DNA of 52,925 nucleotides from Candidatus Eisenbergiella pullistercoris. GTDB lineage: Bacteria > Bacillota > Clostridia > Lachnospirales > Lachnospiraceae. The position numbers and the translations under genes were made by a program. The stretch lies in assembly GCA_019115665.1 (NCBI GenBank), contig DXDD01000072.1:1-52925 (forward strand), read 5' to 3'. Every line of letters starts with the position of its first letter. The stretch's first letter is position 1. Shown in pieces: positions 1-52,925 of this stretch. The notes beneath the pieces are model-generated. The model did not search any database. It was not told where the DNA came from and saw nothing but the letters and a program-made list of their open reading frames with translations.

Positions 1-63
1 AAAAATGCCACAGAATCTTGTGCGGTAGAAGAGCATATTCAGCAAATAAAAAAATCATCATAC

Positions 64-81
64 TTACTGAAAACCCAGTAA
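64..81 (-). terminator. weak hairpin downstream of tRNA-Leu(AAG)
   Basis: A six-base-pair stem (TTACTG/CAGTAA) lies just 3' of the minus-strand tRNA. On that strand a run of seven T follows about nine bases later. It is a poor but possible intrinsic terminator; the stem is short and A/T rich. Nothing else is recognised in bases 1-106. Confidence 0.3.
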
Positions 82-106
82 ATACAATGATTCTCCAACA
101 ATTCAA

Positions 107-190
107 TGCGGAAGATGGGACTTGAACCCACACGACATTGCTGCCACAAGATCCTTAGTCTTGCTCGTCTGCCAATTCCGACACTTCCGC
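107..190 (-). tRNA. tRNA-Leu (anticodon AAG)
   Basis: The minus strand folds as a class II tRNA. The acceptor stem is GCGGAAG/CTTCCGC, the anticodon stem CAAGA/TCTTG encloses loop CTAAGGA (anticodon AAG, reads CUU), there is a long variable arm, and the T arm carries GGTTCAAGTCC. The long variable arm and anticodon give leucine. No CCA is encoded. It is transcribed divergently from the second tRNA-Leu and has its own near-consensus promoter. Confidence 0.93.
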
Positions 191-227
191 ATGCCTGCAC
201 GAACGTTTCTTTCGTGCCGCGAATAGT

Positions 228-256
228 ATATTACCATTTTGAAACGCAGAAGTCAA
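228..256 (-). promoter_or_regulatory. sigma-A promoter of tRNA-Leu(AAG)
   Basis: On the minus strand TTGACT (251-256) and TAATAT (228-233) are separated by exactly 17 bases, and the tRNA 5' end is about 38 bases downstream of the -10. It sits back to back with the promoter of the + strand tRNA-Leu. Confidence 0.8.
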
Positions 257-311
257 GGTGAATTTGAAAAAACATTTTGAAAAAATTGCGGAAAAAATTT
301 TGCAGAAAGCC

Positions 312-340
312 TTGACTTTCGGTCTGCAATCCGTTACAAT
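312..340 (+). promoter_or_regulatory. sigma-A promoter of tRNA-Leu(CAG)
   Basis: TTGACT (312-317) and TACAAT (335-340) are separated by 17 bases. The tRNA begins 13 bases after the -10, so the transcript would carry almost no 5' leader. Confidence 0.85.
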
Positions 341-352
341 ACAACATGTCGC

Positions 353-436
353 GCAGGAATGGCGGAATTGGCAGACGCGCACGGTTCAGGTCCGTGTGGT
401 AGCAATACCATGAGAGTTCAAGTCTCTTTTCCTGCA
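353..436 (+). tRNA. tRNA-Leu (anticodon CAG)
   Basis: Class II tRNA fold. The acceptor stem is GCAGGAA/TTCCTGC plus discriminator A, the anticodon stem CACGG/CCGTG encloses TTCAGGT (anticodon CAG, reads CUG), there is an extended variable arm, and the T arm carries AGTTCAAGTCT. No CCA is encoded. A promoter ends 13 bases upstream and a strong terminator starts 15 bases downstream, so this is a monocistronic unit. Confidence 0.95.
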
Positions 437-450
437 TCGAATTTTGCAGA

Positions 451-487
451 CTGAGGATCCGGTGAAGACCGGGTCCTCAGTTTTTTC
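451..487 (+). terminator. Rho-independent terminator after tRNA-Leu(CAG)
   Basis: A 13-bp nearly perfect stem (CTGAGGA-TCCGGT / ACCGG-GTCCTCAG) with a GAAG loop is followed directly by TTTTTT. Confidence 0.95.
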
Positions 488-494
488 TGTACAG

Positions 495-529
495 GAAAAA
501 CGGAGGAAATCCTTTGCACGGATTCTCCC
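495..529 (-). terminator. terminator for the DUF6320/acyltransferase operon
   Basis: On the minus strand a GGAG-AATCC / GGATTTCCTCC hairpin (502-529) is followed by GTTTTT. It lies about 90 bases after the DUF6320 stop codon. The remaining 530-617 stretch shows no gene. Confidence 0.6.
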
Positions 530-617
530 GCTTTTTCTTTCCGGGCCGGCGGCTCAAAGCCTGCGCTGCCGGACGCAGTCCTGCCTCTGAGTTTGGGAAG
601 GATTCCTCTTCGGACCT

Positions 618-1322
618 TCAGAAATGCAGCCTTCTCCTTACGGCGTTGCGCAGGCGTTTCCGGGACAGCGTCGTGATCAGGGCCGCCGCGATGATGGCGC
701 AGGCGGTGAGGACGACAGCCGACCAGGTGAGAAGCGGCGGGTCGGAAAGAAAACGGCGGATCAGAAGCTCGATGCCCACGCACAGCACGGCGATCTCCAC
801 GAAAATGTACAGCGCCACGGCGAGAAAGGAGGAGGAAACGCGGCGGTACAGAAGGGCGGTCAGCATGGCAAGGAGCGTTACCAGCGCCGTGATGGGAAGG
901 GCGAGGGCGAAAAACCATTCCGCGGTAGGCGTGTTGAAGGTGATCAGGTATTCATACAGGCTGATGGCAAGGCCGTCCAGAAGCAGAGAGCAGTAAACGG
1001 GCAGCCGGGTATACATGAAAATGGGGATGGCCGCCACCCACAGGATGACGCAGGCTCCGATGATATAGAGCGACCAGGCGGTGGAGTTGAAAACCAGCAG
1101 GTTCAGAAGGCCGCAGGAAAGGGAGGCGGCGATCAGGGTCAGGGAGTAAAGCAGGATCACGTCCCGGTTCTTGACAGGTTCCACCTGTCCCCGCTCCTTC
1201 GGAAAGGGCGGGACGGATGCTCTGTGAGTAACCTCATTGGGATTGATGACCGGCGTGTTGCACAAGGGGCAGCGGTCCAGGGAATCATCCAGCTTTACGC
1301 CGCAGTTGACACAATATGACAT
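618..1322 (-). CDS. DUF6320-type zinc-ribbon membrane protein
   Basis: This 234-residue protein has an N-terminal rubredoxin-like zinc ribbon (CVNCG at residues 4-8, CPLCN at about 18-22). A polar linker follows, then about six hydrophobic segments covering residues 55-220, and a short basic C-terminus. The layout matches DUF6320 proteins of Clostridia as I know them; their biochemical function is unknown. The start is the internal ATG at 1322, because GGAGGAAATT precedes it directly; an ATG 12 bases upstream would place the ribosome site inside the gene. It is the second gene of a minus-strand pair, 50 bases after the condensation-fold acyltransferase, so the two probably act together, perhaps on a lipid or other membrane substrate. 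That role is inference only. Confidence 0.75.
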   Translation of the reverse strand: MSYCVNCGVKLDDSLDRCPLCNTPVINPNEVTHRASVPPFPKERGQVEPVKNRDVILLYSLTLIAASLSCGLLNLLVFNSTAWSLYIIGACVILWVAAIPIFMYTRLPVYCSLLLDGLAISLYEYLITFNTPTAEWFFALALPITALVTLLAMLTALLYRRVSSSFLAVALYIFVEIAVLCVGIELLIRRFLSDPPLLTWSAVVLTACAIIAAALITTLSRKRLRNAVRRRLHF

Positions 1323-1372
1323 AATTTCCTCCATGGGGGAGCGCTCCGGGAGCGGCTCCGTAACGTTCTGAT

Positions 1373-2710
1373 CTATTCTTCCTGAAAGCTCCGGTTGCTT
1401 TCGATCTTCACCTGTATCCCGTCCTCCACGAGCTTTCGGAAAAACAGGCGTTCCACATCCGCTTCAACGATGCAGCTGGCAAAATTGACGGTAAGGGTAT
1501 CCTCAAAGCTTACGATGGCGCAGTTGGTGCGTGAGGAAAAGGGCTGGCCCATGTAGATGTCGAAGCGTTCGATATGGGGCTTCATGTCCTCCGGAACCTT
1601 CAGCGCGCCCATGTTGGTCAGCCCTGCGGAGGAATTTTTATCCTGAACACGGCGGTAGAAGGTGCGTACCACGATATCCTTGAGAAACAGAGGGACCACG
1701 CGGATGAAGGGATTGCGCCTGGTGGCCGCGTTGGTGGTAATATCGCCGCGCAGGAATTTTTCATTGATATAATAGCGCATAAAATTGCGCACCTGCGCAA
1801 CGATCTCTTCAAAGGTATAGTCCCCCAGCCTGGGATCGATGGACGGATAGACCATGGTGATAAAGTTGCGCAGCGTCCGCGAAGGGAAAAAACGTCTCAG
1901 GTTCACGGGCAGGGCGATCCGCACCGGGTACAGGCGAAGGTGGTGCTCCTGAAGCTGTCTGGCAAGAAGCGCGTACAGCAGGACGGAATTGAGATATTCC
2001 GTGATGGTCGCCCCGTACTTTTTGGCGGCGGCGTTCACCTGGGAAACGGACAGGATGCCGTCGATGATGTTGAGGGTATGAAAGGGCTCCGGCGTGCCGC
2101 GCACCCGATAGGTTTTTTCCGCCGGCCTGGGAGGGCACACCCGGGCGTTGGCATAACGCATGTAGGCGTCCTCCAGTTCCTCCGGATCCGGCTTCTCATT
2201 CACGTCCAGAACAAAATACCCGTTCGAGATCTGATTGCCGAGCAGCCGCAGATAGACCGCGGTGATGGTCTGAAGCACGCACATGCCGCCGGTTCCGTCC
2301 CCCAGACAGTGGTGACATTCCAGCGAGATCCTGCGGTCATAATAGTAGACGCGCAGCAGATAGCGGTTTCCGGCCTTAAAATACATGGGCATGCAGGGGT
2401 TGGCGATATCCGGCTCCACAAAAGGGCCGGGGCGGCTGTTCGGCTCCAGATAGCGCCAGAAGAGCCCCTTATGGATCGCCACCCGGTAGGTGGGGAAACG
2501 CTTCAGCGCAATATCAACCGCCTTCTGCAGAACGTCCGGGCGTATGGGCTCCTTTAAAAGGACGGAAAGCCGGTAGACGGAGGAAAAATTCCTTCGCTGC
2601 AGGGTGGGGTAGACGGTGGCGGACAGATCCAGCAGGTACCAGTCCCTCTGCCCGCCCGGAGCCGCGCCGCCTTTTCCGCTTTTTTTATGAAAAATGGTCT
2701 GAAATGCCAT
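1373..2710 (-). CDS. condensation-fold acyltransferase (alcohol acetyltransferase-like)
   Basis: This 445-residue protein carries the acyltransferase/condensation motif HHxxxDGxG as HHCLGDGTGG near residues 133-142. It also has a C-terminal segment (SFEDTLTVNFASCI) like the second half of chloramphenicol-acetyltransferase-fold enzymes. Such enzymes (WES/AATase, PapA5, free-standing C domains) move acyl groups from a thioester to an alcohol or amine. No signal peptide is seen, so it is probably cytosolic. AAAGGAAG lies four bases upstream of the ATG. It is the first gene of a two-gene operon with the DUF6320 membrane protein and lies divergently from an HSL-family esterase, which gives a possible acylation and deacylation pair. 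Substrate unknown. Confidence 0.75.
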   Translation of the reverse strand: MAFQTIFHKKSGKGGAAPGGQRDWYLLDLSATVYPTLQRRNFSSVYRLSVLLKEPIRPDVLQKAVDIALKRFPTYRVAIHKGLFWRYLEPNSRPGPFVEPDIANPCMPMYFKAGNRYLLRVYYYDRRISLECHHCLGDGTGGMCVLQTITAVYLRLLGNQISNGYFVLDVNEKPDPEELEDAYMRYANARVCPPRPAEKTYRVRGTPEPFHTLNIIDGILSVSQVNAAAKKYGATITEYLNSVLLYALLARQLQEHHLRLYPVRIALPVNLRRFFPSRTLRNFITMVYPSIDPRLGDYTFEEIVAQVRNFMRYYINEKFLRGDITTNAATRRNPFIRVVPLFLKDIVVRTFYRRVQDKNSSAGLTNMGALKVPEDMKPHIERFDIYMGQPFSSRTNCAIVSFEDTLTVNFASCIVEADVERLFFRKLVEDGIQVKIESNRSFQEE

Positions 2711-2748
2711 GGGTCTTCCTTTCCGGTCTGTCAGAACCGCTTTTTTTC

Positions 2749-2777
2749 ATTATAAGGGTTCGCCGGAAGAGGCGCAA
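2749..2777 (-). promoter_or_regulatory. promoter of the acyltransferase-DUF6320 operon
   Basis: Minus-strand TTGCGC (2772-2777) and TATAAT (2749-2754) are 17 bases apart and end 38 bases before the start codon. The rest of the 2711-2991 divergent gap shows no further feature I can support; a TATAGT at 2916-2921 could be the -10 of the esterase but has no matching -35. Confidence 0.6.
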
Positions 2778-2991
2778 GTATCCATTGCCGCGGATCCGGA
2801 AGAGGCGCGCGGCCCCAAAGCGCCGGAAAAGCCGCTCTTTACGCAGGAGCCGTTCTGTGATAGGATTGGGGAAATTGAAAAAACGTCTGACGGCGTATGG
2901 ATTTTGACAGGGAGATATAGTGACGGCAGAAGGAAAATCGCGTTCGCGATTTCCGTTCGCCCCGTCGCTATGATCCGGAATGGAGATTGAG

Positions 2992-3924
2992 ATGGCGATT
3001 TTCCGAAAAGCGGGCGCGGACGCGAAGCAGGCCCGCGCACAGGAGCAGAATCAGAATCTGATGAAGCTGATCAGAAGGGTGCACAGCGTGGTGGAGCACG
3101 AGGATATTCAGAAGCACAGACATTCGCAGGATTATTTCGGAGCGCTTCTGGGAAACAGCAGAGAGATGGATATCACATCGGAGGAGGTGGACGGGATGCA
3201 CTGCGAATGGGTGCGCGTCCGCCGTCCGCATACGAAGAAAAAGGTGATCCTTTACTGCCATGGCGGCGGCTATTCCACGGGAAGCTGCATCTATGCCAGG
3301 ACGCTGACGACGAAGCTTGCGTCCGCCGCCTCCATGGACGTGTTCTGCTTTGACTACAGGCTCGCGCCGGAGCATCCCTATCCGGCGGCGCTTCTGGATG
3401 CAGAAAAGGCATGGGATCATCTGATGCTCCAGGGCTTCGGCGCGGCGGATGTGATCGTCGCCGGGGATTCCGCCGGCGGCAATCTGGCCCTTGCGCTGAC
3501 GCTTTCTCTGAAGGAAGAGGGACGCCTGCTGCCGGGCGGCCTGGTGCTCCTGTCTCCCTGGACGGACCTGACGGCCTCCGGCAGCAGCCATGAGAGCCGG
3601 GCGGAGCTGGATCCCGTTCTGAATGAGGATTACCTGCGGGAGATGACGGAAAACTATGCGAAGGACGCGGACCGTCAGGATCCGCATGTGTCCCCGCTTT
3701 TCGCGGATTTTTCAGGCTTCCCTCCCGTCTGCATCCAGGTCGGGGACAACGAGGTGCTGTTAAGCGATTCCCTCCGCCTTCAGAAAAACCTGACGCAGGC
3801 AGGCGTGGCCGCGCGCCTGGAGGTGTTCGAGGGCATGTGGCATGTGTTCCAGATGTCGCCGTTCAAGACGGCTTCGGAGGCCATGGACAGGTGCGCGGAA
3901 TTTATCCTGCAGCTGCAGGGATAG
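2992..3924 (+). CDS. alpha/beta hydrolase, HSL-family esterase
   Basis: This 310-residue serine hydrolase belongs to the hormone-sensitive-lipase (family IV) group. It has the oxyanion motif HGGG at residues 90-93, the nucleophile elbow GDSAGG with Ser160, Asp252 in VGDNEVLLSD, and His284 in GMWHVFQ, so the whole triad is present. Members hydrolyse short acyl esters in the cytosol. No signal peptide is present. The ATG at 2992 is preferred over one 12 bases upstream because GGAG sits six bases before it. It lies divergent from the condensation-fold acyltransferase; adjacency suggests that it removes or proof-reads the acyl group added by that enzyme, which is inference. Confidence 0.88.
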   Translation: MAIFRKAGADAKQARAQEQNQNLMKLIRRVHSVVEHEDIQKHRHSQDYFGALLGNSREMDITSEEVDGMHCEWVRVRRPHTKKKVILYCHGGGYSTGSCIYARTLTTKLASAASMDVFCFDYRLAPEHPYPAALLDAEKAWDHLMLQGFGAADVIVAGDSAGGNLALALTLSLKEEGRLLPGGLVLLSPWTDLTASGSSHESRAELDPVLNEDYLREMTENYAKDADRQDPHVSPLFADFSGFPPVCIQVGDNEVLLSDSLRLQKNLTQAGVAARLEVFEGMWHVFQMSPFKTASEAMDRCAEFILQLQG

Positions 3925-3956
3925 GCGGGAGGAATCCTGCCGACAGCCCCGCGGCC

Positions 3957-4337
3957 CTATTCATGCAGCTCCAGGGGCAGACCGTCCGGATCCCTGAAAA
4001 AGGTCATCCGCTTCTGCGTGTATTCATCCACACGGACCGGCTCCGTCTCAATGCCGAGGCTGTTCAGCCAGGAAACGGCTTCATCCATATCTTCAACCCG
4101 GAAGGCCAGGTGGCGCAGGCCGCAGGCCTCCGGATAGCTGGGCCTTTCGGGACTTCCCGGAATGCCGAAAAGCTCAAGCTCACAGTCTCCCAGCTTCAGA
4201 TCCAGCTTATGATCCCCTCTTTTTTCCCGGTAATTCTCCCGGATGATCTCAAATCCCAGCAGATCCACATAGAAATGCCGGGAACGTTCGTAGTCCGACG
4301 CGATGATCGCGACGTGATGAATGGCGTCAAGCTTCAT
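3957..4337 (-). CDS. VOC superfamily (glyoxalase/bleomycin-resistance fold) protein
   Basis: This 126-residue single-domain protein has the paired beta-alpha-beta-beta-beta modules of the vicinal oxygen chelate fold. It begins with DAIHHVAIIASDYERSRHFY, carries GLRHLAFRVEDMDEA in the second module, and ends FFRDPDGLPLELHE. Candidate metal ligands are His8, Glu55 in ELELFG, His74 and the terminal Glu. The closest family by eye is the YaeR/SMU1112c group, whose substrate is uncertain. The start at 4337 is set by GGGAGGG four bases upstream; the open frame runs further but lacks a site. It is convergent with the esterase and divergent from the DUF1700 operon. Confidence 0.85.
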   Translation of the reverse strand: MKLDAIHHVAIIASDYERSRHFYVDLLGFEIIRENYREKRGDHKLDLKLGDCELELFGIPGSPERPSYPEACGLRHLAFRVEDMDEAVSWLNSLGIETEPVRVDEYTQKRMTFFRDPDGLPLELHE

Positions 4338-4451
4338 GGGGCCCTCCCGTCCAGCCGCTGTCTGCGGCAATGAAATCAGATGGATATTTTCTCTCACAGT
4401 ATAGCATCCTTCCGTAAGGAGCACAACCGGAGGAGCGCAGTTCTGAAACGG

Positions 4452-4480
4452 TTTCATGAAAAAACCTTTCATGAAAAAAC
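4452..4480. repeat. 14-bp direct repeat, 15-bp period
   Basis: TTTCATGAAAAAAC occurs at 4452-4465 and again, exactly, at 4467-4480. It lies in the divergent gap between the VOC gene and the DUF1700 operon. Confidence 0.8.
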
Positions 4481-4543
4481 GGATTTAAGAAAATCTTTCG
4501 TTTTTCCTCAGCGTTTTTTCGCCGATTCTTTCAGGCTTCTTCC

Positions 4544-4572
4544 TTGCAGAATGGACGAAGCCGGGATATAGT
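4544..4572 (+). promoter_or_regulatory. promoter of the DUF1700-DUF4097-PspC operon
   Basis: TTGCAG (4544-4549), a 17-base spacer and TATAGT (4567-4572) lie 65 bases before the DUF1700 start codon. Confidence 0.65.
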
Positions 4573-4636
4573 AAAGCTGTAAATACGGACGCCGGCCAGA
4601 GAGAAAACGGCCGGGCATCCGGACGGGAGGTATGGA

Positions 4637-5332
4637 ATGAACAGAACGGAATTCATGGAGCGGCTCGAAGAGCTTCTTTCGGATGTCCCGCAGGAGGAAA
4701 AAAGAGACGCGCTTCGATACTATAATGATTATCTGGACGATGCGGGGGCGGAGAACGAAAACGCCGCGCTGGCCGCCCTGGTGTCCCCGGAGAATGTGGC
4801 GGACGGCATCCGGGCAGGCCTTCGGGAGGAAGAGATCCCAGGCGCCGCGCGAAATGACGCCGGGCCGTCCGTCCCCGCCCCCGGGCCGAATGGCTTCGGA
4901 CCGTCCGGCCGCGGCCCTGTGCCCGGGCCGGAGCGGCCCGGCAGGAGAGGGGAGGCCGGCAGGATCATTCTGACCGTCCTTGCCGTTATCTTTCTGCTCC
5001 CGATCCTGCTCCCGCTTGGCCTGGGCGTGGTCGCCGCCGCGTTTTCCTTCCTGGTCTGCGCGGCAGTCTTCTTTGCGGCCATGGTGCTTTCCGGGATCGT
5101 GATTCTGGCGGCCGGCATTGCGCTGCTCCTTTTTGCCATTGCCAATCTGGCGGCCTTTCCGTCTTCCGCGGTCTGCATCCTCGGCGGCGGGATGGTCTGC
5201 GCCGGGATCGGGCTTTTGATGACCGTTCTTATGGGGTGGCTTGCGGCAAAGACCATGCCGGCCATGTGCAGGGGATTTGTCAGTCTCTGCAGTCTGCCGT
5301 TTCATCGGAAAAAAGGAGGAAGCTATGAATAA
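4637..5332 (+). CDS. DUF1700 family membrane protein
   Basis: This 231-residue protein has an N-terminal cytosolic helical domain typical of DUF1700 (MNRTEFMERLEELLSDVP, then EKRDALRYYNDYLDDAG), a Pro/Gly-rich linker near residues 72-112, and two or three strongly hydrophobic segments from about 115 to 215. DUF1700 proteins usually sit with a PadR regulator and a DUF4097 protein. Here the DUF4097 gene follows with an 8-base overlap, but no PadR gene is present. The ATG follows GGGAGGT. A role in envelope stress or membrane homeostasis is inferred from the operon (DUF4097 and PspC downstream). Confidence 0.88.
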   Translation: MNRTEFMERLEELLSDVPQEEKRDALRYYNDYLDDAGAENENAALAALVSPENVADGIRAGLREEEIPGAARNDAGPSVPAPGPNGFGPSGRGPVPGPERPGRRGEAGRIILTVLAVIFLLPILLPLGLGVVAAAFSFLVCAAVFFAAMVLSGIVILAAGIALLLFAIANLAAFPSSAVCILGGGMVCAGIGLLMTVLMGWLAAKTMPAMCRGFVSLCSLPFHRKKGGSYE

Positions 5333-6254
5333 GTGGATAAAGGGAATTTTGATCGTATCTGCAGGCCTGATCGTTGGCGGAGGGGTTCTGGCGGCGGTGG
5401 GCGTGATGAGCGGCGGGCCGAAAAGCCTGGATGCGCTGGCCGCGGGAGGGCTTCTGCAGGTATCGGCGGCGGAATCGGATTCAGGGATCGCGTTTGACAA
5501 CAGCCATCAGGTATGGACCAGCGACTTTGAGGAAACGCTGGAGGGCCTTCCGGAAGACGGGACCGGGAGACTGACGGTGGAAATCGGCGGCGTTTCCCTG
5601 AAGATCATGGAAGCGGAAGAGAAAACGGCCCGGATCCGGGGGACCGGAATCCGTAAGGCGCAGGCCTATGTGGAGGACGGAACGCTTTACGTGCGGGCGG
5701 AAAGCGGGAAAAAGCGGGTGAAATGGCTTTTCGGCGGCGGAAGGGAAAGCACGGAAACAGAAGGGGAGATCACCCTGTATCTGCCGGAAGGCTTTTCGGC
5801 GGAGGCGGCCAGCCTGACTTTGGGAACCGGGGAGCTGGCCGTGGACGCGCTGCAGACGGATCATCTGTACTGTAATGCGGGTATGGGGAGCCTGGAGGTG
5901 AGAAAGCTGCGCGCGCAGGCTGCCGAGGTCTATCTGGGCATGGGGGAAGTCAGTCTGTATGACGCGGAGGTTTCGGATCTGACAGCGGATATCGGCATGG
6001 GCGCCATGTACATGGAGGGCGCCGTTTCGGAAGACCTGACGGCTTCCTGCGGCATGGGGAGCCTGGTCATGGAGCTTGCCGGAAACGAAGCGGACTATGA
6101 TTACGACGTTTCCGCTTCCATGGGAAGCGTCCGGGTCGGAGATCGGGAATGCGCCGGGATGAGCGCGCACTGGGCTTCGGACGGCAGGGCGGCCGGGAAT
6201 TTTGACCTGGACGTATCCATGGGAAGCGTGGAAATCTACTTTACAAATCCGTGA
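5325..6254 (+). CDS. DUF4097 family beta-repeat protein, membrane-anchored
   Basis: This 309-residue protein has a basic N-terminus and one hydrophobic segment (ILIVSAGLIVGGGVLAAVGVM), consistent with an N-in anchor, followed by a repetitive beta-rich ectodomain. Short Gly-Met-Gly units recur (NAGMGSLEV, YLGMGEVSLY, DIGMGAMYM, SCGMGSLVM, SASMGSVRV, DVSMGSVEIY), the ladder-like pattern of DUF4097 putative adhesins. The start ATG at 5325 overlaps the DUF1700 stop by 8 bases and is preceded by AAAAGGAGGAAGCT, so the two are translationally coupled. Partner and ligand unknown. Confidence 0.88.
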   Translation: MNKWIKGILIVSAGLIVGGGVLAAVGVMSGGPKSLDALAAGGLLQVSAAESDSGIAFDNSHQVWTSDFEETLEGLPEDGTGRLTVEIGGVSLKIMEAEEKTARIRGTGIRKAQAYVEDGTLYVRAESGKKRVKWLFGGGRESTETEGEITLYLPEGFSAEAASLTLGTGELAVDALQTDHLYCNAGMGSLEVRKLRAQAAEVYLGMGEVSLYDAEVSDLTADIGMGAMYMEGAVSEDLTASCGMGSLVMELAGNEADYDYDVSASMGSVRVGDRECAGMSAHWASDGRAAGNFDLDVSMGSVEIYFTNP

Positions 6255-6305
6255 GGATAGGGGATAATAAAACAGAAGAGGGCATATGCCCGGATGGAGG
6301 TTTTT

Positions 6306-6614
6306 ATGGATTATCAGGACAGCAATCAGAACGGTGCGCAGCAGGACTGGCAGCAGAGCGGCGCATATCAGAATAACGGCCAGAACTGGAATAACAGCCA
6401 GAACTGGAGCAATGGGAACGGGGCAGGAAGGCGTCTGACCAGATCTGTCTCCAACCGGATGGTCTGCGGCGTGTGCGCGGGGATCGCGGAATATTTCAAC
6501 TGGGATCCTACCATTGTCCGGCTGGTATGGGTCGGCGCGAGCATTCTGTTCGGCGCGGGCTTTATGGGGCTGATCGCCTATTTCATTGCCGCTGTGATCA
6601 TGCCGGAAAGATAG
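6306..6614 (+). CDS. PspC domain protein
   Basis: This 102-residue protein has an Asn/Gln-rich N-terminal half (residues 1-42) and a C-terminal PspC domain. The domain begins RRLTRSVSNRMVCGVCAGIAEY at about 43 and includes DPTIVRLVWV and a final hydrophobic stretch ending IMPER. PspC proteins are small membrane proteins linked to membrane-stress sensing. GGAGG five bases before the ATG at 6306 fixes the start. It is third in the DUF1700-DUF4097 operon. The low-complexity N-terminus is unusual compared with the compact PspC of about 60 residues. Confidence 0.87.
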   Translation: MDYQDSNQNGAQQDWQQSGAYQNNGQNWNNSQNWSNGNGAGRRLTRSVSNRMVCGVCAGIAEYFNWDPTIVRLVWVGASILFGAGFMGLIAYFIAAVIMPER

Positions 6615-6630
6615 GAAGGGAGGAAAGGGC

Positions 6631-7137
6631 ATGTGGGAGAAGATCAAGCCGGAGGAGCTTCATGAGAATCCGTTTTCCCTGATCGGCGAGGACTGGATGC
6701 TGGTGGCGGCGTCTGACGGAGAGCGGGTGAACGCCATGACGGCCAGCTGGGGCGGCGTCGGCATTCTCTGGGGGAAGAAGGTTGCGTTTCTCTTTGTGCG
6801 GCCGCAGCGCTATACGAAGGAACTGATCGATAAGAGCGACAAGCTTTCCCTGAGCTTTTTTGACGAGAAGAAGAGGAAGATGCTGAACTATATGGGGACG
6901 GTTTCCGGCCGGGATGAGGATAAAATCGCGGCCAGCGGCCTGCATGTGGAAATGGTCAACAGCGCTCCCGTCTTTCAGGAAAGCCGCATGGTGCTCATCT
7001 GCCGCAAGCTGTATGCGCAGCCGATGGAGGAAAGCTGCTTCGTGGATCCGGAGCTGATCGAAAAGAACTATCCGGATCGGGACTACCATACGACCTATGT
7101 GGTGGAAATTGAGAAGATCCTTGTGCAGAGACAGTAA
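6631..7137 (+). CDS. flavin reductase family protein (FMN-binding split barrel)
   Basis: This 168-residue protein matches the NADH:FMN reductase-like split-barrel family. NAMTASWGGVGILWGKK near residues 31-47 is the FMN-binding signature, followed by RPQRYTKELI and LSLSFFDEKKRKMLNYMGTVSGRDEDKI. Clostridial members often act with flavo- or rubredoxin-type partners; substrate unknown. It starts 16 bases after the PspC stop, with GGGAGGAAAGGGC before the ATG, so it is in the same run of genes. No signal peptide, cytosolic. Confidence 0.88.
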   Translation: MWEKIKPEELHENPFSLIGEDWMLVAASDGERVNAMTASWGGVGILWGKKVAFLFVRPQRYTKELIDKSDKLSLSFFDEKKRKMLNYMGTVSGRDEDKIAASGLHVEMVNSAPVFQESRMVLICRKLYAQPMEESCFVDPELIEKNYPDRDYHTTYVVEIEKILVQRQ

Positions 7138-7149
7138 AGGAGGCGGCGG

Positions 7150-8361
7150 ATGCGTTTTCTTTCTGAAAATGCGAAGAAGAAAGCTGCGCGGCCTGCCGGA
7201 ACCGGCCTGCGGATAAGAAAATATCTGTCGGGATGCAGGATCACATGGAAGGATGTCGGGATTACCCTTGGCATCCTTTTTGTTGCGACCATCGCGGCTT
7301 TTATCTATGACCGGCTGACGGCGCAGACGATGAACGTGATCATGTTCTATACCCTGGCGATCCTGCTTGTTTCCAGGCTGACGCAGGGATATGTGCCGGG
7401 AATCGCTTCGGCGTTTCTGAGCGTGTTCGCCGTGAATTATCTGTTCACCTATCCGTACTGGAAGCTGAATTTCATGCTTGACGGATATCCGGTTACTTTC
7501 GTCTGCATGATGGTGATCTCCGTTCTGACAAGCATGGCAGCCTCGCATATGAAAAAGCAGGCAAGGGAGCTGGCCGAGAGGGAGAAGCTCCTGGCCGAGG
7601 CGGAAAAGGAAAAAATGCGGGCCAATCTTCTGCGGGCCGTCTCTCATGATCTGCGCACGCCCCTGACCGGGATCATCGGAGCCAGCAGCTCCTATCTGGA
7701 AAATGAGGACAGGCTTACCGGAGAGGAAAAGCGGGAAATGGTGAGGCATATCGGAGAGGACGCGGACTGGCTTCTGAACATGGTGGAAAATCTCCTGACC
7801 GTGACCCGGATCAGCGAGGGGCGCGCCAGCGTGAACAAGTCCATGGAGCCGGTGGAGGAGGTGATGAGCGAGGCGGTTTTCCGGCTGAAAAAAAGGCTGC
7901 CGGATGCGAATATCCGTGTGATCCTTCCGGAGGAATTCATCATGATCCCCATGGACGCCACGCTGATCGAGCAGGTGCTCATCAATCTGCTGGAAAACGC
8001 GGTCTATCATGCGAAAAGCAGCGAGCCCGTGGAGTGCAGCGTGCAGGCCGGCAGAGAGGGCGTGACCTTTTTTGTGACGGATCATGGCGTGGGGATTCCG
8101 GAGGATAAGCTGAAACACATTTTTGACGGAAGCGGACATACGGAAAACAGCGTTGCAGACGGACACAAGGGCATGGGGATCGGCCTGTCCATCTGCAAAA
8201 CGATCGTTACGGCGCACGGAGGAACCATCGGCGCCGGGAACCACGGACACGGGGCGCGGTTTTATTTTACGCTGCCCGGAGAAGAGACGCAGCAGGAAGA
8301 AGGGAGACAAAATGGAGAATCACAAAATTCATTACATCTGTTTTCCAGAGGGAAAGCATAA
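7150..8361 (+). CDS. KdpD-like sensor histidine kinase (DUF4118 type), orphan
   Basis: This 403-residue kinase has four transmembrane helices in residues 35-130, resembling the DUF4118 membrane module of KdpD. A coiled linker (KKQARELAEREKLLAEAEKEK) follows, then HisKA with phospho-acceptor His166 in RAVSHDLRTPLTG and a HATPase with N box LLENAVYHA, G1 DHGVGIPED and G2 GMGIGLSICK. The KdpD and Usp domains of true KdpD are missing, so it is not the potassium sensor itself. No response regulator is encoded within the window. It follows the flavin reductase by 12 bases (AGGAGGCGG before the ATG). Its 3' end overlaps the polysaccharide deacetylase gene by 50 bases. Confidence 0.9.
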   Translation: MRFLSENAKKKAARPAGTGLRIRKYLSGCRITWKDVGITLGILFVATIAAFIYDRLTAQTMNVIMFYTLAILLVSRLTQGYVPGIASAFLSVFAVNYLFTYPYWKLNFMLDGYPVTFVCMMVISVLTSMAASHMKKQARELAEREKLLAEAEKEKMRANLLRAVSHDLRTPLTGIIGASSSYLENEDRLTGEEKREMVRHIGEDADWLLNMVENLLTVTRISEGRASVNKSMEPVEEVMSEAVFRLKKRLPDANIRVILPEEFIMIPMDATLIEQVLINLLENAVYHAKSSEPVECSVQAGREGVTFFVTDHGVGIPEDKLKHIFDGSGHTENSVADGHKGMGIGLSICKTIVTAHGGTIGAGNHGHGARFYFTLPGEETQQEEGRQNGESQNSLHLFSRGKA

Positions 8362-9130
8362 GGTGCTCACGATGAGCTATGACGACGGCCGGCTGGAAGA
8401 CCGGCGTCTGGTACAGATCATGAACGGGAACGGAATCCGGGGAACCTTCCATCTGAATTCCGGCCTGACGGACTGGCCGGACCGGATCCCGGCCTCCGAA
8501 TGGAAAGAGCTGTACCGGGGGCATGAGATTTCCTGCCACACGGTCCTGCATCCCACCATCAGCCGCTGCCCGCTGGAGCAGGTGGCGCTGCAGGTGCTGG
8601 AGGACAGAAGTAAGCTGGAGCGCATCGCGGGATATCCGGTGCGCGGCCTGTCCTATCCCAACGGCTCCTACAGCCGGGAGATCGTGCGGCTCCTTCCGGG
8701 GCTCGGCATAGAATACGCAAGGACTGTGGAGGAAACGGGCGGCTTCGGCATTCCGGAGGATTTCCTTGTCTGGAAGGCCACCTGCCATCATAAGCATGCG
8801 CTGATGGAACGGGCGCGGGAGTTTTCGGAGCTGCACAAGACCCAGTACCTTTATATGATGTATGTCTGGGGCCACAGCTATGAGTTTACGGCGGACGATA
8901 ACTGGGATCTGATCGAAGAATTCTGCCGCTTTATCGGAGGCAGAGAGGATATCTGGTATGCCACGAATATAGAGATCGTGGACTACAGCAGGGCGGCAAA
9001 GAATCTGAAGTTTACGGTGGACGGGGATCTGGTCTATAATCCTTCGGCCCTTTCCGTCTGGATCAGCGTGGAGGAGGACGGGAAGAAAAAGATCCTGGAA
9101 ATCGGCGCGGGACAGTCGGTGCGGCTGTAA
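8312..9130 (+). CDS. polysaccharide deacetylase family protein (NodB fold)
   Basis: This 272-residue protein starts almost at once with the NodB motif MSYDDG (Asp24, Asp25) and has the metal-binding HxxxH as CHTVLH (His76, His80), with RGLSYPNGSY as the next motif. CE4 enzymes remove acetyl groups from chitin, peptidoglycan or xylan. No signal peptide is present, so this copy probably acts in the cytosol, as in the shorter clostridial relatives. The start at 8312 follows AGGAAGAAGGGAGAC and overlaps the kinase gene by 50 bases in another frame. With GH28 immediately downstream it points to use of an acetylated, uronic-acid-containing glycan (inference). Confidence 0.85.
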   Translation: MENHKIHYICFPEGKHKVLTMSYDDGRLEDRRLVQIMNGNGIRGTFHLNSGLTDWPDRIPASEWKELYRGHEISCHTVLHPTISRCPLEQVALQVLEDRSKLERIAGYPVRGLSYPNGSYSREIVRLLPGLGIEYARTVEETGGFGIPEDFLVWKATCHHKHALMERAREFSELHKTQYLYMMYVWGHSYEFTADDNWDLIEEFCRFIGGREDIWYATNIEIVDYSRAAKNLKFTVDGDLVYNPSALSVWISVEEDGKKKILEIGAGQSVRL

Positions 9131-9144
9131 GGAAAGCGGCCCTG

Positions 9145-9203
9145 CGCCGGGCGGGACGGCTGAAGCGGAAAGCGTTCCGCGCTGCGGCCCGTCCGGCCCG
9201 GCG
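9145..9203. other. long GC-rich hairpin between deacetylase and GH28 genes
   Basis: Outer arms 9145-9159 and 9188-9202 match at 14 of 15 positions, and an inner GCGGAA-AGCG-TTCCGC hairpin sits at 9165-9180. There is no T run, so it is not a classical terminator. It could stabilise a processed mRNA end. Confidence 0.5.
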
Positions 9204-9261
9204 GCGGAACAGGCGGAAAACGGGACAGAAGAACCGGCATGACAGAAAGGAAGAAAAGAGC

Positions 9262-10587
9262 ATGGATTACAACATACTGGATTACGGAGCGGCCGGCGAC
9301 GGCGTGAAAAAATGTACGCAGGCCATTCAGGCGGCGGTTGACGCCTGCGGCAAAACGGGCGGAAGGGTGGTCGTCCCCGCCGGGAAATATCTGTCCGGCG
9401 GCATCCGCCTGCGCTCCAATGTGGAGCTTCATCTGGAAAACGGGGCGGAGCTCATCTCCACTCTGGAAAAAGAGGACATGATCGACTTTGCCAGGGAATT
9501 TGAGGGGGAAGGGATGGACGGCATGGACGGCGGCTGCTTCCTGTTCGCCCGGCATGAGAAAAACATCGTGATCTCCGGACAGGGAAGGATCGACGGCAGA
9601 GGGCGGGAGGTGTTCTTCGACGCGGACGCGGACAACGGCTTCCATGAATGCCCGCTGTGTGTGAAGGGCTTCCGGCCCCGCACCACCTACCTGGAGGATG
9701 TAGAGAATCTGACCGTACGGGACGTCACTTTTTACGACGCCGCCTTCTGGACCCTGCACATGGCGGGCTGCAGAAACGTGCTGGTGGACGGCATCCGCAT
9801 CCTGAACGACGACAGGGGGCCGAACAACGACGGCGTGGATCCCGACTGCTGCAAAAACGTGGTGATCCGCGGCTGCGTCATTGAAGCCGGAGACGACGCC
9901 GTCGTGGTGAAGGCCACCGGCCCCATGCATGAAAAATACGGCGACTGCGAAAACATCGTGATCCAGGGCTGCACCATGCATTCCCGGGACTCCGCCCTGA
10001 AGATCGGAACGGAGACCTGGGGAAACATCCGCAATATCATCCTGAGCGACTGTGTGGTATGGGACTGCTCCCGGGCGGTGAGCATCTGGTCCAGGGACGG
10101 AGGGACCATTTCCGATATTGTCATCCATCATGTGACGGGAAATACCAGACGCTATGCGGACGGTTATATTCCCGGCGCAGGCGCGCCCCGCTGGTGGGGA
10201 AAGGGAGAGCCGGTGTTCCTTTCCTCCACCAGACGGCGCGGGTGTGAGCGCATCCCCGGAAGGATCAGCGGCGTGGTCATGGATCACATCCGTCTCCGCT
10301 CGGAATCCTGCATCTTCCTGGGCGGGGAGGAGTACGCGCCGATCGAGGATATCCGCCTGGAAAACATGGATATCCTGTGGACAAAACAGAGCCCCCATAC
10401 GCCGGGCGTATTTGACGAACAGCCCTCAGACCGGGATGTATATGAGCATGAGATTCCCTGCGTGTATGCCAGAAGCGTGAAGGGCCTTTCGGTGTCGGGC
10501 CGCCTGCGCGTGGACGGCTCCCTCAGAGATGTGATCCAAAAAAAGCAGATCCTGGAAAACTGCGAGGACATCCGGATCGGGGACTGA
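9262..10587 (+). CDS. glycoside hydrolase family 28 protein (polygalacturonase-like)
   Basis: This 441-residue right-handed beta-helix protein opens with the pectate-lyase-like motif ILDYGAAGDGVKKCTQAIQAAVDACG. The GH28 catalytic motifs are visible as NNDGVDPD (Asp190) and GDDAVVVK (Asp211/Asp212). The usual GHG and RIK motifs are replaced by MHSRDS and ALKIGTE, as in many non-canonical GH28 enzymes that act on rhamnogalacturonan or other uronates. No signal peptide, so it likely works on imported oligosaccharides. AAAGGAAGAAAAGAGC precedes the ATG. It follows the deacetylase in the same orientation. Confidence 0.9.
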   Translation: MDYNILDYGAAGDGVKKCTQAIQAAVDACGKTGGRVVVPAGKYLSGGIRLRSNVELHLENGAELISTLEKEDMIDFAREFEGEGMDGMDGGCFLFARHEKNIVISGQGRIDGRGREVFFDADADNGFHECPLCVKGFRPRTTYLEDVENLTVRDVTFYDAAFWTLHMAGCRNVLVDGIRILNDDRGPNNDGVDPDCCKNVVIRGCVIEAGDDAVVVKATGPMHEKYGDCENIVIQGCTMHSRDSALKIGTETWGNIRNIILSDCVVWDCSRAVSIWSRDGGTISDIVIHHVTGNTRRYADGYIPGAGAPRWWGKGEPVFLSSTRRRGCERIPGRISGVVMDHIRLRSESCIFLGGEEYAPIEDIRLENMDILWTKQSPHTPGVFDEQPSDRDVYEHEIPCVYARSVKGLSVSGRLRVDGSLRDVIQKKQILENCEDIRIGD

Positions 10588-10627
10588 CCTGCGCCCTGCG
10601 GCAGGACCGGCCCGGGTACGGATCCGA

Positions 10628-10677
10628 AAATCGAAATCCCGCCGGCAGCACTCCTGCTGCAGACGGGATTTCGATTT
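10628..10677 (+). terminator. 14-bp perfect inverted repeat after GH28
   Basis: AAATCGAAATCCCG at 10628-10641 is exactly repeated in reverse complement at 10664-10677, with a GC-rich loop. No T run follows, so termination is uncertain. It is the first of three successive hairpins in this gap. Confidence 0.45.
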
Positions 10678-10690
10678 AGGGGGGATTTTC

Positions 10691-10750
10691 CGCCGGGATG
10701 TCCGTAAGGGCCTCCCGGCGTCATCATCAAAGGAGGGGGTTTTTGATGAT
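10691..10750. other. two further inverted repeats in the 10588-10933 gap
   Basis: CGCCGGGA (10691-10698) pairs with TCCCGGCG (10713-10720), and ATCATCAAA (10723-10731) pairs with TTTGATGAT (10742-10750). The second loop contains GGAGGGGG, a ribosome-site-like purine run with no open frame behind it. Confidence 0.55.
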
Positions 10751-10804
10751 ATTGATAGAGTTCCCTTTTTTTCGGCGTTTATACCTTTGTCCGTGAAACT
10801 TTTA

Positions 10805-10833
10805 TGGACTTTGCGGGGGTTTTGTTATATACT
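10805..10833 (+). promoter_or_regulatory. promoter of the SEC-C gene
   Basis: TGGACT (10805-10810), a 17-base spacer and TATACT (10828-10833). The transcript would have a leader of about 95 bases; I see only a short GCGCCCCGGCGC hairpin in it. Confidence 0.5.
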
Positions 10834-10933
10834 AACAGCTGAATCAGAAAGGGAGACTCCAAAAGCGCCCCGGCGCACGGGGATATCCCGAAAAAAATAC
10901 GGCCTGTATGCAGGCTGCGGATGAGGTGATATT

Positions 10934-11440
10934 ATGGCATTACTGGAACAGTGGAGAGCAATGGCCTATTCAGAGAAGGCCAATAAGGGCGACCTGCAGA
11001 GACTGTGGGCTTCCTATTTTGAAAAGGAAAAGGAGATCTACGCGCAGCTTCTGAAGAATCCGGACGAGGTGGTCCGCGGTACCGTGAAGGATCTGGCCGA
11101 CCGGTACGGCGTGGATGTCATGACCATGACGGGCTTCTTGGACGGCATTGACGAAAGCCTTGTGGAAGCCAACCCCATTGAAGATATGGAGGAGGATACC
11201 CAGGTAAATCTTGGCTTCGATAAGGAACGCCTGTATAAGAACATGGTCGCTGCCGGCGCGGACTGGCTGTACAACCTGGAGGAGTGGAACGACATTTTTG
11301 ACGAGGAGACCCGCAAGGCCCTCTACAAGGAACAGAAATCCTCCACCACTATTGTAAAGGAAAAGAAAATCTATCCCAACGATCCCTGCCCCTGCGGAAG
11401 CGGCAAGAAGTATAAGAAGTGCTGCGGCAGGAATAAATAA
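10934..11440 (+). CDS. SEC-C metal-binding motif protein
   Basis: This 168-residue soluble protein ends in a SEC-C zinc motif, [16 protein letters not shown] (residues 150-165), the C-terminal element first known from SecA. The N-terminal 140 residues are helical and acidic and match a conserved clostridial family of unknown function. It is not SecA: no motor domain is present. The SEC-C motif usually binds ribosomes or other proteins, so a translation- or secretion-linked role is possible but unproven. The next gene starts five bases after the stop, so the two form an operon. Confidence 0.85.
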
Positions 11441-11444
11441 GGCC

Positions 11445-11936
11445 ATGAAGAGCAGAGTACAGGACGCGGTCGATCTGTTTGAATCCGGCTATGCCTGCGC
11501 CCAGTCCGTTTTTGCCGCCTATGCGGATCTGTTCGGGATGGACCGGGAAACGGCGCTGAAGCTGTCCGGCCCTTTAAGCGCCGGCGTGGGAAGGATGCGG
11601 GAGGTCTGCGGGACCGTTTCCGCCATGGCCATGCTGTCCGGCCTGAAGAAGGGCTTTACCGATCCGGACGATCTTACGGGAAAGGCGGAGGCCTATGCGC
11701 TGGTGCGCCGCATGAGCGACAGGCTGAAGGCGGCGCACGGCTCTGTCATCTGCAGACAGCTTCTCGGCCTGCCGGAGGGCATGGAGCGGGAGGAAAGCGC
11801 GAAGCCGCAGGAGCGGACGCCGGAATACTATGCGTCGAGGCCCTGCAGCGGCATCGTCCGGACCGCGGCCACGATCGTGGAAGAAGAGCTTCTGCCGGAA
11901 CTGTTTTCGGAACCGGAGGCCGCTGACCGCTCATAA
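11445..11936 (+). CDS. C_GCAxxG_C_C family redox protein
   Basis: This 163-residue protein carries the cysteine pattern of this family: GYACAQSVF near residue 17, GVGRMREVCGTVSAMAMLSG (variant of GCAxxG), ICRQLLG and PCSGIV. The family is predicted to bind iron-sulfur or act as a redox protein, and it is common in anaerobes; the enzymatic role is unknown. Here the central GCA is GRM, so one of the usual cysteines is lost. It follows the SEC-C gene by five bases with AATAAGGCC before the ATG. A strong terminator lies about 30 bases downstream. Confidence 0.85.
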   Translation: MKSRVQDAVDLFESGYACAQSVFAAYADLFGMDRETALKLSGPLSAGVGRMREVCGTVSAMAMLSGLKKGFTDPDDLTGKAEAYALVRRMSDRLKAAHGSVICRQLLGLPEGMEREESAKPQERTPEYYASRPCSGIVRTAATIVEEELLPELFSEPEAADRS

Positions 11937-11967
11937 AGAGATAAAATAAAAGAAAGAGAAGTCTGGA

Positions 11968-12022
11968 AAAGGGGCGCTGCCTGAGGCTCCGGCAGAAAGC
12001 CGGGTTTCTGACAGCGCCCTTT
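11968..12022 (+). terminator. terminator of the SEC-C / C_GCAxxG_C_C operon
   Basis: AAAGGGGCGCTG (11968-11979) pairs with CAGCGCCCTTT (12012-12022), with a secondary GCC/GGC hairpin inside. It ends in TTTG. Confidence 0.7.
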
Positions 12023-12089
12023 GCGCAATAAGCCGGACAGCCGGCCGACCGCCCTGCAGGAACGGTCATTTGCCGGATCCCGTCTTTAT

Positions 12090-12130
12090 GTGACAAAGTC
12101 ACGGAAAGCCGGGCGCATGCCTGTTATACT
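12090..12130 (+). promoter_or_regulatory. extended -10 promoter with an upstream palindrome, trxA
   Basis: TGTTATACT (TATACT at 12125-12130) is an extended -10 without a good -35. Centred about 30 bases upstream is GTGAC-AAA-GTCAC (12090-12102), a perfect palindrome that could be bound by an activator or repressor of the redox genes downstream. Confidence 0.5.
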
Positions 12131-12211
12131 GTCCCCATCAGCAAAAGAAATATCACACGAAGAAACGCCCGCCCGGATTCGGGGCGCAGCGCTTCGGCAA
12201 GGAGGAAAAGT

Positions 12212-12523
12212 ATGGCGGTTATGAAGATTAACGGAAATAATTTTGAAGAAAAGATCTTAAAGGCGCAGGGAACGGCAGTGGTGGATTTCTGGGCGGACTG
12301 GTGCGGGCCCTGCCGGATGTTCTCTCCGATCATCGAGCAGTTCGCGGCGGAGCATCCGGAAATCGCCGTGGGAAAGGTCAACGTGGATGAAAATCCGGAT
12401 CTGGCGGAACGATACCGGGTGATGAGCATTCCCACCCTGCTGGTTTTCCGGAATGGAGAGGTGACGGCGTCCTCCGTCGGCGTGAAGCCGAAGCAGGCGC
12501 TGGAGAATCTGGTCAGGGGCTGA
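12212..12523 (+). CDS. trxA: thioredoxin
   Basis: This 103-residue thioredoxin has active site WCGPC (residues 30-34), the conserved cis-Pro in SIPTLLVF, and DFWADWCGPCR. It is a cytosolic disulfide reductase needing a thioredoxin reductase, which is not in this window. GGAGG six bases before the ATG sets the start. It is followed by a 29-bp tandem repeat and then by the CoA-disulfide reductase-like gene on the same strand, so a thiol-redox unit is likely. Confidence 0.95.
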   Translation: MAVMKINGNNFEEKILKAQGTAVVDFWADWCGPCRMFSPIIEQFAAEHPEIAVGKVNVDENPDLAERYRVMSIPTLLVFRNGEVTASSVGVKPKQALENLVRG

Positions 12524-12533
12524 GTCTGCGGCA

Positions 12534-12620
12534 GCGGGAAATGCCCGGCGGCTGAACCCGGCGGGAAATGCCCCGGCAGCTGAGCCCGACGGCGGGAAAT
12601 GACCCGGAAACGGAGCCCGG
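12534..12620. repeat. three imperfect tandem repeats of about 29 bp
   Basis: Copies begin GCGGGAAATG at 12534, 12561 and 12592. Each continues with a C-rich CCCGG and ends near GAGCCCG. They fill nearly the whole gap between trxA and the next gene, leaving the ribosome site (GGGAGGAAATC) of that gene free. Confidence 0.85.
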
Positions 12621-12648
12621 GAATTCTGACAGGGAGGAAATCTGAAAA

Positions 12649-14388
12649 ATGAAGGTGATCATCATCGGCGGAGTGGCGGGCGGCGCATCTGCGGCTGCCC
12701 GCCTGCGCCGCCTGGACGAAACAGCGGAAATCATTCTGCTGGAACGGAGCGGCTATATTTCCTATGCCAACTGCGGCCTGCCCTATTACATCGGCGGCGT
12801 CATCCGGGAAAAGGGCGCGCTTTCCGTGCAGACCCCGGAGAGCTTCGGCGGCAGGTTCCGCATTGATGTACGGGTAAAAAACGAGGCGGTTTCCATTGAT
12901 CCAAAGGAAAAGACTGTCAGGATCCGGAAGCTGGAGACCGGAGAAGAATATGTGGAAAGCTATGACAGACTTCTGCTTTCTCCAGGCGCGAAGGCGATCC
13001 GCCCGGCGCTTCCGGGCATCGGGGATCCCCGCATCATGACGCTGCGCACAGTGGAGGACACGCTTGCCATCCGGAATTATCTGGAGGAAAAGAGGCCGAA
13101 GCGGGCTGTGGTCGTGGGCGGCGGCTTTATCGGGCTGGAGACGGCGGAGAATCTGATGAAGGAGGGGATCGCGGTCACCCTTCTGCAGCGGGGAAACCAG
13201 GTCCTGCCGCCGCTGGATTATGACATGGCCTGTCAGGTGCACGCATATCTGCGGGGAAAGGGGCTTGATCTGCGCCTGAACCGCAATGTGACGGGCTTTC
13301 TTCCGGATGGAGAGGCGCTTACGGTCCGGATGGAGACCATGGGGACGGACACGGCAGCGGCCGGAGCAGCCCGAAAGGAAACCGCCCGCGCCGATTTCGT
13401 GCTGATGGCGGCGGGCGTCCTTCCGGAAACGACCCTGGCAAAGGAGGCCGGACTTACGCTTGGGCAGAAGGGCGCGATCGTGGTCAACGAATACATGCAG
13501 ACCTCGGATCCTGACATCTATGCGGTGGGAGACGCGGTGGAGATCCGCCATTTTATCACCGGAAAGAAGACGCTGGCAGCTCTTGCGGGGCCTGCGAACC
13601 GGCAGGGAAGGATCGCGGCGGATCATATCTGCGGGCGAAACAGCGCTTATCGCGGCGCGCAGGGCTCCTCCATCATCAGGCTGTTTGAGATGACCGCCGC
13701 GTCCACGGGAGTGAATGAAAAGCAGGCCAAAGCGCTTGGCCTGGATTATGACAGGGTGATCACCTTTTCCCCCAGCCATGCCGGCTATTATCCCGGAGCG
13801 CAGAATATGACCATCAAAACGCTGTTTGAACGCTCCACGGGAAGGCTCCTCGGCGCGCAGATCGTGGGCTTTGACGGCGCGGACAAGCGGATCGACGTGC
13901 TGGCCTGCGCCATGCGCGCCGGCCTGACGGGAGAAGAGCTGCAGGAGATGGATCTGGCCTATGCGCCGCCCTACTCTTCGGCGAAGGATCCGGTGAATAT
14001 GGCCGGGTATGTGATCGGGAACGTCCGCAGCGGCCTGGTGGAGCAGTATCACTGGGAGGAAGCGGATGGACTTGCGGAAAGAGAGGATGTGATCCTTCTG
14101 GATGTGCGGACAGAGGCGGAATACCGGAACGGACATATCCCCGGCGCTGTCAACATTCCTCTGGATGAACTGAGAGGGCGGCTGGAAGAACTGGACCGGG
14201 AAAAGACGCTCTATGTGAACTGCCAGAGCGGGCTGAGAAGCTACCTTGCCTGCCGCATCCTGTCCCAGAACGGCTTTTCCTGCAGAAATCTGTCCGGCGG
14301 CTACCGCTTCTATGAATATGTGAAAAAGGACCGCGCATTCGACGCGTCTCCCGCCGGCCCCTGCGGCGTGCCGCTTCAGAAAGGCTGA
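12649..14388 (+). CDS. CoA-disulfide reductase-like FAD oxidoreductase with C-terminal rhodanese domain
   Basis: This 579-residue flavoprotein has an N-terminal FAD site (VIIIGGVAGGASAAARLRR) and the single redox cysteine Cys42 in YANCGLPYY that defines the CoADR/NADH-oxidase/persulfide-reductase group. It has an NAD(P)H site VVVGGGFIGLETAENL near residue 145, a second FAD motif DIYAVGDAVE, and a rhodanese domain from about 475 with Cys525 in VNCQSGLRS. The domain order is that of CoADR-RHD enzymes, which reduce CoA polysulfides or persulfides with NAD(P)H in anaerobes. Cytosolic. It lies downstream of trxA, and its last codons lie in a 41-bp tandem duplication shared with the LysR gene end. 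Confidence 0.92.
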   Translation: MKVIIIGGVAGGASAAARLRRLDETAEIILLERSGYISYANCGLPYYIGGVIREKGALSVQTPESFGGRFRIDVRVKNEAVSIDPKEKTVRIRKLETGEEYVESYDRLLLSPGAKAIRPALPGIGDPRIMTLRTVEDTLAIRNYLEEKRPKRAVVVGGGFIGLETAENLMKEGIAVTLLQRGNQVLPPLDYDMACQVHAYLRGKGLDLRLNRNVTGFLPDGEALTVRMETMGTDTAAAGAARKETARADFVLMAAGVLPETTLAKEAGLTLGQKGAIVVNEYMQTSDPDIYAVGDAVEIRHFITGKKTLAALAGPANRQGRIAADHICGRNSAYRGAQGSSIIRLFEMTAASTGVNEKQAKALGLDYDRVITFSPSHAGYYPGAQNMTIKTLFERSTGRLLGAQIVGFDGADKRIDVLACAMRAGLTGEELQEMDLAYAPPYSSAKDPVNMAGYVIGNVRSGLVEQYHWEEADGLAEREDVILLDVRTEAEYRNGHIPGAVNIPLDELRGRLEELDREKTLYVNCQSGLRSYLACRILSQNGFSCRNLSGGYRFYEYVKKDRAFDASPAGPCGVPLQKG

Positions 14389-14430
14389 AATGCGCCGGCC
14401 CCTGCGGCGTGGCGCTTCAGAAGACCTGAA
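14353..14430. repeat. 41-bp tandem duplication across two convergent gene ends
   Basis: 14353-14389 and 14394-14430 match except for a few positions (both begin GCCGGCCCCTGCGGCGTG). The first copy is the 3' end of the CoADR gene, including its stop. The second contains the final codons of the convergent LysR gene (stop at 14417). Confidence 0.9.
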
Positions 14431-15328
14431 GTCCCGCCGCCGTCTGGCGGACGGCGTCCAGAAAGGCGCTTTCCGTCCGCGTCAGTCTGGCGTCCTCCGG
14501 GAAAATGACGGCATCCGTCATTTTCGGGGCGGCGTATTTTTTCTGAACCAGGCGGTACTCCTTCAGGGAGGAGTCCGGAAGGGGGGAGGTGAAGGCAAAG
14601 GCCCCGGGAATGCGGGAGAGCAGGGAACACAGGCTTCCGCTTTCCCGCAGCCGGATGGTGTTCGCGCAGAAACCGGAGGGCAGAGGCTCGTTCAGATATA
14701 TGGCCAGGGAATCCTCCTCACAGAGGATCTCCACCGACCGGCTCAGCATTTCCGCGGTGAGGACGGAGGTGGCCGCAAGGGCGTGCCGCTCCGACATGAC
14801 CACAGCCTGTTCAAAATGGAAGATGGTTTCACAGGAAAGCGCTTTCCTTTTTAATAAGGAGAGGACAGCCTTTTCACAGCGGTCCGGAAAACGGATGACG
14901 GCGAGGGGGACGCTGCGCTGACAGACCGCCTGGACGGCGTCCATGGTTCCGGTTTCCCGGTAATCCGCGGAAAGGGTTCTTCCCTTTGCCTGTCTGGAGA
15001 GAAAAGAGGAAAAGGCGGCGCGGATATACTCCGCTCCGGGAACGCAGATCTGAAGCGAGAGGCTGGATTGCTCCTCTCTGGAGCAGAAATGCTCCAGCGC
15101 CTGATACTGCTGCACCGCCTTTTTGGCAAGCTGCAGGAATTCCCTTCCCCTGTCCGTTGGAACCACTCCGCGGGAGCTTCTGGTGAAAATGGAGAAGCCC
15201 ACCTCTTCTTCCAGCTCCCGGATGTCCCGACTCAGATTCGGCTGGCTGATAAAAAGCTGTTTGGCCGCTCCCGTGATGGAGCGGCTTTTTTCCACTTCCA
15301 GGGCATAACGGAGAATGTTGAGATTCAT
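14417..15328 (-). CDS. LysR-type transcriptional regulator
   Basis: This 303-residue regulator has an N-terminal winged HTH (MNLNILRYALEVEKSRSITGAA start, then QLFISQPNLSRDIRELEEEVG) and a C-terminal periplasmic-binding-like effector domain (ICVPGAEYIRAAF onward). The start at 15328 is where the LysR domain begins; the open frame upstream runs through the palindromic promoter region and is not used. It is divergent from PFOR across a gap with several palindromes, and convergent with CoADR. LTTRs usually control the divergent gene, so PFOR is the first candidate target. Its last codons derive from the duplicated 41-bp segment. Confidence 0.92.
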   Translation of the reverse strand: MNLNILRYALEVEKSRSITGAAKQLFISQPNLSRDIRELEEEVGFSIFTRSSRGVVPTDRGREFLQLAKKAVQQYQALEHFCSREEQSSLSLQICVPGAEYIRAAFSSFLSRQAKGRTLSADYRETGTMDAVQAVCQRSVPLAVIRFPDRCEKAVLSLLKRKALSCETIFHFEQAVVMSERHALAATSVLTAEMLSRSVEILCEEDSLAIYLNEPLPSGFCANTIRLRESGSLCSLLSRIPGAFAFTSPLPDSSLKEYRLVQKKYAAPKMTDAVIFPEDARLTRTESAFLDAVRQTAAGLQVF

Positions 15329-15365
15329 GGACGGAGGTTCCTTTCTGATAAAAGGGATGTATTTC

Positions 15366-15418
15366 ATTTTGTACATTGTATACAAAATGTATCCGGTTCT
15401 GAACAATTCTGCAGAACC
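15366..15418 (-). promoter_or_regulatory. LysR promoter with two palindromic operators
   Basis: Minus-strand TTGTTC (15401-15406) and TATACA (15377-15382) are 18 bases apart. Two inverted repeats overlap them: ATTTTGTA-N7-TACAAAAT (15366-15388, containing a T-N11-A type core as favoured by LTTRs) and GGTTCTG-N10-CAGAACC (15395-15418). Autoregulation is likely. Confidence 0.65.
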
Positions 15419-15482
15419 CGCTTTTATATTAGCTTTTCCGGCGGCAGAATGCAAGCTTTAATATCAAAATATATATGAAAAC

Positions 15483-15527
15483 CATACTAAAAAGGTATGC
15501 CCATAATGACGAATCAGGATGTATAAT
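15483..15527 (+). promoter_or_regulatory. PFOR promoter with upstream inverted repeat
   Basis: A perfect -10, TATAAT, is at 15522-15527. No good -35 stands 16-18 bases before it. Instead CATAC-N7-GTATG (15483-15499) occupies that position, as expected for an activator-dependent promoter. Confidence 0.5.
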
Positions 15528-15555
15528 ATTGAGTATCAATAAGATAAATTTTTAA

Positions 15556-15583
15556 CAGCCCTGAAGGGGAACCTGAAGGGCTG
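15556..15583 (+). other. hairpin in the PFOR 5' leader
   Basis: CAGCCCT (15556-15562) pairs with AGGGCTG (15577-15583), and a CCTGAAGG direct repeat lies inside. It is followed by a run of A, not T, on the coding strand. It may protect the mRNA 5' end. The PFOR ribosome site GAAAGGAAGG lies at about 15610. Confidence 0.5.
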
Positions 15584-15624
15584 AAAAAAATGACTATCTA
15601 TAAGGATAAGAAAGGAAGGTTTTT

Positions 15625-18600
15625 ATGGCAAGGAAAATGAAAACCATGGATGGTAACCATGCAGCGGCGCATGCGTCCTACGCATTTACCGATGTAGCGG
15701 CGATCTATCCCATCACCCCTTCATCCCCGATGGCGGAAGCCACCGATGAGTGGGCGACAGCAGACAGAAAGAACATGTTCGGACAGACCGTAAAGATTAC
15801 GGAGATGCAGTCCGAAGCCGGTGCGGCTGGCGCCGTTCACGGTTCCCTGGCAGCAGGCGCTCTGACGACCACCTACACGGCGTCCCAGGGTCTGCTTCTG
15901 ATGATCCCCAACCTCTACAAGATCGCGGGCGAGCAGCTTCCCGGCGTGTTCAACGTTTCCGCGAGAGCGATCGCTTCCCACGCGCTGAGCATTTTCGGAG
16001 ATCATTCCGACGTATATGCCTGCCGTCAGACCGGTGTTGCCATGCTCTGCGAAAGCAGCGTGCAGGAGGTTATGGACCTGACCCCCGTGGCTCATCTTGC
16101 CGCGATCAAGGGAAGCCTTCCGTTCATCAACTTCTTCGACGGATTCCGTACCTCCCATGAGATCCAGAAGATCGAGACCTGGGACTATGAGGATCTGAAG
16201 GATATGGCGGATCTGGACGCCATCGACGCGTTCCGTAAGCGCGCCCTGAATCCCAACCATCCCTGCCAGAGAGGTTCCGCTCAGAACCCGGATATCTTCT
16301 TCCAGGCAAGAGAGGCCAGCAACCCTTACTATGACGCTCTTCCCGGAATCGTTCAGATGTACATGGACAAGGTGAACGAGAAGATCGGCACGGATTACAA
16401 GCTGTTCAACTACTATGGAGCCGCTGACGCCGAGCATGTGATCGTAGCCATGGGTTCCGTAAACGATACCATCGAAGAAACCATCGACTATCTGGTTAAG
16501 ACCGAGAACGCCAAGGTCGGCGTTGTGAAGGTTCGTCTGTACAGACCTTTCTGCGCACAGGCCCTGATCGACGCGATCCCTGAGACCGTGAAGAAGATCA
16601 CCGTTCTGGACAGAACGAAGGAGCCCGGCGCACAGGGCGAGCCTCTGTACCTGGATGTGGTTGCAGCTCTGAAGGGAAGCAGGTTCGATGCGGTTCCGAT
16701 CTTCACCGGACGTTACGGACTGGGTTCCAAGGACACCACTCCCGCGCAGATCGTTGCCGTTTACAACAACGATGAGAAGCAGAAGTTCACCATCGGTATC
16801 GAAGACGATGTGACCAACCTGTCCCTGAAGCTTGGGCCGGAACTGGTTACCACTCCCGAAGGAACCACGAACTGCAAGTTCTGGGGCCTGGGCGCTGACG
16901 GTACGGTCGGAGCGAACAAGAACTCCATCAAGATCATCGGCGACAACACCGACATGTATGCACAGGCATACTTTGACTATGACTCCAAGAAGTCCGGCGG
17001 TGTGACCATGTCCCACCTGCGTTTCGGACATAAGAAGATCAAATCCACATACCTGATCCGTCAGGCGAACTTCGTTGCCTGCCACAATCCTGCCTATGTA
17101 CGCAAGTACAACATGGTTCAGGAGCTGGTTGACGGAGGAACCTTCCTTCTGAACTGCGCATGGACGCATGAAGAGCTGGACAAGCACCTGCCGGGCCAGA
17201 TGAAGAAGTACATCGCTGACCACAATATCAACTTCTACACCATCGACGGCGTGAAGATCGGTATTGAGACCGGCATGGGACCGACCCGTATCAACACCAT
17301 CCTTCAGTCCGCATTCTTCACCCTGACGGGCATCATTCCCGCAGAGAAGGCCAACGAGCTGATGAAGGCTGCCGCTCAGGCGACCTACGGACGCAAGGGC
17401 CAGGATGTGGTTGAGAAGAACTGGGCAGCCATCGACGCGGGCGCGAAGGGAATCGTGAAGGTTGAGGTTCCCGAGAGCTGGAAGAACTGCGAAGACGAGG
17501 GCCTGGATTATGCGGTTGTTACCGAGGGAAGAAAGGACGTTGTGGACTTCGTCAACAACATCCAGACCAAGGTAAGCGCACAGGAAGGAAACACCCTGCC
17601 TGTATCCGCGTTCAAGGATTATGTGGACGGCTCCACTCCTTCCGGAAGCTCCGCTTACGAGAAGAGAGGCATCGCCGTAAACGTACCTTCCTGGGATTCC
17701 ACGAAGTGTATCCAGTGTAACTTCTGCTCCTATGTATGTCCTCATGCGGTTATCCGCCCTGTGGTAATGACCGAGGAAGAGGCTGCAAAGGCTCCGGAAG
17801 GAACCGCCGCTCTGAATATGACCGGAATGCCCGGCATGAAGTTCGCGGTTTCCGTATCCGTTCTTGACTGTACCGGATGCGGCTCCTGCGCAAACGTATG
17901 TCCCGGCATGAAGGGCGAGAAGGCTCTTACCATGCAGCCTCTCGATACCCAGCTTGACAAGGAAGCGCTGTTCACCTACGGACGTTCCCTTCCTGAGAAG
18001 CCTGAAGTGCTTGAGAAGTTCAAGGAGACCACCGTTAAGGGATCTCAGTTCAAGCAGCCTCTGCTTGAGTTCTCCGGCGCATGCGCGGGCTGCGGCGAGA
18101 CTCCTTACGCGAAGCTGATCACTCAGCTGTTCGGCGACAGGATGTACATTGCCAACGCGACCGGCTGCTCCTCCATCTGGGGCAACTCTTCACCGAGCAC
18201 TCCTTATACCGTGAACAAGGCCGGCAGAGGTCCTGCATGGGATAACTCCCTGTTCGAGGACAACGCCGAGTTCGGTATGGGTATGCTGCTTGCTCAGAAC
18301 GCTCTGAGAGGCGGACTGAAGGAGAAGGTGGAAAGCGTTCTTGCGAACACCGCCGACGATGCGGTTAAGGCTGCCTGCCAGGAATACCTGGATACCTATA
18401 ACAGCGGCGTGACCAACGGAGCAGCTACCGACAAGCTGGTTGCCGTTCTGGAAGGTCAGGACTGCGACGTATGCAGAGACATCGTGAAGAATAAGGATTT
18501 CCTGTCCAAGAAGTCCCAGTGGATCTTCGGCGGAGACGGATGGGCCTATGATATCGGCTTCGGCGGCGTGGACCATGTTCTTGCCAGCGGCCAGGATATC

Positions 18601-19158
18601 AACGTGATGGTATTCAATACCGAGGTTTACTCCAACACCGGCGGACAGGCTTCCAAGGCTACCCCTACCGGCGCGGTCGCTCAGTTCGCTGCCGGCGGAA
18701 AAGAGACCAAGCAGAAGGATCTGGCAAGCATCGCCATGAGCTATGGCTACGTATACGTGGCTCAGATCGCAATGGGCGCCGACTACAACCAGACCGTAAA
18801 GGCCATCGCGGAGGCTGAGGCTTATCCGGGACCTTCCCTGATTATCGCTTACGCTCCTTGTATCAACCATGGTATCAAGAAGGGCATGAGCAAGGCTCAG
18901 ACCGAAGAGAAGCTGGCTGTGGAGTCCGGATACTGGCATATGTTCCGCTTCAATCCTGCTGCTGAGAAGAAGTTCGTTGTGGACAGCAAGGCTCCTACCA
19001 AGGACTTCAAGGAGTTCATCGGCGGCGAGGTAAGATATGCTTCCCTTGCTCTGAAGGATAAGGAGAAGGCTGCGAGACTGCAGGCTCAGGCGGAAGAGAA
19101 CGCGAAGGAAAGATATGATTATCTGCAGAAGCTGCAGGTTCTCTACGGAGATAACTAA
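15625..19158 (+). CDS. nifJ: pyruvate:ferredoxin (flavodoxin) oxidoreductase
   Basis: This 1177-residue single-chain enzyme converts pyruvate + CoA to acetyl-CoA + CO2 and reduces ferredoxin. Domains run in the usual order. The N-terminal pyrimidine-binding half begins MKTMDGNHAAAHASYAFTDVAAIYPITPSSPMAE. The transketolase C-like and gamma regions follow. A 2x[4Fe-4S] domain lies near 692-760 (CIQCNFCSYVCPH and CTGCGSCANVCPG). The TPP domain has CAGCGETPYAKL near 818 and GDGWAYDIGFGG near 972. Length is normal. Codon use favours C-ending and a few T-ending codons and is more regular than in neighbours, as for a highly expressed gene. It has its own promoter and is followed by two terminators before the hydrogenase gene. 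Cytosolic core fermentation enzyme. Confidence 0.98.
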   Translation: MARKMKTMDGNHAAAHASYAFTDVAAIYPITPSSPMAEATDEWATADRKNMFGQTVKITEMQSEAGAAGAVHGSLAAGALTTTYTASQGLLLMIPNLYKIAGEQLPGVFNVSARAIASHALSIFGDHSDVYACRQTGVAMLCESSVQEVMDLTPVAHLAAIKGSLPFINFFDGFRTSHEIQKIETWDYEDLKDMADLDAIDAFRKRALNPNHPCQRGSAQNPDIFFQAREASNPYYDALPGIVQMYMDKVNEKIGTDYKLFNYYGAADAEHVIVAMGSVNDTIEETIDYLVKTENAKVGVVKVRLYRPFCAQALIDAIPETVKKITVLDRTKEPGAQGEPLYLDVVAALKGSRFDAVPIFTGRYGLGSKDTTPAQIVAVYNNDEKQKFTIGIEDDVTNLSLKLGPELVTTPEGTTNCKFWGLGADGTVGANKNSIKIIGDNTDMYAQAYFDYDSKKSGGVTMSHLRFGHKKIKSTYLIRQANFVACHNPAYVRKYNMVQELVDGGTFLLNCAWTHEELDKHLPGQMKKYIADHNINFYTIDGVKIGIETGMGPTRINTILQSAFFTLTGIIPAEKANELMKAAAQATYGRKGQDVVEKNWAAIDAGAKGIVKVEVPESWKNCEDEGLDYAVVTEGRKDVVDFVNNIQTKVSAQEGNTLPVSAFKDYVDGSTPSGSSAYEKRGIAVNVPSWDSTKCIQCNFCSYVCPHAVIRPVVMTEEEAAKAPEGTAALNMTGMPGMKFAVSVSVLDCTGCGSCANVCPGMKGEKALTMQPLDTQLDKEALFTYGRSLPEKPEVLEKFKETTVKGSQFKQPLLEFSGACAGCGETPYAKLITQLFGDRMYIANATGCSSIWGNSSPSTPYTVNKAGRGPAWDNSLFEDNAEFGMGMLLAQNALRGGLKEKVESVLANTADDAVKAACQEYLDTYNSGVTNGAATDKLVAVLEGQDCDVCRDIVKNKDFLSKKSQWIFGGDGWAYDIGFGGVDHVLASGQDINVMVFNTEVYSNTGGQASKATPTGAVAQFAAGGKETKQKDLASIAMSYGYVYVAQIAMGADYNQTVKAIAEAEAYPGPSLIIAYAPCINHGIKKGMSKAQTEEKLAVESGYWHMFRFNPAAEKKFVVDSKAPTKDFKEFIGGEVRYASLALKDKEKAARLQAQAEENAKERYDYLQKLQVLYGDN

Positions 19159-19178
19159 TTAAACTACGCCGGGTAAAG

Positions 19179-19209
19179 CCGGAGACGCCCGAAGGGGCGT
19201 CCCGGTTTT
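19179..19209 (+). terminator. first terminator after PFOR
   Basis: CCGG-A-GACGCCC / GGGCGTC-CCGG stem with a GAAG-type loop, followed by TTTT. Another small hairpin (GTGCG/CGCAC, 19230-19251) lies between it and the next terminator. Confidence 0.75.
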
Positions 19210-19257
19210 GCGGCTGGCGCCGTAAATTGTGCGGAAAGCCTTTTTCGCACAGGACTG

Positions 19258-19295
19258 AAAGCCGGCCGCTGGGAACGTCTCAACGCCGGCTTTTT
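19258..19295 (+). terminator. second terminator between PFOR and hydrogenase
   Basis: AAAGCCGGC (19258-19266) pairs with GCCGGCTTT, followed by further T to 19295. It lies only 30 bases before the hydrogenase start codon, so it may act as an attenuator: read-through would be needed unless the hydrogenase has its own promoter, which I do not see. Confidence 0.85.
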
Positions 19296-19325
19296 GTACG
19301 ACAGGAAAGAGGATAAATACAAAAT

Positions 19326-20783
19326 ATGTCTAGAGTATCTGATGATGCCACCATTTTGAAGATCAAGCATGAAGTGCTTACGGAAGTGGCGAAGCTGGCT
19401 TTTGCCGGCGAGCTGGAAGAGAAAAAAGAGAATATCCCCTTTGATATGATTCCGGGCCCCACTGCCCGTTTCCGCTGCTGTATTTACAAAGAGCGCGAGA
19501 TTATCAGACAGAGAGTAAGACTGGCGGAGGGAAAGTGCCCGGGCAATAAGGAAAGCGAAAATGTGGTTCAGGTGATCAACTCGGCCTGTGAGGAATGTCC
19601 CATCTCCTCCGGCTATGTGGTAACCGACCTCTGCCAGGGATGTCTGGCAAAATCCTGTAAGCAGGCGTGCAATTTCGGGGCGATCACCGTTGGAAACGGC
19701 CGTTCCTACATTGATCCTGCCAAGTGTAAATCCTGCGGAAAGTGTGCGGAAGCCTGCGCTTATTCCGCCATCGTGAAGATCCAGAGGCCCTGCATGAAGA
19801 GCTGTCCTGTAGGCGCCATGGAGATGGATGAGAACGGCGTATGCCAGATCGACGACGAGAAGTGCATCCGCTGCGGACAGTGCATCCATGCCTGCCCGTT
19901 CGGTGCGGTTGCTTCCAAGGCAGATGTGGTGGATGTGGTAAACGCGATCCGCAGCGGCAAGAAGGTAGTCGCCATGCTGGCTCCTGCGGGAGAAGGCCAG
20001 TTTGGCCCCGATATCACCATGGCGAGCTGGCGGACGGCCATGAAGAAGGTCGGCTTTGCCGATTTCGTTGAGGTAGGACTCGGCGGAGACCTGACCGCTG
20101 CCTTTGAGGCGGAAGAATGGGCGGAGGGCTTTAAGGAAGGCAAGAAGATGACCACCTCCTGCTGCCCTGCTTTTGTGAACTATATCCGCAAGCATTTCCC
20201 TGAGGTTGCGGGAAATATTTCCACCACCGTATCTCCCATGTGCGCGGTTTCCAGGATGCTGAAGGCGAAGGATCCCGAGACGGTCACTGTATTTGTGGGT
20301 CCCTGTATTGCCAAGAAGTCCGAGGCGCATGAGCACGGCATCGAGGGCAATGCGGATTATGTTCTGACCTTCGGCGAGATCCGTGCGATCATGCGTGCGA
20401 AGGGCGTGGAGCTTGAACCGGAAGCGAACACCAGCCAGGAAGCGAGCGTCTACGGAAAGCGTTTCGGCAATGGCGGCGGCGTGACGGAGGCTGTTCTGGA
20501 ATGCCTGAAGGAGACCGGAGAGAACACCGATATCAAGGTGGCCAGATGCAGCGGCATTGCGGAATGCAAGAAGGCTCTGACGCTCCTGAAGATCGGCAGA
20601 CTGCCTGAGGACTTCATCGAGGGCATGATCTGTGAGGGCGGCTGTGTGGGCGGCCCCAGCCATCACAAGTCCGCGCAGGCGGCAAAGAAGGATCGTGACA
20701 AGCTGATCGGCGAAGCCGACAAGAGAGGCGTGCACGAGAATCTGAGCAATTACGATCTGGATTCCTTCTCCATGCATCGTTGA
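19326..20783 (+). CDS. [FeFe]-hydrogenase, group-B-like, with 4Fe-4S domains
   Basis: This 485-residue protein has a cysteine-rich N-terminal ferredoxin region (CEECPISSG, CQGCLAKSCKQACN, CKSCGKCAEACA, CMKSCP, CIRCGQCIHACP) and a C-terminal H-cluster domain. The H-cluster motifs are TTSCCPAF (Cys279, Cys280), GPCIAKKSE (Cys327) and MICEGGCVGG (Cys436, Cys440). TSCCP instead of TSCSP, and GPC instead of MPC, match the group B [FeFe]-hydrogenases of gut Clostridia rather than the classical group A enzyme. It would evolve H2 from reduced ferredoxin, and PFOR, which makes reduced ferredoxin, is directly upstream. Maturases HydE, HydF and HydG are not in the window. Confidence 0.93.
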   Translation: MSRVSDDATILKIKHEVLTEVAKLAFAGELEEKKENIPFDMIPGPTARFRCCIYKEREIIRQRVRLAEGKCPGNKESENVVQVINSACEECPISSGYVVTDLCQGCLAKSCKQACNFGAITVGNGRSYIDPAKCKSCGKCAEACAYSAIVKIQRPCMKSCPVGAMEMDENGVCQIDDEKCIRCGQCIHACPFGAVASKADVVDVVNAIRSGKKVVAMLAPAGEGQFGPDITMASWRTAMKKVGFADFVEVGLGGDLTAAFEAEEWAEGFKEGKKMTTSCCPAFVNYIRKHFPEVAGNISTTVSPMCAVSRMLKAKDPETVTVFVGPCIAKKSEAHEHGIEGNADYVLTFGEIRAIMRAKGVELEPEANTSQEASVYGKRFGNGGGVTEAVLECLKETGENTDIKVARCSGIAECKKALTLLKIGRLPEDFIEGMICEGGCVGGPSHHKSAQAAKKDRDKLIGEADKRGVHENLSNYDLDSFSMHR

Positions 20784-20818
20784 GGCATGCATCGCTGAGG
20801 CATGCAGCAACGATGCAT
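20771..20818. repeat. 15-bp tandem repeat within an inverted repeat at the hydrogenase stop codon
   Basis: CATGCATCG(T/C)TGAGG occurs at 20771-20785 and 20786-20800, with a third partial copy at 20801. ATGCATCGTTG (20772-20782) is also exactly inverted at 20808-20818. The hydrogenase stop codon (20781-20783) lies in the first copy. Confidence 0.85.
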
Positions 20819-20859
20819 ACGCCGCTGAGAGCTTCGGCCGTCAGCGGATGAACAGCAGT

Positions 20860-20908
20860 AAAAAAGGCGTTTCCCGCCAGGGGTACTCCCGGCGGGAAGC
20901 GCTTTTTT
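20860..20908 (+). terminator. strong terminator after the hydrogenase gene
   Basis: AAAAAAGGCG-TTTCCCGCC pairs with GGCGGGAA-GCGCTTTTTT, a long stem with T and A runs on both sides, so it may work in both directions. A smaller CCGCTGA/TCAGCGG hairpin lies just before it at 20823-20847. The remainder of the gap to 21026 holds no gene. Confidence 0.92.
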
Positions 20909-21026
20909 CCGGCCGGCAATTTTTAGAAAGAAATTGGCAATTTATGAAATTGTGCCGGATGCTGAAAATATGGTATGGTAAATATGTCTATCGACCGGAC
21001 AGGACTGTAAAAAGGAGGGGTACAGG

Positions 21027-22145
21027 ATGACAAACAGAGAAAGGGCGATGAATGTTCTGCATTACAGGCGGACGGACCGGCTTCCGGCAGTTCATTTCGG
21101 ATATTGGGGGGAACTGCTGCAGGAATGGGCTCAGCAAAAGAAGATCCCGCCGGAGCTTGCGGAGAAAAATTATGACGGGAGTGAAAAGGACAGGCAGCTG
21201 GACGAGCTGATCGGCTGGGACTTTAACTGGGCTACAAAGGCCGGAATGGAGAGGGGGCTTTACCCGGCCTTTGAGTATAAGGTCCTTGAGGAGCTTCCGG
21301 ACGGAACCTGCCGGATCCAGAACAGAGAAGGACTGATCGAGAGGATCAAGCCGGGGATCGAATCCATTCCTTCTGAGGATGATTATCAGCTGAAGGACAG
21401 GGAGGCCTTCGATACGCTTTATAAGCCCAGGATGCAGTATTCGCCGGATCGAATTGACTTCAATTACTTCAGGAATTTTAATGAAACCAGGCTGATGGAC
21501 AGGCCGGTAGGGCTGGAAGTGGGAAGCGTGCTGGGGGATATCCGGAACATGACTTCCGTGGTCGGCATGAGCTACCTGATTTATGATGAGGATGAGGAGC
21601 TGTTCGGGGATATTGTGGATACCTATGCGGATATGCAGTATCAATGCGTGAAGGCTGTCCTGGAAACGGGAGCAAGATTTGATTTCGCTCATTTTTGGGA
21701 AGATATCTGTTATAAGAACGGGCCGCTGATCTCCCCGGAGCTTTTCCGGAAGCTGTGTGCGAAGCATTATCAGAAAAGAACGGAGCTGTGCCGTAAATAC
21801 GGGATCGACATCATTTCCCTGGACTGTGACGGAGTCGTGGAAAGTCTGCTTCCCATCTGGTTTGAAAACGGCGTGAATACGATGTTTCCCATTGAGGTGG
21901 GAGGCTGGGGAGACCAGTTTGAAAAGGCGAGAAAGAAATACGGAGAAGGACTTCTCGGCGTGGGCGGTATGGATAAAACGGCGCTCCGGAAGGATAAAGA
22001 AGCAGTGGACCGCGAGATTGAGCGCATGAAGCGGCTGGCATCCCTGGGTGGATTCATCCCCTGCCCGGATCACAGGCTTATGCCCGGTACAAAATTTGAA
22101 CTGGTGCAGTATTATGCGGAACAGATCAAAGAGATCCGGATATAG
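21027..22145 (+). CDS. uroporphyrinogen decarboxylase family protein (URO-D fold)
   Basis: This 372-residue protein of the URO-D/methyltransferase superfamily opens MTNRERAMNVLHYRRTDRLP and ends in a TIM-barrel pattern (GVGGMDKTALRKDKEAV, then GGFIPCPDHRLMP). It lacks the HemE N-terminal motif and the HemE active-site arginines, so it is not heme biosynthesis. Relatives include corrinoid-dependent methyltransferases (MtaA/MtbA type), and many uncharacterised copies occur in Clostridia. GGAGG lies eight bases before the ATG. The cobalamin-uptake operon starts about 100 bases downstream, which would fit a corrinoid-linked role, but that is inference. Confidence 0.85.
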   Translation: MTNRERAMNVLHYRRTDRLPAVHFGYWGELLQEWAQQKKIPPELAEKNYDGSEKDRQLDELIGWDFNWATKAGMERGLYPAFEYKVLEELPDGTCRIQNREGLIERIKPGIESIPSEDDYQLKDREAFDTLYKPRMQYSPDRIDFNYFRNFNETRLMDRPVGLEVGSVLGDIRNMTSVVGMSYLIYDEDEELFGDIVDTYADMQYQCVKAVLETGARFDFAHFWEDICYKNGPLISPELFRKLCAKHYQKRTELCRKYGIDIISLDCDGVVESLLPIWFENGVNTMFPIEVGGWGDQFEKARKKYGEGLLGVGGMDKTALRKDKEAVDREIERMKRLASLGGFIPCPDHRLMPGTKFELVQYYAEQIKEIRI

Positions 22146-22192
22146 GACCGACGCACAGGCCAGGAGATACAAAATCGGAAGGAAGAAGCCTC

Positions 22193-22221
22193 TTTACATC
22201 CGCGGGGAAATATTTTAGAAT
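22193..22221 (+). promoter_or_regulatory. promoter of the GT-C / cobalamin transport operon
   Basis: TTTACA (22193-22198), 17-base spacer, TAGAAT (22216-22221). The leader is only about 40 bases, too short for a cobalamin riboswitch. Confidence 0.6.
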
Positions 22222-22265
22222 ACAGCTTAAAAGCGCAAAAAGCGATGTCGGGAAAGGACAGGAAT

Positions 22266-23837
22266 GTGAAAGAAAAGAAAACTGCGGCGGGGATCCTGCT
22301 GTTTGTTCTGGCGGCCGCCATGGCCGTATTCAGCCTCAGCCTGTGCGGCTCGGAGGATATCTGGTATGATGAGCTGTTTACCATGAGCTTTGTCCGTCAG
22401 CCTGTGGGAAGGCTTCTGGAGCTCGCTGCGCAGGACGTGCATCCGCCGCTGTATTATCTGATCGTGAAAGCGGTTCTGGAATGCGTCCGGCTGGTCAGGC
22501 CGGCGGTAAACGAGGTGGCTGCAGCCAAGATTGTCTCTGTGCTTCCTTATCTGGGACTTCTGGCCTATTCCGCCGTTCTGGTCCGCAAAAGGGACGGCTG
22601 GCTGTGCGCGGGGCTGTTTGCCTTCTGCCTGCTTTCCATGCCGCAGCTGTCCAATTATACCACGGAGATCCGGATGTACGGCTGGGCGCTTTTTTTTCTG
22701 ACCGCAGCGTTCCTGCATGTGCGGGAGATCCTTTTGACCGGAAAGAGGCTGCACTGGGCGGCTTTCTGGCTTTATGGGATCTGTGCGGCCTATACCCACT
22801 ATTTTGCCGCCGTTTCGGCGTTCTTTCTTTATCTCTCCCTGGCTGGCCTGCTTCTGTGGAAGCGTAAGAAGGAAGGCGGCCCCGCGGGAAACGGAGCTTT
22901 TCTGCGGACATCTGCGCCCTGGCTGGCCTGCGCAGCGCTGTCCGTACTGGCTTATCTTCCCTGGCTTCCCAGCGCCATAAGGCAGGTATCGGCGGTAAGG
23001 GAGGATTACTGGATCCTTCCGCTGGAATGGAGCTGCTTCGGCGGATGCGTAAAATTTGTCCTGAAGCCCTCTACCGGATATCAGCTGCCGGACTATGCGC
23101 TGGCGGTGCTGCTCTTCGGAAGTCTTCTGCTGCTTCTGGTCCGGGCGTTTGTGAACCGGAAAAAGGAGGCGGCTTTCTGGCAGGATGCGGGATACGCTTC
23201 CTGCGGCATCTGGGTGCTTGCCGGGACCGCCCTGTTCGGGATCGCCGTTTCCTTCCTGATGCGTCCCGTGTTTGTGTACCGTTATATGCTCCCGGCTCTG
23301 GGCGGATTCTGGTTCTGCTTCGCCTGGTTCGTCAGCGGAGGCAGGGCGGCAGAAAAAGAGGTGCATACCGCTTTCGGCTGGAAGGCCGTACGGATCGTTT
23401 CCCTGTTTCTGCTGCTTGCGGTCGGCCTGATGGATTACCGCTCCTTTGCGCAGGGAGAGCTTCTGAAAAGCGAACAGATGGAGCGGACGCTGCAGGCCTT
23501 TGACGGGCTGGGAGAGGACAGTGTGGTGCTGTTCAATTTTGACCAGGTACAGGCGGTGGCGGGGTATTATCTGGACCGGGAAACCTGGCTGTACGGGGAT
23601 GAGCCGGAGGCGCTGATCGCAAAGATGCTTCCGCAGACAAAGGCGGGAGGCGATGCGCAGTGGGTGGAGAAGCTTCTGGAGGAAGGCCGGACGGTCTGGT
23701 TCGTGGGAAGCAATCTGGCGCGGGAGACCGTGCTTGCACAGTGGAAAGAGAGGGGGATCGTTCCGGCGGAGACGGTGGACAGCCTTCTGCTGGAGCGTTA
23801 CTGGTTTAATCTGTACCGGCTGACACTGGCCGGATAG
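22266..23837 (+). CDS. GT-C fold membrane glycosyltransferase-like protein
   Basis: This protein of about 523 residues has roughly ten transmembrane helices. Its first extracytoplasmic loop carries the acidic motif IWYDELFTM, and DVHPPLYY follows, both typical of GT39/PMT-like GT-C enzymes that use polyprenyl-phosphate sugars. YTTEIRMYGWALF is another conserved GT-C segment. The C-terminal 120 residues form a soluble domain. The start is probably GTG at 22266, with AAAGGA seven bases upstream; the in-frame ATG at 22245 has no ribosome site. It begins the transcript that continues into the ABC importer, with 19 bases to the next gene. Target glycan or protein unknown. Confidence 0.82.
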   Translation: MKEKKTAAGILLFVLAAAMAVFSLSLCGSEDIWYDELFTMSFVRQPVGRLLELAAQDVHPPLYYLIVKAVLECVRLVRPAVNEVAAAKIVSVLPYLGLLAYSAVLVRKRDGWLCAGLFAFCLLSMPQLSNYTTEIRMYGWALFFLTAAFLHVREILLTGKRLHWAAFWLYGICAAYTHYFAAVSAFFLYLSLAGLLLWKRKKEGGPAGNGAFLRTSAPWLACAALSVLAYLPWLPSAIRQVSAVREDYWILPLEWSCFGGCVKFVLKPSTGYQLPDYALAVLLFGSLLLLLVRAFVNRKKEAAFWQDAGYASCGIWVLAGTALFGIAVSFLMRPVFVYRYMLPALGGFWFCFAWFVSGGRAAEKEVHTAFGWKAVRIVSLFLLLAVGLMDYRSFAQGELLKSEQMERTLQAFDGLGEDSVVLFNFDQVQAVAGYYLDRETWLYGDEPEALIAKMLPQTKAGGDAQWVEKLLEEGRTVWFVGSNLARETVLAQWKERGIVPAETVDSLLLERYWFNLYRLTLAG

Positions 23838-23856
23838 CGGAAGAATGGAGGAGATT

Positions 23857-24936
23857 ATGAAAAAAAGAAATCTGATGACAGCTGGAGCCGCATGGCTTCT
23901 CGCGCTCTCTTTGGCCGCCTGCTCTGCAGCGGCGCCGCAGAATACGGCGCCGGAGACCGCCGCGGAAACGGAAAGCGCGGCCGCGCAGACGGTCTCTGAA
24001 ACGGAAAGCATGACGCCGGAGACCGCCGCGGAAACGGAAAGCGAGACAGAAACCGCCGAAAGCCCGGAGACGGAAGAAAGCGGAACGCAGACGCTTCCGG
24101 CCCAGGACCGGGCCGGAAAGCCCATCACCGTTCCGGAGGAGGTGAATACCATCATTTCCCTGGCGCCCGCGACCACACAGATCCTGTGCGATCTTGGACT
24201 TGCTGATAAAATCGTGGCGGTGGACAGCAACTCTCCCATGTATGCGGCGCAGCTGAGCGCGGATGTGCTTCAGTTCAACATGATGGAGCCGGATCTGGAG
24301 CAGATCATGGCTGCAGAAGCGGATATTGTGTTTGTCAGCACCATGAGCAGCCAGGGCGGAGACGATGTGTTCCAGCCCGTACGGGATGCCGGCGTGTGCG
24401 TGGCGGAGATTCCCACCTCCAATTCCATCGAGGATGTGAAGAAGGACGTGCAGTTCGTGGCGGACTGCGTCGGCATGTCCGCGGAAGGAAAAGCGCTGGT
24501 GGATGGGATGGATGCGGTGATCGGCGAGGTGAGCGCCATCGGAGAGAATATTTCCGACCGGAAAACCGTTCTGTTTGAGATCTCCCCAGCGCCCTATCTG
24601 TACAGCTTCGGCACGGGCGTATACCTGAATGAAATGATCGATCTGATCGGAGCGAAGAATGTTCTTGCCGATCAGGAGGGCTGGCTTTCCGTGACGGAGG
24701 AGAGCGCCGTCGCGGCCAATCCGGATGTGATCCTGACCAGCGACAACTTCTCCAACGAGGATCCGGTCGCGGAGATCCTGGGCCGGGAAGGCTGGCAGAA
24801 TGTGACGGCGGTGATGGAAGGACAGGTCGCCTACATCGATAATGCGGCGAGCAGCCTGCCCAATCATCATATCGTGGATGCGCTGGTTGAGATGGCGAAG
24901 GCCATTTATCCGGATGAGTATGCGGGACTGGAATAA
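23857..24936 (+). CDS. ABC transporter substrate-binding lipoprotein (BtuF/FhuD family)
   Basis: This 359-residue protein has a lipoprotein signal (MKKRNLMTAG...LSLAAC, lipidated Cys22), an acidic Thr/Glu/Ala-rich linker of about 60 residues with an internal 30-base direct repeat, and then a type III substrate-binding domain. The domain opens RAGKPITVPEEVNTIISLAP and contains VEIPTSNSIEDVKKDV and SEDNFSNE-like segments. Type III binding proteins carry cobalamin, siderophores or heme. The start at 23857 follows GGAGG; an ATG 12 bases upstream overlaps this site. An adenosyltransferase closes the operon, so cobalamin is the best guess for the ligand. Confidence 0.88.
   Translation: MKKRNLMTAGAAWLLALSLAACSAAAPQNTAPETAAETESAAAQTVSETESMTPETAAETESETETAESPETEESGTQTLPAQDRAGKPITVPEEVNTIISLAPATTQILCDLGLADKIVAVDSNSPMYAAQLSADVLQFNMMEPDLEQIMAAEADIVFVSTMSSQGGDDVFQPVRDAGVCVAEIPTSNSIEDVKKDVQFVADCVGMSAEGKALVDGMDAVIGEVSAIGENISDRKTVLFEISPAPYLYSFGTGVYLNEMIDLIGAKNVLADQEGWLSVTEESAVAANPDVILTSDNFSNEDPVAEILGREGWQNVTAVMEGQVAYIDNAASSLPNHHIVDALVEMAKAIYPDEYAGLE
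23948..24043. repeat. 30-bp exact direct repeat coding for the lipoprotein linker
   Basis: The 30 bases at 23948-23977 recur exactly at 24014-24043, 66 bases (22 codons) later and in the same frame, giving PETAAETES twice. It is a coding repeat typical of flexible lipoprotein linkers. Confidence 0.85.
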
Positions 24937-25975
24937 AAGAAAAAAACAAGTGAATAAAAAGAGAAGGCTTTTTCTGCTCCTGCTGACCTGCCTGCTGACG
25001 CTGGCGGCCGGAGCGGGGGTGGGAAGCGTGGCGATCTCTCCCGCGGATATCCTGGCGATTCTGGGGAACCGCCTGTTTTCTCTGCCGCTGCCGGAGGATA
25101 TTTCACCCAATCAGGTGTCCATTCTCTGGACGCTGCGGCTGCCGCGCTGCCTGTGCGCTTTCCTGGTGGGAGGCGCGCTGGCAGCCAGCGGTACGGTGAT
25201 GCAGTCCGTGCTGAGGAATCCCCTGGCGAGCAGCTACACGCTCGGAGTTTCCTCCGGCGCTTCTCTGGGAGCCGCGATCGTGATCGTGACCGGCCTTACG
25301 CTTCCTTTTGCCGGCTTTCTGACCCTGCCCCTGGCAGGATTTGTGTTCGGCCTGGGAACGGTGTTTGCCGTGATCGCCTTTGCCTCCCGTATGGACAGAG
25401 GGCTTCAGAATCAGACCATCATCCTGACCGGCATGGTATTTTCTCTGTTTGTGAACGCCCTGCTGACGCTTTTGAGCGTTCTGGAGCAGAACTACATGCA
25501 GCAGCTCCTTCTGTGGCAGATGGGAAGCTTTTCCGGAAGAAGCTGGCAGGAGGCGGGGATCCTGCTGGCCGTCCTTCTTCCCGGCGTTCTGTATCTGTGC
25601 CTGTTTTCCAGACAGATGGATATGATGACCTTCGGCGAAGAGGCCGCGAGGACCATGGGCGTGGATACGAAGCGCGTGAAGCTGAAGCTGATCGTGGCGG
25701 CGTCGCTGCTGACGGGAACGGCGGTCTGCTTTACGGGGACCATCGGCTTCATCGATCTGATCGCGCCTCATGTGGCGAGACGGGTGTTCGGCCCGGCGCA
25801 CCGGTATGCGCTTCCGGTTTCCGTTCTGTTCGGAGGAGCCTTTATGGTGCTTTCGGATCTGGCGGCAAGAACGGTGATGTCCCCCACGGAGCTTCCCGTG
25901 GGAGCGGTGACCGCGCTGATCGGCGCGCCCTTTTTTGCCTGGGTGTATTTTAAGGGGAGAGGCCATGAAAAGTGA
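24920..25975 (+). CDS. FecCD-family ABC permease (BtuC-like)
   Basis: The protein has about 351 residues and nine or ten transmembrane helices. It carries the family signature LRLPRCLCAFLVGGALAASG, SYTLGVSSGASLGA, and GFIDLIAPHVARRVFGPAHR followed by LGVPVGAVTALIG-type ELPVGAVTALIG near the C-terminus. It forms the channel of a type II importer with the flanking binding protein and ATPase. The start is uncertain: ATG 24920 overlaps the preceding stop by 17 bases with a weak GGA upstream; GTG 24950 would give the more typical VNKKRRLFLLLL N-terminus. It overlaps the ATPase gene by 11 bases. Confidence 0.88.
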   Translation: MRDWNKRKKQVNKKRRLFLLLLTCLLTLAAGAGVGSVAISPADILAILGNRLFSLPLPEDISPNQVSILWTLRLPRCLCAFLVGGALAASGTVMQSVLRNPLASSYTLGVSSGASLGAAIVIVTGLTLPFAGFLTLPLAGFVFGLGTVFAVIAFASRMDRGLQNQTIILTGMVFSLFVNALLTLLSVLEQNYMQQLLLWQMGSFSGRSWQEAGILLAVLLPGVLYLCLFSRQMDMMTFGEEAARTMGVDTKRVKLKLIVAASLLTGTAVCFTGTIGFIDLIAPHVARRVFGPAHRYALPVSVLFGGAFMVLSDLAARTVMSPTELPVGAVTALIGAPFFAWVYFKGRGHEK

Positions 25976-26810
25976 AGAGAGGAAGGACGGCGTTTTGGCG
26001 CTTGAGCTTGCCGGCGTAACGGCAGGCTACGGGCAGGAGCCGGTATTGAAAAACATCTCCCTTTCCGTGCAGGAAGGGCAGCGGCTTGCGGTCCTGGGCC
26101 GAAACGGGAGCGGGAAGACCACGCTGTTAAGAGTGATTGCGGGACTCCTTCCCTGCAGCGGCCGGGTGCGCATCTGCGGCGCGGACGCGCGGGAACTGAA
26201 GCGGGAGGAGCTGGCCAGACGGGTGGCGATGATGAGCCAGTTTGCGGGCGCGTCCCTTCCCTATACGGTGGAGGAGACCGTCCGGATGGGGAGATACGTC
26301 CATCAGCGGTCCGGTTTCTTTTCCGGCATGTTCTCCGGCTTCCTTTCCGGCACGCAGGAAAAAGACAGGGAGGTGACGGACGCCTGCATCCGTGCCGCCG
26401 GTCTCTGGGAGAAACGAAGCAGCCTGGTGACGGAGCTTTCCGGAGGCCAGCTTCAGCGGGTATTTCTGGCAAGAGCCCTGGCGCAGGAGCCGCTGGTCAT
26501 GCTGCTGGACGAGCCGACAAGCCATATGGATCTGAAATATCAGACCGGACTGGTGGATTATCTGAAGAAATGGGGGGAGGAAACCGGCCATACGGTGGTC
26601 GGGGTTCTTCATGATATCAGCCTGGCGCTCCGCCTCGCGGACAGGTTTTGTTTTCTGAAGGACGGACAGGTGCTGGCCTGCGGAGACGCCTCTGTCATCA
26701 CCCCGGAGCTTCTGGAGGAAACCTATGAAATGGATGTGGCGGCATGGATGAAAGAGTCCGCCGGAAGAATGGAGGAGATCCTCAATGGAAAACATTTACC
26801 GCAGTCCTGA
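25965..26810 (+). CDS. ABC transporter ATP-binding protein (BtuD/FecE-like)
   Basis: This 281-residue ATPase has Walker A GRNGSGKTT (residues 46-54), Q loop MMSQFAG, signature LSGGQLQRVF, Walker B VMLLDEP and switch His in VGVLHDISLALRLADR. It drives the FecCD-type permease encoded just upstream, with an 11-base overlap; GGGGAGAGG precedes the ATG at 25965. The ribosome site of the next gene lies in its last codons. All catalytic residues are intact. Confidence 0.92.
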   Translation: MKSEERKDGVLALELAGVTAGYGQEPVLKNISLSVQEGQRLAVLGRNGSGKTTLLRVIAGLLPCSGRVRICGADARELKREELARRVAMMSQFAGASLPYTVEETVRMGRYVHQRSGFFSGMFSGFLSGTQEKDREVTDACIRAAGLWEKRSSLVTELSGGQLQRVFLARALAQEPLVMLLDEPTSHMDLKYQTGLVDYLKKWGEETGHTVVGVLHDISLALRLADRFCFLKDGQVLACGDASVITPELLEETYEMDVAAWMKESAGRMEEILNGKHLPQS

Positions 26811-27306
26811 TGAAGCCTATCCCTTCCTTGCGGATGAACCGCAGGACCTGCGCTGTGATTTTGAACTTCTGACAGACGAGCTGGCCAGCCTGACCGGACT
26901 TCTGGCAGCAAAAACGGAGGAGCCTGCGCTGAGAGAAGAGCTTCTGTGGCTGGACGAGATGATCTATCATGCCAATCCCACGCTTCGGACGCGGTTCACC
27001 CTGAAGCCGGAGGAGGTGGAGGCGCTGAGAGAACGGACGGAGCTTCTGATGCGTGAAGCGGCAGGAACGGTACATCGTTTTGTGCTGCCGCAGGGCTGTG
27101 AGACGGCGGCGCTCGCCCATGTGCTGCGCGTGAAGGCAAAAGTGCTGGTGCGGCTTTTGTACCGCCATATTCATCAGGGACATGCGACGCCGGAGGGACT
27201 GATCGATTTCTGCAATCTGCTTTCCGGTTATTTTTTCGGACTGGCTCTGAAGTTTAACCGGAACGCCAGAGTGGAGGAAGAGGATTTCGTCAGCCGCAAT
27301 TACTGA
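26785..27306 (+). CDS. PduO-type cobalamin adenosyltransferase-like protein
   Basis: This 173-residue helical protein has the PduO-type ATR core: RFVLPQGCETAALAHVLRVK parallels the family motif FVLPGG-x-xAAxLHVART, followed by VRLLYRH and LIDFCNLLSGYFFGLAL. PduO-type enzymes transfer adenosyl from ATP to cob(I)alamin. The usual ARxxxRxxER step is VKAKVLVRLLYRH, so residues are partly changed and activity should not be taken as proven. The start overlaps the ATPase stop by 26 bases, with GGAGGAG upstream. Ending a BtuFCD-like operon, it suggests import and adenosylation of cobalamin. Confidence 0.75.
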   Translation: MENIYRSPDEAYPFLADEPQDLRCDFELLTDELASLTGLLAAKTEEPALREELLWLDEMIYHANPTLRTRFTLKPEEVEALRERTELLMREAAGTVHRFVLPQGCETAALAHVLRVKAKVLVRLLYRHIHQGHATPEGLIDFCNLLSGYFFGLALKFNRNARVEEEDFVSRNY

Positions 27307-27456
27307 GCGGTCGGGCGGCTGCTTCCCGTAATTCCGGTTTTCAAACGAATCCGATTCAAAAAGGACGCATAATCTGCCCCGGAAACAGACAGAATAAGTC
27401 TGTACCCAGATTCTCCGGGATCTGGAGCAAAAAAATGAAGAGCAGGAGGCAGAAAA

Positions 27457-27768
27457 ATGGCGGAATTGAAATGCGCGGTAGACAGTTGTACCTACAACAG
27501 CGACAGATTATGCTGCAAGGGCGATATCCTGGTTGGCGGCAAGAATGCCAGAAAGGAGCAGGATACCTGCTGCGAGAGCTTTCAGAAGAGAAAAGAGGGG
27601 CAGGCGTCCAATTCCATGAATCCGACAGGAATGATTTCCATCGACTGTCAGGCGGTCAAATGTGTCTATAACACGGATCACAGATGTTCGGCGGAGCGGG
27701 TGGATATCAGAGGCTGCGGAGCGGACAACTGCAGAGAAACCATCTGCGCGACCTTCCGGGAAAGGTAG
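27457..27768 (+). CDS. DUF1540 double-domain protein
   Basis: This 103-residue cytosolic protein has two DUF1540 units. The first is CAVDSCTYNSDRLCCKGDILVGG with a closing DTCCESF at residues 5-42, and the second is CQAVKCVYNTDHRCSAERVDIRG with a closing ETICATF at 64-100. Each has the conserved cysteines of a likely metal site. Function unknown; the family is common in spore-forming Clostridia. GGAGG seven bases before the ATG. The 27307-27456 gap upstream holds only small hairpins such as CCAGAT/ATCTGG. A terminator follows at 27786. Confidence 0.92.
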   Translation: MAELKCAVDSCTYNSDRLCCKGDILVGGKNARKEQDTCCESFQKRKEGQASNSMNPTGMISIDCQAVKCVYNTDHRCSAERVDIRGCGADNCRETICATFRER

Positions 27769-27785
27769 GAGCGTGCGGGAGGAGG

Positions 27786-27812
27786 GAGAACGGCCGGACC
27801 GTTCTCCTTTTC
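27786..27812 (+). terminator. terminator after the DUF1540 gene
   Basis: GGAGAACGG and CCGTTCTCC form a perfect 9-bp stem followed by TTTT. Confidence 0.92.
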
Positions 27813-27872
27813 TCTGAACAGTAACACAAAAAGCCCCGGAAATCAGAAAATCAGAAAACAGAAAAAAACAGA

Positions 27873-27901
27873 TTGACACAACGGGATTCCTGTGCTATTC
27901 T
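27873..27901 (+). promoter_or_regulatory. promoter of infC-rpmI-rplT
   Basis: Consensus TTGACA (27873-27878), 17-base spacer, TATTCT (27896-27901). Confidence 0.88.
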
Positions 27902-27907
27902 CTTTAA

Positions 27908-28085
27908 GTACGCAGGTACAGAACAGCGGCTGATGTTTTGAGAATCAGCCGTCCTCATACAAAAACAAGCAGAGTGTCCGCTCTCACCCTATGGCGACAG
28001 TGCTGATAGGCGTTCATCCATGACAGACCGGAAGCGTTTTCCGGTTGATCTTTGAGTGGCGGAGAGCATTGCTTTCCGTTTTTTT
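27908..28085 (+). ncRNA. L20 leader (attenuator upstream of infC)
   Basis: This leader of about 180 bases runs from the promoter to an intrinsic terminator (CGGAGAGC-ATT-GCTTTCCG, 28060-28078, plus seven T). It is followed by about 140 more bases to infC. Upstream are GGCTGA/TCAGCC (about 27931-27953) and ACCGGAA/TTCCGGT (about 28027-28044) hairpins. In Firmicutes the L20 leader binds ribosomal protein L20, made by the third gene, and favours the terminator. Position, size and the terminator fit that system; the L20 contact itself is not proven here. Confidence 0.8.
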
Positions 28086-28225
28086 GTGCGGCAGAACCGG
28101 CAGGCGGCCGGCAAGCCCGCATGAGAGGAGTTTTGGCCGGCGGAGCGGGAGTTACTGTAACAGGCGGACAGGAGTCCGCATCCGGCGCCGGAAACAGGAA
28201 CCGGATTTCTTAGGAGGGTAAGACA

Positions 28226-28732
28226 ATTAGCGAGTTATTTATCAACGAACAGATCAGAGACAGGGAAGTGCGTTTGATCGGAGCGGACGGCGCTCAGATG
28301 GGGATCATGTCCGCAAGGGACGCCCTGAAGATCGCGGAGGAGGCCGGACTGGATCTGGTGAAGATCGCTCCTACGGCAAAGCCTCCGGTCTGTAAGATCG
28401 TGGACTACGGCAAGTACCGGTATGAGCTTTCCCGCAAGGAGAAGGAAGCGAAGAAGAAACAGCGCACCATCGAGATCAAGGAGATCCGCATGTCTCCCAA
28501 CATCGATACCAACGACCTGAACACGAAGGTCAGCGCGGCGAGAAAGTTCCTGACGAAGGGAAATAAGGTGAAGGTGACCCTGCGCTTCCGCGGCCGCGAG
28601 ATGGCGCATATGCAGACCACCAAACATATTCTGGACGATTTTGCCAAAATGCTTTCCGATATCGCGGTGGTTGAGAAGGCCCCCAAGGTGGAAGGCCGCA
28701 CCATGACCATGTTTTTAACTGAAAAACGTTAA
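28226..28732 (+). CDS. infC: translation initiation factor IF-3, AUU start
   Basis: IF-3 binds the 30S subunit and enforces correct start-codon choice. The 168-residue product begins at ATT 28226 with GGAGGG seven bases upstream; no ATG, GTG or TTG is available there, and the codons after it (ISELFINEQIRDREV) are the conserved IF-3 N-terminus. A GTG at 28268 would truncate that domain and lacks a ribosome site. The linker and C-domain follow (RYELSRKEKEAKKKQ, KEIRMSPNIDTNDLNTK, KVTLRFRGREMAH). The AUU start is the classical device by which IF-3 represses its own translation. First gene of the IF3-L35-L20 operon. Confidence 0.97.
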   Translation: MSELFINEQIRDREVRLIGADGAQMGIMSARDALKIAEEAGLDLVKIAPTAKPPVCKIVDYGKYRYELSRKEKEAKKKQRTIEIKEIRMSPNIDTNDLNTKVSAARKFLTKGNKVKVTLRFRGREMAHMQTTKHILDDFAKMLSDIAVVEKAPKVEGRTMTMFLTEKR

Positions 28733-28782
28733 CACGTACAGTTAAAATAGATTTTGAGAAATGAGCAGAGGAGGATTTTGTC

Positions 28783-28980
28783 ATGCCGAAAATGAAGACA
28801 AGCAGGTCAGCAGCGAAGCGTTTTAAGGTGACCGGAACGGGTAAATTAAAGAGAGCGAAAGCTTACAAGAGCCATATCTTAACGAAGAAATCCACGAAGA
28901 GAAAGAGGAATCTCAGACAGGCGGCGATTACGGACGCTACCAATGTTAAGAATATGAAGAAGATTTTACCGTATTTATAA
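28783..28980 (+). CDS. rpmI: 50S ribosomal protein L35
   Basis: A 65-residue, very basic protein starting [20 protein letters not shown], with the conserved [16 protein letters not shown]. Normal length. GGAGG precedes the ATG, 50 bases after infC and 22 bases before rplT. Confidence 0.98.
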
Positions 28981-29002
28981 TTCGTAAGGAGGAGTTAAAG
29001 AG

Positions 29003-29359
29003 ATGGCAAGAATCAAAGGCGGCATGAATGCCAGAAGAAAACATAATAAAGTATTAAAGCTTGCGAAGGGCTACAGAGGAGCGAGATCCAAGCAGTACAG
29101 GATTGCGAAGCAGTCTGTGATGAGAGCGCTTGCTTCTTCCTATGCGGGACGCAAGGAGAAGAAGCGTCAGTTCAGACAGCTCTGGATCGCCCGTATCAAT
29201 GCTGCGGCCAGACTGAACGGCCTGTCCTACAGCAGGTTCATGCACGGACTGAAGCTGGCTGAGGTGGACATCAACAGAAAGATGCTGGCTGAGATGGCAG
29301 TGAACGACGCGGAAGGTTTTGCAGCGCTGGCCGAGATCGCGAAGTCCAAAATCGCATAA
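29003..29359 (+). CDS. rplT: 50S ribosomal protein L20
   Basis: A 118-residue basic protein beginning [20 protein letters not shown], with [21 protein letters not shown] and [18 protein letters not shown]. It is needed for early 50S assembly and is the expected repressor acting on the L20 leader. GGAGGAG upstream of the ATG. The operon ends in a terminator 15 bases later. Confidence 0.98.
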
Positions 29360-29374
29360 GAGACCAGAAAAATC

Positions 29375-29405
29375 AGGGGTTCCGGAAACGGAACTCCTTT
29401 TTTGT
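29375..29405 (+). terminator. terminator of the infC operon
   Basis: AGGGGTTCCG-GAAA-CGGAACTCC followed by TTTTTT (29398-29403). On the minus strand the same stem is followed by TGATTTTT, so it may stop transcription both ways. Confidence 0.93.
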
Positions 29406-29568
29406 GAAAGCCCTGGACGGCGTCGATACAGACAGGCATGCAGGCATGCCCGTCTGTATCGACATCGGCCAGGCAAGGGGACGTGAGCAGGAAGGGCGAC
29501 AGCCCGGATTGCGAATGCCTCCGGCGATTGCGGAACGACGAAGGCGTGGACCAATCGGCTTTCACAGT
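29404..29568 (+). ncRNA. highly structured RNA candidate (raiA-motif-like?)
   Basis: The outer ends TGTGAAAGCC (29404-29413) and GGCTTTCACA (29559-29568) are perfect 10-bp complements. Inside, CCTGG/CCAGG (29412-29416 with 29469-29473) leads to a 12-bp perfect stem (29422-29433 with 29452-29463) extended by GGCATG/CATGCC. Then comes GGGC-GACA-GCCC (29494-29505) and a 3' half with conserved-looking GATTGCGAA and CGATTGCGGAAC. No reading frame here has a ribosome site. A frequent Clostridia RNA of this size and complexity is the raiA motif; that identity is from memory and uncertain. Strand chosen by similarity to the remembered motif. No clear promoter is seen. Confidence 0.6.
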
Positions 29569-29631
29569 CACAAGATTGTATAAAAGGGACGGATATCGGC
29601 GAGGTATCCGGCAGCGGGAAAGGAGTTTGAC

Positions 29632-30420
29632 ATGAATCAGAAAAAATCGGGCAATGAGGGAAAGAAACCGCTCCGCTGGTGTGCGATCGGAGATTCCTTC
29701 ACCTATCTGAACGATCATCCGGAGGAGACCGGGTATCGTGTGACGGAAGGGTATATCAGCAGAACCCGCAGAAAGACGGGAGCTTTTTCCGTGATCAATC
29801 TGGGAAAAAACGGGTCCGCAACACCGGACTGGCTGGAGGAGAAATTCCCCGAGGCGGAGCTGTATACAGTCCTGCTGGGAACGAACGACTGGCACAGAGG
29901 CGTTCCGCTGGGAACGCAGGAGGATTTTGAGGCGAAGAAAGAAGGCTCCATTCTGGGGAATCTTTCCGTTATTCTGGAGCATATCAGGCAGGCCGGTCCG
30001 GAAGGGAAGATCATTGTAATGAATCCGGTGGAAAGAGGAGATTTCGTATATATCCTGGATCCGCTGAACCATGCGCACGGAAGCTATGCGCCGGATCAGG
30101 GGCAGATGCTGTGCGACATAGCGGAAGGGATCCGGAATGCCTGTGAGAGCGCGGGGATCCCCTTCCTAGATCTGCACGGCCTTTCCGGCTTTGCGCCGGA
30201 AACGGCAGTGCGCTTTAAACGGGTAAAAACGGCGGAGGGCTACCGAGAGCTACCCTGGCCCGCCTATATTGACGTGCCGGTCGATTATGAAAACGATGAT
30301 TATCCTTATCCGCCGGAGGCCGCCGACTACACCTACGACGGTCTTCACCCTTCAGATAAGGGAAACGAGGCCATCGCCTGCCTGCTGGCGGAAAAGATCA
30401 GAGAGGTTCTGCAGCTGTAA
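29632..30420 (+). CDS. SGNH/GDSL-family hydrolase
   Basis: This 262-residue protein has the SGNH blocks: IGDSFTYL with catalytic Ser near residue 20, Gly in NLGKNGSAT, Asn in LLGTNDWHRG near residue 85, and Asp-x-x-His in YDGLHPSDKGNEAIA near residue 245. Family members are esterases or acetylhydrolases with varied substrates, often on carbohydrates or lipids. No signal peptide. AAAGGAG lies six bases upstream of the ATG. It sits downstream of the structured RNA with about 60 bases between; whether that RNA controls it is open. Confidence 0.88.
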   Translation: MNQKKSGNEGKKPLRWCAIGDSFTYLNDHPEETGYRVTEGYISRTRRKTGAFSVINLGKNGSATPDWLEEKFPEAELYTVLLGTNDWHRGVPLGTQEDFEAKKEGSILGNLSVILEHIRQAGPEGKIIVMNPVERGDFVYILDPLNHAHGSYAPDQGQMLCDIAEGIRNACESAGIPFLDLHGLSGFAPETAVRFKRVKTAEGYRELPWPAYIDVPVDYENDDYPYPPEAADYTYDGLHPSDKGNEAIACLLAEKIREVLQL

Positions 30421-30448
30421 ACCGCTCCTGCCGCCGGCCGGACGGGCA

Positions 30449-30560
30449 GCCGGTTTCTCTGCCGCCGCTCTGACGGAAAGCATACCGCCGCCGGCCCGGC
30501 GGCGGCCGGTTTCTCTGCCGCCGCCTGGCCGGAAAGCATACCGCCGCAGATCCGGCGGCG
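30449..30560. repeat. two tandem copies of a 56-bp GC-rich unit
   Basis: Units 30449-30504 and 30505-30560 both begin GCCGGTTTCTCTGCCGCCG and contain GGAAAGCATACCGCCGC. Each ends in a CCGCCG/CGGCGG hairpin. They fill the convergent gap between the SGNH and glutamate synthase-like genes and may act as two-way terminators. Confidence 0.9.
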
Positions 30561-30571
30561 GCCTCTCAACG

Positions 30572-31960
30572 TCATGCGTGCGGTATGTCCGTGAATTCGC
30601 TGATTTCCCGGCTGACGGTGCACAGGTCGTCCACGGACAGCTCATGCAGGTCGGCGTGTCCGGTGATCCGGGCGAACATCTTCAGCTCCGATAAGGAGAC
30701 GTTCAGGAAGTTGGCGACCCGTGCCGCCGCGGCGTCCTGGTTCAGGCGCTTCCGCAGCTCTTCATCCTGGGTGGCAATTCCCATGGGGCACATGCCGGTT
30801 CCGCAGATCTTATACTGCTGACAGGCCATGGCGATCAGCGGAGCGCTCGCTACGGCGACGGCGTCCGCGCCCATGGCGATGGCCTTGGCGAAATCAGAGG
30901 AGACCCGCAGTCCGCCGGTGATGATCAGGCTGATGTCAGAGCCGATGCTGTCCAGATACTTTCTGGCGCGGTGCAGGGCGTAGATGGTGGGAACGCTGGC
31001 GGAGTCACGCAAAAGCTGAGGAGAAGAACCCGTCGCCCCTCCGCGTCCGTCGATGGTGACGAAATCCGGCTCCGCGTAAGCGCAGAAGGCCAGATCCCTT
31101 TCAATCCGTCCGGCTGCGATCTTGATGCCGATGGGGCGTCCCCCGGAGGCCATCCTAAGCTGGCTGACGAGCGCTTTCATATCTTCTTTTGTCTCAATGC
31201 CGGGAAAGCGGGAGGGAGCGATCACATCCCTGCCCATGGGCTTGTTCCGGATCCGGCTGATCTCCTCCGTCACCTTTTCTCCGGGCAGATGGCCGCCCAT
31301 GCCTGGCTTGGTGCCCTGCCCGATCTTGATCTCAATGGCGTCCGCGTTTTGCAGATTTTCCGGCGTCACGCTGTAGAGATTTCCCACATATTCAAAGATA
31401 TATTTGTCCGCGGCCTGCATTTCCTCCGGAAGGATTCCGCCTTCTCCGGAGCACATGGCGCTGCGGGCCATGGCGGAGCCGCGGGCCAGAGAAACCTTGG
31501 CCTCTCTGGAAAGCGCGCCGAAGGACATGTGTGAGATATACACCGGATTTTCCAGAATGAGAGGCTTCGCGGCGCGCGGGCCGATCACGGTGGTGGTGCG
31601 CACTTCGGCGTCCTCGTCCAGAGGCATGGGATCCAGCTGAGCTCCCAGGATCAGGATGTCGTCCCAGCCCGGCATGGGAAGCGAGGTCCCCATGGCCGCG
31701 GAAATGCTCTTTCCCGTCACGGCCATTTCATGGATCTCCTTCATGTACCGGCAGGAGGGATCCTGACGGATGAATTCCTTCGGATAATCCAGCTTCAGCT
31801 CCTTTGCGGGCTGCTTTTTTATGTCCGTCTCCTCCTGCCAGAGCGTAAATTTGTCCGCGCTCTGATGGCAGACAGGACACTCCTTCAGTTCAGAAAACGG
31901 GATGCCTTCCGTTTCCTCATCATAAATATAGCCGCATATGCTGCATCGATATTTTGCCAT
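30572..31960 (-). CDS. rubredoxin-fused glutamate synthase-like FMN enzyme
   Basis: This 462-residue protein has an N-terminal rubredoxin-type domain (CSICGYIYD at 5-13 and CPVCHQSADKF at about 34) and a glutamate synthase alpha-like FMN barrel. The barrel contains NPVYISHMSFGALSREAKVSLARGSA, EIKIGQGTKPGMGGHLPG and TIDGRGGATGSSPQ. FeS-type cysteines near CGTGMCPMGIATQD are typical of GltB. The amidotransferase domain is absent, so it is a stand-alone GltB-like oxidoreductase, common in anaerobes and archaea, with electrons perhaps from its own rubredoxin. The start at 31960 follows AGAGGGGCTT. It is convergent with the SGNH gene. Confidence 0.9.
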   Translation of the reverse strand: MAKYRCSICGYIYDEETEGIPFSELKECPVCHQSADKFTLWQEETDIKKQPAKELKLDYPKEFIRQDPSCRYMKEIHEMAVTGKSISAAMGTSLPMPGWDDILILGAQLDPMPLDEDAEVRTTTVIGPRAAKPLILENPVYISHMSFGALSREAKVSLARGSAMARSAMCSGEGGILPEEMQAADKYIFEYVGNLYSVTPENLQNADAIEIKIGQGTKPGMGGHLPGEKVTEEISRIRNKPMGRDVIAPSRFPGIETKEDMKALVSQLRMASGGRPIGIKIAAGRIERDLAFCAYAEPDFVTIDGRGGATGSSPQLLRDSASVPTIYALHRARKYLDSIGSDISLIITGGLRVSSDFAKAIAMGADAVAVASAPLIAMACQQYKICGTGMCPMGIATQDEELRKRLNQDAAAARVANFLNVSLSELKMFARITGHADLHELSVDDLCTVSREISEFTDIPHA

Positions 31961-32181
31961 AAGCCCCTCTCTTTCCGCCGCCGTGAGGCGGCATTTTGTG
32001 CCAGAGATCACACCTGCCTGCGGGAATCTCCGGCCGTTGCCTGCGGGTTTCATGATAGTTTTATTTTACAGGAAAAAAGGCCGGATGACAAAAGGTTTCT
32101 GCCGGATTGATTTGCTTCTTCATCGGCCGTTACTGTTCACACGCAATGAAGCGGAGCTGCGGCTGCATAAAAGGCGGCTCA

Positions 32182-32250
32182 GGAATCCGATTTTCCCGAT
32201 TCCTACCGTAGAAAAACCCTTTCCACTACGGTCAGATTTGGCCGTAGTGG
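32182..32250. other. cluster of competing inverted repeats in a 645-bp gene-free gap
   Basis: GGAATC/GATTCC (32182-32203), CCGTAG/CTACGG (32206-32231) and CCACTACGG/CCGTAGTGG (32223-32250) follow one another. The last two share an arm, so they are mutually exclusive. On the minus strand the 9-bp stem is followed within about seven bases by TTTTT. The whole 31961-32605 gap holds no gene that I can support. Confidence 0.6.
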
Positions 32251-32410
32251 TCCAATTTGTATAGGTCAACATGCCATTTTTCTTGATTTCGGGGGGAGAG
32301 AACCTGCTGGCTGGAAGCGTGTGCATCGGAACTGGAGTGGGAAACTGCAGGCACTGCTGTGAACGCCCGGCTTCCATCAACGGCCTGCACGGTGTCGTGG
32401 TCTTTCTTCT

Positions 32411-32494
32411 GATGTGCGTGCAGGCGGAGATGTGCGTGCAGGCAGGGATATGAGCGCAGGCGGAGATGTGCGTGCAGGCAGCGATATGTGCGCA
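32411..32494. repeat. 18-bp minisatellite, four full copies and a partial one
   Basis: Units start at 32423, 32441, 32459 and 32477 after a partial copy at 32411. Two alternating versions occur: GGCGGAGATGTGCGTGCA (exact twice) and GGCA(G/C)(G/C)GATATG(A/T)GCGCA. An 18-bp period keeps frame, so open frames read through it on both strands, but none has a ribosome site. Confidence 0.92.
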
Positions 32495-32543
32495 GATAGG
32501 ACTGGGCGCGGCTGGAGAAGAGGGAGAAAGGATTTGAGGACGG

Positions 32544-32584
32544 AAAAAACAGACCGGGCGGAGACAGCATGCTGTCTCCGCCCG
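32544..32584 (-). terminator. palindromic terminator of the Imm-5-like gene
   Basis: 32555-32584 is a perfect 30-base palindrome without a loop (arm CGGGCGGAGACAGCA). On the minus strand it is followed by GTCTG and six T. It lies 21 bases after the stop codon. Confidence 0.85.
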
Positions 32585-32605
32585 GATCACTGTTTCGCCG
32601 GAAAC

Positions 32606-33145
32606 TCAGCAGTTCCAGCGGATGGAAACGGGATGGGGCTCGTCCGGTACGAAAACCGCCTGCAGGGACAGAAGCGCCCGCTGCAGCTCTTCCTCCGCCA
32701 GCCGGTCATAAGTGGCCGCGGCTTCTGAGAGGCCTGCGCTGTGGTAAGCGCAGGCGGCGGCTCCGTAAAGCAGGAAGCCGAAGGCGTTGGTGGGTGTCTG
32801 CGCCGCGGCGCAGGCGGTGGAGACGGCCCGTGCCGCAGCGAGAGAGACGGGATCGGGCGTGCGGCTGTCGGCGAGCTCCTTCACCACGCTTCGCGCACTG
32901 GCAAGAACCGGCTTTAATTCTTTTAACGTCATTTCCCCGCTCAGAAAGCCTTCCACGGCGGAAACGGTCCGTTCCATCTGAGGAAAAATTTCAGGTTCAT
33001 CTTTGAGCAGCGGAAGATACCGTTCCTTTGCATAGGCGGCCGCCCAGCGGGTGAGCGTTTCCCTGCTCTGCGTCTCGATGAGGCGCATCAGGGCTGCGGC
33101 CGCAGTGCCGTTCATATCTCCAAGCATTTTTCTGAGGGCTGCCAT
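32606..33145 (-). CDS. putative immunity protein (Imm-5-like domain)
   Basis: This 179-residue, all-helical protein has the pattern of the Imm-5-like domain of putative immunity proteins. It contains SRETLTRWAAAYAKERYLPL near residue 25, then a mid-helix FLSGEMTLKELK and the Ala-rich block ARAVSTACAAAQTPTNAFGF, followed by YGAAACAYHSAG. The family is named from bacteriocin clusters but also occurs alone; no bacteriocin precursor is seen here. The start at 33145 follows GGAG. It is downstream of an ABC exporter, separated by tandem repeats. Without a search the family call is moderate. Confidence 0.6.
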   Translation of the reverse strand: MAALRKMLGDMNGTAAAALMRLIETQSRETLTRWAAAYAKERYLPLLKDEPEIFPQMERTVSAVEGFLSGEMTLKELKPVLASARSVVKELADSRTPDPVSLAAARAVSTACAAAQTPTNAFGFLLYGAAACAYHSAGLSEAAATYDRLAEEELQRALLSLQAVFVPDEPHPVSIRWNC

Positions 33146-33184
33146 AAAAATCTCCCTTCTTCTCTTATCTCTGCCGCAGCGCGT

Positions 33185-33228
33185 TTTCCCTGAGGAAGCC
33201 GGGAACTTTCCCTGCGGAAGCCGGGACG
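33185..33228. repeat. two tandem copies of a 22-bp unit
   Basis: TTTCCCTG(A/C)GGAAGCCGGGA plus two bases, at 33185-33206 and 33207-33228, upstream of the Imm-5-like gene. A perfect CCCCGCTGC/GCAGCGGGG hairpin follows at 33257-33276. Confidence 0.85.
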
Positions 33229-33281
33229 TTCTTTTGGTTCGCTCATGGGTCTGATACCCCGCTGCCTGCAGCGGGGGGGCA

Positions 33282-33347
33282 ATGAAACTGTGTTTCATCG
33301 AAACTGCGCTTCATTAGAAACTGCGCTTCATTGAAACTGCATTTCAT
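33282..33347. repeat. four tandem 15-17-bp units spanning the ABC exporter stop codon
   Basis: Units ATGAAACTGTGTTTC, ATCGAAACTGCGCTTC, ATTAGAAACTGCGCTTC and ATTGAAACTGCATTTC follow one another. The first is part of a perfect palindrome (ATGAAAC-TGT-GTTTCAT). The exporter stop codon (33328-33330) lies at the third/fourth unit boundary. Confidence 0.88.
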
Positions 33348-35058
33348 AATAATGCGCGTAAATGCCCTTTTTCCGAATCAGTTCCTCGTGGGTGCCGCGT
33401 TCGGCAATGCCGTTGTCCGCGATGACCAGGATCTCATCCGCCCCGTGGATGGTGGAGAGCCGGTGGGCGATGGTGATGGTGGTGCGGTCTTTGGCGAGCA
33501 CATCCAGACTCTGCTGGATCCAGCGTTCGCTTTCGTTGTCCAGGGCGCTGGTCGCCACATCCAGAATCAGGATGGGTGGGTTCTTCAAGAACACGCGGGC
33601 GATGGAAATGCGCTGCTTCTGGCCGCCGGAGAGTCTGGTCCCCCGTTCGCCCACGAAGGTGTCGTAGCCGTCGGGAAGGGACTGGATGAAGTCGTGGATG
33701 TTGGCCTTTTTGGCGGCGTCGATGATTTCCTCCATGGAAGCGCCGGGCTTGCCGTAGGCGATGTTTTCCCGGACCGTGCCGCAGAACAGGTAGACATCCT
33801 GCTGAACGACGCCGATCTGACGGCGCAGGGACTGCAGGGTCAGGGAGCGCACATCCTGTCCGTCGATGGTGATCCGTCCTCCGGTCACGTCATAGAAGCG
33901 GGGAAGCAGGTTGCAGATGGTGCTTTTTCCGCTGCCGGAAGGGCCGACCAGAGCGATGGATTTTCCCGCCGGGATCCGGAAGGAGACGTTGGTAAGCACC
34001 GGCGTGTCGTCGTCGCTGTAGTGGAAGGAGACATTTTCATAGGAAACCTGTCCCTTCACGTCCGTGAGCGGGCGGGCGTCGGGCGCATCCTCGATATCGG
34101 GATCGGTTTCCATCACGGCGATGAAACGGCTGAAGCCGGACATGCCCTTCTGGATCATTTCCGTCAGCTCCACCAGAATCTGTACCGGGCTGATGAAAAT
34201 ACCGATGTACAGGGCGTACATGGTCAGATCGGCCACATCCATCTGCCCCTTCGCGATCAGGAAGCCGCCGAACACCAGCGTGACCAGATACATCATGCCC
34301 TGGAAGAACAGATTGCTTCCCATGAAGGTTCCCATGCATTTATAGTTGGCGTCCTTGGAAAGCAGGAAGCCCTGATTGCTTTTCCGGAATTTTTTCCGTT
34401 CCACATCCTCATTGGCGAAGGACTGCACCACGCGGATGCCGGCCAGCGTATCCTGCAGGCTGGCGTTCACATCTCCGATCTTTCTGCGGTTGTCCATGAA
34501 GGTGGCCTGCATCCGCTGATTCTGGCTCAGGGAAAAGCCGAACATGAGCACCACAAGCACGGCCATGGGGATGGCAAGCCGCCAGTTGATCACAAAAAGG
34601 AAAATAAAGGCGCCGACCACCTTGATCAGGGAGATGAAAAAGTTTTCCGGGCCGTGGTGGGCGCATTCCGCGATGTCGAACAGGTCGGAGACCAGCTTGC
34701 TCATCATCTGACCGGAATTGTTCTGATCATAATAGGAAAAGGAAAGCTTCTCATAGTGGTCGAAAAGCTGCTGGCGCATATCCCGTTCCATGTTCGCGCC
34801 CATCATGTGTCCCTGATAGCTGACATAATATTTGCACAGGCTCTGGATCACGTACATGAGAAAAAGCCCGATCCCGAGGGGAATGAGGGCCCGCAGGATG
34901 ACGGAGCTTTCTTTTGTGAAAAGCGTCGCCGCCAGGGAACGCAGCAGCTGCGGATAGATCAGATCCACCACGCTGATGACGGCGGCGCAGATCAGATCCA
35001 GAAAGAAAACGGTTTTGTAGGGCGCGTAATAACGGATGAATTTTTTCAGTGTCTGCAT
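33328..35058 (-). CDS. ABC exporter half-transporter (MsbA/LmrA type) with altered Walker B
   Basis: This 576-residue fusion has six transmembrane helices (about 15-300) and an ATPase domain with Walker A GPSGSGKST (about 369), Q loop VVQQDVYLF, LSGGQKQR (about 475), D loop SALD and H loop IAHRLST. The Walker B segment reads ILILDVATSALD: Val501 (codon 33556-33558, GTG) replaces the catalytic Glu. All other motifs are intact. Degenerate NBDs usually pair with an active half in heterodimers, but no partner half is encoded nearby. Substrate unknown. GGAAAAAAAGAT precedes the ATG; the 3' end lies in tandem repeats. Confidence 0.9.
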   Translation of the reverse strand: MQTLKKFIRYYAPYKTVFFLDLICAAVISVVDLIYPQLLRSLAATLFTKESSVILRALIPLGIGLFLMYVIQSLCKYYVSYQGHMMGANMERDMRQQLFDHYEKLSFSYYDQNNSGQMMSKLVSDLFDIAECAHHGPENFFISLIKVVGAFIFLFVINWRLAIPMAVLVVLMFGFSLSQNQRMQATFMDNRRKIGDVNASLQDTLAGIRVVQSFANEDVERKKFRKSNQGFLLSKDANYKCMGTFMGSNLFFQGMMYLVTLVFGGFLIAKGQMDVADLTMYALYIGIFISPVQILVELTEMIQKGMSGFSRFIAVMETDPDIEDAPDARPLTDVKGQVSYENVSFHYSDDDTPVLTNVSFRIPAGKSIALVGPSGSGKSTICNLLPRFYDVTGGRITIDGQDVRSLTLQSLRRQIGVVQQDVYLFCGTVRENIAYGKPGASMEEIIDAAKKANIHDFIQSLPDGYDTFVGERGTRLSGGQKQRISIARVFLKNPPILILDVATSALDNESERWIQQSLDVLAKDRTTITIAHRLSTIHGADEILVIADNGIAERGTHEELIRKKGIYAHYYEMQFQ

Positions 35059-35257
35059 GATCTTTTTTTCCGGAACGGGATGCGCTCCGGGGTTCCTCCT
35101 CTGACTGATGATCCCTCTGCCGGCAGGGCGGAGCGGATGCCGCAGCCCGGCCGATGCATCGGAAAGCGTGACAGAACCATACTAGCATAATCCGACAAAG
35201 GAGACAAGCGGGGAGAAGCGACTTTTCGGCGGCTTCCGCCCTGTGCGTTTTCGTACG

Positions 35258-35280
35258 GTCTGCGCAGTAAATGCGCAGAC
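35258..35280. other. 9-bp hairpin in the 35059-35360 gap
   Basis: GTCTGCGCA-GTAAA-TGCGCAGAC is a perfect stem without a T run on either side. A smaller CCAGC/GCTGG hairpin lies at about 35328. No gene or clear promoter is visible in the rest of this 302-base stretch upstream of the ABC exporter. Confidence 0.55.
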
Positions 35281-35360
35281 CTGGCTGAGCAGTAACGCGG
35301 CTTTTAAGCCTGGTCATTTTGAGCCCTGCCAGCGCCTGCTGGCAAGACGGCGGACGGCAG

Positions 35361-36791
35361 CTAGGCCTTCAGCCGGTAAACAAACTTCCGCCCCGCCCTT
35401 TTGCGGATAAGGATATCCTCCTTCAGAAGCGCGCGCAGATATCCGCCCGTACGGGAGGCGGAAAGACCCACCGCGCGGGCGATCTGTGCGGCGTCCGCTT
35501 CCGGGACGGCAGTCAGATATTCCAGGATGGCCTGACGGCGCGCCTTCTGCACAGAAGAGCCGGCCCGTTCCCTTTCCCCGCGCTTCAGCCGCAGGGTGAG
35601 GGTGATGCGGGCGGGACTCAGCTGCTCCGTGAGAACGGGCGCTTCCCAGCCCTGTTCCTTCCAGGCCCGGCGGATGCCGGGGATGCCGCGGCCTTCTCCG
35701 CGCCCGATATGGATGAGAGAGAACATGCGGGCAAGGGTGGCGTTTCTCAGATCGGATCTTCCGCCTGCCGTCGCTTCGGAAATGGCGACGCGGAAGCTTC
35801 CGGGGTTGGCGATCACGATGCTTTCCGGCTCTTTTCGGATCGAAAGGCCGCTTTTCGCCCGGTAGTCGGCGTGAATGAGACAGTTGCCGAGGGCTTCCGA
35901 AAGAGCGGCGCGGACGGCGTCGGAACCGGATGGAACGAGGGCTTCCGGGCCTTTCCGGCCGATTCCCGGAAGAAGCCTGCGGAAAACAAGAAAATAAAAA
36001 TCGAACAGGCTGCCGCTCCAGTCCCCGGAGCGGGAGGAGAGCTGATAAACCAGGCTGCCGGCATCATCCAGCTCCTGATAATCCAGCAGATAGTCCGGAA
36101 ACTCCCGCCGGATGGCCGGTTCCTTTCCGAACATGAGAAGGCCGGCGGCCGTGGGATGATACTGTCCGTCAGAGCCCTTCGCCACAGCGCCGATGCAGGG
36201 CAGAAAATGTTTCGCGATAGAGCGCTGCCAGGCCGGAGCAGGATGCAGATCCGCAAGCAGGATCCGGTAGCGGCTGACGCAGCCGGGATCGAAGCAGTCC
36301 TCGGACAGCTCCTCCAGAACCAGGGCGTCCTGCGGCTCATCCGTCCGGTCGCGCAGCATGGAGCGCACCTCGTCCGGACTGCAGCGGTAATCGCCCTCCC
36401 CGTCCCGGAAGTAGGAGCCGGTGAAGGGATCCGTTCCGATATAGACAGGGCGTTCGTGGCGTCCGGCGCGGGGGATCTGAATGACCACGATCCGGTTGCC
36501 GCCGCTTTCCACAATGCGTACATCCTGTTCGGAAAGGATGTTGGCGCTCACCCTGGTCCGGTCGTTCAGAATGCTCCGGAATTCCCTGACCAGCCGCTCC
36601 GGAGAAGAGAGGGGAACGGTGACGAAGCGCCTGTCGGCATCCTCCGCCACGCCAAGAAGGAGAACGCCGCCGAAGGAGTTCGCGAAGGCGGAATAGGTCT
36701 CCCAGATGCTGTGCGGAAGACCGCCCTGGGCTTTTTTGGCTTCGATCCGGTTGTTTTCCCGGTAGATTTCCAGATTGGCAAAGTCAAGCAT
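35361..36791 (-). CDS. AlbA_2 (Schlafen-like) putative ATP-dependent regulator
   Basis: This 476-residue protein begins with an AlbA_2/Schlafen-type domain (ENNRIEAKKAQGGLPHSIWETYSAFANSFGG start, LLLGVAED). A GHKL-like HATPase_c_4 region follows (VRAALSEALGNCLIHADY, near 285), then FSLIHIGRGEGRGIPGIRRAW. It ends in a winged-helix domain (AAQIARAVGLSASRTGGYLRALLKEDIL). This architecture is widespread as putative DNA-binding or helicase-related regulators, with some members in defence islands; the role here is unknown. AAAGGCGGGAAGAT precedes the ATG. It lies 20 bases after the AraC-family gene and shares its orientation. Confidence 0.85.
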   Translation of the reverse strand: MLDFANLEIYRENNRIEAKKAQGGLPHSIWETYSAFANSFGGVLLLGVAEDADRRFVTVPLSSPERLVREFRSILNDRTRVSANILSEQDVRIVESGGNRIVVIQIPRAGRHERPVYIGTDPFTGSYFRDGEGDYRCSPDEVRSMLRDRTDEPQDALVLEELSEDCFDPGCVSRYRILLADLHPAPAWQRSIAKHFLPCIGAVAKGSDGQYHPTAAGLLMFGKEPAIRREFPDYLLDYQELDDAGSLVYQLSSRSGDWSGSLFDFYFLVFRRLLPGIGRKGPEALVPSGSDAVRAALSEALGNCLIHADYRAKSGLSIRKEPESIVIANPGSFRVAISEATAGGRSDLRNATLARMFSLIHIGRGEGRGIPGIRRAWKEQGWEAPVLTEQLSPARITLTLRLKRGERERAGSSVQKARRQAILEYLTAVPEADAAQIARAVGLSASRTGGYLRALLKEDILIRKRAGRKFVYRLKA

Positions 36792-36811
36792 ATCTTCCCG
36801 CCTTTCCTGTA

Positions 36812-37669
36812 TTACTGCTCCTGCGCCTTCCGGTACTGGGAAGGCGACTGCCCGAAATGCTTTTTAAAGAGCTTGCTGAAATGATAGGCGTCGTCGTAGC
36901 CCACGCAGAGGGCGATGTCCTGGATGCTGGCGTTTTTGTTCTGATCCAGAAGCTCCCTGGCCTTTTCCATGCGCACCCGGATCAGATGATTGATGGGCGT
37001 GTCGCCCGTTTCGCTTTTAAAGATCTTGGAGATATAGAAAGGGCTTAAATACATGTTTCTGGCAATCTGGTCCAGAGAGATCTTTTCATTATAATGGTTG
37101 TCCAGATAATCGATGATCTGCTCCACCACATAGCGCTTGTTGGTGGATTCAAATTCATAGCCTCCTTCTCCGGCGGAAGGGGCGGCGGCCTGTTCCCGGT
37201 AGAGAAGCAGGATCATCTGGGTCACATAGGCCTTCAGCATAAAATAGCGCCCCGGCTGGCGTCCCTGGCTTTCCGCCTGGATCTGAGCGCAGAGCCGGGA
37301 AAGGAGAACAAAGGTCTTTTCTGCGGGATGCAGGAGGAGCTCCCGGCCGGGAAAACGGATCTGGTTGCGCTCCATGCTCCGAAGCTGGATGTCGGTGAAG
37401 GAAACATAGAATTCCACCAGCGGGGACAGAGGAGAGCTGTAGGTGCACTGATGCACGGTGCCGGGATTCAGTAAGAGCACGTCTCCTTTTTTCACCGCGC
37501 GCCATTTTCCGTCCACGACAAAATGGCCCTCCCCGGAAAGCATGAGGGCGATCTCGCAGAAATCATGGCTGTGCGCCGCTTCGGGCGTGCTGCTCCTGGA
37601 AAGCTGGCAGGCAAAAAGAAAGGTGGGATTCAGGTCTTCGTAAGTGATGTCGTATTGTACCTCGCACAT
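36812..37669 (-). CDS. AraC-family transcriptional regulator with cupin domain
   Basis: This 285-residue regulator has an N-terminal AraC cupin (EAAHSHDFCEIALMLSGEG and GDVLLLNPGTVHQC) and two HTH motifs at the C-terminus (ISLDQIARNMYLSPFYISKIFK and ASIQDIALCVGYDDAYHFSKLFKK), ending FGQSPSQYRK. Such proteins usually sense a sugar and activate catabolic genes; no sugar operon is next to it. GAGGT lies about ten bases before the ATG. It is divergent from purE, and the AlbA_2 gene follows. Confidence 0.93.
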   Translation of the reverse strand: MCEVQYDITYEDLNPTFLFACQLSRSSTPEAAHSHDFCEIALMLSGEGHFVVDGKWRAVKKGDVLLLNPGTVHQCTYSSPLSPLVEFYVSFTDIQLRSMERNQIRFPGRELLLHPAEKTFVLLSRLCAQIQAESQGRQPGRYFMLKAYVTQMILLLYREQAAAPSAGEGGYEFESTNKRYVVEQIIDYLDNHYNEKISLDQIARNMYLSPFYISKIFKSETGDTPINHLIRVRMEKARELLDQNKNASIQDIALCVGYDDAYHFSKLFKKHFGQSPSQYRKAQEQ

Positions 37670-37766
37670 GGGATGCGTTACCTCGTTTCAAGTATGTGTA
37701 TACACATTATAGCACCGGAAGCGGAAAAGGAAAGATTGAATTTTTTCTTAATTCGTCCGGTTGAGG

Positions 37767-37795
37767 TTGCATAACGGGGAAAAGTTTAGTACACT
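37767..37795 (+). promoter_or_regulatory. promoter of the pur operon
   Basis: TTGCAT (37767-37772), 17-base spacer, TACACT (37790-37795). The leader of about 100 bases shows no purine riboswitch core. Confidence 0.7.
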
Positions 37796-37903
37796 GTATT
37801 TTGAATGATTGCCGATTGGTGAACATACGAAAAAAACAATGAGATACAGGCCGCGTACCGGCGGCAGCGCGGACCTTCCGTCCGTGCGAAAGGAGGAAGA
37901 ACA

Positions 37904-38410
37904 GTGGCACAGGTTGGTATTGTGATGGGAAGCGATTCGGATATGCCCGTTATGGCGAAGGCGGCCGGCATTCTGGACGAGCTGGGGATTTCCTACGAGA
38001 TGAGGATTATTTCCGCTCACAGAGAGCCGGACGTATTTTTTGAGTATGCGAAGACCGCGGAAGAGAAGGGATTCAAGGTGATCATTGCAGGAGCGGGCAT
38101 GGCGGCCCATCTTCCGGGCATGTGCGCGGCGATCTTCCCCATGCCGGTGATCGGAATTCCGATGCACACCACATCCCTGGGAGGAAGGGATTCCCTTTAC
38201 TCCATCGTGCAGATGCCGAGCGGCATCCCGGTGGCTACGGTGGCCATTAACGGAGGCGCGAACGCCGGGCTCCTTGCGGCAAAGATCCTTGCCACGTCCG
38301 ATGCGGCGCTTCTTGAGAGACTGAAGGATTACAGCCGGGGACTGAAGGAGAGCGTGCAGAAGAAGGACGCGCGTCTGCAGGAGAAGGGCTGGCAGAATTA
38401 CGCAGAATAA
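37904..38410 (+). CDS. purE: 5-(carboxyamino)imidazole ribonucleotide mutase
   Basis: This 168-residue PurE is of class [10 protein letters not shown] at 9-17, [18 protein letters not shown] and [19 protein letters not shown]. It converts N5-CAIR to CAIR in purine synthesis, step 6; purK is not in the window. The GTG start at 37904 follows AAAGGAGGAAGAACA. First gene of purE-M-N-D. Confidence 0.97.
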
Positions 38411-38430
38411 ACGAAAGGTACGGTTGGAAA

Positions 38431-39456
38431 ATGGATTATAAGAATGCCGGAGTGGATATTGAAGCCGGTTACAGATCGGTTGAACTGATGAAAAAGTATG
38501 TGAAGGAGACCATGCGTCCCGAGGTCCTGGGAGGACTGGGCGGCTTTTCAGGAGCTTTCTCCATGGAGAGCTTCAAAAATATGGAAAAGCCCACCCTGGT
38601 TTCCGGAACGGACGGCGTGGGAACGAAGCTGAAGCTGGCGTTCCTGATGGACAGGCATGATACCGTGGGGATCGACTGCGTGGCGATGTGCGTCAACGAC
38701 ATTGCCTGCGCGGGCGGAGAACCGCTGTTTTTCCTGGATTACATCGCCTGCGGGAAAAATTATCCGGAGAAGATCGCTTCGATCGTAAAGGGCGTGGCGG
38801 ACGGCTGCAGACAGGCGGGAGCCGCCCTGATCGGCGGGGAGACGGCGGAGATGCCCGGCTTTTATCCGGAGGACGAGTACGATCTTGCCGGCTTCGCGGT
38901 AGGGATCGTGGATGAGAAGAAGATGATCACGGGAGCGGATCTGAAGGCCGGCGACGTACTGATCGGTCTTTCCAGCTCCGGCGTTCACAGCAACGGCTTT
39001 TCCTTGGTGCGCAGGGTGTTCGAGATGACGAAGGAATCCCTGGACACGTATTATGAAGAGCTGGGGACCACGCTGGGAGAAGCGCTCCTTGCGCCCACGA
39101 AGATCTATGTGAAGGCGCTTCGCACGGTGAAGGAAGCGGGCGTGACCGTGAAGGCGTGCAGCCATATCACCGGAGGCGGCTTCTATGAAAACATTCCCCG
39201 GATGCTTCCCGACGGCGTGAAGGCCGTGGTGGAGAAGGACAGCTATGAGATCCCGGCGATCTTCCGGCTTCTTGCGAAGAAGGGGAACATCGAAGAAAAA
39301 ATGATGTATAATACCTATAACATGGGAATCGGCATGGTGCTCGCCGTGGATCCTGCGGATGTGGAAAAGACCATGGAAGCCGCCCGCGCTGCGGGAGAGG
39401 ATCCTCATGTGATCGGCCGTATCGAGGCCGGAGAAAAAGGGGTGGAGTTATGCTGA
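38431..39456 (+). CDS. purM: phosphoribosylformylglycinamidine cyclo-ligase (AIR synthase)
   Basis: A 341-residue ATP-dependent enzyme that closes FGAM to AIR. It starts [20 protein letters not shown], with [37 protein letters not shown] and [13 protein letters not shown]. Length normal. It follows purE by 20 bases and overlaps purN by 7 bases, so the two are coupled. Confidence 0.98.
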
Positions 39457-40073
39457 ACGTGCTGGTCTGTGTGTCCGGAGGCGGCACCAACCTGCAGGCG
39501 CTGATCGACGCCGTAAGGGACGGGCGTATCCGAAACGCGCGGATCGCGGGCGTGATCAGCAACAACCGTTCCGCCTATGCGCTGGAGCGGGCCAGGCAGA
39601 ACGGGATCGACGCGGTCTGCCTTTCTCCAAAGGACTATCCGGACCGGGCCGCCTTCAACCGGGCTTTTCTGGAAAAGGTGAACGACTGTGCGCCGGATCT
39701 GATCGTTCTGGCCGGCTTCCTGGTAAACATCCCGCCGGAGATGATCCGCGCCTACCCGAACCGGATCATCAATATCCACCCTTCCCTGATCCCGTCCTTC
39801 TGCGGGACCGGCTATTATGGCCTGAAGGTGCATGAGGCGGTGCTGGCAAGGGGCGTGAAGGTGACGGGAGCCACCGTCCATTTCGTGGACGAAGGGACGG
39901 ATACCGGCCCCATCCTGCTTCAGAAGAGCGTGGAGGTGCTTCCCGGGGACACGCCGAAGAGCCTGCAGCAGCGGGTGATGGAGGAAGCGGAATGGATCCT
40001 TCTTCCCCGGGCCGTGGATCTGATCGCGGCAGGGAGAGTTTCGGTCGCAGACGGGAAAACAGTGATCAGGTGA
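39450..40073 (+). CDS. purN: phosphoribosylglycinamide formyltransferase
   Basis: This 207-residue formyl-THF-dependent GAR transformylase has the active-site run [20 protein letters not shown] (Asn, His) and the Asp in [20 protein letters not shown] upstream of the ATG lies within the end of purM. It adds the first formyl group of the purine ring. Next gene is purD after 16 bases. Confidence 0.97.
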
Positions 40074-40089
40074 TCAGTGGGAGGAACGA

Positions 40090-41364
40090 ATGAAGATTTT
40101 GATCGTAGGGAGCGGAGGACGGGAGCACGCCATTGCGGCTGCCGCAGCCAGAAGCCCGAAAGCGGAAAAGATATACTGTGCGCCCGGCAACGCGGGAATC
40201 GCCGCTGTCGCCGAGTGCGTGCCGATCAGCGTAAAGGAGTTTGACAGAATCGCATCCTTTGCAAAGGAAAAAGCGGTGGATCTGGTCATCGTAGGGCCGG
40301 ACGATCCGCTGGCGGAGGGACTTGTGGACGTTCTGGAGGAAGCGGGACTGCGGGCCTTCGGCCCCAGGAAGAACGCGGCCATCCTGGAGGGAAGCAAGGC
40401 GTTTTCCAAGGATCTGATGAAAAAGTATCATATTCCCACGGCGGCCTATGAGACCTTTGAGGATGCGAAGGCGGCTGAGGAATATCTGGAGAAGGCGGAC
40501 TATCCCATCGTGCTGAAGGCGGACGGCCTGGCGCTGGGGAAGGGCGTGCTGATCTGTAAGACAAAGGAAGAGGCGCTTGCCGGCGTGAAGGAGATCATGC
40601 TGGATAAGCATTTCGGAACGGCGGGAAACCGGATGGTGGTGGAGGAATTCCTCACCGGAAGGGAGGTTTCCGTTCTTTCCTTCGTGGACGGGAAGACCAT
40701 CCGGATCATGACCTCCGCGCAGGACCACAAGAGGGCGCTTGACGGGGATCAGGGGCTGAATACCGGAGGCATGGGAACCTTTTCCCCTTCTCCTTTCTAT
40801 ACGAAGGAAGTGGATGAGTTCTGCAGAAAATATATCTACCAGCCCACGGTGGACGCCATGGCGGCGGAAGGCAGGCCTTTTAAGGGGATCATTTTCTTCG
40901 GGCTGATGCTCACGCCTAAGGGGCCGAGAGTGCTGGAGTATAACGCCAGGTTCGGAGATCCGGAGGCGCAGGTGGTGCTGCCGAGGATGAAGAACGATAT
41001 CCTGGAGGTGATGGAGGCCTGTATCGACGGCACGCTGGATAAGATCGAGCTGGAGTTTGAGGATAATGCGGCGGTCTGCGTAGTGCTGGCTTCCAAAGGC
41101 TATCCGGTGAGCTATGAAAAAGGCTATCCGATCACGGGCCTGGAACGCTTTGACGAAGTCTCCGATGCGTTCTGCTTCCATGCGGGAACCGCTTTTGACG
41201 ACGAGGGACGCATTGTGACGAACGGCGGAAGAGTGCTCGGCATCACCGCGCTGGGCAGGGATCTGAAAGCGGCCAGGGCCAGAGCCTATGAGGCGGCCCG
41301 CTGGGTGGATTTTGAAAACAAATATATGAGAACGGATATCGGAAAGGCCATCGATGAGGCCTGA
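40090..41364 (+). CDS. purD: phosphoribosylamine-glycine ligase
   Basis: This 424-residue ATP-grasp enzyme forms GAR from phosphoribosylamine and glycine. It has MKILIVGSGGREHAIAAAAA, GPDDPLAEGLVD, PIVLKADGLALGKGV, the MGTFSPSPFYT loop and NARFGDPEAQVVLPRM. GGGAGGAACGA precedes the ATG. Last pur gene of the cluster; purF, purL, purC, purB and purH are elsewhere. Confidence 0.98.
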   Translation: MKILIVGSGGREHAIAAAAARSPKAEKIYCAPGNAGIAAVAECVPISVKEFDRIASFAKEKAVDLVIVGPDDPLAEGLVDVLEEAGLRAFGPRKNAAILEGSKAFSKDLMKKYHIPTAAYETFEDAKAAEEYLEKADYPIVLKADGLALGKGVLICKTKEEALAGVKEIMLDKHFGTAGNRMVVEEFLTGREVSVLSFVDGKTIRIMTSAQDHKRALDGDQGLNTGGMGTFSPSPFYTKEVDEFCRKYIYQPTVDAMAAEGRPFKGIIFFGLMLTPKGPRVLEYNARFGDPEAQVVLPRMKNDILEVMEACIDGTLDKIELEFEDNAAVCVVLASKGYPVSYEKGYPITGLERFDEVSDAFCFHAGTAFDDEGRIVTNGGRVLGITALGRDLKAARARAYEAARWVDFENKYMRTDIGKAIDEA

Positions 41365-41395
41365 ACGCTGTGAAAGAGAAAGGCATGGTACGCAA

Positions 41396-42583
41396 ATGAA
41401 CAGGATAAAGTCGGGAAAAACGAAAAGAAGCCTGAGGATCGCCGCGGTTCTGACGGCAATGGTTCTCTGCGCGGGAACGTGGGGGCAGACGGGACTGGTC
41501 AGCTACGCCTCCAACAGCCTGGGAAGCCAGACCGGACAGGAGGGCGGCGAAGCGCCCGCGGAGGAAGCGCCTGCGGAAAATACGGACGGCGCGGATGTGG
41601 AAGGCGAGATTGTGGATGAGAATGCGGAAAGCCTGGCAGGAACCTCCACTGCGGCAAGGGTGCGTGTGATCTCCTCCAGCGCGAGGCTGAGGGGCGAGGC
41701 GTCCACCAGCTCCGACCAGGTGGGAAGCCTTTCCTCCGGAAATGAGATCGACGTGGTGGGAGAGACTACCGGAAGCGACGGCATGCTCTGGTATCAGGTC
41801 TCCGGCGAGGTTGACGGGGAAACCGTATCCGGCTACATCCGTTCCGACCTGGTGGAGGTAACGGAAACCGTGCAGGCGGAGGTCCCTTCCGAGGTTCCTT
41901 CCGAGACGCCCGCCGAGGTTCCTTCCGAGCAGGAAAGCGTGTCCACGGACGAATACAGCGTCAGCTATGCGGACGACGGGACGGGTACCGGCGTCAGCGA
42001 CTGGTATCTGAACGATAATATCAACGGCACCAGATACAGGGTCAGCGATCTTCTGAATGCGCAGCAGACCAATGAAAGCAACATCGCGGTGATGGAGGAT
42101 CAGGTGGGAAGCATGCGCATGATCATCATCATTCTCGCGGTGATCGTCGGCCTTCTGGTTGTGGTTGTCACCATTCTGATCTTCCGGCTCCGCAGCTCCT
42201 ATGAGGACGATGGATACGATGAGGATGACGATTACGGCGACGAGGACGACGAAGACGACCGCTATGACGGAGATGAAGAGGATGACGAGGACGAGGAAGA
42301 AGAGGACTATGTCCCTGAAAGACGCCGCGGCCTGATGAAGCGTCCTGCCCGCTCCGCCCGTCCTTCCCGCAGAAGCCGTTATGAGGAAGACGAGGAAGAC
42401 GAAGAGGAAATCCGTTACGAGGACGAAGAGGAGGAGGATGAGCCTCCGAGAAGATCCTCCCGGAGCGCCGGCAGAACGCAGCCTTCCAGGACGAAAAACC
42501 AGAGAGGCGGCTATAAGCCGAAGAATTTTGCCGACATGGATGAAGACGACGATCTTGATTTTGAATTTCTTGATCTGAAATAA
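41396..42583 (+). CDS. SH3-domain membrane protein with acidic tail
   Basis: This 395-residue protein has a signal-like N-terminus (MNRIKSGKTKRSLRIAAVLT, cleavage plausible after SYA), a Glu/Ala-rich segment, a bacterial SH3_3 domain near residues 80-150 (RVISSSARLRGEASTSSDQVG), and Pro-Ser-Glu repeats. A transmembrane helix (MIIIILAVIVGLLVVVVTILIF) lies near 242, followed by a cytosolic tail very rich in Asp and Glu with Arg-Ser clusters to the end. Such proteins may link the wall to the cytosol. The start at 41396 gives a proper n-region; an ATG at 41354, inside purD, would add 14 residues. Function unknown. Confidence 0.8.
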   Translation: MNRIKSGKTKRSLRIAAVLTAMVLCAGTWGQTGLVSYASNSLGSQTGQEGGEAPAEEAPAENTDGADVEGEIVDENAESLAGTSTAARVRVISSSARLRGEASTSSDQVGSLSSGNEIDVVGETTGSDGMLWYQVSGEVDGETVSGYIRSDLVEVTETVQAEVPSEVPSETPAEVPSEQESVSTDEYSVSYADDGTGTGVSDWYLNDNINGTRYRVSDLLNAQQTNESNIAVMEDQVGSMRMIIIILAVIVGLLVVVVTILIFRLRSSYEDDGYDEDDDYGDEDDEDDRYDGDEEDDEDEEEEDYVPERRRGLMKRPARSARPSRRSRYEEDEEDEEEIRYEDEEEEDEPPRRSSRSAGRTQPSRTKNQRGGYKPKNFADMDEDDDLDFEFLDLK

Positions 42584-42593
42584 AGGGCTTTCC

Positions 42594-42640
42594 AAGGCCG
42601 CTGTGGGATGTATGTTCAAGCTGTCCGCAGCGGCCTTTCC
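42594..42640 (+). terminator. terminator after the SH3 gene
   Basis: AAGGCCGCTG (42594-42603) pairs with CAGCGGCCTT (42628-42637) across a 24-base loop, ending in TTTCC. It immediately precedes the GntR promoter. Confidence 0.75.
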
Positions 42641-42642
42641 GG

Positions 42643-42681
42643 TTGACAGAATGTGCCTTCTGTTATAATATGTATATAACA
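42643..42681 (+). promoter_or_regulatory. GntR-clpC promoter with palindromic operator
   Basis: TTGACA (42643-42648), 17-base spacer, TAATAT (42666-42671). The inverted repeat TGTTATA-N7-TATAACA (42661-42681) covers the -10, as expected for an autoregulated GntR/YtrA repressor site. Confidence 0.8.
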
Positions 42682-42738
42682 ATAACAGATCCGGCGCTGT
42701 CAGCCGGACAGGAGAAAGAAGAGCGATGCACGGTGAAT

Positions 42739-43116
42739 ATGGTACTGGAAATTGATTTTAACAGCGATGAAGCCATCTATATACAGCTCAGAAACCAGAT
42801 CATTCTGGGGATTGCCACCAACCGCTACAGGGAGGGGGATGTGCTTCCCAGCGTTCGGCAGCTGGCTGATGAGATCGGCATCAATATGCATACGGTCAAC
42901 AAGGCGTATACGGTTCTGAAGCAGGAAGGCTTTGTGAAGGTGGACCGAAGGAAGGGCGCCGTCATATCCATAGACGAAGGGAAAATGAAAGCGATGGAGG
43001 AAATGCGCCAGGAGCTTCTGCTTCTTCTGGCGAAGGCAAGCTGCAAGAATATTTCCCGTCAGGAGGTGCATGCTTTAATTGATGAAATCTATGAAGAATA
43101 TGGAGGACTGGAATAA
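42739..43116 (+). CDS. GntR-family regulator (YtrA subfamily)
   Basis: This 125-residue regulator has a GntR winged helix (EAIYIQLRNQIILGIATNRY start, SVRQLADEIGINMHTVNKAY) and a short C-terminal helical tail of YtrA size rather than a ligand domain. Start assignment: ATG 42739; GTG 42733 is two codons upstream and equally near the GGTGA run. YtrA-type repressors normally control an adjacent ABC operon; here the next gene, overlapping by one base at TAATG, is clpC. The usual CtsR-McsA-McsB genes are absent, so this regulator takes the position CtsR normally has. Confidence 0.9.
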   Translation: MVLEIDFNSDEAIYIQLRNQIILGIATNRYREGDVLPSVRQLADEIGINMHTVNKAYTVLKQEGFVKVDRRKGAVISIDEGKMKAMEEMRQELLLLLAKASCKNISRQEVHALIDEIYEEYGGLE

Positions 43117-45557
43117 TGCAGTCTCAGTTTACAGATAAGGCCAGGACGGCTCTCCGGCTTGCGGAACGCGCTGCCGGAAGGATGAGACAGAGCTATGTGG
43201 GAACAGAGCATATCCTTCTGGGGCTTCTGGAAGAGGGAACCGGAACGGCGGCCCGGATGCTTTTGGAGAACGGAGCGGATGAACAGGAGATCCGGGAACT
43301 GATCCGGGATCTGATCGCGCCGGCTTCCGCCCTCCCGGCGAAGGAAAGGGACGGATATACGCCGAGAGCGGTGTCCATTTTGGAGGAAGCGCACAGACAG
43401 GCCGCCCGGTTCGGCTCCGCCCTTACGGGAACGGAGCACATCCTTCTCGCCCTGATCAGGGAAGGGGAGAACGTAGCGGTCAGGCTTTTAAATACCTGCG
43501 GTCTGCAGCCGCAGAAGATCTATGCGGATACCCTCGCGGCAATGGGACAGGATCCTGCCATCTATAAGGAGGATCTTGCGAAGAAGCAGAAAAGAAAGGG
43601 ACAGACCGCCGCTCTGGATCAGTACAGCAGGGATATGACCGCTCTTGCGGCTGCCGGAAAGCTGGATCCGGTGGTGGGCAGGGAGGAAGAGATCAGCCGC
43701 GTGATCCAGATCCTTTCCAGAAGGACCAAGAACAACCCCTGTCTGGTAGGCGAACCCGGCGTGGGAAAGACTGCCATTGTGGAAGGGCTTGCCAGGCGCA
43801 TCGTGGAAGGAAATGTGCCGGATACGGTCAAAAACAAACGGGTCCTTACGCTGGACCTTTCCGGCATGATCGCCGGGAGCAAATACAGGGGAGAATTTGA
43901 AGAGCGCATCAAAAAGGTGATCCGCGAGGTGACGGAGGCGGGAAATGTGCTCCTGTTCCTGGATGAGCTGCATACTCTGATCGGAGCGGGCGGCGCGGAG
44001 GGGGCGATCGACGCTTCCAACATCCTGAAGCCCTCTCTCGCGCGCGGCGAGCTGCAGCTGATCGGCGCTACCACGATCACGGAATACCGGAAATATATCG
44101 AACGTGACGCGGCGCTGGAGAGAAGATTCCAGCCGGTGAATGTGGAGGAACCCACGGAGGAAGAGGCTGTCCGGATCCTTGCGGGGATCGCGCCCGGCTA
44201 TGAGAAGCATCATCAGGTGCATTACGAGCCGGAGGCGCTGGAAGCGGCGGTACGCCTTTCCGCCAGATATATCAATGACAGAAGACTGCCGGATAAGGCC
44301 ATCGACCTGATTGATGAGGCGGCCTCCGCCGTGAAGCTCTCTCAGATGGAGCAGCCGGAGGAGCTGCGTGAGCTGAACGGACAGATCCATGAGCTGGATC
44401 GGAAGATCGAGAACGCCATCCGGATCGAGGCCTTTGAACAGGCCGGAGAGTGGAAGCGGCAGCAGGATGACGTAATGAAGAAGCTGGCCCGGAAAACCGT
44501 GCGGCTTCAGAAAAAGAAGACGGCAGACCGTCAGTCGGTTACGGAAAATGACGTGGCGCAGGTTGTGGCGGCCTGGACGAAGATCCCGGTGAGCAGGCTG
44601 GAGGAAAAGGAAAGCGAACGGCTCATGAAGCTGGAAGCCATCCTGCATAAAAGGGTCATCGGCCAGGAGGAGGCAGTATCCGCAGTGGCGCGGGCCATGC
44701 GGCGCGGACGTGTGGGACTGCAGGATCCCAGAAGGCCCATCGGCTCCTTCCTGTTTCTCGGCCCCACGGGCGTGGGAAAGACGGAGCTGAGCAAAGCGCT
44801 TGCGGAGGCCATGTTCGGCAGTGAAAACGCTCTGATCCGCATCGATATGTCCGAATATATGGAAGGACATTCGGTTTCCAAGCTGATCGGCTCGCCCCCC
44901 GGTTATGTGGGCTTTGACGACGGCGGACAGCTTTCAGAGAAGGTGCGCCGGAATCCGTATTCCGTGGTGCTTTTTGACGAGGTGGAAAAAGCCCATCCCG
45001 ATGTGTTCAACATCCTGCTTCAGGTGCTGGACGACGGGCACATTACAGATTCCAGGGGGCGGAAGGTGAGCTTCAAGAACACCGTGCTCATCATGACCTC
45101 CAACGCGGGAGCGCAGCGGATCGTGGATCCCAAAAGCCTGGGCTTTTCCGCGGGCAGGGATGAGAAGAAGGATTATGAACGGATGAAAGCGGGCGTGATG
45201 GAGGAAGTGAAGCGGCTGTTCAAGCCGGAATTCATCAACCGGATCGACGAGATCATGGTATTCCATCCGCTTACCGCGGAAAATATGAAGCAGATCATCA
45301 CGCTGCTTTCAAAGGAGCTCTGCGGCCGGTGCAGGGACCAGCTTGGCATCAGCCTGACCATTACGCCCGCGGCCAAAAATCTGATCGTGGAGAAGCATTC
45401 CGATCTGAAAATGGGCGCGCGCCCTCTGAAGCGCGCGATCCAGACCATGATCGAGGACGCGCTGGCGGAGGAGATCCTGAGCAGGCGCGTCCAGCCCGGG
45501 GATGAGGTGACGGTGGGCTGCAAGGATGGAAAGATCAGTTTTCATGTGAAAAACTGA
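43116..45557 (+). CDS. clpC: ATP-dependent Clp protease ATP-binding subunit ClpC
   Basis: This 813-residue AAA+ unfoldase has a double Clp_N repeat (FTDKARTALRLAERAA and VSILEEAHRQAARFG), a first AAA module (GEPGVGKTAIVEGLA near 213), and a UVR/M-domain (ELDRKIENAIRIEAFEQAGEW style, near 430). The second AAA module has GPTGVGKTELSKALAEAMFG near 549, and the C-terminal D2 small domain follows (KMGARPLKRAIQ). It feeds substrates to ClpP. Translationally coupled to the GntR regulator by a one-base overlap. Confidence 0.96.
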   Translation: MQSQFTDKARTALRLAERAAGRMRQSYVGTEHILLGLLEEGTGTAARMLLENGADEQEIRELIRDLIAPASALPAKERDGYTPRAVSILEEAHRQAARFGSALTGTEHILLALIREGENVAVRLLNTCGLQPQKIYADTLAAMGQDPAIYKEDLAKKQKRKGQTAALDQYSRDMTALAAAGKLDPVVGREEEISRVIQILSRRTKNNPCLVGEPGVGKTAIVEGLARRIVEGNVPDTVKNKRVLTLDLSGMIAGSKYRGEFEERIKKVIREVTEAGNVLLFLDELHTLIGAGGAEGAIDASNILKPSLARGELQLIGATTITEYRKYIERDAALERRFQPVNVEEPTEEEAVRILAGIAPGYEKHHQVHYEPEALEAAVRLSARYINDRRLPDKAIDLIDEAASAVKLSQMEQPEELRELNGQIHELDRKIENAIRIEAFEQAGEWKRQQDDVMKKLARKTVRLQKKKTADRQSVTENDVAQVVAAWTKIPVSRLEEKESERLMKLEAILHKRVIGQEEAVSAVARAMRRGRVGLQDPRRPIGSFLFLGPTGVGKTELSKALAEAMFGSENALIRIDMSEYMEGHSVSKLIGSPPGYVGFDDGGQLSEKVRRNPYSVVLFDEVEKAHPDVFNILLQVLDDGHITDSRGRKVSFKNTVLIMTSNAGAQRIVDPKSLGFSAGRDEKKDYERMKAGVMEEVKRLFKPEFINRIDEIMVFHPLTAENMKQIITLLSKELCGRCRDQLGISLTITPAAKNLIVEKHSDLKMGARPLKRAIQTMIEDALAEEILSRRVQPGDEVTVGCKDGKISFHVKN

Positions 45558-45598
45558 TTCGGATACAAACGGAAAAAAGAACAGGAGGAACAAAAGAG

Positions 45599-46009
45599 AT
45601 GGCAGCAGTAGAGGAGTTGATCCGCAGTGAGGCAGACGGGAGCATCAGCTTCGGAAATCATACCCTTTCCGAAAAGGCGAAGGTGGAGGATTTCTCCCAC
45701 GGCGGAGACCTGTACAAGGTAAAGACCTACCGTACCATGACAAAGCTGGAGAAGAACGGAATGTTCGCCTATGAATCCGTTCCGGGAACCAGCGTGCTTT
45801 CCTTTGCGGAGCGGGAGGACGGCGTCAGCTTCCTCGTGGAGGGAAACGAGGATGCGCAGATCACCGTCGGCCTTCAGGACGATACGGAATATGACGTGAA
45901 GGTCAACGGGGAGGATGCCGGAAGAATGCGCACCAATCTGGGAGGAAAGCTGAGCCTGAGCGTGGAGCTGGCCGGCGCCGGAGAGGTGAAGGTGGAAATA
46001 GGCAGATAA
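45599..46009 (+). CDS. conserved small protein of unknown function
   Basis: A 136-residue soluble protein starting MAAVEELIRSEADGSISFGN, with GDLYKVKTYRTMTKLEKNG, and ending in a beta-rich half (QITVGLQDDTEYDVKVNGED, KLSLSVELAGAG). Close relatives in Lachnospiraceae are often labelled endosialidase, but no catalytic signature is visible and I would not keep that name. It lies between clpC and radA, with its stop overlapping the radA start by one base, so radA translation depends on it. Confidence 0.85.
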   Translation: MAAVEELIRSEADGSISFGNHTLSEKAKVEDFSHGGDLYKVKTYRTMTKLEKNGMFAYESVPGTSVLSFAEREDGVSFLVEGNEDAQITVGLQDDTEYDVKVNGEDAGRMRTNLGGKLSLSVELAGAGEVKVEIGR

Positions 46010-47385
46010 TGGCAAAAGGAAAATCATCTACTGTTTTTTACTGTCAGGAGTGCGGCTATGAGTCCGCAAAGTGGATGGGTCAGTGCCCGGCGTGCAGGAC
46101 CTGGAACAGCTTTGTGGAGGAGCCTGTAAAAAAAATGCAGCCGGAGACCGGGAGGGAAAGGCATACAGGCCTTTCCTCCGGCGGGAAAAAGCCGGCGAGG
46201 CTGTCGGAAATTTCCGCGGATGAGGAGGAACGGATTTCCTCCGGGATCGGGGAGCTGGACCGGGTGCTGGGAGGCGGCATCGTGCCCGGCTCCCTGGTTC
46301 TTGTGGGCGGGGATCCGGGCATCGGCAAGTCCACCCTTCTGCTGCAGGTCTGCCGGCTGCTTTCACAGGCCGGCCGGCGGGTGCTGTATGTATCGGGAGA
46401 GGAATCCCTGAGACAGATCAAGATGCGCGCCCAGCGCATCGGGCCGTTTCAGGATTCCTTTCTGCTTCTGTGTGAAACGAATCTGAGCGATATTGAAGAG
46501 GCGATCCTGCGCCTGAAGCCGGAGGCGGTGATCATCGACTCCATCCAGACCATGTTCAGCGGGGAGGTGTCGGCGGCTCCGGGAAGCGTTTCCCAGGTGA
46601 GAGAGTCCACAGGCGTTTTTCTGCGTCTGGCAAAAAACAATGCCATTTCCATTTTTATCGTGGGACATGTGACCAAGGAGGGCACTGTGGCAGGCCCCAG
46701 GGTGCTGGAGCATATGGTGGATACGGTGCTTTATTTTGAAGGGGACAGACATGCCGCGTACAGGATCCTGCGGGGGGTGAAGAACCGCTTCGGTTCCACC
46801 AATGAGATCGGCGTATTTGAGATGCGCAGAGAGGGACTCCACGAGGTGAAAAATCCTTCGGAATTCATGCTGAACGGCCGCCCGGCAGGAGCCAGCGGCT
46901 GTGTGGTTTCCTGTTCCATGGAGGGGACCAGGCCCATTCTGGTGGAGATCCAGGCGCTGGTGTGCGCAAGCAATTTCGGCTTTCCCAAGAGACAGGCGGC
47001 GGGTACGGATTTTAACCGGGTAAGCCTTCTGATGGCCGTGCTGGAAAAAAGGCTTGGCCTTCAGATCTCCGGCTGCGACGCCTATGTGAACATCGCGGGC
47101 GGAATCAGGATCGCGGAACCGGCCATTGATCTGGGAATCGTGATGGCCGTGATCTCCAGCTTTAAGAACCGTCCTGTCGGGGAAGACATCATCGCCTTCG
47201 GAGAGGTCGGGCTCAGCGGGGAGGTAAGGGCGGTCAGCCAGGCGGACGGCAGGGTGGCCGAGGCGAAAAAGCTCGGCTTTCATACCTGCATCCTGCCGCA
47301 GGTATGTCTGGAGCACCTGCCGCCTGTGGACGGCATCCGTCTGGTGGGTGTGCATTCCGTCCGGGATGTGATGGATTTTATCTGA
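46009..47385 (+). CDS. radA: DNA repair protein RadA (Sms)
   Basis: This 458-residue protein has an N-terminal C4 zinc finger (CQECGYESAKWMGQCPAC), a RecA-like core with Walker A GGDPGIGKST near 103, the RadA-specific KNRFGSTNEIGVFEM near 255, and a Lon-protease-like C-terminal domain. RadA drives branch migration in recombination. The ATG overlaps the preceding stop. Standard length. Confidence 0.97.
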   Translation: MAKGKSSTVFYCQECGYESAKWMGQCPACRTWNSFVEEPVKKMQPETGRERHTGLSSGGKKPARLSEISADEEERISSGIGELDRVLGGGIVPGSLVLVGGDPGIGKSTLLLQVCRLLSQAGRRVLYVSGEESLRQIKMRAQRIGPFQDSFLLLCETNLSDIEEAILRLKPEAVIIDSIQTMFSGEVSAAPGSVSQVRESTGVFLRLAKNNAISIFIVGHVTKEGTVAGPRVLEHMVDTVLYFEGDRHAAYRILRGVKNRFGSTNEIGVFEMRREGLHEVKNPSEFMLNGRPAGASGCVVSCSMEGTRPILVEIQALVCASNFGFPKRQAAGTDFNRVSLLMAVLEKRLGLQISGCDAYVNIAGGIRIAEPAIDLGIVMAVISSFKNRPVGEDIIAFGEVGLSGEVRAVSQADGRVAEAKKLGFHTCILPQVCLEHLPPVDGIRLVGVHSVRDVMDFI

Positions 47386-47596
47386 GAAATCCGTCCGGGA
47401 AGGGGCCGGTAAGGAGGCCCGGAAGCAGCATGCCGTCTCCCGCATGCGCCCGTTCCATCTCCCTGTCTCTGCTGACCGGATTGCATCCGTCATGGGACAT
47501 GACGGTCCTTATGTCCATGTCGGATGCTTTTCCGTTTTTGTCGATGCGGACATTTGCCGCGTCCGTATGATGAGCTGTCAGTGTTTTTTTCTCCAT
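47378..47596 (-). CDS. small hypothetical protein, convergent with radA
   Basis: This 72-residue reading frame has an exceptionally good ribosome site (GGAGG five bases before the ATG). It starts MEKKTLTAHHTDAANVRI and contains MDIRTVMSHDGCNPVSRD. Its last eight bases overlap the radA 3' end on the other strand. No family is recognised and no promoter is clear. Support is the start region only, so it may be a remnant. Confidence 0.45.
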   Translation of the reverse strand: MEKKTLTAHHTDAANVRIDKNGKASDMDIRTVMSHDGCNPVSRDREMERAHAGDGMLLPGLLTGPFPDGFLR

Positions 47597-47685
47597 TGGT
47601 ACCTCCGGATTTTGTCATGCTGCGCGAAAAGCCCCGGCCCGGGATCGCTTTCCGGCCGGGAGACTTTGCGGCTGTTTTATACTGA

Positions 47686-47724
47686 CTCCCGCCCGCCGGC
47701 CTGCGCCGGCAGGCGGGAGCTTTT
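47686..47724 (+). terminator. GC-rich hairpin upstream of the LacI gene
   Basis: CTCCCGCC...GGCGGGAG encloses GCCGGC-CTGC-GCCGGC, followed by CTTTTG. It may stop read-through from radA. Confidence 0.65.
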
Positions 47725-47755
47725 GCGGTTTCGGAAGTAGTATCTGTTTTTCTGC

Positions 47756-47783
47756 TTGAAATTATTTACCGATAATGTACAAT
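47756..47783 (+). promoter_or_regulatory. promoter of the LacI-family gene
   Basis: TTGAAA (47756-47761), 16-base spacer, TACAAT (47778-47783). The -10 overlaps an upstream in-frame ATG at 47775, which therefore cannot be the start codon. Confidence 0.65.
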
Positions 47784-47819
47784 AGTGTTATCAGACAAAA
47801 AATTTGTGAGGGAAATATC

Positions 47820-48866
47820 GTGGCAATAAAATCCAAAGAGCTGGCCGGTCTGCTGGGCGTGTCCGCAGCCACCATGTCGCTGGTGCTGAATCATAAGCCG
47901 GGTATCAGCGATGAACTGAGAAACTCTCTTCTGGAACGGATACGGGAGATGGGATACGGATATATGATCCGGGAAGAAGAACAGGCAGAAAGGACGGAGC
48001 CGGCTTCGGGCAGCACGATTGCCTATCTGGTTCTGTCAGAGTATCATGACGACGTGGAGGAGGCGGCTTTCTTTCCCAAGGTGATCGAGGGCGCGGAAAG
48101 GGAAGCCAGAAAGCGGGGCTGCGGCTTTACGATCCTGCATATGTATGACAGCAGCGGGGAAAAGCTGCGGGAGAGCATCCCCAAAGAGCAGTTTGCCGGA
48201 ATGCTGGTATATGCCGCGCAGGTTACAGAGGAGATGAAGGACGCGCTGGATGCGCTGGAGATCCCGTATATTCTGATAGACTGCTACTGTCCGCTGGCGG
48301 GAGCGAGCGCGGTCACGGTCAATAACCGGCAGGGGATTTTCGCCGCGGTGAAGTATCTTTATGACAGAGGACACAGAAGGATCGGCTATATCAGCTCCGG
48401 AAGGCCGCTGTGCTCGCTGGTGGAACGCCGGAAGAGCTTCCGTTACGCGATGGAGGAGACCGGGCTTGCAGAGGACCCTCTTTTCTGTGTGGAGGAGGCG
48501 GGAACCGGACAGGAGGCGCAGGAGTATCTGGAAGAGCTCTGGAAGGATCCCGCCAGGATCCCGACGGCAATGGTGCTGGAAAACGACCTGATGGCGATCG
48601 CCGTTTACCGGGCGCTGAGGGGAAACGGACTGCGGATCCCGGAAGACGTTTCCGTGATCGGCTTTGACGGAAGAAGCGTCTGCAGCATGCTGGAGCCTGC
48701 GCTGACGACTCTGCGGGTTCCGAGACGGGAGATGGGGCGGATGCTGGTCATGCTTCTCCTGCAGAAGATAGAGCTTCAGAGCCGGACGGCGGAAAGGGTA
48801 ACGATCAGACTTGAGATCGATGCGGAGCTGGTGGAAATGAACAGCGTGGCGGATGTGAAATTATAA
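47820..48866 (+). CDS. LacI-family transcriptional regulator
   Basis: This 348-residue regulator begins at GTG 47820 with GAGGGAAATATC upstream. It opens with an HTH (SKELAGLLGVSAATMSLVLN, then HKPGISDELR) followed by a periplasmic-binding-protein-like core (GSTIAYLVLSEYHDD, YIGYISSGRP-type GYISSGRP, VIGFDGRSVC). It normally represses sugar genes, but none is adjacent; the next gene is the divergent Mrp unit. Its target may be the promoter at 48884. Confidence 0.9.
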   Translation: MAIKSKELAGLLGVSAATMSLVLNHKPGISDELRNSLLERIREMGYGYMIREEEQAERTEPASGSTIAYLVLSEYHDDVEEAAFFPKVIEGAEREARKRGCGFTILHMYDSSGEKLRESIPKEQFAGMLVYAAQVTEEMKDALDALEIPYILIDCYCPLAGASAVTVNNRQGIFAAVKYLYDRGHRRIGYISSGRPLCSLVERRKSFRYAMEETGLAEDPLFCVEEAGTGQEAQEYLEELWKDPARIPTAMVLENDLMAIAVYRALRGNGLRIPEDVSVIGFDGRSVCSMLEPALTTLRVPRREMGRMLVMLLLQKIELQSRTAERVTIRLEIDAELVEMNSVADVKL

Positions 48867-48883
48867 AGAATTTATAAACCATG

Positions 48884-48912
48884 TTGACAAATTTATGAAT
48901 TTATTTTATGAT
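48884..48912 (+). promoter_or_regulatory. consensus promoter with no gene behind it
   Basis: TTGACA (48884-48889), exactly 17 bases, TATGAT (48907-48912). It starts 18 bases after the LacI stop. Confidence 0.85.
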
Positions 48913-48918
48913 AAAACA

Positions 48919-48982
48919 CGAGTTGAGACATCATCAACCCAAGCTGGTGCGGGTAAAACCGCACCAGTCCCCCCCTCTTTTA
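48919..48982 (+). ncRNA. candidate small RNA of about 60 nt
   Basis: After the promoter the transcript would contain GTTGA-N7-TCAAC and then CTGGTGCGG-GTAAAA-CCGCACCAG (about 48949-48972), followed by a C run and TCTTTT. If the first terminator is leaky it would extend to the strong terminator at 49059. No conserved frame with a ribosome site is present. Confidence 0.5.
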
Positions 48983-49058
48983 TTTCATTTTTATAAAGCT
49001 TCGTTCGGACTCCATACCGGTTTTTGCAGCAGCGCAGTCAGTCAGCATTATGGAGATG

Positions 49059-49091
49059 AGGAAAAGGCAGAGTTTGCTTTTTCCTTTTTTT
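49059..49091 (+). terminator. second + strand terminator of the 48.9-kb locus
   Basis: AGGAAAAGGCA (49059-49069) pairs with TGCTTTTTCCT (49075-49085), followed by TTTTTTT. An inner arm pair CTCCATA/TATGGAG lies just upstream in the same transcript. Confidence 0.85.
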
Positions 49092-49098
49092 GTTTTAC

Positions 49099-49138
49099 AA
49101 AAAAAGCGGAGTGCAGTGCGGGTCAGAAACCGCACTGC
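49099..49138 (-). terminator. terminator of the DUF134-Mrp operon, overlapping the mrp stop
   Basis: GCAGTGCGG (49113-49121) and CCGCACTGC (49130-49138) form the stem; the mrp stop codon lies in the loop and the last codons in the stem. On the minus strand seven T follow (A run at 49099-49105). Confidence 0.8.
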
Positions 49139-49956
49139 TTCTCCAGGCCGGCGCACAGCTGACTCAGCCAGGGCGCGTCCGTCTTTTCAATCTCTCCCCT
49201 GTCGCATGCGGCGGCGATGGAAGGATCGATGGGAAGGCGGGAAACGGAAGGAATGCCGTGCTTTTCGGCGAGCTCTTCAATGTGGCTTTCCCCGAAAATG
49301 CTGTGACGGCTGCCGCAGTCCGGGCACTGAAAATAGGACATGTTTTCCACGATGCCAAGAACCGGAACATTCATCATCTCAGCCATCCGCACAGCCTTTT
49401 CCACGATCATGGAAACCAGCTCCTGGGGAGAGGTCACCACGATAATGCCCTTCACGGGAATGGACTGGAATACGGTCAGCGGAACGTCGCCCGTTCCGGG
49501 AGGCATATCCACAAACATAAAATCCACATCCGTCCAGATTACATCGGTCCAGAACTGGCTTACCGCTCCGGCGATGACAGGACCGCGCCAGAGGACCGGC
49601 TCGGTATCATTGTCAAGCAGAAGATTGACGGACATCATGTCTATGCCGAGCTTTGATTTTGCAGGAAGAAGCCCGTATTCGTTGGCATATGCCTTCTGGC
49701 GGACGCCGAAGGCCCTGGGGATGGAAGGACCGGTGATATCCGCGTCCAGGATGGCGGTATGATAGCCCTTTTTCTGCATGGTGGAAGCGAGCAGGGAGGT
49801 GACGAGAGATTTTCCCACGCCGCCCTTGCCGCTCACCACGGCGATCACATTTTTGATGGTGGACAGCTCATGGGGCTTTTTCAGCATGCTTTTCGGATCT
49901 CTGTCCGCGCAGGCCTCATGGCAGGTTTCGCAGTTGTGGGTGCAGTTTTCACTCAT
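49123..49956 (-). CDS. Mrp/NBP35-family ATP-binding iron-sulfur carrier
   Basis: This 277-residue P-loop protein has a cysteine-rich N-terminus (CTHNCETCHEAC), the deviant Walker A GKGGVGKS (residues 44-51), and a C-terminal QCPDCGS that binds the transferable 4Fe-4S cluster. It carries clusters to target proteins and is plausible support for the Fe-S enzymes here (PFOR, hydrogenase). The start at 49956 follows the DUF134 stop by five bases; AAAGGAA lies in the end of that gene. Confidence 0.93.
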   Translation of the reverse strand: MSENCTHNCETCHEACADRDPKSMLKKPHELSTIKNVIAVVSGKGGVGKSLVTSLLASTMQKKGYHTAILDADITGPSIPRAFGVRQKAYANEYGLLPAKSKLGIDMMSVNLLLDNDTEPVLWRGPVIAGAVSQFWTDVIWTDVDFMFVDMPPGTGDVPLTVFQSIPVKGIIVVTSPQELVSMIVEKAVRMAEMMNVPVLGIVENMSYFQCPDCGSRHSIFGESHIEELAEKHGIPSVSRLPIDPSIAAACDRGEIEKTDAPWLSQLCAGLEKQCGF

Positions 49957-49961
49957 TTTCT

Positions 49962-50333
49962 TCAGATTCCTTTCCTGATATTTGTTTTCTGACAATTCCT
50001 TTTCATCGGGCATTTGCCCGCAGAACAGCGCATGGCGCCGTTGCAGAGACGGTAATTGCCGCCGCCAATGACGAGCGGCTTTCCGTTTACCAGACAGTCC
50101 GCTGATTTGCGGCGCGCCTCGTTATAGATCATCTGCACGGTGGAACGGGCGACATGCATCTGTTTCGCGCATTCCTCCTGGGTGCAGCCCTCCAGGTCGA
50201 TCAGACGGATCGTTTCGTATTCGTCCACGGTCATCCGGACGGCCGGAAGGGGCGGCGCTTCTGCGGACAGCGGCCCGAACCGGCAGATTCCCGGCATACA
50301 GCAGACATTTCTTTCCTTCGGCGGACGCGGCAT
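49962..50333 (-). CDS. DUF134 family HTH protein
   Basis: This 123-residue protein has the DUF134 start [15 protein letters not shown] and a sigma-70-region-4-like HTH ([25 protein letters not shown]-type, residues 35-60). Its tail is cysteine rich ([18 protein letters not shown]). It is predicted DNA binding and nearly always sits beside Mrp or nitrogenase-cofactor-like genes, as here. The ATG follows AGAGGTGTTGCTGTC. It may autoregulate through the palindrome in its promoter. Confidence 0.9.
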
Positions 50334-50399
50334 GACAGCAACACCTCTTTTTTAATGCCTGGCCGGACGGCGGAGGCTTTTTGGCTGAATTCTTTTCCA

Positions 50400-50427
50400 A
50401 TTATACAACATTGTTGGCATATGTCAA
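50400..50427 (-). promoter_or_regulatory. promoter of DUF134-mrp with a palindrome in the spacer
   Basis: Minus-strand TTGACA (50422-50427), 16-base spacer, TATAAT (50400-50405). The spacer holds the perfect palindrome CAACA-T-TGTTG (50406-50416), a likely operator. Confidence 0.85.
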
Positions 50428-50478
50428 TAAAGGCGGAAGGGCGGAAACTGGAAAAGTCCGGTGCATGTCCGAACGCGA

Positions 50479-50507
50479 TTGTAAAGGGTCCCGGTTTCTG
50501 TTATAAT
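50479..50507 (+). promoter_or_regulatory. promoter of the rubredoxin gene
   Basis: TTGTAA (50479-50484), 17-base spacer, TATAAT (50502-50507). Confidence 0.8.
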
Positions 50508-50555
50508 GTCTCCGTATTCAGAAAAAAATCGTTTCGGAAAGGACAGGTACAAAAC

Positions 50556-50717
50556 ATGCAGAAGTATATTTGCGACGTATGCGGCTATATTTACGATCCC
50601 GCCGTGGGAGACCCGGACAACGGCATTGCTGCCGGAACTGCCTTTGAGGATATTCCGGAAGGCTGGCTCTGCCCTCTGTGCGGTGTGGGAAAGGATCAGT
50701 TCTCTGTAACCGAATAA
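50556..50717 (+). CDS. rubredoxin
   Basis: This 53-residue single-iron redox protein has the four ligands in [15 protein letters not shown] and [11 protein letters not shown], with the aromatic core residues. It starts at ATG 50556 with AAAGGACAGGT upstream; an open frame extends further 5' but runs across the promoter. Cytosolic electron carrier, often to oxygen-detoxifying enzymes. Monocistronic, with a GC-rich hairpin after it (50731-50776) that lacks a T run. Confidence 0.97.
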
Positions 50718-50730
50718 ATGCGAAAAGAGG

Positions 50731-50776
50731 GGCCGAACCGCCGGAAAGCTCTGCGCTTTTCCGGCAGTCCGGCCCA
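50731..50776 (+). other. hairpin after the rubredoxin gene
   Basis: GGGCC...GGCCC encloses GCCGGAAA/TTTCCGGC. No T run follows; possible RNA-end stabiliser or weak terminator. Confidence 0.55.
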
Positions 50777-50873
50777 TTCTGCGCCCGGACGGCAGGAACG
50801 CTGCGGCGATTTCGGCATATCCATATCATAACAGGAAAATTCTGTGCGGAAAAGTTTCCGGAAAGGAAGAAGG

Positions 50874-51569
50874 ATGTGGAAGGGGATCGACGTCAGCGAC
50901 AATCAGGGGAGGATCAGCTGGAACAGAGTAAAGGAAGCGGGGTGCCGGTTTGCCGTTCTCAGAAGCGTACGCCGGTCCGGGCGTCCGGACCGGCAGTTTG
51001 AGGCGAATGTGTCCGGATGCGGCGAAAACGGCATACCCTTTGAGGTGTACAGATATACCTGCGCCACAGCGCCCTCGCAGGCCGTGCGGGAAGCGGAACA
51101 GGTCGTCAGTCTGCTTATGAAAAAGGGCCTGTCCTGCCGCGTCTGGTGGGATGTGGAGGACAGGACGCTCACAGGGCTGGGAACGGGCGTCCTGACAGGG
51201 CTGATCCGGTCGGCGCGCAATACGGTGGAGGGAGCGGGGCTGGAATTTGGCATTTACACGGGGCTGGCCTTCTATGAAGCCGGATACTTTGATGGGAACG
51301 CATTCGATTGCCCGTATTGGATCGCGCGATATCCGTCCAGCGCGTATTTTGACTTTGAACAGACGCCTCCGCCGGAGGCCTGCAGACCGCAGATCGCGCG
51401 GCAGCTGGCGGCATGGCAGTATACGGGAAAGGGACGGATCCCCGGCATCAGCGGAAATGTGGATCTGGATGTCTGCTATCTGCCGGTTGGGGGAAAAGAA
51501 GAGACGGAGAAAAAATTCGCTTTTTTTCCATTTAATCCTGAAGAGGAACAGAAAAGAAAAAGCCGATAA
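50874..51569 (+). CDS. glycoside hydrolase family 25 (lysozyme-like) protein
   Basis: This 231-residue protein has the GH25 barrel signature: KGIDVSDNQGRISWNRVKEAG at the start, the catalytic acid pair in VWWDVED near residue 98, GIYTGLAFYE, PYWIARYPSS and AAWQYTGKG-x-PGISGNVDLDV. It cleaves peptidoglycan glycan chains. No signal peptide or wall-binding repeats, so export may rely on a holin or on lysis; it resembles phage endolysins but lies in core chromosome just outside the tRNA-linked insertion. GGAAGAAGG precedes the ATG at 50874. Confidence 0.9.
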   Translation: MWKGIDVSDNQGRISWNRVKEAGCRFAVLRSVRRSGRPDRQFEANVSGCGENGIPFEVYRYTCATAPSQAVREAEQVVSLLMKKGLSCRVWWDVEDRTLTGLGTGVLTGLIRSARNTVEGAGLEFGIYTGLAFYEAGYFDGNAFDCPYWIARYPSSAYFDFEQTPPPEACRPQIARQLAAWQYTGKGRIPGISGNVDLDVCYLPVGGKEETEKKFAFFPFNPEEEQKRKSR

Positions 51570-51591
51570 CCCGCGCAGTTATCAGCTTTTT
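51557..51591 (+). terminator. terminator after the GH25 gene
   Basis: AAAAAGC-GATAAC and GTTATC-GCTTTTT form a two-step stem with A and T runs at both ends, so it can act in both directions. Confidence 0.88.
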
Positions 51592-51618
51592 CCGCATACA
51601 TCACATGCTTAATGGCAA

Positions 51619-51639
51619 CAGGAGCAGTAGGAATCGAAC
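51619..51639 (-). repeat. tRNA-Trp 3'-end fragment, likely attachment site
   Basis: On the minus strand GTTCGATTCCTACTGCTCCTG matches the T loop, 3' T stem and acceptor 3' strand of bacterial tRNA-Trp, followed by T-TGCCA. The matching 5' T stem and the rest of the tRNA are missing (GAAAG instead of GTAGG). A partial tRNA end next to a tyrosine integrase is the usual mark of an att site. Confidence 0.7.
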
Positions 51640-51687
51640 TTTCATGATATTGCCTAAAAATGGCTTAAATACGGCATTTTTTCAAAA

Positions 51688-51709
51688 CGTGTTGCATTTC
51701 GTGTTGCAT
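51688..51709. repeat. 12-bp-spaced direct repeat next to the integrase
   Basis: CGTGTTGCAT at 51688-51697 and 51700-51709. The spacing suits arm-type binding sites for the integrase. Confidence 0.65.
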
Positions 51710-51746
51710 GATGCCCGAAAAACTGTCCCGCAGCGTGGATGTGGAT

Positions 51747-52826
51747 TTAAACGATGCTCTCAAAGTGGCTGAGGATCTTCTCATTCATCTTTCTGGACTG
51801 ATCGTCAATGGTTCCTCTGTACACCGCTTTCATCACGCTGTCCGTTGCCCAGCCGCCCCGCTGCATGATGTACTGATCCGGGATCCCGATGGCGTGCATG
51901 ATGCTGGCGGCGTAATGCCGGAGGTCATGGAAGCGGAAGGTATTCGGAAGATGGGAAAACTTCAGCGCCCGGCGGAAGCGGTTCGTGATCTGGGTAGGAT
52001 TGGCCTGGATGATCCGGCCGGTCCTTCCGGACATTTTATCGATTACAAAGGGCGGAAACTCAATTTCCCTGTTGCTGGAATAGGTCTTGGGAGTTTTGAT
52101 AACCCATTCATTGTCCGAGTTTAAAACCATCGCCTTATTGACGGATACTTTATAGCCGTGGATGTCCTGATCTGTGAGAGCACAGATTTCTCCGCGCCGC
52201 ATCGGGCCGAAAGCTGCCAGCAGGATGGCAATTTCCAGCTCTGTGCCTTCTACATGCTTCAGGAGGGCCTTCACGTCCTCATCTGAGGGCGTATAGAGGG
52301 CGGGCTTAACTTTCTCCGGCAGTTTGACCTTAAGCCGTATATGGGGCGCATACATGTCCATAACGGCAGTGAGGAAACCGTACACATTCCGGACAGTCTT
52401 CGGCGCATGCCCGGCACTGATCCGGGTGACCCAGACCTGTACCTCTTCATTGGTCAGATCCCGGAGCTTTATAGGGCCGAGATCGGAAAAATATTTTCTT
52501 TGATAGATCCCGTATACCCGCCTGGTGCTGGGGGAAAGGACAGGACCCTTTACCTTCAGATACTGCTCTAGGGCTTCCTTTACCGTATAGGAGTGCGTGC
52601 TGGAAATACGGGTTTTATTTGCGGCAAACTCCGCTGCCCGCAATTCCACATCACGGCGGCCTGCAGGGCTGGGATCATCTGAGGTGAAGGATTCATAAAT
52701 TCGTTTTTCTTTGGGATTTCCTTTTGCGTCCAGAACCGGCATACCTTTGGCATCCAGGACAGGGACAGAGTGGCTGTAGACCAGACACCGCCAAGAGCCG
52801 GAAGGGAGTTTCTTTGCTTTTGCCAT
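51747..52826 (-). CDS. tyrosine recombinase/integrase
   Basis: This 359-residue site-specific recombinase has a SAM-like N-terminal DNA-binding domain (about 70-170) and a catalytic domain with Arg in FGPMRRGEICAL, HDLRHYAAS (His-x-x-Arg), Trp in RGGWATDS and the Tyr nucleophile in KAVYRGT. Normal length and all key residues present. GGAGG lies eight bases before the ATG at 52826. Its N-terminus has a small duplication, VPVLDAKGMPVLDAKG. It points toward the tRNA fragment, so the element extends to the right of it. Confidence 0.95.
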   Translation of the reverse strand: MAKAKKLPSGSWRCLVYSHSVPVLDAKGMPVLDAKGNPKEKRIYESFTSDDPSPAGRRDVELRAAEFAANKTRISSTHSYTVKEALEQYLKVKGPVLSPSTRRVYGIYQRKYFSDLGPIKLRDLTNEEVQVWVTRISAGHAPKTVRNVYGFLTAVMDMYAPHIRLKVKLPEKVKPALYTPSDEDVKALLKHVEGTELEIAILLAAFGPMRRGEICALTDQDIHGYKVSVNKAMVLNSDNEWVIKTPKTYSSNREIEFPPFVIDKMSGRTGRIIQANPTQITNRFRRALKFSHLPNTFRFHDLRHYAASIMHAIGIPDQYIMQRGGWATDSVMKAVYRGTIDDQSRKMNEKILSHFESIV

Positions 52827-52851
52827 TTCACATTCCTCCAATCGTAAAATG

Positions 52852-52918
52852 AGTATAAAAATAACACCTGTACAGGTGCCGGAGGTTTGTGGTAGAATAT
52901 CTGTGGTTAGGGATATTC
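52852..52918 (-). promoter_or_regulatory. integrase promoter region with palindromes
   Basis: A minus-strand -10 TATACT (52852-52857) is followed upstream by the perfect 14-bp palindrome CACCTGTACAGGTG (52865-52878) in the spacer, and by GAATATC-N10-GATATTC (52895-52918). No good -35 is seen, so control by an element-encoded regulator is likely. Confidence 0.6.
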
Positions 52919-52925
52919 TCCACGG

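Follow-up and report, generated by a model that had tools for sequence, protein, structure and literature searches.

What is the structured RNA that follows the rplT terminator of Candidatus Eisenbergiella pullistercoris, and how did it come to stand there? The window, by which we mean the whole stretch of DNA analysed, is an entire contig of 52.9 kb (52,925 nucleotides) from a genome of 3.29 Mb. The locus consists of the following parts.

29003–29359, + strand: rplT, for ribosomal protein L20, at the end of infC-rpmI-rplT (TIGR01032, E 6.9e-46).
29375–29403, + strand: intrinsic terminator of rplT, with its hairpin at 29375–29398 and a T run to 29403 (sequence, terminator scan).
29405–29564, + strand: Clostridiales-1 RNA element, RF01699, model positions 1–166 (94.3 bits, E 5.9e-20; z -7.45).
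29404–29412, + strand: 5' arm of the outer stem, 9 bp, equivalent to the left transposon tip of copies that have two ends (pairing, tip comparison).
29413–29472, + strand: hairpin 1, with a CTGG/CCAG base, a 12+6-bp stem and a CAGG loop (fold, sequence).
29476–29522, + strand: second stem-loop, with a GGGC-GACA-GCCC tip and the conserved internal loops GTGAGCA...GGATTGCGAATG (RF01699 match, fold, conservation).
29526–29556, + strand: third stem-loop, GATTGCG...CAATC (RF01699 match, fold, covariation).
29557–29565, + strand: 3' arm of the outer stem, 9 bp (pairing).
29632–30420, + strand: GDSL-like hydrolase gene, next sense gene after the element (PF13472, E 8.5e-19).

An earlier note on this DNA had placed a non-coding, structured RNA directly after the rplT terminator. 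This is where it lies: rplT ends at 29359, the T run of its terminator ends at 29403, and the element abuts that run with no gap. Upstream, Pfam models identify rpmI and infC. The apparent start of infC is an ATT codon at 28226, after AGGAGG, and the ORF tool starts the gene at GTG 28268; ATT is the usual start codon of infC. Between rplT and the element the promoter scan found no promoter-like site, so that synthesis by read-through, one of the two routes that had been proposed, is probable. The terminator scan found no + strand terminator-like site between the element and the GDSL hydrolase gene.

A scan of 4227 Rfam families identifies the RNA. RF01699 matches over the full model (1–166 of 166) with nearly twice its cut-off of 48 bits, the E value being calculated over the whole window, and is the sole above-cut-off match at the element site; the one further match of this kind in the window is a tRNA. 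The match agrees with the earlier description of a non-coding structured RNA on the + strand. At E up to 1, the stretch 29200–29800 yields besides RF01699 just three weak microRNA models on the opposite strand. The earlier note had suspected a raiA-motif RNA, a reading for which size and clostridial host are the only points in favour and which now has a negligible chance: raiA went unmatched at E up to 1 in the full Rfam scan, which rules this identity out, and RF01699 occupies its place with 94.3 bits.

The structure itself is well borne out. The minimum free energy is -89.8 compared with a shuffle mean of -57.4, and none of 200 shuffles was equally stable; the reverse strand is also much stabler than its shuffles (z -6.84). 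The outer stem, formed by 29404–29412 with 29557–29565, is perfectly paired as had been stated, with a length of 9 bp and not 10. The 12+6-bp hairpin (arms GTCGATACAGAC/GTCTGTATCGAC and GGCATG/CATGCC), the GGGC-GACA-GCCC hairpin and the two GATTGCG boxes, at 29507 and 29526, appear in sequence and fold as they had been described. Covariation, which had been proposed as a check, is found as well: among 45 aligned copies, 20 of the 23 predicted pairs show a compensating double change in at least one sequence, and in the two 3' stem-loops some stretches of the loops hardly vary. Since in 83 of 92 family copies the fold of the sense strand is better than that of the antisense, by a mean of 8.3 kcal/mol, the + strand is likely the RNA strand in the window. 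Counts of G-U versus A-C say little, at 13:10 for the outer stem and 25:14 over the 23 pairs, and the strand assignment is thus carried by the folding energies.

The RNA is patchily spread and often multiplied. The genome of the window holds four RF01699 copies. Together with 60 relatives this makes 61 genomes, of which 28 give matches at E up to 0.001 and 19 give matches over the cut-off; the highest count for a single genome is 35, and 14 control genomes gave no RF01699 match. When 398 genomes were drawn evenly from the phylum, four were positive, all belonging to the window's own family, of which five members had been drawn. A pattern scan of named genomes returned at least 120 stretches; 60 of these were scanned with Rfam, and 48 scored over the cut-off for RF01699. 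The named carriers include Candidatus Blautia faecipullorum and Muricomes intestini as well as MAGs of Roseburia, Agathobacter, Butyrivibrio, Hungatella and Fusicatenibacter, names that point to Lachnospiraceae as the window's family. Tandem copies were seen at L185 (G074:C8), L059 (G015:C26) and L081 (G057:C1, about 1032 kb); at L185, two 185-bp copies lie 5 bp apart, the size of one duplication. A divergent sub-family in G006 (L192, L193, L194, L204) has TTCACTCGTCCGCC or CACAGCC ends, extra repeats in its 3' part and weak RF01699 scores.

What had been missed is that the element has kin that move and that occur in many copies. Read together with their flanks, two-ended copies form a unit with TGATACCAGGGTCAAAAG at its start and the inverse of TGATGTTGGGGTCAAAAG at its end, giving inverted repeats of the form TGAT...GGGTCAAAAG. 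This inverted-repeat pattern occurs in 42 of 150 genomes of the family, and none of them contains the pattern when it is reversed as a control. Of 43 two-ended copies, 30 lie between exact direct duplications of 5–6 bp (2000 shuffled pairings: mean 2.6, maximum 9); so do, in a set that shares some copies with the former, 42 of the 49 copies in G074 whose right end was found by script, compared with 2.5 in shuffles. G074 carries 111 matches, and three congeners carry 2, 11 and 2. Exactly 185 bp long are 42 of the G074 copies, with a mean identity of 95.7%; the 185-bp units that were checked match RF01699 with 122.6–137.3 bits, and the first position of the model falls on the tip of the transposon.

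For one G074 insertion the congener G582 provides a clean empty site, in which the flanks are joined minus one TTATA and align over 600 of 600 nucleotides without a gap at 92% identity. In the other two congeners the flanks of this site align on one side only, and a second G074 flank found no match in any of the three. An independent presence/absence difference between G582 and G074 is seen at L327 (about 1660–1700, reverse strand), where a 38-bp hairpin form lies between genes in G582 and is absent in G074. Short forms of 37–72 bp keep the ends and have lost the RNA body; at least two of them (38 and 71 bp) have exact duplications, and two more do when read by eye, so that movement does not require the RNA body in cis. 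Hairpin-only derivatives with little beyond the two inverted repeats occur at L127 and L153 (37–38 bp), others of about 71 bp at L132, L167 and L107, and several derivatives have target duplications. Sequence comparison thus strongly supports the view that RF01699 makes up the body of a MITE-like transposable element that is non-autonomous.

The insertion targets have a character of their own. Target duplications are 5–6 bp long, A/T-rich and of the form T...A, and in G074 the preferred target reads A-T-A-A-T-A just 5' of the element, its two best-conserved positions being T in 84% and A in 90%. In this genome 36 of 68 left flanks contain a -10-like hexamer, which is also found in 16 of 49 right flanks and at 49 of 540 control positions. 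With a combined -35/-10 total of at least 9, 14 of the 68 left flanks qualify, compared with 8.8 in shuffles (reached by 33 of 1000 shuffles), and with a total of at least 10, seven compared with 1.7 (1 of 1000); the right ends give five and one of 67 at these two thresholds. Promoters at the G074 left flanks are real but a minority. In this genome 43 of 66 downstream genes are in sense and 41 of 61 upstream genes in antisense, as expected from positions in promoter regions.

Orientation separates the classes of copies, with the caveat that all counts derive from crude reading-frame calls in which orthologues were kept. Copies without the right repeat are biased towards sense (44:17 for the upstream gene, 48:16 for the downstream gene), and the two-ended copies of the mixed set have no clear orientation (24:17 upstream, 26:16 downstream). 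In the named set the sense bias is 29:11 upstream (p 0.006) and 24:14 downstream, the latter not significant (p 0.14). In 23 of 92 copies no more than 3 nt separate the start of the element from the end of a sense gene, and one copy occupies the mirror position in antisense. The upstream gene often takes its stop codon from the element's own TGA, as polC does. There, the tip TGA serves as the stop codon in G000, and the same flank occurs in four relatives, the five loci being L076, L186, L190, L200 and L202; the identity of polC was checked in G000 only. A replication-locked orientation was also considered and rejected, because among the matches listed for G057 six of nine loci run with replication and three against it (dnaA at 1.06 Mb, terminus taken as opposite).

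No transposase with matching ends was found in the stretches examined, and one may lie elsewhere. Candidate autonomous partners, pairs of matching ends 1.2–5.4 kb apart, turned out to be separate copies around ordinary genes. The IS21 model gave matches in four of seven genomes, none over the cut-off, and none at all in G014, G020 and G078. The IS21 hit in G074 was rejected as a partner; it belongs to a unit of a DUF6431 protein, an IS481-like transposase and an AAA ATPase, whose contig ends lack the element's repeats. This unit lies on the 3.4-kb contig L332 (G074:C56), as would a repeated transposon. The exact pattern of the 3' hairpin was absent from the viral contigs, and the G014 element had no plasmid match. 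It does match ten unannotated gut phage records, namely MT835871.1 and nine other gut 'Bacteriophage sp.' entries, which may be misfiled fragments of bacterial chromosomes.

The window copy belongs to a class that is devoid of the right repeat, biased towards sense and placed after stop codons or terminators. It has neither the right inverted repeat nor a target duplication, the flanks being TTTTG versus CAGTC; because no duplication exists there, its own mobility rests on kinship and on its absence in relatives. Across the class, just 2 of 69 copies without the right repeat have exact duplications; G008:C60, a copy with TGAAAGCC-type ends, has TTTGTA on both sides. Of the copies with TGAAAGCC-type ends, 12 of 22 have a terminator on the 5' side and none of 22 on the 3' side according to the scan, and the corresponding numbers for the other copies are 7 and 9 of 70. 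By eye, the 5' terminators of TGAAAGCC-type copies represent about ten distinct loci in the genus.

T-box leaders often precede such copies. In nine of 12 chosen terminator-type loci of the genus a T-box leader ends 22–39 nt upstream of the element, with matches at E 3.8e-8 or better that all lie under the Rfam cut-off of 93 bits. The nine loci correspond to five distinct operons, several of them found in two or three species. T-boxes above the cut-off stand at the same place in an Agathobacter MAG and in G057, a member of another family of the order. The genes after T-box-associated elements are ileS, valS, trpE and thrS, seen as fragments that score below full-length cut-offs; the ileS fragment has its top score to the MupA model, far under the cut-off of that model. 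For the gene 3' of the element at G000:C116 the search gave no identity.

The rplT site was compared by eye at 12 loci of the genus, one of 13 genomes being unmatched. The window is the one locus among them to have the element in full. G009 (L105) keeps the outer stem and hairpin 1 and lacks the remainder, and G006 has a hairpin-1-like remnant. In G004, G008 and G010 the terminator is followed by the same hydrolase gene and the element is absent; G005 has unrelated or decayed sequence, and five further loci have other downstream sequence. Divergence of the flanks over the 12 loci is too great for an empty site to be read cleanly.

Sites at which a copy is shared between species give a measure of how well it is kept. 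Between distant pairs, the identity of the element exceeds that of the following spacer at polC (0.82–0.84 vs 0.65–0.67) and at the trpE T-box (0.84–0.86 vs 0.53–0.57), whereas at ileS (0.91 vs 0.88) and valS (0.83 vs 0.85) it is no better kept than its flanks. Double changes occur in 4/56, 5/62, 1/55 and 1/40 pairs at polC, trpE, ileS and valS, and broken cells in 3, 11, 3 and 0 pairs in the same order, the polC figures coming from an alignment in which hairpin 1 seems misaligned. The picture is mixed and argues weakly for selection on the shared copies.

We consider it probable that the RNA is a transposon-derived structured RNA carried in host transcripts, and that the window holds a resident Clostridiales-1 copy of a MITE-like family. 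Active members have the inverted repeats TGATACCAGGGTCAAAAG on the left and TGATGTTGGGGTCAAAAG read inwards from the right, and their 5–6 bp target duplications are presumably made by a transposase acting in trans. Resident copies, which often lie between a T-box terminator and its gene, could be transcribed whenever RNA polymerase reads through; in the window, polymerase coming from infC-rpmI-rplT would run past the rplT terminator and on towards the GDSL hydrolase gene. Because the transposon tip is also the start of RF01699, the element cannot accommodate an upstream promoter of its own, and the RNA is for that reason most simply made from host transcripts. Comparison between genomes demonstrates, at the level of sequence, the family membership, the RNA fold, the mobility of the two-ended class and the sense bias of the other class. 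The window copy would have arrived by the same route as the mobile copies and is presumably transcribed, and retained copies may act in cis, as a leader or intercistronic element for mRNA processing, stability, spacing or expression of the next gene. A more ambitious version, which we offer tentatively and regard as possible at best, has the transposon delivering a conserved, structured RNA module into host transcripts, an element that prefers TATAAT-like sites and points just after terminators, T-box leaders and stop codons and that is kept in sense as a cis leader or intercistronic part, in effect a portable UTR part across Lachnospiraceae.

The main rival is selfishness with tolerated positions, to which we give a serious chance that still falls short of even. 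A purely selfish element would bring no benefit to the host: sense bias and positions would reflect least harm, and the fold would serve the element, either in its own transposition or by sparing host transcripts. The burst of near-identical copies in G074 is what such an element would produce, its A/T-rich target preference has an obvious example in the T runs of terminators in a G+C-rich genome, and the element is missing from the rplT site in several relatives. However, the 37–72 bp forms with duplications and no body show that movement does not need the RNA in cis, and the copies at polC and trpE, unlike those at ileS and valS, are better kept than the spacer behind them. A free-standing gene for a trans-acting small RNA, its repeats being merely gene duplicates, is unlikely. 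The Rfam label 'Gene; sRNA' implies trans action, structural conservation is strong, and a table in the discovery paper, Weinberg et al. 2010, scores Clostridiales-1 as a probable RNA and not as cis-regulatory (PMC2864571); yet RF01699 begins at a transposon tip, the window copy has no promoter-like site before it, and positions of copies differ between congeners, with target duplications. Still less probable, to a degree that we would hardly entertain it, is an RNA that, by self-cleavage or processing, frees invaded transcripts of itself: a multi-branch fold with nearly invariant internal loops and the sense placement inside transcripts would suit it, but no Rfam ribozyme family matches at the element site.

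A resident, transposon-derived RNA would give meaning to a class that has been an orphan of gut bacteria since 2010, since mobility provides an origin and a testable role. If RF01699 is a transposon body, its patchy multi-copy distribution, the tandem copies and the absence of any constant neighbouring gene have an explanation, and isolates that differ in having or lacking a copy at a given site could be compared to test its function. Mobile RNAs between T-box terminators and aminoacyl-tRNA synthetase genes would moreover constitute a natural experiment on leader structure in gut-bacterial operons. Literature searches on Clostridiales-1 and RF01699 returned, besides the discovery paper, nothing on its function; those on MITEs together with Lachnospiraceae, structured RNA and Rfam, or Firmicutes noncoding RNA returned nothing on Clostridiales-1. 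Prior notice of its mobility may exist in supplements and subscription papers.

With bacterial MITEs the family shares small size, lack of coding capacity, inverted repeats, target duplications, high copy number and deletion forms. It differs in that its body is a conserved structured RNA and not the remnant of a transposase gene, and in that the parent transposon was not found. Group IIC introns are likewise mobile structured RNAs that lie directly after intrinsic terminators in one orientation. However, no intron family in Rfam matches the window element, and its target duplications and inverted repeats are rather the marks of a DNA transposon. The raiA-motif RNA, or ModT, resembles it as a structured clostridial non-coding RNA (PMC11706538), but represents another Rfam family without a match at the window element. 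Clostridiales-1 as presented in its discovery paper agrees in full-length match, fold, and Clostridiales and gut hosts (PMC2864571), and whereas Rfam treats it as an sRNA gene, the family is here shown to cover, starting at its 5' end, the same ground as a transposable element. The nearest parallel in behaviour are bcr1–bcr3 of the Bacillus cereus group, interspersed MITE-like repeats in UTRs and between operon genes (PMC3446304, PMC6542083); of the wider set bcr1–bcr18, about half of the copies in one strain are transcribed within mRNA (PMC3446304, PMC6542083). The B. cereus group and TTTAT motifs are what these accounts link the bcr repeats to, whereas the RF01699 family carries a curated fold through many genera.
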